41,607 bases of DNA from a virus. The translations under genes were made by a program, and so were the position numbers. Each line of letters begins with the position of its first letter. The first letter of the stretch is position 1. Positions 1-41,607 of the stretch are shown here, in pieces. Below the pieces are notes generated by a model. The model ran no database searches, had not been told where the DNA came from, and saw only the letters and a program-made list of their open reading frames with translations. The stretch covers positions 1 to 41,607 of IMG/VR virus record IMGVR_UViG_3300031839_000944; one strand, given 5' to 3'.

Positions 1-24
1 CCAAACGTGCTGAAAACCGCAAAG

Positions 25-1290
25 TCAGCCGACTCTTGGCGCCCAAGTGCGGAGCGGCGCAAAATTCAGACACTTGATCAGTGTTTCCCTAATAAGGTCT
101 TGCACCAGCACACCACCATCCCACCATAGCGTCTCAGCAGTCTCTGGGTCATCGAGAAGGTCTAGGAGTTGCTGGCGGGTAGCTGTGGAATATGCGAGGG
201 AAAAGCCCGCAACAGCAGTACCGTTATCTACGTCCCATTTACCGTATGCACTGAACGAAGCAGGGCTGTTGGCGTTGCTGAGGGTTACACCAGAGAAAGA
301 CGAGGACTGATTCTGCACAAAGCCACGAGGGAAGATACGGTTGGAACCGCTGACGCCTGTGACGGCTTGGCTGAATACTTCGGCGAATACGAGGGTCTGG
401 AATGAGGGCAGCGCCGGCGATGTCGATGCCGGCGGAAGGTGGACGCGAACCTCGCCCGCACCAGCGCCACGGCCGACCGCCAGATCCGATCCGACAGCGT
501 GCCGAATGCCGTGCGAGTTGAGCATGACGAACGTCGTCCGGCTTGTGCCGTTGGCGCCGTCACCGAGCGCGATCCGCTCGTTGGTGGCCCCGATGCCGGC
601 CGCCTTGGTCGCTGCGCCGAGCGTTCGACCGAACTCCAAAAACCCCGAACCGGCCATAAGCTGACGACGGATTGCGAGCTGGGCATGTCGCTCGGTGGCG
701 CTTTGGACCGGCAGCATCCAGCCTTCGTCAATGAAGCCACGGGCATCGGCCAGCGGCGCGCTGCCTGCGGTCGGGTTCAACTCGGACACACCAGGCGAGG
801 CCGCCTGCAGGTCATCGCGCGCCGCCAGCGCCTCGTTGCGGTACTGCAGGGCCTGAGCCTCGGAAGCGTCAGCACTGGCCGCAGAGGCGACAGCCTGGCT
901 GGATGCCGCGACCGCCAGATCCCGAGCTGCCACGGCGTCCGCGACAGCCGCCGCCGAGTCGCGCCACATGCCCAGATTGGCGTCGTAGGCGCGGAGATAG
1001 CCCAGCCCGTTGTCGAAGTAGAGCGCGCCCTGCACCAGCGGGTCGCCGTTGTTGTCCAGCGTCGGCGGAGAATCGAAGGCCCCGAGGTAGCGGGTGTCGA
1101 AGTCGTCGAACACGGCCTGAGCTTGGGCCGCAGCTGCGGTTGCGACGCCAGCCTGCGCCAGCGCCACGTCGCGGGCCGCCTCAGCGGTCACGGCGGCATT
1201 CTGAGCGGCCTGGGTGCTGGGTCCGGCCGGGCCCTGCCCGACGGCAATGGTCGCCTTGATCTCGCCAGAGGGGAGGATGGTCGTGGGCAT
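25..1290 (-). CDS. Tail fibre protein
   Basis: This 421-residue protein is probably a receptor-binding tail fibre or side fibre. Residues about 35-70 and 125-175 are alanine-rich, heptad-like segments typical of trimeric fibre shafts. Between them a YLGAF...PPTLDN motif followed by GALYFDNG and W resembles a short module common in phage fibres. The C-terminal half is serine/glycine rich and has no motif I recognise. I chose the ATG at 1290 because it overlaps the upstream stop codon (TAATG); the longer frame has no support. It is the last gene on the minus strand before the window edge, so further fibre or chaperone genes may lie outside. The family is inferred from composition and position. 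Confidence 0.75.
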   Translation of the reverse strand: MPTTILPSGEIKATIAVGQGPAGPSTQAAQNAAVTAEAARDVALAQAGVATAAAAQAQAVFDDFDTRYLGAFDSPPTLDNNGDPLVQGALYFDNGLGYLRAYDANLGMWRDSAAAVADAVAARDLAVAASSQAVASAASADASEAQALQYRNEALAARDDLQAASPGVSELNPTAGSAPLADARGFIDEGWMLPVQSATERHAQLAIRRQLMAGSGFLEFGRTLGAATKAAGIGATNERIALGDGANGTSRTTFVMLNSHGIRHAVGSDLAVGRGAGAGEVRVHLPPASTSPALPSFQTLVFAEVFSQAVTGVSGSNRIFPRGFVQNQSSSFSGVTLSNANSPASFSAYGKWDVDNGTAVAGFSLAYSTATRQQLLDLLDDPETAETLWWDGGVLVQDLIRETLIKCLNFAPLRTWAPRVG

Positions 1291-1694
1291 TATCGGGTCA
1301 CCTCGCGGAATACACGGCACTCGCCGTAAAAGAGCGGCGTCACAATGCCGCCGGGGCTGAACATCTCGATGTCGTAGAAATACAGCGACTCATCGGCGCA
1401 TTCGTCGACGCCAGCCTCCAGGATCGCGGTCTGCGGCTCCGGGATGCTGAACTCGAAGATCCCGAGCGATGCGTCGACGATCGTGAACGAGAAACTGGCG
1501 GCGACCACAGCAGCATCGGGCGTGCGCCGGATCTGGCCCCGGAACGAGATGTCGGTGAGATCCACCGGGCTATTGTCCGGGTTGGTCAGCGTCACCCGGT
1601 TGGGGCCGAACGTGCCGCCCTGCCGCACGATCAGATCGAGGCGGTCGCCCTTGATGCCAATGACTGGCGGGTTTTCTGGTTCGTTGCAGCTCAT
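1290..1694 (-). CDS. Tail or baseplate protein with BppU-like N-terminal fold
   Basis: The 134-residue product has a pattern seen in small baseplate/tail proteins: an opening GDRLDLIVRQGGTF segment, a 'NPDNSPVDLTDISFRGQIR' block, and a closing YDIEMF...GECRVFREVTR block, all predicted beta strands. It resembles the N-terminal domain of baseplate upper proteins (BppU-like), which joins a receptor-binding protein to the tail tip. It lies between two tail-tip candidates, and its stop overlaps the start of the fibre gene, which suggests coupled translation. The assignment rests on motif resemblance and position. Confidence 0.6.
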   Translation of the reverse strand: MSCNEPENPPVIGIKGDRLDLIVRQGGTFGPNRVTLTNPDNSPVDLTDISFRGQIRRTPDAAVVAASFSFTIVDASLGIFEFSIPEPQTAILEAGVDECADESLYFYDIEMFSPGGIVTPLFYGECRVFREVTR

Positions 1695-1702
1695 GGCTTA
1701 CC

Positions 1703-2119
1703 TCACGGAGGGGTGACGGCGAACAGGAATGACCACTTGGGGCCATCGACGGGCGTCTGGTTGACGTTGTTGTCGACGTTGGACACGAAGAAGTTGTCCA
1801 GGTAGCGCACCGACTGGCCGGTCTGATACGCGGTGACCGGATCCCAGATCCCCCGGAAGTTGGCGTATGCCTTGGCCAGGTTCGCGTACTGCAGGGCGAG
1901 GTTGGCCTGCACCTGAGATGCGGCAGCCGATGCGGCGCTGTTGGTGGCGGCAAGGTCAGCGTCGCCGGCGCGGTCCTCCACGAATTCGCCGAGCGCGTTG
2001 ATCTCAGGGACGAAGGTGGAGAAGTGCGCGACGAAGCCGTCGGACTTGAGAACGAAGTCGGTCCCTGGGTTCAGCCGGCTGGGGGCTGTCGGGAACGCGG
2101 AGACGGTTGGAGCAGGCAT
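1703..2119 (-). CDS. Small tail-tip protein with CBM5/12-like C-terminus
   Basis: This is a 138-residue protein. Residues about 60-90 form an alanine-rich helix. The C-terminal 45 residues (GIWDPVTAYQTGQSVRYLDN, then a later P...KW) follow the pattern of carbohydrate-binding family 5/12 modules, which have W/Y residues, a G-x-x-V-x-Y turn and a late tryptophan. Such modules sit at tail tips and may touch surface sugars. The ATG at 2119 overlaps the upstream TGA (TGATG). Its exact role is not established. Confidence 0.6.
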   Translation of the reverse strand: MPAPTVSAFPTAPSRLNPGTDFVLKSDGFVAHFSTFVPEINALGEFVEDRAGDADLAATNSAASAAASQVQANLALQYANLAKAYANFRGIWDPVTAYQTGQSVRYLDNFFVSNVDNNVNQTPVDGPKWSFLFAVTPP

Positions 2120-3018
2120 CAGGTCAGGCCCTCAACTTCAATGGAGCAGTCGGAGATGACCGGGCCCGAGATGACGATGTTGAAGTCGCGGTAGAAGCCA
2201 TAAAGGATGGTCTCTTCCCGCAACTCGTCACCAATGAACACGGTCGGGGTGGTACGGATCTCGGAAAGGACGCGCTGCACCGTCCCGATCCGAAGGGTGT
2301 CCAGCACGATGTCGTAGCTGGCCCGCTTGGCGAACCGGCGCGGCACCACGATGAAGTTGCCGAACTGGTCGCGCTCCTTGCGCGAGAAGTCGTCGATGGA
2401 GACGCTGGTGCCGTACTGCGCATCGCCGATCAGCTTGATCCGACCGATGACGATCTCGCCGCACTTGGCCTCCTCAATGCCGGCGTCAATCGTGATGCGA
2501 ATGTCGGCCAGGGCGTACTGCGGCAGATCCAGGAACACCAGATCCTTGGTGCCTGGCTCAATCGGCTCGAAGAAGTAGGCGTACCAGTCTGTGATGTCGG
2601 TGTTGTCCACCAGAGACATCGTTTCGTCGTAGACCACGCCATCGTTCGGGTCGATCACCTCCACCCTGGCGGTGGCGCCGAACGGGTTGAAGATGGCCAC
2701 CGCGTTGTTGACGTTGCCAGGCCGGAAGGTGAACTGGACGGTGCCGGGGTTGGTGGTCTGGGTTCCGACCGCCTCATCGAAGCTCCGGTACAGGTTCGTC
2801 GGCCCGAGATCCAGCCAGGTGGCCGGCGTTGCCGCCGCGCCCTGGTCCGGCTGGTCCGGGTTGTCGTCGATCAGCGACTCATAGACCCTGTGCTCGTAGA
2901 TCACCTGAGCGCCGATGTCGTAGTCTCCCGCCATCACCCAGAGCGGCGCGTCGTCCTCGGGGACGTTGGTCGCCTGCAGGTTGTCCTCGGTGATCTTGGT
3001 GCGGACGATCAGCTTCAC
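2119..3018 (-). CDS. Tail-tip protein, downstream of the tape measure
   Basis: The 299-residue product occupies the slot where distal-tail or hub proteins are encoded. Residues about 25-75 again resemble a CBM5/12-like module (W, G-x-x-V-x-Y, YESL, P, late W). The rest is beta-rich, with a conserved-looking segment around RKERDQFGNFIVVPRRFAKR. I do not recognise a named family for the C-terminal two thirds. The start is GTG, whose GTGA overlaps the tape-measure stop, a sign of tight coupling. It could be the distal tail protein, but that is an inference from order only. Confidence 0.6.
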   Translation of the reverse strand: MKLIVRTKITEDNLQATNVPEDDAPLWVMAGDYDIGAQVIYEHRVYESLIDDNPDQPDQGAAATPATWLDLGPTNLYRSFDEAVGTQTTNPGTVQFTFRPGNVNNAVAIFNPFGATARVEVIDPNDGVVYDETMSLVDNTDITDWYAYFFEPIEPGTKDLVFLDLPQYALADIRITIDAGIEEAKCGEIVIGRIKLIGDAQYGTSVSIDDFSRKERDQFGNFIVVPRRFAKRASYDIVLDTLRIGTVQRVLSEIRTTPTVFIGDELREETILYGFYRDFNIVISGPVISDCSIEVEGLT

Positions 3019-6000
3019 GGCGTCACCTCCACGGCCAGGGTGTCGCCCTCATCCTGCTCGACCCGCACCAGCAGGCGGTCGCCGTCATCCCACCGGCGCA
3101 GCTGTTTGGAGGTCTCCATCGTGTACTTGGCAATGGCCATCTGGCCCTCCCGGTTGGACCGCTTGAGATCCGCGAGCTCGGCGCGCAGGGCCCGCACCTC
3201 GGCCGCCGTCGCATCGCCGCCGCCAGACGCCCAAGACATGGCCCGAACGCCCAGCGAGCCGTCAGCCAGGCGCGTCAGCGGCAGGATCGCTTCGGGGCCG
3301 GCTTCGCCGAACAGGGCCATCGGGGCAATGGTCGGATCGCTCACGACGCTATTGGTGAACATGCCGCCATCGGCGAAGGCCTGGACCTGGCCGTTCACGA
3401 AGGCGTTGCCGAGGGCGGACGGAGTTGCCTGCAGGTTTCGGAACTGATCGGCGAATCCGTTGAATCCGATTTCAGGCTGTAGCTGAGCCGCGAACAGAGC
3501 CGTCTGGTAGCTGCCGAACGCACCGGGACCGGAGGACTGGAAAGGCGTCGAAATGAACTGCCCGGAGTTGTTGCGAAGATCATTGAGTCTCTGCAGCTCG
3601 TCGCTGGTGATGTTGTTGCGCGCCTGCTGATTCAGCAGGGCGATATAGCTCAACAGCTTGTTGGATCGGTCGGCCAGCGTCTGGATATTCGATAGACCAC
3701 TTGCCATCGCGCCGTTGGAGGCTGCGATCCGGAAAAGCGACTCGGTGACCAGGTTCTTGCTGTTCCACCAGTAGAGCCCGCTGTCCAGGGCGTCCACGGT
3801 GTCGCTGGTGTTGCCGACCAGATCCGTGAACGCCTGATCCAGCCGGCCGGACGGGTTCAGCGAGACATCGGCATCCACGCTCACGGTGCCGGTGCCGATG
3901 GCCAGCGCATCCAGAGCCAGCCGCTTGGCGTCGTTGTCGATCCCGGATGCTAGGACGGCATTGACGGTGGTCGTGTATTCCGCCGCGCGCTGCAGGGCAA
4001 GGGTCTTGGCCTCAATGTCGAGATCCGATGCCAGCACCGCGCGCACATCGCGGGTTAGGGTGTCGTTGATCTTGAGCGCCAGTTCCTTCACGTCCGGCGG
4101 CACGTCCTGCTCAACGATGAACTGGATCCCGCGCACCAGCGTGGTTGCCGTTTCCGATGCCAGGATCCGCAGGTCGGTCGGCAGCTGGTCGGCGTTGGCA
4201 ATGAAGCTCACCAGGCGCTGGACCTCGACATAGGCGTTCCCGGCCAGCACGCGGAGGTCGTCCGGCAGGAACTCGGTGTTGGCGAGGAAGTCAGCGACCA
4301 CCTCCACCTCCAGCTTGGCCTGCTGCAGGGCGAGGCCCAGCCCCTCAAAGCCGGAATAGACCAGATCGCCGCTGGCATTGACCGCCGCGACGATGGCCTG
4401 CTTGGCATCCTCAAGGGCCTGAGCCTGGGCCATGCCGTCCAGGGCCTGCGCCTCGGCCAGCGCCGGCAGCACGTTCAGCAGGCCGGTCAGCTGCGCCGTC
4501 AGCGCGTCCTTGAGCGACTGGATGCTCGCCTCGGCGGATGCGTTGATGCCATCCACAGCGGCGCGCAGGGCGGCCTCCTCAGCGGCAATGGCCGACTGCT
4601 GCATGGCATCCAGGGCGGCCAGCTGGGCATCCAGCAGGGCAGCAGCCTGGTCGCGGGCTGCATTGGCCTCATCGGTGAAGGTCTGGCGCAGCAGATCCGA
4701 CGCATCGCGCTGGGCCAGACCGAAGAAGTAGGCGGCATCCTCTTGGGCGTACTCAAGCGCGCGTTCCAGGACGGCCGTCTGCTCGTTGATGGCGTCTATC
4801 TGGGACTGTGTGTTGGCGCGGTCGGCTTCACGCTGGGCGTCGAACTGCGCGGCGCTGGCTTCCTGCGCTTCAGCGATGGCGTCGAGATCTGCCTGCAGCG
4901 CAGCGGCAGCGCTTTCCCGCTCCTGCTGGATCTGCTGCTGGAATGAATCCCGAAGCGCAGAGGTCACGTCTTGCAGCCCGAGGCCGAAAAAGTAAGCCGC
5001 ATCCTCTTGGGCGTACCGGAAGGCAAGCGACAACTCCTCGGTCTGCGCGTTGAGCGCATCAATCTGGGCCTGTGCGGCCTGACGGATGGCCTCCTGCTGC
5101 GCCTCCAGCGCCTCAAGCGTCTGCTCGTCCATGCTGGCCACGTCCAGCGCATCAGCGACAGCCAGGGTCTCGCGCAGCACCTGAGACTGGATCCGGCGCA
5201 GCTCCTGCTCGGTCGATGCGTTCTGCTCGGCGCGGCTCAGGATGTCGGAGGCGACGCCCTGCAAACGGCCGGCGGCATCCACGTCGCCGCCACGGGCTGC
5301 CGAGGCCAGCGCCTGGAATTGCCGCAGGGCCTCCTCAAACGGCTGGGCAGCAGCGTCGGTCCTGGCGAAGTCCTCGACGAACTCTCGGAGGCCGGCGGCC
5401 GTGTCGCGCAGACGCTCGACGGTCTGGCCGAGCTCACGGGCGGCCTCGATCTGGGCGTCGATGGCGGCAAGATCGGCCTCCATCTGCTCGTTGACCGCAT
5501 CCACCAGCGACTGACGGCCATTCTCGAATGCCAGACGCTCAAGCTCCTGCTGACGATCAAACGCGCGGCGCTCCAGCCGCTGCTCGTTGGCAAGCTGACG
5601 CTCGGCGGCAAACTGCTGGGCATCGATGACTGCGAGGACTGCAGATAGCGCGTCATCAGATGCCGAACGGGCCGCTACACGCTGCGCCTCAAAGGCATCG
5701 ACAGCGGCCTGCTGGGCAGCATCAATATTGGCCAGACGCTGATCCAGCAGCGCCTCCTCGGCTGATACCAGCGCCTGACGCCCAGCCTCAAAGGCAGCCT
5801 GCTCTGCCTCCTGCGCCTCATTGAATGCGCGCTGGGCCAGCCGCTGCTCGTTCTCCAGTTGCCGCTCGGCCGCACGCTGGCGGACATCGATCAGGGCAAG
5901 GGTGGCCTCCACCTCCGCAGCCGATGCGGCCTGCGCGGCTTGGCGCTCGGCGTCATAGAAAGAGCGGATCCCATCGATCGCGGCATCGGAAGCCTCGCGC

Positions 6001-9000
6001 GCCGCGTCGATCTGGGCGTCGCGGGTGGCGTTGATGACGTCCAGCTGCTCGTTGAACGAGTCGGTGAGCGCCGCCTGCAGGGCAGGGAGCAGGCCGACGA
6101 CCTCCTCCGGCGTGGTGGCGGCGCCGATGCCGGCAAGCACCTGCTGAATGTCGAAGGCGGCAACGCTGCCCCCGGCAATCTCCACCAGCTGACGGCGCAG
6201 GGCCAGGCCCAACTCGGCGATGCTCTCGGCCAGGCGGATGGCGGCCTCGGCGGTGTCCTCGATCACGTCGACGACATCCTCCATCGGCGGCACTAGGGCC
6301 AGAATGTCGCGGGTGAACGGCTCAAGCGCGGCGCGCTCGGCCTCGGTCAGGCCGACGAACAGATCCCGCAGGGCGTCGTTGCCACCATTGGCGGCCTGCT
6401 GCACTTCGGAAAGACTCAGGCCGACGTCCAGCAGAGCCTTGCGCAGCGGATCCAGCCCATCGTTCAGGCCGAAGGCCGTGCCGAACTGGAAGGCGTCGCG
6501 CGAGATGCGCTCGGCTGTGTCGTATACGGCATCAAGGGCGGGGGCCAGCTGCAATAGCGAAACGTATAGTTGGGCGCTCGCCTCATCGGTGATCTGAAAT
6601 CCATCAAGAAGTGCGACGAATGCCTCCCGCGTCGCAGGGAGCCCGAATCCGAGATCCTCCATCGCCGAGGTTGCCTCGCGGGTGGCAATGTCGAATTGCT
6701 CTTGCTCAGAGCGGAACTGTTTGACGAAGTTGCCGGTAAGTTCCGCGAACTCGGAAAAGCCGCCGGCGGCATCAATGAGCGCCGTCGAGATCCGCGCGAT
6801 GCGCGTGGCGATCATCTCGTCGATCTCGGCCGCAGCCTCCGCAAGCCCCGGGATGTTGCGGATCAGATCAGCATATTGGCGCTGGACCTCCTCAAGCGGA
6901 TTAGCTGCGATGCTTTGGCCAACGCGCTCCAGCCCGGCATTAGCAACGGCAATGCTGGAGGCAACGCGCACAAGGGTCTCGCCGGCTCCTTCGCCGATTT
7001 GAGCCAAGCTGTCGATGAAGGGCACGACCTGCATGGCCAGCTTGTCGAAGATGTTGGAGAAGCCGGCATTCAGCTCCTCTGCGATCTCCTCGCCCGTCTT
7101 GTTCAGGAAGTTGAACCTAACGGCTTCGATCTCGACGGACTGCAGCGCGCGATCAATCTGGGTCTGGTCTATGCCTAGGGCTGTCGCCGATTCGATTACC
7201 GTGTCGACGATGTTGCTGAAAACGAGTTGGAACTGAGATTCCACCTCGCCGGGAAGATCTAGGATCTGGTCGTAATACTTCGGGCCCCGAAGCCCGCGAC
7301 TCTTGCGGATCCGGGCATAACCCTGAATCAGCGTTCCGTCGATAAGCTCAGAAACAGTTCCTGCCAGAATCTCGACGCCCTGCTGAGTTGCCCGGCGCTC
7401 GCCGCCGAAAATTGCCTCGCCGATCTTCTCCAGACCGCCGATCACCAGGTCGCCAACTCCGCCGAGGACGCTGCCCACGAAGTCCAGCCCGATCTTGTCC
7501 AGGGCTCGGCCGAGCTCTTTGATGACCTTGTTGGCGCCAAGCGCCAAAACGCCAATGTCAATGAATCCGCCAAACGCGGCAACCCCGAGCGCAGCGCCAC
7601 CACTAGCTGCCTGGGCTGATGCGTTCGGCTGCGGAATCGATATAGATCCGAGATCCTGACGCGCCAGCAGGCCGCCGAGATTATTGATGGATGCGGTCAG
7701 CGTTTGCAGGCTGCGCAGCATCGAGGTGTTTATGCCGACAATCGCCTCTGTCGATTCGGCAGTTATCTCAAGAGCGCGCTCAATCGACTCGCTCCGAGAT
7801 TTATCATCGCCGAGGACCGTGCCGGAAAGCGGATCTGATCCTCCGCCTCCGCCTCCGCCGAAGGCACCGGCGATGGTGACCCCAAGCGATGCCACCAGAC
7901 CGGCCATTGCAGCAGCCCGGGCAAACGCGGTGAACGGATCGCCGGCGGCGGCCTGGGCAAGGATTGCCTGGATGCCGGTAACGGTGTTCAGTGCCTGGAT
8001 GATGACGCCCAGAGCCTTGTATCCGTCGCCGCCCTTTTTGGTGGCGCCCTGGATGGCGCCCAGCACGGCGGCAGTGCCCTTGAGCTGCTGGTCGCGCCAA
8101 CGCATCTCAGCGGCGGCCCGATCCTCGGCCGTCGCATCCGCATCGTCCATCACGGCCTGATAGCGGATCTGCGCCTGGTTGATCGCCTCGCTGGCGTTCA
8201 GCAACTCAAAGGCGGCGCGGGTGGATTCGTTGAAGCTGTCGGCCAGCGTGAGGCCGATGTCGAATGACAGCAGATCCTTTAGCGATTCCAGCTGCTTCTC
8301 GGTCGTTTCGGCCAGGCTGTCCAGCCCACTGGCGAAGCTCTCCTGGTACTGGTCCATGAACCGTGAGGCGAGATCCGCTGCCGTTTCAGGATTCAGCAGG
8401 TCATTTGCCAGCAGCAGGTCGATCTGGCGCAGCCGCTCCAGCAGGGTGTCGAACGCGCTTTCGGCATCCGTCCGGCTCAGGGAGATCAGTTGGGCGCGCA
8501 GGTCGATCAGGCCCCCGGCGTATTCGGAAAGCGCCTTGGCGGCATCCTCGGACGCCTGCTCGCTGGCACGGCGCGCCTCGGCGGCCTTGTCCTCGGCATC
8601 AGCGACACCGGCAAGGGCGCGCTGGGCCTTAATGTATTCCTCGATCTGCTCGGCGCTGGCGCCGGCGGCCGCAAGGCGGGCGCGGGTCTCGGCTTCGGCC
8701 AGGGCGATGCCCTGTCGGGTCAGATCCAGGACAGCCTGCATTTCGGCGATCTGTTCCGCCACGCTTTCGCTGAACTGCTTGGTGCCCTCGGCAGCGGCGG
8801 CGGCGCCGCGTCCCCAGTTGAAGAAGCCGTCGGCAGTCTGGTTGACCAGCAGGGAGAACTCGCCGCCCCGGCCGGTCATGTCCTCAATGGACTTGAAGAA
8901 CTCCGAGACCGGGCCCTTGTAGGTGGCGCTGGCGGTGCCGACCTCCTCGATCTCGTCGGCCATCAGAGACAGCACGCTCTGGCCCACGATCTTGAGCTTG

Positions 9001-10013
9001 CGGAATGGCGAGATGGCGACCATGTAGGCGTCGAGCGCATCGCCGCCGTCCAGCGTCTCGCGGGTGGTCTTGGCAATCTCGGACGCCAGGATGCCGAACT
9101 TGGCCGTCGCCTCGGTGGCAGCAGATGCGATCTTGACCAGTCCAGTGGCGATGGCCAGCAGACCTTGCTGCACCTCGGGATCGGTCAGCACCGCGCGCAA
9201 CTCCTCCATCGCGGCGATCAGCTCGCTCATGTCGGCCTGTGCGATGGAGCGCTGGAAGTCGTTGCGCAGGCGCTGAGCCGCGCGGCCCACAGTGTCGTCC
9301 AGCGAGGAGAACTCTCGGCCCAGCACGCTTACCTGAGACATGAGCGCCGGCAGCACGACATCGGAGGTCAGCTTGCCCTGCTCGGCAAGACCGCGAAGCG
9401 CCCCGCGCGACACGCGCATGCCATCCGCCAGCGCCTGCATCAGCCGGCCGCCCTGCTCGTTGATCGAGTTGAACTCGTCGCCGCGCAGTACGCCGGACTG
9501 CAGCGCCTGCGAAAGCTGCCGAATGGCGCCTGCCGCCTCGGCGGTGCTGGCGCCGGAGATGGCGAACGACTGCGCCACTAGGCGGTTGAAGTCGACGGCC
9601 TGCTCGGTCGTCAGGTTCAGATCCTTGAGCGCCCGGCCTGTGCGCGAGTAGAGCTCGGCCACGCCGGAGAACTCGGAACTGGTCTCCTGGGCGACCTTGA
9701 ACAGCGCCTCCTGGACCTTGTTGAGCTCCTCGGTGCTCTCAGTCACCAGCTTGAGCCGGCTGCGGACGTTGGCGTACTCGTCCGAGATCCGGGTGATCTC
9801 GCGAACGGCACGCGCGGCCTGAATAGACGCAAAAAGGCCCGCCACAGTGCGAAGCGCAGCCGCGAGTTGACGCGACTCGCTCGCCATGCGGCGGGCCGAT
9901 GCTGAGACTTTGCGGTCAGTCCGCTCAGACTCATTGCCAAGATCGCGCAGACGCTCCTTGCCTCGGTCGATGTCGCGGGTGTCCGCTTTCAGTGCGATCG
10001 AATAGACGTCCAT
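3015..10013 (-). CDS. Tape measure protein
   Basis: This 2332-residue protein sets tail length and fills the tail lumen before DNA ejection. Residues about 40-260 match the classical tape-measure N-terminal domain (ITRISDEYANVRSRLKLVTE, then ELYSRTGRALKDLNLT and GVLRGDEFNSINEQGGRLMQ). A glycine-rich break (FGGGGGGGS) lies near residue 715. After it come very long alanine/glutamine-rich coiled coils, including two pairs of 88-residue repeats between about residues 1380 and 1770, then roughly 35-residue repeats (LPDDLRVLAG, LPTDLRILAS). I chose the ATG at 10013 (MDVYSIALKADTRD) because the upstream 60 codons overlap the chaperone GT frame and look like noise. At the usual 1.5 angstrom per residue, the tail would be about 350 nm long. 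Confidence 0.95.
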   Translation of the reverse strand: MDVYSIALKADTRDIDRGKERLRDLGNESERTDRKVSASARRMASESRQLAAALRTVAGLFASIQAARAVREITRISDEYANVRSRLKLVTESTEELNKVQEALFKVAQETSSEFSGVAELYSRTGRALKDLNLTTEQAVDFNRLVAQSFAISGASTAEAAGAIRQLSQALQSGVLRGDEFNSINEQGGRLMQALADGMRVSRGALRGLAEQGKLTSDVVLPALMSQVSVLGREFSSLDDTVGRAAQRLRNDFQRSIAQADMSELIAAMEELRAVLTDPEVQQGLLAIATGLVKIASAATEATAKFGILASEIAKTTRETLDGGDALDAYMVAISPFRKLKIVGQSVLSLMADEIEEVGTASATYKGPVSEFFKSIEDMTGRGGEFSLLVNQTADGFFNWGRGAAAAAEGTKQFSESVAEQIAEMQAVLDLTRQGIALAEAETRARLAAAGASAEQIEEYIKAQRALAGVADAEDKAAEARRASEQASEDAAKALSEYAGGLIDLRAQLISLSRTDAESAFDTLLERLRQIDLLLANDLLNPETAADLASRFMDQYQESFASGLDSLAETTEKQLESLKDLLSFDIGLTLADSFNESTRAAFELLNASEAINQAQIRYQAVMDDADATAEDRAAAEMRWRDQQLKGTAAVLGAIQGATKKGGDGYKALGVIIQALNTVTGIQAILAQAAAGDPFTAFARAAAMAGLVASLGVTIAGAFGGGGGGGSDPLSGTVLGDDKSRSESIERALEITAESTEAIVGINTSMLRSLQTLTASINNLGGLLARQDLGSISIPQPNASAQAASGGAALGVAAFGGFIDIGVLALGANKVIKELGRALDKIGLDFVGSVLGGVGDLVIGGLEKIGEAIFGGERRATQQGVEILAGTVSELIDGTLIQGYARIRKSRGLRGPKYYDQILDLPGEVESQFQLVFSNIVDTVIESATALGIDQTQIDRALQSVEIEAVRFNFLNKTGEEIAEELNAGFSNIFDKLAMQVVPFIDSLAQIGEGAGETLVRVASSIAVANAGLERVGQSIAANPLEEVQRQYADLIRNIPGLAEAAAEIDEMIATRIARISTALIDAAGGFSEFAELTGNFVKQFRSEQEQFDIATREATSAMEDLGFGLPATREAFVALLDGFQITDEASAQLYVSLLQLAPALDAVYDTAERISRDAFQFGTAFGLNDGLDPLRKALLDVGLSLSEVQQAANGGNDALRDLFVGLTEAERAALEPFTRDILALVPPMEDVVDVIEDTAEAAIRLAESIAELGLALRRQLVEIAGGSVAAFDIQQVLAGIGAATTPEEVVGLLPALQAALTDSFNEQLDVINATRDAQIDAAREASDAAIDGIRSFYDAERQAAQAASAAEVEATLALIDVRQRAAERQLENEQRLAQRAFNEAQEAEQAAFEAGRQALVSAEEALLDQRLANIDAAQQAAVDAFEAQRVAARSASDDALSAVLAVIDAQQFAAERQLANEQRLERRAFDRQQELERLAFENGRQSLVDAVNEQMEADLAAIDAQIEAARELGQTVERLRDTAAGLREFVEDFARTDAAAQPFEEALRQFQALASAARGGDVDAAGRLQGVASDILSRAEQNASTEQELRRIQSQVLRETLAVADALDVASMDEQTLEALEAQQEAIRQAAQAQIDALNAQTEELSLAFRYAQEDAAYFFGLGLQDVTSALRDSFQQQIQQERESAAAALQADLDAIAEAQEASAAQFDAQREADRANTQSQIDAINEQTAVLERALEYAQEDAAYFFGLAQRDASDLLRQTFTDEANAARDQAAALLDAQLAALDAMQQSAIAAEEAALRAAVDGINASAEASIQSLKDALTAQLTGLLNVLPALAEAQALDGMAQAQALEDAKQAIVAAVNASGDLVYSGFEGLGLALQQAKLEVEVVADFLANTEFLPDDLRVLAGNAYVEVQRLVSFIANADQLPTDLRILASETATTLVRGIQFIVEQDVPPDVKELALKINDTLTRDVRAVLASDLDIEAKTLALQRAAEYTTTVNAVLASGIDNDAKRLALDALAIGTGTVSVDADVSLNPSGRLDQAFTDLVGNTSDTVDALDSGLYWWNSKNLVTESLFRIAASNGAMASGLSNIQTLADRSNKLLSYIALLNQQARNNITSDELQRLNDLRNNSGQFISTPFQSSGPGAFGSYQTALFAAQLQPEIGFNGFADQFRNLQATPSALGNAFVNGQVQAFADGGMFTNSVVSDPTIAPMALFGEAGPEAILPLTRLADGSLGVRAMSWASGGGDATAAEVRALRAELADLKRSNREGQMAIAKYTMETSKQLRRWDDGDRLLVRVEQDEGDTLAVEVTP
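4721..5016 (-). repeat. 88-residue coding repeat in tape measure, second pair
   Basis: A near-identical stretch encoding YAQEDAAYFFGL occurs at 4721-4752 and 4985-5016, exactly 264 bases (88 codons) apart. It belongs to the coiled-coil shaft of the tape measure. Confidence 0.85.
5574..5885 (-). repeat. 88-residue coding repeat in tape measure, first pair
   Basis: The segments AAERQLENEQRL and AAERQLANEQRL, encoded near 5838-5885 and 5574-5621, are separated by exactly 88 codons, the same period as the second pair. This suggests growth of the ruler by internal duplication. Confidence 0.85.
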
Positions 10014-10015
10014 GC

Positions 10016-10848
10016 TTACCTCTTGGCCTTGCGAGAACGAAGTAGGGCGCGGAACTGGGAGTCCACCTTCGCGCGCTGATCTTCGTCGGTGCGAACCGCG
10101 CCGTTGTACGGCGGCGGGCATTCCTTCTTGCGGGCCTCGGCGCACATGGCGCAGTAGTCCCGCGACATCTGGCGCAGCAGCCTCGACTCCCACGGCTCAA
10201 GCCGGATCTGGGAGTTGAACTGATAGGCCATCAGATCCTGCTCTCCGATGGGCGAAAGCCCGGCCATGCCCGGAACGCCAGGGCCGACCTCGAACAGGAT
10301 CTCCACGAGATAGCCCCCGGCGTGAACCGGGGGCATCTCCACCAGGGCCGACTCGCCCCGGCTCAGGGAATCAAAGCGGCTCTCTTTGGCCTTCTCCGGC
10401 GTGGCACTCAGCCATGCGGAGTGGCGGCAGTAGAGCCGAAGCTGATCCCCTACTTCGTCAAAAAATTGCCGGTCGTCGCGATGAACTCCAGCGCCTGGTT
10501 GCGGATGAACGAGATCCGGCGGTCGGAGTAGATCTCGGCGAACTTCTCGCGCGTGGCCGGGATCGGGCCGTCAGGTCCGCTCAGGGTCCAGGTCACGGTC
10601 AGCTCGACCAGATCCTCGGTCGCCTGTTTGTAGAGCTCCTCCGGGGTCGGCATCGGGGCATTGCGCCCACGGGATGCACGCTTGATCGCGGCCTGCTCGC
10701 GCTGGCGCTTGAGCTTGATAGCCTTCTCGGAGTCCGAGCCCATCAGCGTGATGGTCTGGCCCTCAAGCGGCTCAAACGTGTCCGGGTGCAGCAACTGCAG
10801 GACAGCGCCTTCGTCGGCCTTGGCGGAGGAAAAGTCAAAAATGTTCAT
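10016..10848 (-). CDS. Tail assembly chaperone GT, -1 frameshift product
   Basis: The predicted product of a programmed -1 frameshift is a 277-residue fusion: the first 130 codons of the upstream chaperone, then 147 codons in the -1 frame ending at 10016. The shift site is T TTT TTG at 10465-10459, close to the end of the first frame. After the shift the frame reads DEVGDQLRLYCRHSAWLSAT and continues openly into a region with two CxxC-like pairs (DYCAMCAE...KKECPP). The second segment has no start codon or ribosome site of its own near its beginning. The order tail tube, G/GT, tape measure matches lambda V-G/GT-H, where GT binds the tape measure and recruits tail tube subunits. Confidence 0.8.
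10450..10848 (-). CDS. Tail assembly chaperone G
   Basis: The 132-residue zero-frame product begins MNIFDFSSAKADEGAVLQLL and contains the common chaperone pattern HPDTFEPLEGQTITLMGSDS. By analogy with lambda gpG it should coat the tape measure during tail assembly and not enter the virion. An AGGTGA ribosome site precedes the ATG at 10848. Only three codons (ACG AAG TAG) follow the slippery heptamer, so most ribosomes would stop here and a fraction would make GT. Confidence 0.85.
   Translation of the reverse strand: MNIFDFSSAKADEGAVLQLLHPDTFEPLEGQTITLMGSDSEKAIKLKRQREQAAIKRASRGRNAPMPTPEELYKQATEDLVELTVTWTLSGPDGPIPATREKFAEIYSDRRISFIRNQALEFIATTGNFLTK
10459..10465 (-). promoter_or_regulatory. -1 ribosomal frameshift site T TTT TTG
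   Basis: On the minus strand the zero-frame codons are GGC AAT TTT TTG ACG AAG TAG. The heptamer T TTT TTG fits the X XXY YYZ rule for tandem -1 slippage, and the -1 frame is open for another 147 codons. Frameshift signals between G and GT genes are a conserved feature of long-tailed phages, although lambda uses a different heptamer. Confidence 0.8.
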
Positions 10849-10882
10849 GGTGTTTCACCTCATCAGCAGTGGTCATCCAAGA

Positions 10883-10937
10883 CCGCCGGGAAGGGGTGGA
10901 TGAGTCCCCTTGTCGGTCGCGCGACCTATCCCGGCGG
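10883..10937 (-). other. Three-stem structured leader between tail tube and chaperone genes
   Basis: An outer perfect 8-bp stem (CCGCCGGG at 10883-10890 with CCCGGCGG at 10930-10937) encloses two hairpins: AAGGGG/CCCCTT (10891-10896 and 10906-10911) and GGTC/GACC around GCGC (10915-10926). It fills most of the 100-base gap between the tail tube and G genes. There is no T-tract, so a simple terminator is unlikely. It may be an mRNA processing or stability element. Confidence 0.5.
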
Positions 10938-10949
10938 AACAGTCGCGAC

Positions 10950-11408
10950 TTAGGCCGCCGGATCCTCGACGATGCCTTCCTCGCTGTTGATGCCGATGGT
11001 CACGCTGGCGCCCACGATCTGGTCGGGGCCGCCGACGTTGGTCGTGAAGGACATGACCTGGCCCTGGAAGTAGAGGACGGAGCCGTCCTGCAGGGTCACG
11101 GCGAAGGCGTGGTCGGCGTCGTCGTCAACGGCAGCGATCAGGATGGTCTGGCCGGCGTCGGAGGGAATCCGGGCAAGCTGCATCGTGACGTTGCCGTCGT
11201 TGTACGAGCCCTTGCGCTTCACGACCGCGCGGGTCTTGAGCGGGGTGTGCGTCACTTCGTTGTAGACGCGGCCGAACTCGCCGAGGTCGGTGACCTCATC
11301 CAGATCGGTGAAGGTGAGGGCCTCGTAGCCCAAGACGTCGTTGGTGGCGGGCAGGACAGCGCTGATCGCGATGTTGGTGCCGGCCGAGGTGAATACCTTT
11401 GAGGGCAT
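10950..11408 (-). CDS. Major tail tube protein
   Basis: This 152-residue protein is the likely tube subunit. The pattern resembles lambda V-type or phage tail tube proteins: SAGTNIAISAVLPATNDVLG, then YEALTFTDLDEVTDLGEFGRV and a late VGGPDQIVGASVTIGI segment, all beta-rich. The start at 11408 was chosen because it has an AGGAG site at the proper distance; the longer frame lacks one. It follows an intrinsic terminator and precedes the chaperone genes, the standard position for the tube gene. Strong translation signals fit a protein needed in many copies. Confidence 0.85.
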   Translation of the reverse strand: MPSKVFTSAGTNIAISAVLPATNDVLGYEALTFTDLDEVTDLGEFGRVYNEVTHTPLKTRAVVKRKGSYNDGNVTMQLARIPSDAGQTILIAAVDDDADHAFAVTLQDGSVLYFQGQVMSFTTNVGGPDQIVGASVTIGINSEEGIVEDPAA

Positions 11409-11490
11409 AGCAAACTCCTGGTTTTGACAGGTGGGGGTGGATGTGCCGCCCACCCGTCCGGGTCAGGCGAGGCACCTGGGCGCGCCAACG

Positions 11491-11515
11491 AAAAAGCCCC
11501 GCTCGGTGGCGGGGC
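11491..11515 (-). terminator. Intrinsic terminator upstream of the tail tube gene
   Basis: On the minus strand a GCCCCGC/GCGGGGC stem with a six-base loop is followed by TTTTT. It lies downstream of the HK97 gp10-like gene and before the tail tube gene, so it should reduce read-through unless RNA polymerase is antiterminated. Confidence 0.8.
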
Positions 11516-11535
11516 TCGGTGGCGCTGATTGGGTG

Positions 11536-11976
11536 TTACTTGCTGGCCTGGATGGCTCTGGCCAGCTTGGATTCGAACTCGGTGATTGAGATGCGCAGCA
11601 TCCCGTTCGGGGCCTTGACGGAATAACCGTCTCGGGTGGTCGCGTTGGTGGCGTACTCGCCTGTGCCGTAGAGGCCGTATTCCAGGACGGAGATATAGGG
11701 CAGGTTGTTGGTCAGCCAGTAGACCTCGCCCACGGCGCCCTGAATCGTGCCGGCGGCCTTGGCGATCGTGGCCTGGCCGTTCTTGTCGAGATCAGGAAGG
11801 GTTCCGCTCGCAGGCGAGCCGATGGAGGGCTGCCAGTTGCCGACAGCGCCGCCCTGATCGACTGGCGTCCGCATGATGACCGCGCTCGACAGCTCCAGCA
11901 GCGATGCCCGGACTACCTTGTCCAGCTGTTGGCGTCGCTTGCGGGCGTAGGCCTGCATCTGCTTCCCGAAGCTCAT
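11536..11976 (-). CDS. HK97 gp10-like head-tail connector protein
   Basis: The 146-residue product shows the features of the HK97 gp10 family: a basic N-terminal helix (GKQMQAYARKRRQQLDKVVR), an 'RTPVDQGGAVGNWQPSIG' turn, and a C-terminal segment with NNLPYISVLEYG followed by a long helix. Members sit at the neck and help join head and tail. The ATG at 11976 overlaps the upstream stop (ATGA). The longer reading frame to 12405 is a shadow of the neighbouring gene. Confidence 0.85.
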   Translation of the reverse strand: MSFGKQMQAYARKRRQQLDKVVRASLLELSSAVIMRTPVDQGGAVGNWQPSIGSPASGTLPDLDKNGQATIAKAAGTIQGAVGEVYWLTNNLPYISVLEYGLYGTGEYATNATTRDGYSVKAPNGMLRISITEFESKLARAIQASK

Positions 11977-12371
11977 TTCACGAAGGCCCGATAGCGGATC
12001 GACACCGGGATGGCCCAGCGGCTGCCGGATGGGATGGCGGGGCTGGAGTAGACGCGCTCGACCCGGATGCTCACGCCGTCGCGGATCAGGGTGCGGCCGC
12101 GAACGAAATGCGCCTTGACCTGCTCGGCGGCCGTCAGGCCGATGTCCTTGTATGCGTCGGCCGGGGCCATGACGGTGACCTGGTAGATCCCGCGGTGGTC
12201 GTCGCTGGTCTCGGCAGCGTTTCCGACCGGCGTGGTCTCGGCCGGCAGGTGGAACTCGCGCAGGTAGACTTGGCCATCCACCGGCGTGAACGGGGCATTT
12301 TCGAATGCCACCGGCAGGCCGAGATCCTGGAGGTGAAGCGCCAGGGCGGTGTTGATGGCCTTGTCGCTCAA
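11973..12371 (-). CDS. Tail completion/terminator protein (DUF4128-like)
   Basis: The 132-residue protein has the length and pattern of tail terminator proteins: an N-terminal helix (AINTALALHLQDLG), a strand block YLREFHLPAE, the GIYQVTVMAPA segment typical of the family, and a closing IPVSIRYRAF strand. Such proteins cap the tail tube and form the joint to the head. It overlaps both neighbours by ATGA junctions, in a head-to-tail completion cassette. Family naming is from pattern memory, so a related terminator family is possible. Confidence 0.75.
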   Translation of the reverse strand: MSDKAINTALALHLQDLGLPVAFENAPFTPVDGQVYLREFHLPAETTPVGNAAETSDDHRGIYQVTVMAPADAYKDIGLTAAEQVKAHFVRGRTLIRDGVSIRVERVYSSPAIPSGSRWAIPVSIRYRAFVK

Positions 12372-12568
12372 TGCAGGCGCTCCGCGATGGCCCGGAACTT
12401 CTCATCCACTGTCTGCTGGGCCTCAGACTTGAGCATGGCCAGCACGGTCTCGACCTCCTCGAAGCAGGAGGACAGCACGCAATCGACCAGCAGCGTCTCG
12501 ATGCTGGCCTCGCGGAAGTCCCGGATCTCGCGCAGGCGGCGCAGGCGCGCCCAGCAGTCGTCGGTCAT
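12368..12568 (-). CDS. Small helical protein in the connector cassette
   Basis: This 66-residue, mostly helical protein has three cysteines (DDCW, VDCV, SSCF). I do not recognise its family. It is coupled by overlapping start and stop codons to the tail terminator and head-closure genes, so it is probably translated with them. Its small size and helix content would suit an assembly helper, but nothing in the sequence proves that. Confidence 0.6.
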   Translation of the reverse strand: MTDDCWARLRRLREIRDFREASIETLLVDCVLSSCFEEVETVLAMLKSEAQQTVDEKFRAIAERLH

Positions 12569-12915
12569 CAGTCGGCCCTCAGTTGGCAGATATAGAGAAC
12601 GTCGGCGCCGGCCAGGCGAATGTGCTGGACGTCCACCACGCGGAAGGTCACGCCGTCCACGGTGGCCCGCCAGCCCTTGAACGGGCGCTGCGCAATCTTC
12701 TCAAGCACCAGGCGCGTGTCGGTGGCCTGAATCAGCGTGCCGTCCACGTCCTGCGCCCGGTATCGGCTGGGGTAGCCGAAGCCCGAGATGCTTGTGGTAG
12801 CCCCCGGCGTGCCTTCGCCGGTTGCCGGGTTGATCGTGCCGGGCGCCGTGAAGGTGACCGCCACCGGCTCGCCGTAGGTGTTCAGCAGGCGAGAAGCGGT
12901 AGCGGCCAGGCTCAC
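12568..12915 (-). CDS. Head closure protein
   Basis: The 115-residue, beta-rich protein occupies the place of head-closure or stopper proteins. It begins with a short helix (MSLAATASRLLNTYG), continues with strands around EPVAVTF and FGYPSRYRAQDVDG, and has a late VDVQHIRLAGADVLYICQL segment. In related phages this protein binds under the adaptor ring and holds DNA in the capsid. It overlaps its neighbours by four and one bases. Function is inferred from order and fold pattern. Confidence 0.65.
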   Translation of the reverse strand: MSLAATASRLLNTYGEPVAVTFTAPGTINPATGEGTPGATTSISGFGYPSRYRAQDVDGTLIQATDTRLVLEKIAQRPFKGWRATVDGVTFRVVDVQHIRLAGADVLYICQLRAD

Positions 12916-13352
12916 CGGATCACCTCGAACGTGCCGATGCCGCCGCCGGCCCGAAGGTACTTGCGCAGGATGGCGTTGTAGGACCGCACCAGCACGGCGG
13001 CAGCGGCGTCGTCGGCGTATTCCACCTCGATGACGTCCACCTTCTCGCGCTTGGTCTTGCGGGCCACAGGCGCGAGCGGATCGTTGCCCTGGTCGATGGC
13101 AATGGCGACGGAATGTTGGCCGGCGGCGATGGCGGCCGGCACCGTGTCATCCGGCAGCATGTAGCCGTCGACATAGGCGTCGGCACGCGGCCAGGACAGC
13201 GCCTGGTCGGGGTCGGTCTTGACGCCGATCCATTCGAGCGTTTCGAGGTAGTCCAGCGCCTTGGTCAGCAGGACGGCCGGCGCCGATTCGAGGGTGATGC
13301 CGCGCGCGGTGGCGTATGCCGTCAATGCAGCTTCGTCGGTGTATCCGATCAC
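12912..13352 (-). CDS. Head-tail adaptor (DnaT-like ssDNA-binding family annotation)
   Basis: The 146-residue protein resembles phage proteins often labelled DnaT-like. It starts with IGYTDEAALTAYATARGI, contains an ALDYLETLEWIGVKTDPDQALSWPRA block, and ends with an acidic strand and a helix (SYNAILRKYLRAGG). The position after the capsid and before head closure shows it is more probably the adaptor that docks onto the portal. The W-P-R-A block is the most recognisable feature. A role in DNA binding is not supported here. Confidence 0.75.
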   Translation of the reverse strand: MIGYTDEAALTAYATARGITLESAPAVLLTKALDYLETLEWIGVKTDPDQALSWPRADAYVDGYMLPDDTVPAAIAAGQHSVAIAIDQGNDPLAPVARKTKREKVDVIEVEYADDAAAAVLVRSYNAILRKYLRAGGGIGTFEVIR

Positions 13353-13531
13353 GGCAGCAGATCCTCATTCTCGATGGTGCCCTGGCGCTCCTTGCGTTCC
13401 TTGCGGCGCTGCTGGACCAGATGAGCCTTTTGGATGAACGATCCCCACGGCGCCAGGCGGCGGCGCTGATGCTCCGGCAGCATGTCGGCGTAGGCGTCCT
13501 CGTCCAGCATCGGCTCGTCGTCGTCGATCAT
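13349..13531 (-). CDS. Small acidic/basic hypothetical protein
   Basis: This 60-residue protein has an acidic N-terminus (DDDEPMLDEDAYADML) and a strongly basic middle (QQRRKERKERQG). I do not recognise a family. It overlaps the adaptor gene and sits two bases from the preceding virion gene, within the head-completion cassette. The split charge could suit an assembly factor, but that is speculation. Confidence 0.55.
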   Translation of the reverse strand: MIDDDEPMLDEDAYADMLPEHQRRRLAPWGSFIQKAHLVQQRRKERKERQGTIENEDLLP

Positions 13532-13533
13532 CG

Positions 13534-14022
13534 TTAGAAGTCCAGACGGATCCGGGCGACGATGGAGAAGTCCTGCGTCTTGCCGAGGCCGGAGGTGCCG
13601 CCGACGCGCTTGCGGGTGTAGAGCCCGGACAGGGCGGTGTCGACGTTGTTCACGGGGTTGGTGCCCGACAGCGTGCGAGCGCTGGTGCCGGTCTCGAACA
13701 GCGTGATCGTGTCGCCGGGGCTGGTGCTGATCTCGTTCTCAGCCCAGGTCGCCTCCAGCTGCCACCAGGGATTTGCCGTGCCGTCGCCGCCGGTGCTCTT
13801 GGTGACGTTCACGCCGGTTTTCCAGTAGCTGTTGGTGGCCACCTGGCCGGCGAGGTTGTTGCCGACACCGCCGCCCAGCTTGCGGATGGGATAGCTGGGT
13901 CCGGCGCCGTCCTCGGCGTCATTGGTGCCCCAGCCCACGGAATCGACGATGTAGGCGGCCAGTGGACCCACGTCAATGGAGCGGTCGCGGTCGATCTGGT
14001 AGCCCTGGTTTACCTTCGGCAT
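13534..14022 (-). CDS. Putative virion structural protein
   Basis: The 162-residue product is rich in glycine, threonine and asparagine, with several tryptophans (SVGWGTND, NPWWQLEATWAE), and looks all-beta. A C-terminal FSIVARIRLDF strand closes it. I do not recognise the family. It sits between a zinc-ribbon gene and the adaptor genes, so a head-surface or decoration role is plausible. Confidence 0.6.
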   Translation of the reverse strand: MPKVNQGYQIDRDRSIDVGPLAAYIVDSVGWGTNDAEDGAGPSYPIRKLGGGVGNNLAGQVATNSYWKTGVNVTKSTGGDGTANPWWQLEATWAENEISTSPGDTITLFETGTSARTLSGTNPVNNVDTALSGLYTRKRVGGTSGLGKTQDFSIVARIRLDF

Positions 14023-14025
14023 GGT

Positions 14026-14250
14026 TCAGTCCTTGCAGTTGCACATGGGGACGATGGGGCCCGTTGGCGCGCCCCGATCATCGGTCTGTTGCTTGAATGC
14101 GCCACGGCCTTCTCGGCGGTAGGCGTAGGTGCCATCGGCCTGCAGCTCGCCGACGATGACCTCCTCATAGGCGGCCTTGCCGCAGTAGGCGCAGTCGAAT
14201 CGGGTGGCAGCAGTCACCTTGCGCGGAACGCGGCTCTGGGCGACTTCCAT
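14026..14250 (-). CDS. Small zinc-ribbon-like protein
   Basis: The 74-residue protein has a CAYCGK knuckle around residues 20-25 and a terminal CNCKD, so it could hold one zinc ion through four cysteines. The middle is polar and flexible. Its start overlaps the upstream stop (TGATG). A metal-binding helper in the head cassette is the most that can be said. Confidence 0.6.
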   Translation of the reverse strand: MEVAQSRVPRKVTAATRFDCAYCGKAAYEEVIVGELQADGTYAYRREGRGAFKQQTDDRGAPTGPIVPMCNCKD

Positions 14251-14408
14251 CAGAGGCTGTCCAGATGGTCGGTGCGGATGGCGACGAAGGTCAGCGGCTC
14301 GGCAGAGGGTGTCACCTCGAATCCGACCGCGACGAGCCGGTCCAGCGCTTGCTGATACGCCTCGGGCGTGTCAGCGATAACGGTGGCCTCGGTTCGCACT
14401 TCGATCAT
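14250..14408 (-). CDS. Small hypothetical protein, 52 residues
   Basis: A 52-residue frame begins MIEVRTEATVIADTPEAYQQ and ends in DHLDSL. It overlaps the upstream repeat-protein gene by ATGA and the downstream zinc-ribbon gene by TGATG, and it exactly fills the space between them. These tight junctions on both sides are the main reason to call it a gene. It predicts an alpha/beta mini-domain with no family I know. Confidence 0.65.
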   Translation of the reverse strand: MIEVRTEATVIADTPEAYQQALDRLVAVGFEVTPSAEPLTFVAIRTDHLDSL

Positions 14409-15760
14409 GTGTAATTCCTATTTGCTGAAACGGTCAGCCAGGCCCGGAAGTAGCTGGCGGTGGAGGCGGCGCCCAGGCCGGTGCCGCTGGTCACGCTGCC
14501 GGTTGCCCGGATGCGGAACACGCCGGCGCGCAGCAGGGCGCGGTTCTGGCCGATGACGCCGGTCAGATCCGTGGTTCGGATTCCCTTCCCGGTCTGGCCG
14601 GTCAGGGTGTAGAAGGTCGTCCAGGCTCCGCCGCTGTTGGTCGAATACTGGAACTGGATGTTGCATGTCGGCTGCACCAGCGGCAGACCGGCGTTCGCGT
14701 GCTGGTTCTCGACCCGGAGCGTCACGTTGGTGATCGTCAGGTCGCCGAGGTTGATGTCCCGGAACTGAGCGACGTGCGTGCCGTTGGTCGTGTTGTTCGT
14801 CGTGCCCAGCAGGCCGGACGATGTAGCCGTGAGCGTCGCGGCGGTGCCGGTGGTGTCGCCCAGGGCGTTGTTGGGATTGGTGAAGCCGGTGTTGCTGTTG
14901 ACCGAATCCAGATAGGCCTCGACGGTCACCTCGACCACATCGCTTGCTGCCGCGCGCTGGCCGGTGTCGGTGCGGGCGATGATCGCCGCCTCCACCTGGT
15001 CATCTGCGCGCTGTCCGCTTTCCGACGCCGTGGCGGTGACGGAATTGCTCACGTCCTCGACGGCGCGCTGGGCGGTCTCGCTGACCTCAATGTCAGCGAC
15101 CACCAGATCCGAGGCATTGTCGCTGACCTCCATCACCTCGGCCTCGACCGCCACCTCATCGGATGCACGCTGGCCGGTCTCGTTGGCTGTCGCCGTCACG
15201 CTGGCGTTGATGTCCTCGACAGCCCGCTTTCCAGCGTCGGCGGTCGGGATCACGATGGCCTGGATGGTGTCGTCGGCCCGTTGGCCGGCCTCGGCGATGC
15301 TTGCCACGGCCGAAACCTGATCGTCGGCGCGCTGGCCCACGTTCACCACGCTGAACTCGGCGGCCACGGCCTCATCGGCGCGCTGGCCGGATTCCATGAC
15401 CTCCACGTCGACCGACGTCGTGTCGGTCGCGCGCTGCCCGGCATCCATCACCTGGGCGATCGCCGAAACAGTCTCATCGGCCCGCTGGGCCGACTCGATC
15501 ACGCCGGCCTCGACGGTGACCGGATCCAGCGCCTTGCGGTTCACCTCCTCGACCTCGGCAGCCAGGGCGGCCGTCACAGTCTCAAGCGCCCGCTGCGCAA
15601 TCTCGGCGACGTTGGCCTGCACCTGAGCCGCATCCTCGGCCCGCTTGGCCTGGTTGCGGTTGTCGTATTGCAAGCGCTCGTTCAGCACCTCAGAGGCGTC
15701 GCCGACCGGAACCTCGACCACCACCGTGCGGACGGTGGTCACCGGAAAGAACTTGGGCAT
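14405..15760 (-). CDS. Repeat-built virion surface or head-fibre protein
   Basis: The 451-residue protein has three parts. Residues 1-37 form an N-terminal anchor. Residues 38-285 hold about 14 tandem repeats of 16-20 residues, mostly 17, with consensus GQRADDxVxAxxxVxEx. Residues 286-451 form a beta-rich, threonine/asparagine-rich C-terminal domain (NPNNALGDTTGTAATLTATS, later SYFRAWLTVSAN). The repeat spacing and alternating hydrophobic pattern suggest a rod or solenoid that carries the C-terminal domain outward. It lies two genes after the major capsid gene and next to another beta-rich protein, so a head fibre or decoration is more likely than a tail fibre. I recognise no named family. 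Confidence 0.75.
   Translation of the reverse strand: MPKFFPVTTVRTVVVEVPVGDASEVLNERLQYDNRNQAKRAEDAAQVQANVAEIAQRALETVTAALAAEVEEVNRKALDPVTVEAGVIESAQRADETVSAIAQVMDAGQRATDTTSVDVEVMESGQRADEAVAAEFSVVNVGQRADDQVSAVASIAEAGQRADDTIQAIVIPTADAGKRAVEDINASVTATANETGQRASDEVAVEAEVMEVSDNASDLVVADIEVSETAQRAVEDVSNSVTATASESGQRADDQVEAAIIARTDTGQRAAASDVVEVTVEAYLDSVNSNTGFTNPNNALGDTTGTAATLTATSSGLLGTTNNTTNGTHVAQFRDINLGDLTITNVTLRVENQHANAGLPLVQPTCNIQFQYSTNSGGAWTTFYTLTGQTGKGIRTTDLTGVIGQNRALLRAGVFRIRATGSVTSGTGLGAASTASYFRAWLTVSANRNYT
14906..15649 (-). repeat. Tandem 17-residue coding repeats
   Basis: This stretch encodes about 14 imperfect repeats of 16-20 residues, each starting with (G/A)(Q/K)RA. Protein similarity is clear, but the DNA copies have diverged, so the array is old or under selection on the protein. 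Confidence 0.85.
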
Positions 15761-15763
15761 GGA

Positions 15764-16531
15764 TCAGGCCCTGGTCTGGCCCCAAACCGTCACGATCAAG
15801 CCGGTGGGCGCGAATACGCGCACCGTCGTCGCCGGCTCGGAGAATGGCATGACGCCTCCGGCTGCGACCGGGATGCCCGATGTCGCGCTCGGCGTGCCGC
15901 CGTAATGGTGGACCTTCACAACGCCCTCGTTGCCGACTACAGCGACCCAGAATGAGTCCACCTGCTCGGAGAACGTGAAGGTCAGGACGTCATTGGCGCC
16001 GGTTTGGTCCGGCAGTATCTCGCCACCGGCAAAGTCATCGCGAACCGATACGGTGTCAGCGATGCTCACCGGCTGCGTGTCGGCCGGCGTCGTGGGCTGG
16101 ATCAGCCCGGTATCCACGGCCAGCGAGGCGCCGGTCGTGTTCTTGACCTCGACCTCGCCCTGGACGGTCACCGCCTGCGTGCCGTTCCACCGGACGAACA
16201 CCGCATCTGCCTGGCTGTCGCCGATGCCAATGTCCACCGCCACAGGCGCAGCGCGCAGCTGCGCATCGGTCAGCGGGTTGAGGCCGGTGTCCACCACCAG
16301 GCCGTCGGGCCCGATCAGCAGGGCCGCGAGGTTGCCATCGAGATCTACGCCCCCCACTAGGGAGGCGGTGTCCGGCGCTGGCGCACCGGTGAGGCCGTTT
16401 TGCGGCTGGTCAATGGCGATGTCGCCGAGGTTGACCGCTGCATCGACCTTCAACTTGCGTTCGCCGACCCGATCAGAGGTCAGCAGGTCGGACGGCAGCC
16501 CCTCCAGGATGTAGAAGGGCAGGCCGGCCAT
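15764..16531 (-). CDS. Putative virion protein near the capsid gene
   Basis: The 255-residue protein carries NPLTDAQLRAAPVAVDIGIG, a short block seen in many phage structural proteins, then VTVQGEVEVKN. It ends in a beta-rich domain with SFWVAVVGNEGVVKVHHYGG and a final VFAPTGLIVTVWGQTRA. The pairing with the repeat-built protein immediately downstream (three bases apart) suggests the two form one head-surface structure. No catalytic motif is visible. Confidence 0.65.
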   Translation of the reverse strand: MAGLPFYILEGLPSDLLTSDRVGERKLKVDAAVNLGDIAIDQPQNGLTGAPAPDTASLVGGVDLDGNLAALLIGPDGLVVDTGLNPLTDAQLRAAPVAVDIGIGDSQADAVFVRWNGTQAVTVQGEVEVKNTTGASLAVDTGLIQPTTPADTQPVSIADTVSVRDDFAGGEILPDQTGANDVLTFTFSEQVDSFWVAVVGNEGVVKVHHYGGTPSATSGIPVAAGGVMPFSEPATTVRVFAPTGLIVTVWGQTRA

Positions 16532-16535
16532 TGAA

Positions 16536-16700
16536 TCAGCCCGTCAGGGTGTCGGGGTAGGGCTGCGCCTTCGGCTTGCGCTTCTTGGGCGCCTCCGGCA
16601 GCACGCCAGCCTGTGCAGCGATCAGCAGGGCCTCGCGCTTCTTGGCCGCGATCTGCTCGTTGAACTGGCGCTGCAGCGCGATCTGTTCGTTGATCTTCAT
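16536..16700 (-). CDS. Small basic hypothetical protein
   Basis: This 54-residue protein (MKINEQIALQRQFNEQIAAK...) combines a helix with a lysine/proline-rich C-terminal tail. The ATG at 16700 has a GGAGG site just upstream; a longer frame would run into the capsid gene. It follows the major capsid gene directly. It may be a capsid-associated peptide, but I do not recognise it. Confidence 0.6.
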   Translation of the reverse strand: MKINEQIALQRQFNEQIAAKKREALLIAAQAGVLPEAPKKRKPKAQPYPDTLTG

Positions 16701-16750
16701 GTTGCCTCCGAAAGGGTTGGGGGCAGGGCCGAAGCCCCGCCCCCGTTCCA

Positions 16751-17779
16751 TCAGCCGTTGGTGACGAGGAACGCGACCGGCACGTTCTTGCGCACCACCA
16801 CGCGGTCCCAGGTCGCCGCAGCGGCGAGCTCGGCCAGCGTGAAGCTGTTTCCAGCCGGGGTCGCATCGACCTTGAAGCCGCTCGGGTGGAGCAGCCAGGT
16901 CTTGCGGGTCCAGATGGTCTCGACGCCGGCGCCGTTGCCCTGCGCTTCCTGGCGCTCCAGCTCCACCGGGATCTTGGCGGAGCCTTCGCCCCAGCCCAGC
17001 GCGCCCGGCCCGAACAGGACGGAGGTGTAGCGCGGAGCCGCATCGCCGCCGCCGGCACCAGCAGCCGGGGTGAACGGCATGCCGTCGTCCACGATGACGC
17101 GCTTGCCCAGGAACGTCGGGATCGTCATGCGACCCTGGCTGTCCGGGATGAAGTCGATGTCATCGTTGTCCACCATGCGCTTGTAGACCACGCTGTGAAC
17201 AGAGATGGCGGCCACCTGATCCACCTGATCGCCCAGGGTGAAAGCGGCGCTGGTGAAGTTCTGGCGGCTGAACACCGTCGAAGCGGTCACGTCGGCGTTG
17301 GTGGCGCCAGCAGCGTCGAACACCATATCGCTGCCGTCGTTGGCCACGTTGTCGGCGAGGATGCCGTTGAGGCTGGCCACCAGGCGGCGCTGCCACTGGC
17401 GGGTCCAGTAGGTGTCCACGCGGGCGCGGATCTGGTCCATCGCCTTCGGGCCCAGCACCAACTCAGAGGCCAGATCCGACTCGGACCATCCCTTGTTCAG
17501 GAACGCCTTGCGGCAGACCTGCTCGCCCTGGACGATCTTCTCGGGGCTGGCCACGTCGGCCGGGTTGTCGGTGGAAAGGTTCGGGGCGCTGTCAGCGTCC
17601 AGATCATTCCAGAAGGGCACCTCGGCGATCTTGCCGGGGCCGGATGCGATGGCGTCCAGCATGCCATTGCGGACAGCGATGCCCGACTCGTAGAACGCGG
17701 TCTTTTCCGGCGAGTTGATCGCCGGCATGTCCTGGAAAACGATGACATCAATGATGTCGGAAAGGCGCACAGTGGCCAT
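16751..17779 (-). CDS. Major capsid protein
   Basis: The 342-residue protein is the likely main shell subunit. It begins MATVRLSDIIDVIVFQDMPA, followed by GPGKIAEVPFWNDLD, a long helical region with QRRLVASLNGILADN, then QVAAISVHSVVYKRM and GKRVIVDDGMPF. This order of segments is typical of a widespread major-capsid family in proteobacterial siphophages. An AAGGAGTGA ribosome site precedes the ATG. The scaffold gene lies directly upstream, as expected. The strength of the call comes from the pattern plus the scaffold-capsid order. Confidence 0.85.
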   Translation of the reverse strand: MATVRLSDIIDVIVFQDMPAINSPEKTAFYESGIAVRNGMLDAIASGPGKIAEVPFWNDLDADSAPNLSTDNPADVASPEKIVQGEQVCRKAFLNKGWSESDLASELVLGPKAMDQIRARVDTYWTRQWQRRLVASLNGILADNVANDGSDMVFDAAGATNADVTASTVFSRQNFTSAAFTLGDQVDQVAAISVHSVVYKRMVDNDDIDFIPDSQGRMTIPTFLGKRVIVDDGMPFTPAAGAGGGDAAPRYTSVLFGPGALGWGEGSAKIPVELERQEAQGNGAGVETIWTRKTWLLHPSGFKVDATPAGNSFTLAELAAAATWDRVVVRKNVPVAFLVTNG

Positions 17780-17796
17780 GATTCACTCCTTGGGGA

Positions 17797-18474
17797 TCAG
17801 GTGCCGTAATGGGCCTTCTTGAGGCGCTCATACTCGGCGGGATTGCTTTGACGTAGGGCGGAAAGCTCCGCGCCGGTCATCTCGTGAAACTTCTTTGAGA
17901 CGGCGCCGCCGCCCTTGCCGCCAGCGGCCCCGCCGCCATTGGCCTGACTGCCGTCCACCAGAAACGGATACTTGGAGGACAGGTACTCGCCCAGCCGCTT
18001 GGCGTCCCACGCCTCGCCATCTGGACCGTTGATCTTCACGCCTTCGGGCGTGTGGTGAATGAACTGCAGGGCCCGATCGGTCAGCAGTTCAGCCCGCGCG
18101 GTGTCGCGCGTCAGGGCGGTGACCACCTCACCGGAGACCTCGCGGCGCTCCTTGTCGGCGATCTTGCGCTTGAGCTCATCAAGCTCGGCCAGCGTCTTGG
18201 TGCCCTTTTCCTGCTCGGCCTTCCACAGCTTCTCGAACTCCTGGCGCTCGGCCATTCGCTTCGTCTCGGCCTCGGCCTGCTGCTTCTCGTACTCGGACAG
18301 CTTCTGCTTTGCAGCGGCGCGCTCCTCGCGCTCCTTTCGCAGCGCCTCTTTGAGCTCGTCGGCGGGGTCGATGCCCTCGACCTTGAGCCGGAACTTGCCC
18401 TGGTGCTCCTGATATAGCGTGCGCAGCGACTCATCGACGCCCTCAAGGGAGTCGATCTCGAACTTCAATGACAT
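17797..18474 (-). CDS. Capsid scaffold protein
   Basis: The 225-residue protein is dominated by a charged coiled coil at residues about 38-120 (REERAAAKQKLSEYEKQQAE and similar). A conserved-looking C-terminal half carries TPEGVKINGPDGEAWDAKRL, and a glycine-rich linker leads to a final EYERLKKAHYG helix. Phage scaffolds have this helical, flexible design and guide capsid assembly before being removed or lost. It lies just upstream of the major capsid gene. No protease gene is seen nearby. Confidence 0.8.
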   Translation of the reverse strand: MSLKFEIDSLEGVDESLRTLYQEHQGKFRLKVEGIDPADELKEALRKEREERAAAKQKLSEYEKQQAEAETKRMAERQEFEKLWKAEQEKGTKTLAELDELKRKIADKERREVSGEVVTALTRDTARAELLTDRALQFIHHTPEGVKINGPDGEAWDAKRLGEYLSSKYPFLVDGSQANGGGAAGGKGGGAVSKKFHEMTGAELSALRQSNPAEYERLKKAHYGT

Positions 18475-18538
18475 GGTTGCACCCCGTGCAGTGGAAAGCC
18501 GGCACCGCCGGCAAGGTGACCCAGGGCACCGCCCTGAA

Positions 18539-19555
18539 TCAGGAAAGCGTCAAGCCTTCGCGAGCGCGCAACTCCTTGAGCGTGTAGGCCACGCCGCGCT
18601 CGTCTGTGAAGCCACCGATCTGGACCCTGCCAGACCGGAAAAGGGCAGCCCTTTCGGGGCCCAGAATCTCGTCTTGCACCAGCGCCGGCTGCCGCTTGAG
18701 CCAGCCGCCATAGGTCAGCTTCGACGACACCGGCCCCGTCACGCTTGAGCGTTCGGTCGGCGGCGAGATGCTGAACTCAAGCGACACCACCGGCACGCGC
18801 GTAGACCGGCAGCCCCAGTGCATCGGAGGGGTTGCGCCTTGTCCCACGGGGAACACCTTCCCATCCAAGCCGGCGCAGGTCAGCGTCGTCCGGCTGTCCA
18901 GCGTGGCGACATAGCGCTCGCCGGCCAGGATGTCGGCGTTGGCGATGTGGACCATCTGCCGGGCGGTGCTGGCGATATGGTTGGTCGCGGTGCGGACCAA
19001 CGCCTGCGCCTGCTGCATCGTCCGAGTCTTGACCACCCGGCGCACCTCGCGGGAAATCTCGTCGATGGTCTTGCCCTCAAGGGCGCCGGCGCGCACCAGG
19101 CGCACCAACTCATCGGCCCGTCCGCCGGCGAACTTGCCGACCAGCTCGGGGATGGTCAGGCGGCTGACGGTCTTGCCGGTGACCATGACCGCCGGTGATG
19201 TGGTCACGGCGGCCCGGTACTGCTCCAGCGTCGGCAGCGCCACCTGAGCGGTGGTCTGCTGCGCCAGGATCTGGCCGGTGAACTGGCCCTCGTACTCGGC
19301 GAACTCGACCATATCGGCCTGCAGCGCCTTGTTGAGCTCGGCGCCCATCTCCAGCGCGATGCGCCGGATGTCCGCCAGGGTCGAGATCAGCCGCAGGGCC
19401 TGCGTCTCGGTGGGCGATCGGTTGAGCCGCGCCACGATGTCCCGCTCCATCTGCCGCAGGACCGGCAGCAGGCGGCGCCATTCACCGGCGCCGAAGCGCT
19501 GGACGAAGATCTGGTGCCGGATGGCGGGATCAATACCGCCGTCTGCGCCGGCCAT
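18539..19555 (-). CDS. Minor head protein of the MuF/SPP1 gp7 type
   Basis: The 338-residue protein has an N-terminal helical part and a C-terminal MuF-like domain. The diagnostic block reads ATLDSRTTLTCAGLDGKVFP and then PPMHWGCRSTRVPVV, which fits the family pattern D-x-R-T, C, LDG, P-x-H, C-R. Such proteins bind the portal inside the procapsid and help in head morphogenesis or DNA ejection. It follows the portal gene by three bases, the usual order. The C-terminal 60 residues beyond the motif are basic and unassigned. Confidence 0.85.
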   Translation of the reverse strand: MAGADGGIDPAIRHQIFVQRFGAGEWRRLLPVLRQMERDIVARLNRSPTETQALRLISTLADIRRIALEMGAELNKALQADMVEFAEYEGQFTGQILAQQTTAQVALPTLEQYRAAVTTSPAVMVTGKTVSRLTIPELVGKFAGGRADELVRLVRAGALEGKTIDEISREVRRVVKTRTMQQAQALVRTATNHIASTARQMVHIANADILAGERYVATLDSRTTLTCAGLDGKVFPVGQGATPPMHWGCRSTRVPVVSLEFSISPPTERSSVTGPVSSKLTYGGWLKRQPALVQDEILGPERAALFRSGRVQIGGFTDERGVAYTLKELRAREGLTLS

Positions 19556-19558
19556 GCC

Positions 19559-20941
19559 TTACTCCGCGAGCGTCGGGGCCTGAGCGGCCACGTCCTGGTC
19601 GATTTCCTCGTCGGTGCGGGTCGCCTCGATGATGCCGGTGCGCCGGTAGTAGCGGCGCAGGTCGGTCTGAGCGATGTCGCCACGGTCGGCGGACTGGATC
19701 AGAGCGATCATCAGCTGCGGATCCGCGCCTTCATCCCAGAAGTCCCGGTTGAGGCTGTACTGCACGCCGTCGGGCTCGCCGCCCATGTACCGAGCGCAAT
19801 CCTCAAGCGCCGCCTCCAGGGCCTCGCTGACGTTGCCGACGAGCGTTGACAGCACGCTGTGCTGGCCGCTGGCGTCGATACGCGCAGCCTCAGCCGTCTG
19901 ATTGCCGCCCTTCATGATCACCAGGCGAGCGCCGATGCTGACCATCTGCTCGGCCTTTTGGTCGATGGCCCGGTCATGGGCGTCCACAGCCTGAGCCTGC
20001 AACAGCATGGCGTTGCCGTTCGGGCCGAGGAAATGGCCCTTGCGGGCGCCGACCCGGATCCCGTTTGGGTTGGCCTGCCTGAACGTCTCCAGGTCAATGT
20101 CGCTGGTCACGAACAGCGTAGGCTGGCCGGCGATGTGCAGCGTTTCCTCGCGGTCGGCGATGTTGCGGTATTGCGCGATGTTGACCATCGCCAGGTCGAA
20201 CAGCGGCGTCACGCCCACCTCGGGCCGGTTGGATTCGGCGCCGATGAAGTGGAACGGAATGTGCGTCCAGGCGCTGCCGTCGCTTTGCGTAGGCTGCCGG
20301 GGATCCTCCAGCGGGTTGTAGCCCTCGTCGTAGAGTTGCTGGGTGTAGACGCCATCCACCAAGCGCAGGACGCGATAGCGGGAAACTTCCCGATACTCGA
20401 ACTCATCAATCTCGTCGTCGTCACGCTCGGCCAGCACGACCAGGGTCAGCTTGAGGCGCCCTGATTCGGTCGTGAACTTCCAGTTGATGATGTCCTCGGC
20501 CCGATAGCAGGCAATGTGCGCCCGCAGATCGCGGGTCTGCTCCAGGCTCATGCCCGGCATGGCCTCGGGGTAGTCCACCAGCACGCCGTAGCGGCCGGTC
20601 ATCATCACCTCGCTGACGATGTGCTTGGCCAGCTGCTCAAGGCTCTGGCCGGATCCGTCCGCATCCTCCAGCAGGTATTCCAGCTGGGCGGGGATCTCAT
20701 GCGTCGGGCCGTTACGGAACACGGCGCCGGTCAGGCCGTCGCGGGTGCGGCCGGTGATGTTGACGTAGTAGGCGCGCGCCAGATAGGCGTCGAATCGGTT
20801 TGGATCTTCCTTGTGATCCGCCAGCAGCGGCAGGTAGCGCTCGCGCTCCTTCTTGATCTGCTCGGGGTCGCAGGCGTCGCGCGTGGTGCGCCAGCGCTCA
20901 AGTGCCCGCGCATATTGCGGGTGTGTCGTGTTCACCGGCAT
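19559..20941 (-). CDS. Portal protein (DUF4055 family)
   Basis: The 460-residue protein has the signature of DUF4055 portals: an early YARALERWRTTRDAC..., YLPLLADHKEDPNRFDAYLA, then 'GLTGAVFRNGPTHEIPAQLE', a GRYGVLVDYP strand and DLAMVNIAQYRNIADREETL in the stem region. The portal forms the 12-subunit ring through which terminase pumps DNA. It sits directly after the large terminase subunit and before the MuF-like gene. Length is normal for the family. Confidence 0.88.
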   Translation of the reverse strand: MPVNTTHPQYARALERWRTTRDACDPEQIKKERERYLPLLADHKEDPNRFDAYLARAYYVNITGRTRDGLTGAVFRNGPTHEIPAQLEYLLEDADGSGQSLEQLAKHIVSEVMMTGRYGVLVDYPEAMPGMSLEQTRDLRAHIACYRAEDIINWKFTTESGRLKLTLVVLAERDDDEIDEFEYREVSRYRVLRLVDGVYTQQLYDEGYNPLEDPRQPTQSDGSAWTHIPFHFIGAESNRPEVGVTPLFDLAMVNIAQYRNIADREETLHIAGQPTLFVTSDIDLETFRQANPNGIRVGARKGHFLGPNGNAMLLQAQAVDAHDRAIDQKAEQMVSIGARLVIMKGGNQTAEAARIDASGQHSVLSTLVGNVSEALEAALEDCARYMGGEPDGVQYSLNRDFWDEGADPQLMIALIQSADRGDIAQTDLRRYYRRTGIIEATRTDEEIDQDVAAQAPTLAE

Positions 20942-20950
20942 CGCGGGGCC

Positions 20951-22192
20951 TCAGTTGAAGGTGACCGCGCCTGATAGCAGCGGCCGCTTGATCGGGTATC
21001 GGTGGGCGATGAAGTAGCCGCCCGCATCGTTGACGTGATCGAAGCCGGCGGCCTTGTCGGGCTCGCCGGCCTTGTCGTAGCACTGCTGCTCCAGGGCCTC
21101 GACGTAGTGTGGGCACCGCTCGGGGTTCACCCGCATTCGGCGCGTCTCCAGCATCTTGTTCTTGGCCAGCACGCGGTCTTTCACGGCCGGGTTGGCCGGG
21201 TTGACGATGACCGTGAATCCAGCCTGGCGGAGCAGGGCCACGTCGGACTCGCTGGCGTTGTTGCTGCGCCGGCTCTGGCCGCTGGCGTCGGGGTAGACCA
21301 TCACTCGGTGACCGGCGTACCGGCTGCGGATCGCCGAGATCATGCCCGGCGTGTCGTAGATCCCGACCAGCTCGTCCACGGCGTGCGGGTCATCGCCGCG
21401 CAGGACAAACGTCACCGCTGCCATGTTGGCCACATTGAAGTCCATCCCGATGTGCAGCGTCTCGCCGCCATTGATCCGGGTGTCGCAGGCGTTCGCCTTG
21501 CGGTCGAAGGCAACGTAGACCGATCCGCTGGTCAGGTTCACGAACTGGCCGTCCAGGTAGGCCGCCAGCAGCGCGGGGGTGTAGGTGTTGCGCAGGTTGT
21601 CGATGTAGCCGGTCGGCAGGTTCGCCGCGTTCTCCATCGTGCTGGCATGGAACAGCCGATACCCTGGCCCGCCCTTGCGGACCCAGCGGTCGTACACGAA
21701 CCGGAAACCCTCCGGCGTCGTGGCGACGGCCACGGTGTTCGGGATCTCCATGCCGCTGGCGGTTGCGGCCATCTGCCGGTTGCGGGCGATGATCTTGTTC
21801 CAGGCGTTGCGCGCCTTGTCCACCGGCATCGTGTCCAGTTCGTCCACGATGCTGTGCGCTACCTGGTAGCCGATGATCGTGCCCGGGTCATCCATCGACC
21901 GGAACACGAAGCTGCCCAAGTCGCAGTAGAGCCGCTTCTTCTTCTCGTTCAGCTTGTAGCGCCAGCCCATGCGCTGAAACAGGGCGGGGAAGCGCTGGAA
22001 CGCGATGTCCTCGATCAGCCCGTAGGTCGGCAGGTAATAGGCCACGTCCTGCTTCGGGCACAGGCGCTTGAGGCGCACCGCCCTTGCAATGGCCGCCGCT
22101 GTCTTGCCGCTGCCGAAGCCCCCCACGAAGGCCGGGAACGCATCCCGGCAGGTGATGAAGGCCTTTTGGGTTGGGGTCGGCTCCTTAGCCAA
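20951..22192 (-). CDS. Terminase large subunit
   Basis: The 413-residue packaging motor has an ATPase domain with Walker A GGFGSGKT (residues 24-31), Walker B SIVDELD (114-120) and an ATTPEG coupling motif near 158. The RNase H-like nuclease domain shows GMDFNV (D251), YPDASG (D302) and a late FDHVNDAGGYF segment that can supply the third acidic residue. The start appears to be TTG at 22192, overlapping the small-subunit stop by eight bases; the next in-frame ATG would lie beyond Walker A. It cuts and translocates DNA into the procapsid through the portal. Confidence 0.93.
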   Translation of the reverse strand: MAKEPTPTQKAFITCRDAFPAFVGGFGSGKTAAAIARAVRLKRLCPKQDVAYYLPTYGLIEDIAFQRFPALFQRMGWRYKLNEKKKRLYCDLGSFVFRSMDDPGTIIGYQVAHSIVDELDTMPVDKARNAWNKIIARNRQMAATASGMEIPNTVAVATTPEGFRFVYDRWVRKGGPGYRLFHASTMENAANLPTGYIDNLRNTYTPALLAAYLDGQFVNLTSGSVYVAFDRKANACDTRINGGETLHIGMDFNVANMAAVTFVLRGDDPHAVDELVGIYDTPGMISAIRSRYAGHRVMVYPDASGQSRRSNNASESDVALLRQAGFTVIVNPANPAVKDRVLAKNKMLETRRMRVNPERCPHYVEALEQQCYDKAGEPDKAAGFDHVNDAGGYFIAHRYPIKRPLLSGAVTFN

Positions 22193-22616
22193 GCGCCCAA
22201 TCGTCCGAGTCCAGCGGCTGCATCTCCCGGTTGCTGTTCAGGTTGTGCTCGGTCTCGGCGCCCATAGCCAGGCGCCCAATTTTCTGAGCATTTGCCATCG
22301 CTGCGGAAAGCGCCCGGACCTCAGATGCGTCCGCCGCGCTGACCAACAGTTCCATCGAACGGCGCCGGATCTCGATTGCCGCCTCAATGTCCCGGGCGTT
22401 GAAGTCCTCCAGCAGTTCCATTCGCTCGGAAAGCATCTTGTCGCGGATGGCGTTCGTTACAGATGCTGTCACCTCGTTACGCTTTTCTTGCCATCCGTGA
22501 CGGTTTGCCCGCTGGCGGACGGTGCCCTCTTTGAGGCCGTACTTGTTCCCGAGCTCCTTGTAGCTCGCTGTCGTGCTGATGAACTCGGCCTCAATGGCCG
22601 GCCAGTCGATTGCCAT
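22185..22616 (-). CDS. Terminase small subunit
   Basis: The 143-residue protein opens with a helix-turn-helix (SYKELGNKYGLKEGTVRQRA, residues about 18-38) fitting DNA recognition at the packaging site. A helical central region for oligomerisation follows, then a polar tail (NSNREMQPLDSDDW). It lies just upstream of the large subunit and overlaps it, as expected for terminase pairs. Confidence 0.85.
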   Translation of the reverse strand: MAIDWPAIEAEFISTTASYKELGNKYGLKEGTVRQRANRHGWQEKRNEVTASVTNAIRDKMLSERMELLEDFNARDIEAAIEIRRRSMELLVSAADASEVRALSAAMANAQKIGRLAMGAETEHNLNSNREMQPLDSDDWALG

Positions 22617-22622
22617 GAGGTG

Positions 22623-23573
22623 TCACCCTACGCGGGCGCCCCGGAAGTAGGCCGCGCCGTCCACAACCTCGCAGAGCTCAGGTGGGAGGAGGCGGCCATC
22701 GTTGAATGTCAGCACAGCGAAGCCGCTGCGCCAGTTTCGTGGGCCGTCCTCGCAGTAGTCGAACTGCTGGGCCCAGGGATCCGCCAGCGTGCCGGTGTCG
22801 ATCCCGTATCGCGTCCCGGTGTAGTCCGTCCAGGGGGTTACCTTGAGGCTGTGCAGGTGGCCGGTGACGATGGACTTCCCGGATCTCAGGGTGTTGTTGT
22901 AGGCGGCGTGGATGCCGTTGGCGTAGCGGTGCTTGACCACCACGTCGTCGTTGATCCAGACGCTGACAAACTCCTTCCAGTCGGGCAGGTGGTCGATCAG
23001 CCGGAAGCCTGGGACGTGGGCGAACTCTGGGGCATTGCTGGCCAGGAACCGTTCGACCCGATCGTCGTGGTTGCCCTTTGTGCGGATCAGGGTGGCGCCC
23101 TTGGCGGCCTTGCTGATCTCGCCCAGGCGCTGCTGGACGGTCTTGAGCTCGGCGATGACGCTCGGGCGCTCCTCCCATCCCAGGGGGGGGTGCCGGGAGA
23201 TCCGGGCGCCGTCGAACACGTCACCGTTGGCGATGACGGCCTTCGGCTTGAGCTTCTTGCACAGGGCAAGGAGGGCATCATTGGCCGGCGTTGCTGGCTG
23301 TCCTGGCCACCAGTGGGCATCTGAGAACACGATGACGATGCCATCCGGCACGGTCAGGTTCATGCGGGCCGGGATCTCGGGGTGCATGTTGCCGTGGCCG
23401 TTGCGCTTGTCCTCGACCGGCAGCTGGATGCCTCTGGAGCTCTCGATCCGCAGCCTGCGGTCGTGGATGCTTCGAACGTGGAGCCCGAGCGCCCTGGCCA
23501 CCTTTGATGGCGAGCGGAACTCCTCGAACGCGGCGATGATCTGGTCGTCTGTGACGCCTTTCGGTCTAGCCAA
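22623..23573 (-). CDS. Metallophosphoesterase with N-terminal helix-turn-helix
   Basis: The 316-residue protein has all motifs of calcineurin-like phosphoesterases: FSDAHW (D85, H87), NGDVFDG (D118), GNHDD (N168, H169), and GHLH (H239, H241). These residues bind two metal ions. Residues about 8-40 form a helix-turn-helix (SPSKVARALGLHVRSIHDRR), suggesting the enzyme is brought to DNA. The start is TTG, overlapping the endolysin stop. It lies between lysis and packaging genes. Related late-operon phosphoesterases occur in other siphophages, but their substrate is unknown; DNA ends or nucleotides are possible. Confidence 0.85.
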   Translation of the reverse strand: MARPKGVTDDQIIAAFEEFRSPSKVARALGLHVRSIHDRRLRIESSRGIQLPVEDKRNGHGNMHPEIPARMNLTVPDGIVIVFSDAHWWPGQPATPANDALLALCKKLKPKAVIANGDVFDGARISRHPPLGWEERPSVIAELKTVQQRLGEISKAAKGATLIRTKGNHDDRVERFLASNAPEFAHVPGFRLIDHLPDWKEFVSVWINDDVVVKHRYANGIHAAYNNTLRSGKSIVTGHLHSLKVTPWTDYTGTRYGIDTGTLADPWAQQFDYCEDGPRNWRSGFAVLTFNDGRLLPPELCEVVDGAAYFRGARVG

Positions 23574-24036
23574 TGCACATCGCCAGTTCGGCCTGGCGCC
23601 TCCGGGTGAGACCTGGAAGCTCCACCTTCATCCCGGCGATGGTGCCTTTGTTCCATCGGGGGAGCTGTTCGCAAGCGCCCCGGATGTCGCCGGCTTGGAG
23701 CTTGCGGGCCAGTGTTGAGGTCCGCGTATCGCAAACGAGGCGCGGGCCGATGTTGTAGACGGCCGATGCCAGCGCCCCCAGTTCATTTGGGGCCAGCGGC
23801 TTCGGTGAGCAGCGATGGACGGCGTTGACAGACTGCAGGAACTCCTCGGCGAGCAGGTCCTGGCACTTCTCCGGGCTGTAGACCATGCCCAGCTGCACGT
23901 TTTCGGTGTGCCCGTAGCAGATGGTCGGGATCCCGACTGGATCGACATAAGCGGCGGTGCGCAGGCCCTCGAATCCAGCGACCAGGGAGACCGCAGCGCC
24001 AAGCCCCAAGGCGGCGATGCGGGCGCGGGCTGCCAT
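23566..24036 (-). CDS. SAR-type endolysin, GH24 lysozyme
   Basis: The 156-residue protein is a T4/P21-type lysozyme that cuts peptidoglycan. An alanine/glycine-rich hydrophobic N-terminus (residues 7-21) just before the catalytic site looks like a signal-arrest-release segment, not a cleaved signal. The catalytic triad is visible as GFEGLR (E23), YVDP (D32) and GIPTICYGHT (T38), with the standard 8- and 5-residue gaps. Cysteines at 40 and beyond could control activation by disulfide exchange. It follows the holin candidate with overlapping TGATG. No Rz-type spanin pair is recognised nearby. Confidence 0.9.
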   Translation of the reverse strand: MAARARIAALGLGAAVSLVAGFEGLRTAAYVDPVGIPTICYGHTENVQLGMVYSPEKCQDLLAEEFLQSVNAVHRCSPKPLAPNELGALASAVYNIGPRLVCDTRTSTLARKLQAGDIRGACEQLPRWNKGTIAGMKVELPGLTRRRQAELAMCIG

Positions 24037-24269
24037 CAGTCCTCCGACCTCCGGTCGGGGCTCTGGCGACGGTCCACGCCGCTGCGGCGCTCGCGCCGGT
24101 CGCTGTGCTCGTTCCGCCAGGCCCAGATCTTGTGGACGATCAGGCAGATCAGGTAGATCACCGTCAGCACTAGAACGAGCTGGTCACCGGTGGCACCACT
24201 GACAACGGCTGCCGCCGGCGGGGTCAGCTTCGCCACCTCCAGGGGGGCATCTGCGAGGGGGTGTTGCAT
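24036..24269 (-). CDS. Holin or pinholin candidate
   Basis: The 77-residue protein has one clear membrane segment (residues about 29-49, QLVLVLTVIYLICLIVHKIW) followed by a highly charged tail rich in arginine and aspartate (RRERRSGVDRRQSPDRRSED). One transmembrane helix with a charged C-terminus upstream of a SAR endolysin suits a class III holin or pinholin. The ATG at 24269 is used; the longer frame overlaps the proteasome-like gene. Confidence 0.65.
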   Translation of the reverse strand: MQHPLADAPLEVAKLTPPAAAVVSGATGDQLVLVLTVIYLICLIVHKIWAWRNEHSDRRERRSGVDRRQSPDRRSED

Positions 24270-24343
24270 GGGCACTCCGGGATAGAGGCGCCGGGAGTAC
24301 CGGCGCGCCCCTCGCTCTCGGGGAGCAGGACGGGGGCGAAGGG

Positions 24344-24769
24344 TTAAGCCTTGCGGCGAATCAGCTTGAGCGTGCGGATCTGGCCGCCGGTGTAGGGGTC
24401 GCGCTTCATGGCTGCCCGCACCGCAGCCTCCGCGTCTGCCCCGGCATCCATCGCAGCCAAGGCGAAGTCGCGGCCGGATCCGATCGCGCATGGGATGCAG
24501 GCAGGGACCGGGTGGCCGCCGCCCTCGATGTAGTAGGCAGATCCGTCCGGCTGGATCACCAGCAGCTCGGTTCCGTCAGCATCCGGCATTTCGCCTTTGC
24601 TGGCGCTCAGCCAATCCTTGAGGCTGAGGGCCTTGGACGCTTCGCCTGAAATGCCGACCATCGTGCCCTTTACTCGGAAGATCTTGACGAACGAGTCATC
24701 AATGATCGCAGCATCAGCCATCCGGCCATCGGCTGCCAGCGTCTTGCCGTCGAATGCGATGGTCGTCAT
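24344..24769 (-). CDS. Proteasome/HslV-like Ntn hydrolase
   Basis: The 141-residue protein resembles HslV, the peptidase subunit of the HslUV protease. After Met removal the N-terminus is TTIAFDGK, giving the catalytic threonine (T2). D14 in the LAADGRM turn and K29 in FVKIF match the supporting aspartate and lysine. GISGEASKA and IGSGRDFALAAMDAG match later core motifs. It is shorter than HslV (about 175) because of smaller loops. It is the first gene after the candidate late promoter and terminator. Phage versions are known, but their substrate and ATPase partner are unclear. Confidence 0.8.
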   Translation of the reverse strand: MTTIAFDGKTLAADGRMADAAIIDDSFVKIFRVKGTMVGISGEASKALSLKDWLSASKGEMPDADGTELLVIQPDGSAYYIEGGGHPVPACIPCAIGSGRDFALAAMDAGADAEAAVRAAMKRDPYTGGQIRTLKLIRRKA

Positions 24770-24785
24770 ACGGCGGCCCCAAACG

Positions 24786-24806
24786 AAAAACCCGCCTCAT
24801 GGGCGG
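24786..24806 (-). terminator. Intrinsic terminator at the head of the late genes
   Basis: On the minus strand ACCCGCC/GGCGGGT with a four-base loop is followed by TTTTTCG. It lies between the Q-like gene and the first late gene, where lambda has tR'. Confidence 0.85.
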
Positions 24807-24857
24807 GTCTGAAAGTTCGCGGCATTTCTTACGGGCGACGAACTCGAACGTGCCTAG

Positions 24858-24885
24858 AAAATACCATCACTGGACAGAATTACAA
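24858..24885 (-). promoter_or_regulatory. Candidate late promoter (pR'-like)
   Basis: On the minus strand TTGTAA (24885-24880), a 16-base spacer and TATTTT (24863-24858) form a plausible sigma-70 promoter spanning the end of the Q-like gene. A start near 24851 would give a leader of about 60 bases before the terminator. Confidence 0.45.
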
Positions 24886-25343
24886 GCCTCAATAGGCGAC
24901 GGCTGCCAATAGACTGAAAGCCCCTCCTTCACGGCTCGCAGGATCCGGCGGTAATGCGCCTCCACCTCGGTGACCGGGGTATCCTCGACCTCGCTCATGC
25001 TGGCCGAGATGTCAGCCCAGCACAGGCCGTCCCGCCAGTAGTGGAAGGCGACGACGCGGGTCTTGTAGGGCAGGTCGCGCAGGATGCAGTTCGTCCAATG
25101 CGCGATTGTCATGCTCCGGTTGAGTCGGTCCACCGCTGCCTCTGGCGCGGTCATCTCCGGCTTGGCGCCGGCTTCCTTCGCGCCGTGGCCCTGCTCCCGC
25201 AGCCTGGCCTCGATAGTCGATGATGGCCAGCCCCAGGCATCAGGCTCGACCAGCTGGCCCCGCTTGGCCTCGCCCCAGATCTTGAGGCAGTGCTTGGCCT
25301 TGAGCTTCCCGTCCCGCGCGATTGCCGCCATCGTCCAGCTCAT
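24867..25343 (-). CDS. Presumed Q-type antitermination protein
   Basis: The 158-residue protein is the last early gene before the late promoter candidate, the classic Q position. Its C-terminal half (LPYKTRVVAFHYWRDGLCWA...EVEAHYRRILRAVKEGLSVYW) resembles a sigma-region-4-like helix-turn-helix, as in several phage Q and ArpU-like regulators. The N-terminal half is basic. The ATG at 25343 overlaps the upstream gene (ATGA). It should modify RNA polymerase at the late promoter so that it passes downstream terminators. The family is inferred from position and the C-terminal pattern. Confidence 0.55.
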   Translation of the reverse strand: MSWTMAAIARDGKLKAKHCLKIWGEAKRGQLVEPDAWGWPSSTIEARLREQGHGAKEAGAKPEMTAPEAAVDRLNRSMTIAHWTNCILRDLPYKTRVVAFHYWRDGLCWADISASMSEVEDTPVTEVEAHYRRILRAVKEGLSVYWQPSPIEACNSVQ

Positions 25344-25654
25344 GACACGTCCACCTCTCTGAGTTGCCATCTGCCATTCGATGCCTTGCGCCAGCCCCAG
25401 ACCGCAATAGACCATCCGGCCGCCCGCATTTCGGGCAACGCCTCGTTCTCGGCGATCTTCTTCACCCGGCTGGCCACGTTGCTGCCGCTGGTGGCCTGCA
25501 CCGCCAGGGTGGCGCCATCTTTGAGGGCCAGGATGTCGATGCAGCCGAACAAGTCCTGCCGGATCCTGGCGTGCGGGTTCCACTTCTCGACCACCGCCGC
25601 CAGGTAGCCGCGCTTCTTGAGCTCGGCCAGGGTTCGCTGTGTCGGGCTGCTCAC
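25340..25654 (-). CDS. Putative PD-(D/E)XK-type nuclease
   Basis: The 104-residue protein has a small restriction-like core: RQDLFGCIDILAL (D in the active site), then LAVQATSGSN (Q in place of the usual E/D-x-K pair) and RVKKIAENEALPEMRAAGW. This pattern recurs in small phage nuclease-like proteins of uncertain activity. The start is GTG, with GTGA overlap to the Ref-like gene. It sits in a recombination/repair cluster with NinB and Ref. It may resolve or trim DNA, but key residues are not canonical. Confidence 0.6.
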   Translation of the reverse strand: MSSPTQRTLAELKKRGYLAAVVEKWNPHARIRQDLFGCIDILALKDGATLAVQATSGSNVASRVKKIAENEALPEMRAAGWSIAVWGWRKASNGRWQLREVDVS

Positions 25655-25980
25655 CGGCCGATCATCCTGTTCTGGAGATCCAGCAGCATGTCGTCGGCGC
25701 CCCAATACTTGCGGAACAGCTTTGCGCCGTGGGCGAGGCTGGGCCCGTCGATGGAGATGGCATCCTCGCGCCGGAGATCCGTAACGCCCCGGTGGTGATA
25801 GGGGCACAGACCGATGGTGAAGTCGTGCCCGCGCCGGCGCCCGCAGCTGGTCAGGTGGTGGATCTCGCAGGCGACGTGCTCGGTCCCGTCTATGAAGCAG
25901 CAGATGCAGCCGAAGTCCTTGATGGCGTCGAATCGGTCCTGCTGGTCCTTCGTTGGCTTGCCGGTGCTGGTTCTGAACAT
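25651..25980 (-). CDS. Ref-like HNH nuclease
   Basis: The 109-residue protein shows the zinc/HNH core of the phage P1 Ref family: FGCICCFIDG, then CEIHHLTSCGRRRGHDFTIG and LCPYHHRG. Ref is a RecA-dependent nuclease that cuts at D-loops and raises recombination. This version lacks the long disordered N-terminus of P1 Ref. It lies between NinB and a second nuclease candidate, consistent with a recombination module. Activity is inferred from conserved histidines and cysteines. Confidence 0.8.
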   Translation of the reverse strand: MFRTSTGKPTKDQQDRFDAIKDFGCICCFIDGTEHVACEIHHLTSCGRRRGHDFTIGLCPYHHRGVTDLRREDAISIDGPSLAHGAKLFRKYWGADDMLLDLQNRMIGR

Positions 25981-26378
25981 CAGCGTGGGCCCTTCGACCA
26001 GACGACGCCGTGGTCATTGCCGAACGCGAAGATGAGCTCCAGCAGATCCGAGAATGCGCGCCGGCTCATCTTGCTGGTGCGCTGTCCTAGGATCACGAAG
26101 CCGCCGTCTATGCCAGCCGCCACGCGCTGGTGCTTGCGCAGTGATGCGGAAAGGATCTCCTTCCAGTCCTCGGGTGACGGCTTGCACAGGGTTCCGTCGA
26201 TCATCCAATCGACCTGCCGAGAAAGATCCGTCAGGGCATCCCACATCATCGAGTTCTGCTCCAGCGTGCGGACATCGGCAGCGGCCCGCCAGGTCACGTC
26301 CTGCGGCCCGCCCTCGCGGACTGCATCTGCGCACAGGCGCATTGCCTGCACCAGCGTCGGCTTGTCGCGAACGATCAT
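25980..26378 (-). CDS. ninB: NinB-like recombination mediator
   Basis: The 132-residue protein matches the NinB (lambda Orf) family: RTLEQNSMMWDALTDLSRQV, then GTLCKPSPEDWKEILSASLR and RTSKMSRRAFSDLLELIFAF. NinB binds single-stranded DNA and SSB and helps load recombinases without host RecFOR. It belongs with the Bet/exonuclease system encoded on the other strand. Length is close to lambda Orf (146). Confidence 0.88.
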   Translation of the reverse strand: MIVRDKPTLVQAMRLCADAVREGGPQDVTWRAAADVRTLEQNSMMWDALTDLSRQVDWMIDGTLCKPSPEDWKEILSASLRKHQRVAAGIDGGFVILGQRTSKMSRRAFSDLLELIFAFGNDHGVVWSKGPR

Positions 26379-26593
26379 TCCTGCGCGTCCTTGCGTTTGC
26401 GGATCTCGTCCTGGATATACCAGACGGCCTTTTGCAGATCCTCGATGGCGTCACCCTTGAGATCAGCGCGCCAGATGTATTTCATGGCGTTTCCGAGGTT
26501 GAATCCCATGTGCCGGGTGACCTCGATGCACTCCACGCCGCTCGGGTGCGAGGTGTAGTGCTTGGGGTGATTGACGGGATCGTGCTGGTTCAT
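26375..26593 (-). CDS. DUF3310 protein
   Basis: The 72-residue protein begins DPVNHPKHYTSHPSGVECIE and continues with GNAMKYIWRADLKGDAIEDL, the signature of DUF3310, common in phages and sometimes labelled nucleotide kinase-like. It binds no recognisable nucleotide motif here. It overlaps NinB by ATGA. Its role is unknown; a host-takeover role is possible. Confidence 0.85.
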   Translation of the reverse strand: MNQHDPVNHPKHYTSHPSGVECIEVTRHMGFNLGNAMKYIWRADLKGDAIEDLQKAVWYIQDEIRKRKDAQE

Positions 26594-26895
26594 GCTGCCG
26601 CCTTGTTCAGTTTCATCAGTTGCACCTCGGCCCGCCGAGCGCCGGCACCGCCGGCCTTGACGATGCCGCGCAAGCGCGTTTTCTCAGCCTCGATCCGGTA
26701 CTGAGGCTTCTTGAGCGTCCGGTCGGGCACCTCGTCCACCATCCTCTCGACGGCGGTGCAGGCGTGCTGCAGGGCCCGGACGAATGCGATCGTGCTGCCG
26801 CCCTGATCGATCATCTGGACGGCCTGGAGGAACATGCAGACCGCATCGCGGGCCTGGTCGCCGGTCAGGCTGTCGGCGGCGTCTCTGGCATTCAT
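26590..26895 (-). CDS. Hypothetical helical protein
   Basis: This protein of about 101 residues is mostly helical, with an early acidic part and a basic C-terminal half (RIEAEKTRLRGIVKAGGAGA). I do not recognise its family. Translation may begin at ATG 26895 (TGATG overlap) or at GTG 26898. It lies between the mini H-NS and DUF3310 genes in the early leftward operon. Confidence 0.6.
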   Translation of the reverse strand: MNARDAADSLTGDQARDAVCMFLQAVQMIDQGGSTIAFVRALQHACTAVERMVDEVPDRTLKKPQYRIEAEKTRLRGIVKAGGAGARRAEVQLMKLNKAAA

Positions 26896-27110
26896 CACGG
26901 CGCGACCCTCCAGACCTCACGCGGCAGCCCGCCGCGCTCCAGATCCCGCAGCCACTTCGGCGGGTGGCCCTTTCCGTCCCAGACCTCGCCACCGGGGCCA
27001 CGGTAGACCACCGGGCTGGGCGGCAGGCGATGGACCGGACGCTGGTCGGAGATCTGGCGCTTGAGCATCGCGGCTTTGGCACTGATGCGGGCGTATTCAA
27101 CGGCGCTCAT
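26895..27110 (-). CDS. Mini H-NS-like DNA-binding protein
   Basis: The 71-residue protein ends with a segment matching the H-NS C-terminal DNA-binding loop: YRGPGGEVWDGKGHPPKWL (residues about 36-54), the G-x-x-W-x-G-x-G-x-x-P-x-W pattern. Before it only about 30 residues remain, too short for the normal oligomerisation domain. Full-length H-NS silences foreign DNA by bridging filaments. A short form could compete for sites and relieve silencing, or regulate phage genes. The function is inferred from the motif only. Confidence 0.65.
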   Translation of the reverse strand: MSAVEYARISAKAAMLKRQISDQRPVHRLPPSPVVYRGPGGEVWDGKGHPPKWLRDLERGGLPREVWRVAP

Positions 27111-27736
27111 CGGATGGCCTCACGTTGGGGGATGGATGCGAGCGCATCGCGCAGGCGGCGTGCGTCGCTGATCTGGACCACGGATCCCGACCGACTGCCG
27201 TTCGATCGCACCTGCTCGCAAACGGAGCGGTCGCCGATCATCGCCATGCTGGCCGAGTCGAACTGGCCATTGACCACGGCGGGGTAGGCGGCCGGCGGAT
27301 TCCGGCGTAGCCGGTCGTAGTGGGCGACGAACTCCTTGCCGCGCCAGGCCATGTCGGAGCTGTCAGCCTCGGCGAGCCGGGTCCAGCCGCCCATAGCCTC
27401 GATGCAGGCGTGGATGATCGGGTCATCGAACACCATTGGCCGGTACTGGCCGACCCGGATGATCGCGTTGTGTACCTTGGCCCAGGCGCCCTCAGCGGCA
27501 TCACTGTTGGTGCCCTGCAGCGCCCGGATCACGTCGGCAGGCTTTGGCGGGTGCTGCCCGACAGCCGGATCTCCAACATGCGCGACAAGCGCCCTCTCAA
27601 CCATCAACAGGTCGAAGCGCTCCAGGGCCTTGAACCAGATCCCGCGTGCAGCGGCCGTGAGCGGCTTCTGCTGGGCGTAGAGGTCCATCACCGCATCCAG
27701 GGCCGAGACGAAGCGGTCAAAGTCGTTTGCCATCAT
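27107..27736 (-). CDS. DUF6475-like replication accessory protein
   Basis: The 209-residue protein begins ANDFDRFVSALDAVMDLYAQ and has GIWFKALERFDLLMVERALVAHV and PADVIRAL segments, typical of a phage family (DUF6475) found right after DUF1376 initiators. It probably takes the place of lambda P in replication, as a helicase loader or cofactor. It overlaps the initiator gene by ATGA. I place the start at the first of two adjacent ATG codons. No Walker motif is visible. Confidence 0.7.
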   Translation of the reverse strand: MMANDFDRFVSALDAVMDLYAQQKPLTAAARGIWFKALERFDLLMVERALVAHVGDPAVGQHPPKPADVIRALQGTNSDAAEGAWAKVHNAIIRVGQYRPMVFDDPIIHACIEAMGGWTRLAEADSSDMAWRGKEFVAHYDRLRRNPPAAYPAVVNGQFDSASMAMIGDRSVCEQVRSNGSRSGSVVQISDARRLRDALASIPQREAIR

Positions 27737-28632
27737 GGCGCGAAACCCAAGAGGCGCTTGGCCTCCGCGTTGGCCGCAGCGTTTGCCTCGCTGTTCCCAG
27801 GACGCAGCTGCCGGACGTTGCCACCGCCTCGCCAGTCCCAATCGGCGTTGAACCCTATCCAGCCCCTCTCGGCGCAGATCCGCACGGCCTCAGCGGGCGT
27901 TATTGCGGCCCGTGCCGCCTCACGCTCCATCCCGGCCCAAGCGGTCTGTGTCAGCGGGGCTCGCTTGCGCTCCCTTACCGCAAGCCAGTCCCTCGCGGTT
28001 GTCTCGGGCACGCCAATGTCAGCGAGAAATGCGGCTCCGAGCGCTGCGCGCGCGCGCTTGCGCGCCTTACCCCCGTCAGGGGGTATGTTGGGTATGGTGT
28101 CTGGTGTCTGGTGTCTGGTAGCCGTAACATCACGCGTGACAGGTGTGGATGTCACCGCAACGTCACGCGTGACGTCACGCGTGACAGGTGTGACTTTTGC
28201 CTGTTCAGCGCGTGACAGCAGTGTGACGAGTTCACCCGTTGGCGTGTCGTAGTCCGGCACGATTCCGTGGCTTCGCAGCGAATCAAACAGTTCGCTACGG
28301 CGCTCACGCGTCCTGCGCTGTCGCTCGGCGGCATTGGCGCGCTTGGCTTCGCGCTCCGGCTCGGTCTGCTGATACTTTTCGATCTCCGCGTCGCAACGGC
28401 GCTGCCGGTAGCTGTCGCCATCAAGCTGGAAGAACTCTTTCAGGACCAAATCCACCGCGCTGCGGTCAGCTTTGGTCACGGCCCTGGCGATGCGATAAAC
28501 CATCTCCTTCGGGATCGGCTGACGGGTCGCGTAGTAGCGGTCGAGAAGCAGGTCGTAAACTCCCACCTCCAATGCTGTGAGGTGAGCAGTGTCACGAGTG
28601 AAGTCTCCGATGTGACGCTCGTAATAGTTCAC
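27733..28632 (-). CDS. DUF1376 replication initiator-like protein
   Basis: The 299-residue protein starts with the DUF1376/YdaU domain (MNYYERHIGDFTRDTAHLTA, then VGVYDLLLDRYYATRQPIP), a winged-helix-like fold used in phage replication initiation. A basic helical stretch follows. Next is a low-complexity linker in which the motif VTRDV recurs, and a C-terminal domain with AALGAAFLADIGVPETTARD and WIGFNADWDWRGG. The linker DNA contains perfect palindromic repeats, as in lambda O where the origin lies inside the gene. The start is GTG, overlapping the upstream stop (GTGA). It likely opens the origin and recruits host helicase with the DUF6475 partner. Confidence 0.8.
   Translation of the reverse strand: MNYYERHIGDFTRDTAHLTALEVGVYDLLLDRYYATRQPIPKEMVYRIARAVTKADRSAVDLVLKEFFQLDGDSYRQRRCDAEIEKYQQTEPEREAKRANAAERQRRTRERRSELFDSLRSHGIVPDYDTPTGELVTLLSRAEQAKVTPVTRDVTRDVAVTSTPVTRDVTATRHQTPDTIPNIPPDGGKARKRARAALGAAFLADIGVPETTARDWLAVRERKRAPLTQTAWAGMEREAARAAITPAEAVRICAERGWIGFNADWDWRGGGNVRQLRPGNSEANAAANAEAKRLLGFAP
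28081..28193. repeat. Palindromic repeats inside the initiator gene, candidate origin
   Basis: Three perfect copies of TCACGCGTGA lie at 28130-28139, 28163-28172 and 28175-28184. The first and third extend rightward as ACAGGTGTG... Upstream are three tandem GGTGTCT units (28096-28116) and two GGGTATG units (28081-28096). Such clustering inside an initiator gene recalls the iterons of lambda ori. Confidence 0.7.
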
Positions 28633-28937
28633 AGCCCGGCCTCGGCGATGCTGTCCAGGCAGCCAATGTCGACCTGCTGGTGCGCCCAGATCTCGAACTC
28701 CGGCGTGATGCAGGCCTTGACCAGCGGAAGCAGGCTCTCCAGGCAGTCGCCGACGTCGTTCAGGCCGCCCTCGCGGGCTGCGTCGAGGGCCTGCCGGAGC
28801 GTCCGGTGGGCGAACTCGGCGCGCTCGCCAACTGTGACGCCAGCGTAGAAGCGTGCGCCCTGGCCTCCTCGGCTGTCGGGAACACCGCCATCCGCTCGGC
28901 CTGCAGCTCGCGGCCCTTCCAGGCTTCGAAGGTCCAT
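28629..28937 (-). CDS. Hypothetical protein with uncertain start
   Basis: The C-terminal 70 codons (GVTVGERAEFAHRTLRQALD...IWAHQQVDIGCLDSIAEAGL) look like a genuine helical protein, and its stop overlaps the initiator GTG. The N-terminal part overlaps the neighbouring gene in a -1 frame, and no good start lies where the good sequence begins. The ATG at 28937 gives 102 residues but has a weak ribosome site. Either translation starts there or the upstream gene is frameshifted into this one. Family unknown. Confidence 0.45.
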   Translation of the reverse strand: MDLRSLEGPRAAGRADGGVPDSRGGQGARFYAGVTVGERAEFAHRTLRQALDAAREGGLNDVGDCLESLLPLVKACITPEFEIWAHQQVDIGCLDSIAEAGL

Positions 28938-29014
28938 TCGCCGCGAATCATCACGGCCGCGACCGTCCACTCGCCCGCGCGCTGGGCGTACTTGCTGATC
29001 CGTTTCCACCTCAT
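28760..29014 (-). CDS. Hypothetical protein, tail overlaps next gene
   Basis: The 84-residue product begins MRWKRISKYAQRAGEWTVAA and keeps a protein-like pattern to about residue 57 (FPTAEEARAHAST). The final 27 residues are serine/proline/arginine rich and look like out-of-frame sequence. The ATG overlaps the CII-like stop (ATGA). The first part reads as a small beta domain with several tryptophans. It may end early in nature or continue into the -1 frame. Confidence 0.55.
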   Translation of the reverse strand: MRWKRISKYAQRAGEWTVAAVMIRGEWTFEAWKGRELQAERMAVFPTAEEARAHASTLASQLASAPSSPTGRSGRPSTQPARAA

Positions 29015-29328
29015 CCATCCTCGTCCTCCCAAAGGAGCTTTGGTTGTTGCGTCAGCGCCCGGCCGGCGATCTGGGTCAGCGACAGGAACACGTCCTCGCC
29101 AACGCATCGGGCAGAGCGGTCCACGACCTTGAGATCCAAGGCCGCGATCAGTAGTTGGATCTGCGGCAGCCGGAGGCCGGACTTGCCGTTGACGAACCGG
29201 GAGAACTCGCCGGCGTCGATGCCGCACTGAGCGGCCAGTTGTGCGTGCTTGGCTGCGTCCAGTCGCCTCAACAGCAGCCAAGGGGCTCCAATGGCGCTTG
29301 ACGGGGCGGCATCCGAAGATGGACTCAT
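29011..29328 (-). CDS. CII-like transcription activator
   Basis: The 105-residue protein resembles lambda CII: LRRLDAAKHAQLAAQCGIDA, EFSRFVNGKSGLRLPQIQLL and ALDLKVVD, which form the helix-turn-helix and the following helices. CII activates the establishment of repressor and integrase. It lies second in the leftward operon, after the Cro-like gene and a terminator, as in lambda. I did not find a clear TTGC-N6-TTGC binding site, so its target differs or is elsewhere. Confidence 0.75.
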   Translation of the reverse strand: MSPSSDAAPSSAIGAPWLLLRRLDAAKHAQLAAQCGIDAGEFSRFVNGKSGLRLPQIQLLIAALDLKVVDRSARCVGEDVFLSLTQIAGRALTQQPKLLWEDEDG

Positions 29329-29351
29329 GGAAAAGCCCTCCGCACTGAATC

Positions 29352-29379
29352 AAAAAGCCCCGCCGGCGATCCGGCGGGG
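29352..29379 (-). terminator. Intrinsic terminator between cro and cII (tR1-like)
   Basis: On the minus strand a perfect CCCCGCCGG/CCGGCGGGG stem with a four-base loop is followed by CTTTTTG. It matches the place of lambda tR1 and would limit CII and replication expression. Confidence 0.88.
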
Positions 29380-29394
29380 AGTGTCTGCGCTCGA

Positions 29395-29418
29395 ACCGGC
29401 AGGGGAATACCGGCAGGG
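29395..29418 (-). repeat. Direct repeat upstream of the tR1-like terminator
   Basis: On the minus strand CCCTGCCGGT occurs twice with a 14-base period, between the Cro-like stop and the terminator. That is the place of nutR in lambda. Confidence 0.45.
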
Positions 29419-29443
29419 AAGGAGGAGCGCAGGGAGGACATGG

Positions 29444-29680
29444 TTAGGCCGCCCGCTTCTCAGGACTGGGCCCGAAGATGTCGGGGCGGAGGTCGTGCTT
29501 TGTCACGCTGCCGCCAGTTGCCCGCTCTACGTCAGCACACCTTTCAGCCGGGAAAGGTCCGCGATTGCGGTTAATCCATGCCCAGACCTGCCCCTGACGA
29601 ACACCCAGCAGGCGCGCCATCTCTGTTTGCCCGCCGACGAGCTGAACTGCCTGAGAGAACACCGACTTAGATTGATCCAT
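29444..29680 (-). CDS. Cro/YdaS-like repressor
   Basis: The 78-residue protein has a helix-turn-helix typical of YdaS/Cro antitoxin-like regulators: FSQAVQLVGGQTEMARLLGV, RQGQVWAWINRN. It is the first gene of the leftward lytic operon and is divergent from the larger repressor at 29764. It should bind the same operators in a different order and commit the phage to lysis. The ATG lies only about seven bases past the -10 element of its promoter, so its mRNA may have almost no leader. Confidence 0.82.
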   Translation of the reverse strand: MDQSKSVFSQAVQLVGGQTEMARLLGVRQGQVWAWINRNRGPFPAERCADVERATGGSVTKHDLRPDIFGPSPEKRAA

Positions 29681-29686
29681 GCCCCC

Positions 29687-29715
29687 ATTGGAACAACAAA
29701 TGTTGTTCCTGTCAA
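29687..29715 (-). promoter_or_regulatory. Lytic promoter PR
   Basis: On the minus strand consensus TTGACA (29715-29710), a 17-base spacer and TCCAAT (29692-29687) precede the Cro-like gene. Operator OR1 fills the spacer and OR2 overlaps the -35 box, so repressor binding would block it. Confidence 0.7.
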
Positions 29716-29753
29716 CATGGTTTGTTGTTTGCGCGCGAATAACAGTCGTTGTG
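29692..29753. promoter_or_regulatory. Right operator cluster, three sites
   Basis: Sites fit AACAAC-N4-GTTGTT: 29692-29707 is perfect; 29714-29729 has AACATG and GTTGTT; 29738-29753 has AATAAC and GTTGTG. Centres are 22 and 24 bases apart, about two helical turns, suiting cooperative dimers. Confidence 0.75.
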
Positions 29754-29763
29754 AGATAGCGCC

Positions 29764-30264
29764 ATGAACTTCGGAGCCCGTCTAAGAAAGGAAAGAACGC
29801 GGGCGGGCATGACGCAACGCCAACTGGCCGAAAAGGCCGGCATCAAAATCGATGGGCAACAGATCGTGCAGGCGATTGAGGCTCGGAATAGCCGCAGCAG
29901 CGTCCACGCCCCAGCTCTAGCAGAGGCCCTTGGTGTCTCGCTTGAATATTTGCTGACAGGAGAGCAAGACGGAGAGAGATCGAGCAGTTATTTCGGCCCG
30001 CCCGATTCCCAGTGGATCCCGGAAAATGATTTCGCGAGGCCGAGGATCACCCAGCCGGAAGAAAGGCATGAATACTTGCGCCAGGCTGAGGCGTACTTCG
30101 CAAACCACCCAGTGGTGACTGGGACATCAGATGCTCACAAGAGGGCTCTTGTGGCGATGCTGGCGGCACTCCCGGAAATGGACGTCATGTTCGCTGAGTC
30201 TCTCGTGAGCCTGATAAAGGCATACACATTTCGAACGTCTGGCAGGACAATTTTGCCGTTCTAG
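29764..30264 (+). CDS. Prophage repressor, CI-like, without protease domain
   Basis: The 166-residue protein has an N-terminal XRE helix-turn-helix (residues about 4-62: LRKERTRAGMTQRQLAEKAG, IVQAIEARNS, APALAEALGVSLEYLLTG). A helical C-terminal part (HKRALVAMLAALPEMDVMFA) probably serves dimerisation. It lacks the S24 peptidase domain with Ser-Lys pair found in lambda CI, so it cannot self-cleave through RecA in the usual way. It lies divergent from the Cro-like gene across the three-site operator cluster. It should hold both early promoters silent in the lysogen. The ribosome site is weak. Confidence 0.82.
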   Translation: MNFGARLRKERTRAGMTQRQLAEKAGIKIDGQQIVQAIEARNSRSSVHAPALAEALGVSLEYLLTGEQDGERSSSYFGPPDSQWIPENDFARPRITQPEERHEYLRQAEAYFANHPVVTGTSDAHKRALVAMLAALPEMDVMFAESLVSLIKAYTFRTSGRTILPF

Positions 30265-30902
30265 TGGCGTTTTCGAGGTCCTGATCTCATCTGTTCCATC
30301 CTGTCCATGAACCAAGCCGCATGGCCGTAGTTGTCGGCCGAAATGTTGTCAAGTGCCATCCTGATGGCCCTTGTCTCGTCATCCGGCCTTTTGGCCTTGC
30401 GGTACAGGATGGCCAGGCGCCGATAGGTGTAGGGCGTCTCCACGCGAAGCGCAGCCAATGATTCGTATTGCGCGATTGCTTCGTCAATCCGCCCCTGTTT
30501 CTCCAGCCACTTGCCCCTTTCGTTGCCCTCGGCAGCAAGGGCAAACCCAGCCTGCAATGCTCGGAACTCCATCAGGCCAAGGGCCGACTCGAAGGATTCG
30601 GCGCCGTCTAACTCAATGTATGGGTGCTTTTCCGAGAGCTTCTTGAGCTGCTCCCACCTCGATCTTGCGAACTTGATCCTGTCTGCCTTGGTGCCGGGAT
30701 CTTGGGAATCCTCGGCGATCGCTATCGACTCGCGGATCTGTCTTATCAGCTGGTCCGCGAGCCTGCGGTTGGATTGGCGCAGTTCGTCATGTCCTCCGTT
30801 GCGATCGGGCGCTCTAGTCGCAGATCTTCTAGCCCTCCTGAGCTTGGTCACTTCGTAGATCAAGAAGCCCAGGATCAACGCGGCCACGGCTAAGAACTCC
30901 AC
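30261..30902 (-). CDS. Membrane-anchored TPR-like protein in the immunity region
   Basis: The 213-residue protein starts with a membrane helix (residues 2-17, EFLAVAALILGFLIYE), then a basic segment and a mainly helical cytoplasmic part. RIDEAIAQYESLAALRVETP and YTYRRLAILYRKAKRPDDET fit tetratricopeptide repeats. The start is GTG with a strong GGAGGAGG site. It is convergent with the repressor, the stops overlapping by four bases, and begins about 60 bases from the left operators. Genes in this slot (such as lambda rexAB) act in the lysogen, often in exclusion of other phages. Function here is not known. Confidence 0.75.
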   Translation of the reverse strand: MEFLAVAALILGFLIYEVTKLRRARRSATRAPDRNGGHDELRQSNRRLADQLIRQIRESIAIAEDSQDPGTKADRIKFARSRWEQLKKLSEKHPYIELDGAESFESALGLMEFRALQAGFALAAEGNERGKWLEKQGRIDEAIAQYESLAALRVETPYTYRRLAILYRKAKRPDDETRAIRMALDNISADNYGHAAWFMDRMEQMRSGPRKRH

Positions 30903-30959
30903 TTAGGTTCCTCCTCCAAAACCTCGACGGAGGATGCCCGACCACGGCTCGCGCATCCA

Positions 30960-31032
30960 GACAACAAACGTCGTCTCGATCTTCTCGCGCAAACAACATT
31001 CGTTGTTGACAACAGAAACAACGTGTGTTGTT
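30960..31032. promoter_or_regulatory. Left operator cluster, three sites
   Basis: Sites of the same motif lie at 30960-30975 (GACAAC-N4-GTCGTC, weaker), 30992-31007 (perfect) and 31017-31032 (perfect). Centres are 32 and 25 bases apart. The two perfect sites overlap the -35 box and spacer of the rightward promoter. Confidence 0.8.
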
Positions 31033-31034
31033 AT
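31006..31034 (+). promoter_or_regulatory. Rightward early promoter PL
   Basis: Consensus TTGACA (31006-31011), a 17-base spacer and TGTTAT (31029-31034) lie 44 bases before the first gene of the recombination operon. Both perfect left operators overlap it, so it should be silent in the lysogen. Confidence 0.78.
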
Positions 31035-31077
31035 GTGCCCCACAAGGCCACCACCGGCCACAGATGAGGACAACGAG

Positions 31078-31281
31078 ATGACCTACAACGAAGCGATCCA
31101 GATCCTGAACAAGGCCCAGACGGAGCAGGCTCAGGAACAGATCATCAAGGCGCTGGCTCGCCGCGTCACCGAGCTGATGGTCGGCGGCAACAACAACTGG
31201 ATGGCCTGCGCCGAGCAGGCGGCGGCCGAGTACGCCGACTTCATCATCGAGACCGCCAAGGCCAGCGAGGTGGCGGCATGA
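31078..31281 (+). CDS. First gene of the PL operon, hypothetical
   Basis: The 67-residue helical protein begins MTYNEAIQILNKAQTEQAQE and is acidic overall. It is the first gene transcribed from the repressed rightward promoter, where lambda encodes N, but it lacks the arginine-rich motif of N proteins. A GAGG sequence lies upstream of the ATG. I do not recognise a family. Confidence 0.65.
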   Translation: MTYNEAIQILNKAQTEQAQEQIIKALARRVTELMVGGNNNWMACAEQAAAEYADFIIETAKASEVAA

Positions 31282-31526
31282 GCACGCTGCGCGGCAAGCC
31301 GCTGCATCCCGGCCTCAAGGTTCTGATGCACCGTTCGCATCTCGGGGCGTCGTGCTGGGTTTTCCATCGCGGTTTCGTTGTCATCTTCTTCTGCAACAGA
31401 GACGGCAATTTGGAAGGGCACGAGGCCCTTTACGGGGCCACTCGCAGCTATGAAGTCAAGAGCCTGACGCCCGGCCAAATCTGCGAACTGATGGGCTGGA
31501 AGCAGCCCGCCGAGGCTCAGTCGTGA
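31278..31526 (+). CDS. Hypothetical early protein
   Basis: The 82-residue protein has a beta-rich middle (SCWVFHRGFVVIFFCNRDGN) and ends with LTPGQICELMGW. It overlaps the previous gene by ATGA and the next by GTGA, so the three are probably co-translated. I know no family. Confidence 0.6.
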   Translation: MSTLRGKPLHPGLKVLMHRSHLGASCWVFHRGFVVIFFCNRDGNLEGHEALYGATRSYEVKSLTPGQICELMGWKQPAEAQS

Positions 31527-31621
31527 GCGCCCGCGAATCCTTCTTCTGGGGCGCCGCGATCGGCGTCGCCCTGTTCGTTATCGGCGCCGCGTTCCACGGC
31601 GCCCTGATCGGAGGCTACTGA
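31523..31621 (+). CDS. 32-residue single-pass membrane peptide
   Basis: The frame reads MSARESFFWGAAIGVALFVI followed by GAAFHGALIGGY, one glycine/alanine-rich membrane helix. It starts with GTG overlapping the previous stop, and its stop overlaps the next ATG (TGATG). The tight junctions on both sides argue for a real gene. A glycine-zipper-like helix could act on a membrane partner, but no function can be assigned. Confidence 0.55.
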   Translation: MSARESFFWGAAIGVALFVIGAAFHGALIGGY

Positions 31622-32029
31622 TGCAAAACCTCGAAGCCCTGTCGGATGCCCATCTCAACGCCGACCTCAACCGATACCTCGACAACCAGGAATGGTGGCT
31701 CTCGGAGAAGGAGCAGGAGGAGATCGCAAAGGAGGCCAAGGCCGAATACCTGCAGCTCGCCATCGACGACGGCGGCGCCATCGCCGAGGTCGCAGAGAGC
31801 GGCACCTGGGCGTGGAACTTGGAGCGCGTTGGCAAGGCAGCACAAGCTGCACTGGGAGGCCACGGAGGCCCTGCACAGGCTCTACAAGCGCCACATGGAA
31901 GGCCAGCACCTGGAGGCCGACGAGAGGGCCATCGCCGAGTGGCTGGCCTACGAGATCCGGGAAAAAGCCGACGAGGCCGCCGAGATTGCCGTCGCGGATG
32001 CCGAGTCCCGGCTGAGGGCAGATCGGTGA
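31621..32029 (+). CDS. Two-frame hypothetical gene, likely frameshifted
   Basis: The first about 70 codons from ATG 31621 (MQNLEALSDAHLNADLNRYL...GTWAWNLERV) look like a real acidic helical protein. After about 31832 good coding moves to the +1 frame: ARQHKLHWEATEALHRLYKR, then ADERAIAEWLAYEIREKADE, ending at 32029. In the original frame the sequence turns glycine/arginine rich and never stops before the next gene. Removing one G near 31832 would give a continuous protein of about 135 residues. Alternatively the second part starts at a TTG near there with a GGAG site. It may be a recent mutation or a real frameshift. Confidence 0.55.
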
Positions 32030-32202
32030 CCGAGATCCAGGCCACTTTCAAGACGTCCTGCCCGCAGATCGCCTCGGCGCTGCAGCGGCAGGCCTCCTAC
32101 CTGGCCGCCGAATACGGCGTGCCCGTCACCGTCACCAAGCGTCGGCCCACCTGGGCGGCGCTGGTGGCCTTCTTTCGCACCAAGCTGGGGAACTTCCAAT
32201 GA
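32026..32202 (+). CDS. Small hypothetical protein upstream of Bet
   Basis: A 58-residue protein (TEIQATFKTSCPQIASALQR...) starts at GTG 32026 with GTGA overlap to the preceding gene and ends in an ATGA overlap with the Bet gene. It has a helix followed by a basic strand (VPVTVTKRRPTW). A coupled accessory of the recombinase is possible. Family not recognised. Confidence 0.6.
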   Translation: MTEIQATFKTSCPQIASALQRQASYLAAEYGVPVTVTKRRPTWAALVAFFRTKLGNFQ

Positions 32203-33209
32203 CAGCAGTTGCAACGATTCACGCCAGCAAGTCGGCCAGCCTCGTCGGTCGCTTCGCCGAGCGGTTCGGCGTGCAGGCCGACAAGATGCTTGCCACCCTC
32301 AAGCAGACCTGTTTCCGCATCCCGCCCGGCAAGAACGGGGAGCAGCGCGAGGCCACGAACGAGGAAATGATGGCCCTCCTGGTGGTCGCCGATCAATACG
32401 GCCTCAATCCGTTCACCAAGGAAATCTACGCCTTCCCGGACAGCCAGCGCGGCGGCATCGTGCCGGTGGTGTCGGTGGACGGCTGGACCCGGATCATCAA
32501 CCAGCACCCGGCCATGAACGGCATCGAGTTCCGCTACTCGGACTCCACCGCCAAGATCGACGACCACCACAAGCCGTGCCCGGATTGGTGCGAGGCGGTC
32601 ATCTACCGCAAGGACCGGCACCAGCCCATCGTCATCCGGGAATACCTGGATGAAGTCTACCGGCCGCCGTTCGAGGGGACTGGCCGCAATGGCGCCTACG
32701 TCAAGGCCGGCCCGTGGCAGTCGCATACCAAGCGGTTCCTGCGTCACAAGACGCTGATTCAGGCCGCGCGTGTCGCGTTCGGCTTCGCTGGCATCTACGA
32801 CGAGGACGAAGCGGAGCGTATTCAAGAGTCCCGCATCATCGAGCACGGCCATCCCCAGCAGCCGGCCATTGATGGCGACCTGATGCCAAAAGCGGTCACG
32901 CAGGATGCGAAGCCGATCACCATACCAGCGCAGGTGGTCGAGGCGGCGCGTGAAACGGTCGAGGCCGAGCAGCGCGCCGAGTTCGCCGACAACGTGGCCG
33001 AGGCCAAGCGGCAGGCGCGGGTGGCGGCCGAAGAAACAGCGCCCGCGCCGTCAATCAACGCCAACATGGCGGCGGTGCTGCGAACGAAGATGGGCCAGAG
33101 CGGAGTCAAGGAGGCGGCGCTTTGCCAGCAATTTGGCATTGATTCTTTGGAGCTGTTGCCGGCCTCCAAGATCAACATTGCGCTCAAGCACGCATCGGGC
33201 CAGGCATGA
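32199..33209 (+). CDS. bet: Phage recombination protein Bet (single-strand annealing)
   Basis: The 336-residue protein carries the Bet/RecT pattern in its first 200 residues: QTCFRIPPG, MMALLVVADQYGLNPFTKEI, 'GGIVPVVSVDGWTRIINQH', and WQSHTKRFLRHKTLIQAARV with AFGFAGIYDEDEAERI. Such proteins anneal complementary strands. The C-terminal 110 residues, beyond lambda Bet (261), form a charged linker and a small helical end (FGIDSLELLPASKINIALKH) that may bind a partner such as SSB. It precedes an exonuclease gene, forming a Red-like pair. Confidence 0.92.
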   Translation: MTAVATIHASKSASLVGRFAERFGVQADKMLATLKQTCFRIPPGKNGEQREATNEEMMALLVVADQYGLNPFTKEIYAFPDSQRGGIVPVVSVDGWTRIINQHPAMNGIEFRYSDSTAKIDDHHKPCPDWCEAVIYRKDRHQPIVIREYLDEVYRPPFEGTGRNGAYVKAGPWQSHTKRFLRHKTLIQAARVAFGFAGIYDEDEAERIQESRIIEHGHPQQPAIDGDLMPKAVTQDAKPITIPAQVVEAARETVEAEQRAEFADNVAEAKRQARVAAEETAPAPSINANMAAVLRTKMGQSGVKEAALCQQFGIDSLELLPASKINIALKHASGQA

Positions 33210-33796
33210 ATCACATCATCGCCTTTGATGAGCCGACCCACACCTACACGGTGGAAGGTAAGGCCATGCCGAGCGTGACGACGATCTTGGGTGTGTTCAA
33301 TCGCGGCTTGGACCGCGTGCCAACGGCCATCCTGGATCAGAAGGCCCGCATCGGGACCGCCGTGCATCGTGCGTGCGAACTGGATGATGCGGGTCAACTC
33401 GATGAAGCGTCGGTTCACCCGGTGGTGGCGCCGTACCTGCAGCAGTGGCGCCTGTTCAGGCAGCGCGTTCGGTTCGACGTGATTTCCAACGAGCAGCGCG
33501 TGTTCAACCCGCTGCACAACTACGTCGGCACCGCTGACCGGATCATTTTGTTCGAGTCTGACCGTTCGGTGCTGGACATCAAGACCGGCATCGAATCGCC
33601 GTGGCACGCGCTCCAGACCGCCGGATACGCAGCCGCAGCCGAGCAGGGCGAGGGCGTGAAGATTCCTCGCCGGTTCTCGCTCCACCTCACGCCCGAAAGC
33701 TACAAGTTGATCGAGCACAAGAAACCTACCGACCGCCCGACGTTCATGGCGGCGGTGTCGCTTTACCACTTCATGAAGGCAAACGGAGAAATCTGA
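33206..33796 (+). CDS. RecB-like PD-(D/E)XK exonuclease
   Basis: The 196-residue protein has the RecB-nuclease core: GTAVHRACELDD (H54), 'YVGTADRII' (D111), VLDIKTG (D124, K126) and HALQTAGYAAA (Q137, Y141). These residues bind metal and cut DNA. It overlaps the Bet gene by ATGA and should produce the single-strand tails that Bet anneals, like lambda Exo. It is shorter than many Cas4/AddB-type nucleases and lacks the iron-sulfur cysteines. Confidence 0.88.
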   Translation: MNHIIAFDEPTHTYTVEGKAMPSVTTILGVFNRGLDRVPTAILDQKARIGTAVHRACELDDAGQLDEASVHPVVAPYLQQWRLFRQRVRFDVISNEQRVFNPLHNYVGTADRIILFESDRSVLDIKTGIESPWHALQTAGYAAAAEQGEGVKIPRRFSLHLTPESYKLIEHKKPTDRPTFMAAVSLYHFMKANGEI

Positions 33797-33797
33797 A

Positions 33798-34682
33798 ATG
33801 GAAACCGCAGTCCCCGATGTTGTCCGGGTGCGCCCGATCAACCCCGCCATGCTAGGCGAGGCCCGCAACGCGCTGGAGCTTGCCAGCGTCATCAAGATCG
33901 ACGGGCCGGAAATGTACGAGCTGGCCGCAGATCAACTCAAGGACGTGAAGTCGCTGGCGAAGCGCCTGGACGATGAACGAAAGGCGATCACCGGCCCGCT
34001 GGATCAGGCCAAGAAAGCGGTGATGGACCTGTTCCGCGCGCCGGTGGAGTTCTGCGAGAAGGCCGAGCGCACCATCAAACAGTCCATGCTGACCTACGAC
34101 GACGAGCAGCGCCGCCTGCAGGCCGAAGCCGAGCGCAAAGCCCGCGAAGCCGAGGAAGCCGAACGCCGCCGCATCGCGGAGGAAGCGCGCCGGAAGGCCG
34201 AAGCCGAGGCCGCCGAGGTGCGCCGGCAGGCAGAGGAACGTGCCGCCGTCGAGCGCAAGGAAGCCGCCGAGCGTGCCGCCCAGGCCAAGGCCCGTGGTGA
34301 TGCCGAGGCCGCCGAGCGCGCCGAGCGCGAAGGCAAGTTGCGCGAAACCCAACTCCGCGAGCAGGCCGAGCGCGAAGCCGCCATGCGTTCCGCAGAGATT
34401 GAGGCAGCCGCACAGCAGGAATCCGAGCAGGTGGCCGTGTACGCGGCGCCGGCCGAGGTGGTGAAGGCCGATGGCGTGAGCTACCGCGACAACTGGAAGG
34501 CCGAGGTCATCAGCGTGGAGGCCGTCATCGCCGCCGCTATGGCCGGCGATCAGATGGCCCGGAGCCTTCTGGCCGTTGACACCAAGGCGATGACAGCCCA
34601 GGCCAAGGCCCTGAAGGAGCGCTTCAAGGTGCCCGGCATCCGGGTGTTCAACGACCGCACCGTCGCCAGCAAGCGGAGCTAA
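33798..34682 (+). CDS. Coiled-coil protein of the recombination operon
   Basis: The 294-residue protein has an N-terminal domain (ELASVIKIDGPEMYELAADQ, then KDVKSLAKRLDDERKAITGP), a long charged coiled coil at about residues 100-205 (alternating A/E/R) and a C-terminal domain with GVSYRDNWKAEVISVEAVIA and FKVPGIRVFNDRTVAS. This three-part design occurs in phage operons next to ssb and Bet. Its biochemical role is unknown; a bridging or structural part of the recombination complex is possible. Confidence 0.7.
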   Translation: METAVPDVVRVRPINPAMLGEARNALELASVIKIDGPEMYELAADQLKDVKSLAKRLDDERKAITGPLDQAKKAVMDLFRAPVEFCEKAERTIKQSMLTYDDEQRRLQAEAERKAREAEEAERRRIAEEARRKAEAEAAEVRRQAEERAAVERKEAAERAAQAKARGDAEAAERAEREGKLRETQLREQAEREAAMRSAEIEAAAQQESEQVAVYAAPAEVVKADGVSYRDNWKAEVISVEAVIAAAMAGDQMARSLLAVDTKAMTAQAKALKERFKVPGIRVFNDRTVASKRS

Positions 34683-34685
34683 GAC

Positions 34686-35108
34686 ATGGCACAACTGATT
34701 GGATTGATGCGGCTCGGACAGGACGGTGAGCTGCGCTACACGCCCCAAGGTGACGCTGTGCTGTCGCTGTCGCTGGCCTACAACTACGGACGCAAGGACG
34801 AAAGCGGCCAGCAGCAGACGCAGTGGGTCCGAGCAAGCCTGTGGGGCAAGCGCGCCGAATCGGTCGCTCAGTACATGCTCAAGGGGTCTGCCGTCGTCGC
34901 CTACATCGGCGACCTGCACAACCGCCAGTGGGAAAAAGACGGCAAGGCCGGCGTGAGCCTGGAAGGCAGACTGGAGCATTTTGAGTTTGCGGGCGGCAGT
35001 AACAGCGGCGGGAAACCGCAGACAACCGACCAGCGCCAGGCGCCCCAGCAGCAGGCCAGCCATGCACCTCAGCAGGCCGATCCCTTCGGGGACGACGTGC
35101 CCTTCTGA
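34686..35108 (+). CDS. ssb: Single-stranded DNA-binding protein
   Basis: The 140-residue protein has an OB-fold pattern (MAQLIGLMRLGQDGELRYTP, QTQWVRASLWGKRAESVAQY, GSAVVAYIGDLHNRQWEKDG), a glutamine-rich linker and a C-terminal acidic tip DDVPF. That tip resembles the DDDIPF end of bacterial SSB which recruits partner enzymes. It lies in an operon with Bet, exonuclease and a helicase-methyltransferase, so it likely protects the single strands they make or use. Confidence 0.88.
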   Translation: MAQLIGLMRLGQDGELRYTPQGDAVLSLSLAYNYGRKDESGQQQTQWVRASLWGKRAESVAQYMLKGSAVVAYIGDLHNRQWEKDGKAGVSLEGRLEHFEFAGGSNSGGKPQTTDQRQAPQQQASHAPQQADPFGDDVPF

Positions 35109-35308
35109 TGAAGCCCAGCCCATACAGCGATGAAGTGGTGAGGCGTGCGCGCCTCATCTACGCCCGGGGGTGGTCCCAGAAAGAAACCTGGGAACACCTC
35201 GCGGAGGAAGGCCACGACATCCCATACGACACCCTCTGCAAATGGCTGACCTGGCAGACCAGGGCGGCGGCAGGCGGTGAATTGACGATCAGGAAAATCG
35301 AAGCATGA
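35108..35308 (+). CDS. Small helix-turn-helix protein
   Basis: The 66-residue protein has a helix-turn-helix: SDEVVRRARLIYARGWSQKE, then WEHLAEEGHDIPYDTLCKWL. This resembles phage and transposase-type DNA-binding domains. Its ATG overlaps the ssb stop (TGATG), and its stop overlaps the helicase-methyltransferase start. It could be a targeting subunit of that enzyme or a regulator. Confidence 0.7.
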   Translation: MKPSPYSDEVVRRARLIYARGWSQKETWEHLAEEGHDIPYDTLCKWLTWQTRAAAGGELTIRKIEA

Positions 35309-37809
35309 GCGACCCATACAAACGCTTTCTGGAAGGCAAGGTCCGCATGGCGGAATCAAGCGGATTCGACGTACCGCTTGAGGCATTTCATCCCACTATG
35401 AAGCCGCATCAGAAAGCGGTGGCGCAGTGGGCTGTTCGAGGTGGCCGGCGCGGCATCTTCGCCCGCTTCGGCCTCGGCAAGTCGATCATGCAGCTCGAAG
35501 TCGGCCGCGTGATTCTGGAGCATGCCGGTGGCCATGGCCTGATCACCTGCCCGCTGGGGGTTCGCCAAGAGTTCCGCGAAGATGCGATCAAAGTCCTCGG
35601 TTGGGAGCGCGCGCCGCGGTTCATCCGCCAGACCTCCGAGATCGATGAACCGGGCCTGTATCTGACCAACTACGAGTCGGTACGCGAAGGCAAGATCGAC
35701 CCGTCTGCGTTCACGATGGCCAGCCTGGACGAGGCAGCAGTCCTGCGCAGCTACGGCAGCAAGACCTATCAGGAGTTCATGCCCCTGTTTGATCCGGTGC
35801 CGTACCGGTTTGTTGCCACCGCCACCCCGGATCCAAACCGCTACAAAGAGCTGATTCACTACGCCGGCTTTCTCGGGATCATGGACACCGGACAGGCCCT
35901 TACCCGGTGGTTCCAGCGCGACAGCACCCAGGCCAACAACCTGACGCTGTACCCGCACAAGGAGCGGGAGTTCTGGCTTTGGGTTCATTCATGGGCCGTC
36001 TTTCTGCAGCGCCCCTCAGATCTCGGTTTCAGCGACGAGGGCTACGACCTGCCCGAGGTTCGTGTCCACTACCACGAGGTGAAGGTGGACCTGACATCGG
36101 ATCAGGTGGACCGCGACGGCCAGAAAAAGCTGTTCCGTGATGCCGCGCTAGGACTGCAGGATGCCGCTCGCGAGAAGCGCGACAGCATGCCGGCGCGAAT
36201 CGCCAAGATGGTGGACATCCTATCAGCCGAGCCGGAACGGCACGCCATTCTGTGGCATGACCTCGAAGCCGAGCGCCACGCAATCCGGGAGGCGGTGCCG
36301 GAGGCCGTCGAAGTGTTCGGCAGCCTGGATCTCGAAACCCGCGAGCAGCGGATTATTGATTTCAGCAACGGCCGCATCCAGTACCTCGCGACCAAGCCTG
36401 AGCTGAGCGGCAGCGGCTGCAACTTCCAGCGCCACTGCTCCATGGCGGTGTTCGTCGGAATTGGCTACCAGTTCCACGACTTCATCCAGGCCATCCACCG
36501 CATCGTCCGCTTCCTGCAAAAGGAGGTGTGCGACATCCACATCATCTACGCCGAGACCGAGCGCGAGGTCCTGACCTCGCTACGCGACAAGTGGTCCCGG
36601 CACGAAGAAAAGGTCGAACGCATGAGCGAGATTATCCGTGAGCATGGGTTGAACAGCTTGTCGATGTCCCAGGTCCTGACCCGATCAATCGGGGTGGATC
36701 GCATCGAGGCAAGCGGTGACGGCTGGCTCGTCGCCAACAATGATTGCGTAGCCGAAACCCGGGGCATGGCCGACAACAGCGTCGACCAGATCATCACCTC
36801 TATCCCGTTCTCAAACCACTACGAATACACGCCCAGCTACAACGACTTTGGGCACACCGAAAGCAACGAACACTTCTGGCAACAGATGGACTTCCTGACG
36901 CCAGAGCTGTTGCGGATACTGAAGCCTGGTCGCATTTACTGCTGCCACGTCAAAGACCGGATCAACTTCGGCAACGTCACCGGCGCCGGCGTGCCAACCG
37001 TCTCGCCATTCCACGCCGAGGCCCTGTTCCACGGTCGGCAGCATGGGTTCGACTATCTCGGGATGATCACCGTCGTCACCGACGTGGTGAGGGAGAACAA
37101 TCAGACCTACCGGCTGGGATGGTCTGAGCAGTGCAAGGACGCCACGAAGATGGGCGTCGGCTCGCCCGAATACATCCTCCTGTTCCACAAGCCCCAGTCC
37201 GATCGCTCGAAGGGCTACGCCGACACGCCGGTCACCAAGTCGAAGGCCGACTACACCCGCGCCCGCTGGCAGGTCGACGCGCATGCCTTCTGGCGCAGCT
37301 CCGGGAACCGTCTGTTGACGCCCGAAGAGCTGGAGGGGCTGGGGCCAGATAAGCTGGCCAAGGTCTACACCGACTACAGCCTCAAGACGATCTACGACTA
37401 CGAGACGCACGTCCGTATCGGCGAGGCCCTGGACGCCCGCGGTGCCTTGCCGTCGACCTTCATGTCGCTCGCCCCCGGAAGCAACGACCCCAGCGTCTGG
37501 CATGACGTCAACCGCATGCGAACACTGAACGGCGACCAGACCCGAAAGGGCCTTCAGAATCACGTCTGCCCCCTGCAGTTCGACATCGTGGACCGGCTGA
37601 TTGTCCGGTTCAGCAATCCTGGCGAGATCATCTTCGATCCCTTCGGCGGTCTCATGACCGTGCCATACCGAGCCATCGGCCTGGGCCGAAAGGGAAGGGC
37701 AAGCGAACTGAACCACGGCTACTTCCTCGACGGTGTGAAGTACCTCGAAGCCAAGTCGCGGGAGATGTCCATGCCGTCTCTTTTTGACACCCTGGAGGAT
37801 GCAGCGTGA
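35305..37809 (+). CDS. SF2 helicase-DNA methyltransferase fusion
   Basis: This 834-residue protein joins two enzymes. Residues about 30-430 form an SF2/SNF2-like helicase: Walker A ARFGLGKS (53-60), LDEAA box (141-145), ATATP motif III (171-175) and QAIHRIVR motif VI (395-402). Residues about 465-820 form a beta-class amino-methyltransferase: catalytic SIPF motif IV (499-502, in place of the usual S/D-P-P-Y/F), then the SAM-binding DPFGG motif I (778-782). The helicase may move along DNA while the methylase marks adenine or N4-cytosine. No nuclease domain is present, so it is not a restriction enzyme. It is in the repressed PL operon beside ssb. It may protect phage DNA. Confidence 0.85.
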   Translation: MSDPYKRFLEGKVRMAESSGFDVPLEAFHPTMKPHQKAVAQWAVRGGRRGIFARFGLGKSIMQLEVGRVILEHAGGHGLITCPLGVRQEFREDAIKVLGWERAPRFIRQTSEIDEPGLYLTNYESVREGKIDPSAFTMASLDEAAVLRSYGSKTYQEFMPLFDPVPYRFVATATPDPNRYKELIHYAGFLGIMDTGQALTRWFQRDSTQANNLTLYPHKEREFWLWVHSWAVFLQRPSDLGFSDEGYDLPEVRVHYHEVKVDLTSDQVDRDGQKKLFRDAALGLQDAAREKRDSMPARIAKMVDILSAEPERHAILWHDLEAERHAIREAVPEAVEVFGSLDLETREQRIIDFSNGRIQYLATKPELSGSGCNFQRHCSMAVFVGIGYQFHDFIQAIHRIVRFLQKEVCDIHIIYAETEREVLTSLRDKWSRHEEKVERMSEIIREHGLNSLSMSQVLTRSIGVDRIEASGDGWLVANNDCVAETRGMADNSVDQIITSIPFSNHYEYTPSYNDFGHTESNEHFWQQMDFLTPELLRILKPGRIYCCHVKDRINFGNVTGAGVPTVSPFHAEALFHGRQHGFDYLGMITVVTDVVRENNQTYRLGWSEQCKDATKMGVGSPEYILLFHKPQSDRSKGYADTPVTKSKADYTRARWQVDAHAFWRSSGNRLLTPEELEGLGPDKLAKVYTDYSLKTIYDYETHVRIGEALDARGALPSTFMSLAPGSNDPSVWHDVNRMRTLNGDQTRKGLQNHVCPLQFDIVDRLIVRFSNPGEIIFDPFGGLMTVPYRAIGLGRKGRASELNHGYFLDGVKYLEAKSREMSMPSLFDTLEDAA

Positions 37810-37856
37810 GCCTTGATTATCAATTCAAAAATAGCCGATTCAACCTCGGAGGCAGC

Positions 37857-38138
37857 ATGAAGAAGATCCTAGCAGCAGCCCTCATCGCCGCATCGTTCTC
37901 GGTCCATGCCGAGGACGACGTCTGCAAAGTTCTCGGAAGTCTGGCTGAGACGATTGCCGAGGCCCGCGACAGCGGGGTTGCGCTCTCGGCGATTCTTGCG
38001 AATGTTGCGCAGTCGGGATCCCAAGAAACCAAGGACGTGATCCGCCGTTTGGCCATCACGATCTACAAAAAGACCTGGATGGACCGTCACGAGGCGCGCC
38101 GTGAGTTTGAGGTTTCCTGCTACGAGGCGCAGACATGA
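37857..38138 (+). CDS. Small secreted protein
   Basis: The 93-residue product begins with a clear signal peptide (MKKILAAALIAASFSVHA, cut before EDD). The mature part, about 75 residues, is helical and has two cysteines (DDVCKVL and EVSCYEA) that may form a disulfide in the periplasm. I chose the ATG at 37857, which has a GGAGG site; a GTG at 37806 overlaps the previous stop but would bury the signal. Role unknown; a surface or exclusion function is possible. Confidence 0.7.
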   Translation: MKKILAAALIAASFSVHAEDDVCKVLGSLAETIAEARDSGVALSAILANVAQSGSQETKDVIRRLAITIYKKTWMDRHEARREFEVSCYEAQT

Positions 38139-38209
38139 GGGCCAAGAAGCGGGACATCCGCCGCGCGAAGCGCCAGCGTCAGCAGGACAAGTGGAGGGGC
38201 GTGAAATGA
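38135..38209 (+). CDS. 24-residue basic peptide
   Basis: A short frame (MRAKKRDIRRAKRQRQQDKW...) overlaps the previous stop and the next start by ATGA junctions. Nearly half of its residues are lysine or arginine. The GTGGAGGGG ribosome site of the next gene lies inside it. It could be a real nucleic-acid-binding peptide or only a coupling frame. Confidence 0.4.
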   Translation: MRAKKRDIRRAKRQRQQDKWRGVK

Positions 38210-38577
38210 GCCGCATCGACATCATCGGAGCGAACGGCGGCGACGGGGCGCACTACGACGACCCGCTCTACTGGCGCAAGCGCGCCGAGAATGCGGAGGC
38301 CGAGTTGCAGCGGCTGCGAGAGCAGGACCCTGTGGCAAAGCTGGTTAGCTCGCCAACTTCCCACATCGTGCTGGACCCTGAAAGCGACGTGATAGACAAC
38401 TATCTCGCCATCGGCACGAAACTCTACGCCGCACCCGTCCCGCCGCCTGACGTGCGGGAGTTGGTGGAGGCGTTGGAGCGCCTAGTTCTGTGCGAAGAAT
38501 GCGCGGATGAATCGGAATGGACAAACGCTTGGGATGAAGCCCGCGCCGCCCTCGCCAAGTTTCGGGGGCAGTCATGA
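38206..38577 (+). CDS. Ea-type accessory protein
   Basis: The 123-residue protein has YWRKRAENAEAELQRLREQD, a short coiled coil common in Ea22/EaD-like phage proteins, then IGTKLYAAPVPPPDVRELVE and a C-terminal helix. The KLYAAP block is typical of this group of mosaic proteins. It overlaps its neighbours by ATGA. Function in the group is unknown. Confidence 0.65.
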   Translation: MSRIDIIGANGGDGAHYDDPLYWRKRAENAEAELQRLREQDPVAKLVSSPTSHIVLDPESDVIDNYLAIGTKLYAAPVPPPDVRELVEALERLVLCEECADESEWTNAWDEARAALAKFRGQS

Positions 38578-39065
38578 GCCGCGAAGTGATGCAGCAGGCG
38601 CTGGAAGCGTTGGAGTATTACCGGAGTGCAGAGGACGTACACGGCACGCCCGCCGACTACGCTATTGACGCCGTTCGCGCCGAACTCGCCAAGCCCGCGC
38701 CGGTCGCGGTGCCGGATGGGTGGAAAGATTTTCCTGACCATGTTCCCCCGCCCGACACTGAATGCCTTGTTGAATTGAAGATCGGGGAAACCACCATCCG
38801 CGCCGTCGATGTTTGGAAAATGCAAAAAGAGTGCCCTGTTGCGTGGTCGTCCCAAACTGTCGAGACAGGATACGGGTGGTCTGAGTACGACTTCGAGGAC
38901 GTAGTGCGATGGCTACCACTTAGTGCAACGCTAGCAGCCGCCCCGCAGCCGCCAGCGCCCGCCGTGGACGTGGAGGCGGTGCGGGACGTGATTGCTTTTC
39001 TGAACGTGAACGGGCGAAAGATTATGGCCCAATACCTCGCCCGCGCAATCGGGGACGAGAGATGA
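38574..39065 (+). CDS. DUF551-containing accessory protein
   Basis: The 163-residue protein begins with QQALEALEYYRSAEDV, the module shared by Ea-type phage proteins. Its middle has a DUF551-like segment: DGWKDFPDHVPPPDTECLVE, then VVRWLPL, with conserved W and P residues. It closes with a PAVDVEAVRDVI helix. These modules recur in different orders in phage early operons. Role unknown. Confidence 0.65.
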   Translation: MSREVMQQALEALEYYRSAEDVHGTPADYAIDAVRAELAKPAPVAVPDGWKDFPDHVPPPDTECLVELKIGETTIRAVDVWKMQKECPVAWSSQTVETGYGWSEYDFEDVVRWLPLSATLAAAPQPPAPAVDVEAVRDVIAFLNVNGRKIMAQYLARAIGDER

Positions 39066-39295
39066 ACAGCAAGCTAACCGTTTCTCGCGGCATAGACGAC
39101 GATTTGGGTCCAGTTCTGCAATTGAGTGCAGAGACTCGTATCGGTGTAGATTGCCATCGAGCTTTGTCAACGAATGTTATCTCTGTGAATAGGGTTACTT
39201 CTAGCGATTCGCTTTGGTTGCTCATCGAAGAACTATGCGTGCGCCATAGTCGAGAGGTTGGCTTCGTAAGGGAAATATTCGAGGACGAGGCATGA
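39062..39295 (+). CDS. Hypothetical protein of lower GC content
   Basis: The 77-residue product (MNSKLTVSRGIDDDLGPVLQ...) has no family I recognise. Its codons are clearly more AT-rich than those of its neighbours, with many TTG, GTT, TCT and ATA-type choices. It overlaps genes on both sides by ATGA junctions. The base bias suggests recent arrival from another source. Confidence 0.55.
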   Translation: MNSKLTVSRGIDDDLGPVLQLSAETRIGVDCHRALSTNVISVNRVTSSDSLWLLIEELCVRHSREVGFVREIFEDEA

Positions 39296-39651
39296 CAGAC
39301 GAACTCAAGCGGGAAAGCGAGCGACTTTTGAAGTTGGGCGTGTATTACGCCGCAGCCCCCGCCATGGCCGCCCATATCGCCAAGCTGCAAAACGAACTCG
39401 ACGCAGCAGCGTCTGACATCGAGGACTTGATCGACTCGGTAAACCAGCTTGAAACATCGCTGGATGAGGCGCGGAAGGATGCGGAGCGGTATCGGTGGTT
39501 GCGTGATGTTGAGTGTTTTGTATGGCCTTCCATAAAGCGAGTGGAGCTAGACGAAGCTTCGTCTGTGTCTCTATGGATACAGCCTGATGTGGCAATGGAC
39601 TCGGAAGGCATTGACGCCGCCATCGACGCCGCAATGGAGCGCCAGTCTTGA
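39292..39651 (+). CDS. Coiled-coil accessory protein
   Basis: The 119-residue protein has a coiled coil (HIAKLQNELDAAASDIEDLI, LETSLDEARKDAERYRWLRD) and a C-terminal WIQPDVAMDSEGIDAAIDAA segment. The ERYRWLRD block followed by a short domain ending in DAAIDAAM is frequent in phage early proteins. It is the last gene of the rightward operon and ends two bases from the opposing protease gene. Function unknown. Confidence 0.65.
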   Translation: MTDELKRESERLLKLGVYYAAAPAMAAHIAKLQNELDAAASDIEDLIDSVNQLETSLDEARKDAERYRWLRDVECFVWPSIKRVELDEASSVSLWIQPDVAMDSEGIDAAIDAAMERQS

Positions 39652-39653
39652 GC

Positions 39654-40184
39654 TCAAACAATCAGCCGCCAGGGCTCTGGGTCGCTGATTCCAGAGGCGC
39701 GATCCCAATGGTAGCCAAGCCAATCCAGCGGCACGACGTCATCGGCGCCGACCTCGGAGATCCAGCCGTCGATCTCAGCCACGCAGTGGCCATCGTATCG
39801 GCTGCGGCCTATCGGCACCCAGCAGATCACCAGCCGGCAAGACACGCCCATCCGGCGCAACTTGCCCTGGACGGCAAGGGCGAAGTCCTCGCAGTCGCCG
39901 ACAGTGACGCCTCGGCGCCAGCGGTCGTCCGGCGCCGGCTCGCGCTGGTAGATCCAGTCCTGAGCGATGTAGCGATGGACTGCGACCAGATCCGCGCGGC
40001 TTGCCGGCCGGTAGATCAGATCGTTTTCAGGTCGCCACCTCGGCCAAGGCTGCACCTCGCGACCGAATCGCAGCTGCGTCGGCTGGTTCACCGAGGGATC
40101 GTGCAGCTTCGGCCCGAAGGCCGGACGGCATCCGCACGCAAGCGCGCCCAGGGCGCCGATCAGCGCCCGACGTTTCAGATTCAT
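39654..40184 (-). CDS. LapG-like (BTLCP) cysteine protease with export signal
   Basis: The 176-residue protein fits the bacterial transglutaminase-like cysteine protease family, which includes LapG. The catalytic triad is visible: VGDCEDFAL (C98), DGHCV (H133) and EIDGWISE (D139). An N-terminal KRRALIGALGALACGC segment is a signal sequence with a twin-arginine-like pair and possible lipid-anchor cysteines at 17 or 19. LapG works in the periplasm and cuts giant adhesins, which releases biofilm cells. The gene is transcribed toward the PL operon, outside the main lytic unit, so it may be expressed in the lysogen. Substrate unknown. Confidence 0.8.
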   Translation of the reverse strand: MNLKRRALIGALGALACGCRPAFGPKLHDPSVNQPTQLRFGREVQPWPRWRPENDLIYRPASRADLVAVHRYIAQDWIYQREPAPDDRWRRGVTVGDCEDFALAVQGKLRRMGVSCRLVICWVPIGRSRYDGHCVAEIDGWISEVGADDVVPLDWLGYHWDRASGISDPEPWRLIV

Positions 40185-40195
40185 GGGGGGCTCCT

Positions 40196-40399
40196 ATGAG
40201 TGAGCTTTGGACGGCCGCCGAGATAGCGGCCTACTGCAAACTGGAATCAGAGGATGTCGTCCGGCGGGCGATGGTCTGCAGGCCGGGATTCCCGCGCCCC
40301 GTCGCGTTCAGTGGGCGAGGAACAGGCAAGAAGCCCCGCCGCCGCTGGTACAGCGACGAGGTTCAGAAATGGATCCGCGAGAACTGCCGCGAGGCTTAG
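40196..40399 (+). CDS. AlpA-like excisionase candidate
   Basis: The 67-residue protein has a winged-helix/AlpA pattern: LWTAAEIAAYCKLESEDVVR, then FPRPVAFSGRGTGKKPRRRW and YSDEVQKWIREN. Such proteins bend DNA at attachment sites or regulate integrase. It lies next to the integrase, converging with it so that the stops overlap. Its start is only 11 bases from that of the opposing protease gene. Excisionase is the best guess. Confidence 0.7.
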   Translation: MSELWTAAEIAAYCKLESEDVVRRAMVCRPGFPRPVAFSGRGTGKKPRRRWYSDEVQKWIRENCREA

Positions 40400-41364
40400 G
40401 CCAGCTTGCCCGCCAGGCTGCGGCCGGTTTGGCGATAGTAGGTGTTGAGCAGAAGGTTCAGATCCCGGTGCCCGGTGACCTTGGCCAACTCAAGCGGCGA
40501 CAGCACCCTAGCCAGCCTGGTGCAGGCGGTGCCTCGGGTGTCGTGAAACGTGATGCCAAGCCCCAGCGGTTTGACCAGCTTGCGGAACGTGGCCTCGCCG
40601 GAGGCCTGGTCGATGGGGAAGGGGCGACCATCCTGCGGCAGCCAGGACAGGATCTGCAGCGCCCTGGACGATAGCGGCACCTCGCGGTCGTGGCCGTTCT
40701 TGGTCCGGTCCAGGTACAGCCAGCGCTCATCCAGGTGGATCCGATCCCATGTCAGCCCAACGATCTCACCCTGGCGCATGGCGGTCTCCAGCGCCAGAAG
40801 GAAAGCGCAGGCCATGAAGTGCGCGATGCTTGCCGGGGGATCGCCCTCGCGATAGGTGAGGGCCTCCACGACCATCCGCACCTCATCGTCAGAAATCAGC
40901 CGGTTGCGGGCCTTCGGGCTGCTGGGGCGCCGCACGGCCGCTGTCGGCGCGCCGGGAATGAACCGCCAGATCCGGGCCGCATGCTGGAACACGGCCGAAA
41001 GGATGTTGAACTCTCGCAGCGCGGTCCCGTCCGATACCTGCTCGCGGCGCTCGCGCATCCAGTCCTCGATGTGCCCAGGCCGGACGTCGCCCACTGGAAG
41101 GCCCATCCAGTCATTGAGCATCAAGGCCCGGATGCGGAAGGTCTCATGCCTGGCCGAGCGCTTGCCCGGGGTGACCTCGCGCAGGTAGCGGTCGAACACT
41201 TGGCGGCAGGTCAGCGATGATCCGATCCCGCCGGCCAGCTCCTCTTTCGTCTGCCGTGCCCAATCCTCAGCCGCCTTCTTGGTGCGGAAAGAAGCCCCGC
41301 GCCGCTGGCCGTGGTGATAGACCTCGGCGTGCCACTTGTCGCCCCGGCGCCTGATGCTCGCCAT
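40396..41364 (-). CDS. int: Tyrosine integrase
   Basis: The 322-residue protein has an N-terminal arm-binding part (IRRRGDKWHAEVYHHGQRRG), a core-binding domain (residues about 50-140) and a catalytic domain. The catalytic residues are R197 (AMRQGE), K222 (RTKNGHD), H274-x-x-R277 (FHDTRG), H299 (GHRDLN) and tyrosine 309 or 310 (NTYY). It inserts and excises the prophage at the tRNA-Thr gene about 150 bases away. It reads leftward, away from the tRNA. Confidence 0.95.
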   Translation of the reverse strand: MASIRRRGDKWHAEVYHHGQRRGASFRTKKAAEDWARQTKEELAGGIGSSLTCRQVFDRYLREVTPGKRSARHETFRIRALMLNDWMGLPVGDVRPGHIEDWMRERREQVSDGTALREFNILSAVFQHAARIWRFIPGAPTAAVRRPSSPKARNRLISDDEVRMVVEALTYREGDPPASIAHFMACAFLLALETAMRQGEIVGLTWDRIHLDERWLYLDRTKNGHDREVPLSSRALQILSWLPQDGRPFPIDQASGEATFRKLVKPLGLGITFHDTRGTACTRLARVLSPLELAKVTGHRDLNLLLNTYYRQTGRSLAGKLA

Positions 41365-41365
41365 C

Positions 41366-41417
41366 TGCCGTAATCCCTGCCGTAGTTATGCCGTAGAGAT
41401 TACGCCCATCTGCCGAA
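41366..41417. repeat. Phased TGCCGTA repeats upstream of int
   Basis: TGCCGTA occurs at 41366-41372, 41378-41384 and 41389-41395, and TGCCGAA at 41411-41417. Steps are 12, 11 and 22 bases, close to one helical turn. They may be integrase arm sites or regulator sites. Confidence 0.6.
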
Positions 41418-41446
41418 GAAGCGCCACAAATAGCCGCAGCAGGAAC

Positions 41447-41474
41447 GAAAAAAGGCCCGTAGAAACGGGCCTTT
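41447..41474 (-). terminator. Intrinsic terminator downstream of tRNA-Thr
   Basis: On the minus strand AAAGGCCCGT/ACGGGCCTTT with a four-base loop is followed by a T-run (TTTTTTCG). It ends tRNA transcription before int. Confidence 0.85.
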
Positions 41475-41517
41475 GGTAGATTCATCCGCGATTGGCGAGG
41501 ACGAGCCACAGATGGGG

Positions 41518-41593
<76 letters not shown>

Positions 41594-41607
41594 GTCGTCG
41601 AGGGCCG

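Follow-up and report, generated by a model that had tools for sequence, protein, structure and literature searches.

A probable 434-type immunity region with a YdaS-family Cro and predicted leaderless messages in a lambdoid prophage

In lambda, cI is translated from a leaderless message. Several other described switches resemble the one analyzed here, and for three of them, in CP-933P, Rac, and Qin, the architecture was shown experimentally (PMC8630535, PMC5700373, PMC10448788). The PaaR2/YdaS/YdaT switch of CP-933P shares with our locus a YdaS-type Cro, a CII analogue, a short repressor, and operators at both PR/PRM and PL, but differs in its operator repeats (GTTTAGTAA) and in the toxin-antitoxin genes downstream of the repressor; its CI analogue was reported to have no sequence similarity to lambda CI, and the repressor mRNA is leaderless (PMC8630535). 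DicA/DicC of Qin (PMC10448788) and RacR/YdaS of Rac (PMC5700373) likewise combine a short non-cleavable repressor, a Cro-like partner, and three operators, with three further operators at the PL analogue in the case of DicA (PMC10448788), but their genes and operator letters are unlike those of our locus, the Rac operators being GCCTAA/TTAGGC (PMC5700373). In the telomere phage PY54, leaderless cI and cro mRNAs were shown by RACE, a trait that we predict for our locus as well, but PY54 has a single Cro operator and a plasmid prophage (PMC4488713). Open-access papers mentioning both AACAAC and prophage operators were looked for, and to judge by their titles none describes the present operator. 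The locus adds one more example to a known kind of switch; its six operators are arranged as in phage 434, for which the annotated record OL657226 (locus L271) was used as the reference.

The window, that is, the whole stretch of DNA analyzed, is an IMG/VR virus record (IMGVR_UViG_3300031839_000944) of 41,607 bp with a G+C content of 64%. It is very likely a prophage, because it contains an integrase-like gene, recognized from sequence as tyrosine-recombinase-like (40396–41364), and beside it a tRNA-Thr (cgt) gene (41518–41593). The segment holding these two (40396–41593) is likely the attachment site; no direct att repeat of at least 12 bases was found between the first 600 and the last 300 bases of the window. 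A match to the int-alpA RNA family (RF02996, 39.6 bits, over its gathering score) lies at 10873–10936 on the minus strand.

The cro-like gene (29444–29680, minus strand, 78 amino acids) and the repressor gene (29764–30264, plus strand, 166 amino acids) diverge from a common intergenic region, where operators lie over PR and PRM; a second set lies over PL. Beyond cro come an intrinsic terminator at the tR1 position (29358–29379, minus strand, 9 GC pairs and a T run), a gene for a CII-like regulator (29011–29328, minus strand; phrog_725, 2.3e-10), and a gene of the cro operon for a DUF1376/primosomal, O-like replication protein (27733–28632, minus strand), while the PL operon carries a Bet/RecT-like annealing protein and an exonuclease (32199–33796, plus strand). 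This order of genes and operators is a complete lambdoid immunity layout, and it bears out the original prediction, in which three operators separate a Cro gene from a repressor gene transcribed the opposite way and three more precede a recombination operon. At the DNA level, the switch region had no similarity to the phage collection. Two other genes of this part of the window are recorded here. The PL operon includes, at 35305–37809 (plus strand), an 834-amino-acid protein that reads by eye as a SNF2-like helicase fused to a DNA methyltransferase. At 30261–30902 (minus strand), running leftward from the L cluster and convergent to the repressor gene, is a gene for 213 amino acids with a hydrophobic N-terminus, a weak TPR match, a strong Shine-Dalgarno sequence (GGAGGAGG), and a GTG start. 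It is possibly a lysogenic-conversion or exclusion gene, and the relatives L027, L060, L061, L064, and L070 have a secreted or lipoprotein-like gene at its place.

Six copies of AACAAC-N4-GTTGTT, three of them perfect, had been predicted in the two clusters, and direct reading and a pattern search agreed on all of them. Written as 14-mers (ACAAC-N4-GTTGT), they are O_R1 (ACAACAAATGTTGT, 29693–29706, no mismatch, in the PR spacer), O_R2 (ACATGGTTTGTTGT, 29715–29728, two mismatches, or one to ACAA-N6-TTGT, 22 bp from O_R1), O_R3 (ATAACAGTCGTTGT, 29739–29752, one mismatch to ACAA-N6-TTGT, 24 bp from O_R2, over the repressor promoter), the weak O_L3 (ACAACAAACGTCGT, 30961–30974, one mismatch, 32 bp from O_L2), O_L2 (ACAACATTCGTTGT, 30993–31006, no mismatch, overlapping the first base of the PL −35 box), and O_L1 (ACAACGTGTGTTGT, 31018–31031, no mismatch, 25 bp from O_L2, in the PL spacer and −10 box). 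The imperfect operators are thus O_R2, O_R3, and O_L3. O_R2 adjoins the PRM −35 box and overlaps that of PR by one base. Against the 16-mer, the sites starting at 29692, 29714, 29738, 30960, 30992, and 31017 have 0, 2, 2, 3, 0, and 0 mismatches.

It is scarcely credible that these sites are chance or low-complexity AAC/GTT repeats of a promoter region. The site at 30960, taken by itself as a 16-mer, is indeed at chance level (four 3-mismatch matches were seen and 4.46 expected). However, exactly five sites with at most two mismatches occur in the 41.6 kb, all of them within the two clusters, as had been predicted for a search of the full prophage, and no further such site exists elsewhere in the window; 100 dinucleotide shuffles gave a mean of 0.3 and a maximum of 2, and the site positions are conserved in many lineages. 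The shuffles and the conservation together rule out chance repeats, and the six sites are real. The only perfect matches to ACAA-N6-TTGT in the window are the three perfect copies, and the 30960 site, one mismatch from the 14-mer, lies where 434 predicts O_L3, since its 32 bp to the next site compare with 31 bp in 434.

The correspondence with 434 extends to the whole arrangement. The 434 operators are ACAA-N6-TTGT 14-mers in a three-plus-three layout, and the six sites of the window match them with 0, 1, 1 (R) and 1, 0, 0 (L) mismatches. The spacings are 22 and 24 bp (R) and 32 and 25 bp (L), against 22 and 23 bp and 31 and 23 bp in 434; the distance from O_R1 to O_L1 is 1325 bp against 1228 bp; and O_R2 and the PRM −35 box adjoin in both (29728/29729 in the window, 3437/3438 in 434). 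Lambda was therefore set aside as the nearest model: its half-site, its operator spacing, and the distance between its clusters agree less well with the window than do those of 434. The lambda-like layout of the original prediction thus held as a two-cluster, three-plus-three switch, but its nearest relative is 434, with the same half-site, the wider O_L3–O_L2 gap, and a similar cluster distance; and the motif, which had been called different, fits the 434 operator and is not a new class. Differences do exist: the fifth operator base is C in the window, and O_R1 lies in the spacer of PR, both unlike 434.

The repressor resembles that of 434 in its DNA-binding half. A domain search returned HTH_3 only; the best PDB matches of the DNA-binding domain were the 434 repressor and its derivatives (phmmer, 3e-6), and the two proteins, homologous in their N-domains, align so that the Gln-Gln pair opening helix 3 coincides. 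In contrast to the LexA-like C-terminus of the 434 repressor, the window's repressor has no Peptidase_S24 domain, and hence not the self-cleaving C-terminus of imm434, nor any recognizable oligomerization domain. In viral and genome contigs its matches were only partial, confined to the first 82 residues and for the most part to the helix-turn-helix, and the C-terminal 100 residues had no relative among the fetched loci. An AlphaFold model made without relatives (mean pLDDT 45) was discarded. RecA-driven self-cleavage is unlikely, and because the S24 domain is absent, induction is likely to be SOS-independent, for example by an antirepressor, as the likewise non-cleavable DicA is freed by an antirepressor (PMC10448788). 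On the operator fit, the spacings, and this 434-like DNA-binding domain, we regard it as highly probable that a temperate lambdoid prophage has its immunity region, the CI/Cro switch, here, with 434-type operators, ACAAC-N4-GTTGT.

The Cro-like protein is of another kind. Whereas 434 Cro is an HTH_3 protein, the window's Cro belongs, by sequence, to the YdaS/P22-Cro/Xfaso1 family (Pfam PF15943, 1.1e-25, 89.7 bits against a curated cut-off of 30; phrog_35, 6e-21). Its best solved relative is Xfaso1 Cro of Xylella (PDB 3bd1, E 8e-14), whose helix 3 reads RQSAISNW against RQGQVWAW in the window. The original claim that both regulators differ holds for Cro and for the repressor's lack of S24, but not for the repressor's N-domain, which is nearest that of 434 and carries the same Gln-Gln. 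A peptide-pattern search found no near relatives of this Cro, and an alignment of 19 Cros was dropped as a search query since it was too diverse.

Relatives of the switch were found by operator and by Cro. When viral contigs were scanned for ACAACNNNNGTTGT in pairs, 75 stretches were obtained, about 20 of them with two clusters; these loci were chosen by motif, so that their gene content is independent evidence while their motif content is not. In nearly all of the two-cluster stretches, one cluster lies between divergent genes for a YdaS-type Cro and an HTH repressor, and about 15 lineages combine the 434-type operator and the same kind of Cro with very different repressors. Their R clusters mostly hold three sites 20–25 bp apart and their L clusters usually two sites 21–26 bp apart, with 0.5 to 4.7 kb between clusters. 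O_L3 is exceptional, occurring in the window and in Vibrio phage 10N.286.54.F2_PE001 (L110); since two L sites suffice in most relatives, the third may serve no function in the window. The Vibrio phage, a phage record, has a YdaS Cro and a variant motif in both clusters, but differs in its ACA(A/C)C variants, its 24-bp spacing, and an SD-like leader on cro. In four of the loci (L027:8417, L032:5734, L064:4239, and L070:5064), the first PL gene, of 129–150 amino acids and with a LuxR/GerE-type HTH look, follows right after the L operators.

A further 160 loci, 80 of them non-redundant, were fetched by Cro similarity regardless of operators. At least five ACAAC/GTTGT half-sites before cro were present in 7 of the 11 with helix 3 xQxH[VI]WxW but in only 3 of the 69 others (Fisher p 1e-5), a helix class that was defined after inspection and a comparison from which relatedness was only roughly removed. 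Four loci (L115, L121, L139, and L158) have this helix yet fewer than five half-sites; in L115 (4830–5001), the helix KQGHVWSWL goes with ACAAG-N4-CTTGT, a one-base variant that is still ACAA-N6-TTGT. Other Cro helices go with other operators, such as the GCCTAA-like ones of the Rac-type controls L100 and L101. In an alignment of 18 repressors taken from the motif-selected loci, only Met1 and the first Gln of helix 3 are invariant, Gln-Gln is present in most, and Peptidase_S24 occurs in 7 and is absent from the rest, including the window's, so that one operator goes with differing repressor C-terminal domains.

The sequences directly show the sites, their spacing, the promoter geometry, the gene families, and conservation among relatives. 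From these we infer that both proteins bind, in which order they fill the sites, that the repressor activates its own promoter, that the transcripts lack leaders, and that the DNA loops over 1.3 kb. In a lysogen, repressor dimers would fill O_R1 and O_R2 and switch off PR, with cro, cII, and the replication genes, while repressor on O_L1 and O_L2 would switch off PL and the recombination operon. From O_R2, adjoining the weak PRM −35 box as in 434, the repressor could touch polymerase and would so raise its own expression. During the lytic cycle the same sites would be occupied by the YdaS-type Cro, which would shut off PRM and reverse the state. The same logic operates in CP-933P with YdaS and a short repressor (PMC8630535) and in Qin with DicA (PMC10448788).

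It is unlikely that one regulator alone uses the motif, Cro binding all six sites and the orphan repressor binding other, overlapping sequences. Such a split was suspected for PaaR2 and YdaS in CP-933P, where the footprints cover two overlapping repeat types (PMC8630535), and across the relatives the motif tracks the Cro helix while the repressors are very diverse. On the other hand, the repressor is nearest that of 434 and has the same Gln-Gln, the first of these residues is invariant in the 18 repressors, the O_R2–PRM geometry equals that of 434, and an unsystematic look at the intergenic region of the window turned up no second repeat type. We therefore prefer binding of the motif by both proteins.

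Whether repressor bound at the two clusters meets across 1.3 kb is a more balanced matter. It is quite conceivable, though we lean slightly away from it, that the L cluster is just a second repressed promoter whose operators are bound independently, without such contact. The repressor has no S24-type C-terminal domain, which in lambda carries repressor cooperativity; the family includes several short repressors, and the cluster separation among relatives varies widely. However, nearly all relatives keep the two-cluster layout, and short non-S24 repressors can oligomerize, PaaR2 being an octamer in solution (PMC8630535). Given that octamer, DNA looping between the clusters is possible.

The promoters had been predicted to overlap the operators and to face both ways, and TTGACA boxes at 29715–29710 (minus strand) and 31006–31011 (plus strand) agree with this. 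PR (29687–29715, minus strand) is TTGACA-N17-TCCAAT, followed by GGGGGC and the cro ATG; PRM (29729–29757, plus strand), a weak promoter, is TTGCGC-N17-TGAGAT, followed by AGCGCC and the repressor ATG; and PL (31006–31034, plus strand) is TTGACA-N17-TGTTAT. A simple promoter scanner reported none of the three, because their −10 boxes are imperfect, that of PR (TCCAAT) being poor. By the promoter boxes, the predicted +1 of both PR and PRM is the A of the respective start codon, which suggests that the cro and repressor mRNAs are both leaderless, beginning at the start codon. In 434, by contrast, the PR −10 box is followed by a 27-nt gap and a ribosome-binding site before cro, both lacking in the window.

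Many related phages seem to share this pattern. In 106 non-redundant promoters of YdaS-type cro genes, a set that takes in motif-selected and control loci, TTGAC stands 34–38 nt upstream of the cro ATG in 46 and at 39–49 nt in none, a second group lying at 50–79 nt. Of these 46, 3 have a Shine-Dalgarno match (4 nt or longer), against 34 of the 60 others, and a long divergent reading frame has an ATG 80–90 bp away from that of cro in 32 of the 46 and in 20 of the 60. In 12 switches that carry the motif and whose starts were curated, the first base after O_R2 and the repressor ATG are 35 nt apart in ten cases, and 36 and 38 nt apart in the other two. What is new here is the generalization, predicted from these two distances, of the leaderless switch. 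We think it fairly probable that compact switches of one class are widespread, with leaderless Cro and repressor mRNAs, start codons about 83–90 bp apart, and O_R2, where mapped, between two −35 boxes, each 34–38 nt from its ATG; in this class the 434-type operator would stay the same as one repressor C-terminal domain replaces another, some with S24 and some without it, so that the specificity of immunity would evolve independently of the mode of induction.

The switch is ordinary in kind, and it ties the textbook 434 operator to a large, mostly metagenomic set of phages with a YdaS-type Cro. The rule offered here from Cro helix to operator is testable and stands in the spirit of work reportedly done by Hall, Lefevre and Cordes in 2005, as cited in PMC4997575. 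If the picture is confirmed, phages with the same operators and different repressor tails may be co-immune although each responds to its own inducing signal, and translation without a leader would be widespread in the lysis-lysogeny decision rather than a curiosity of lambda cI and PY54.
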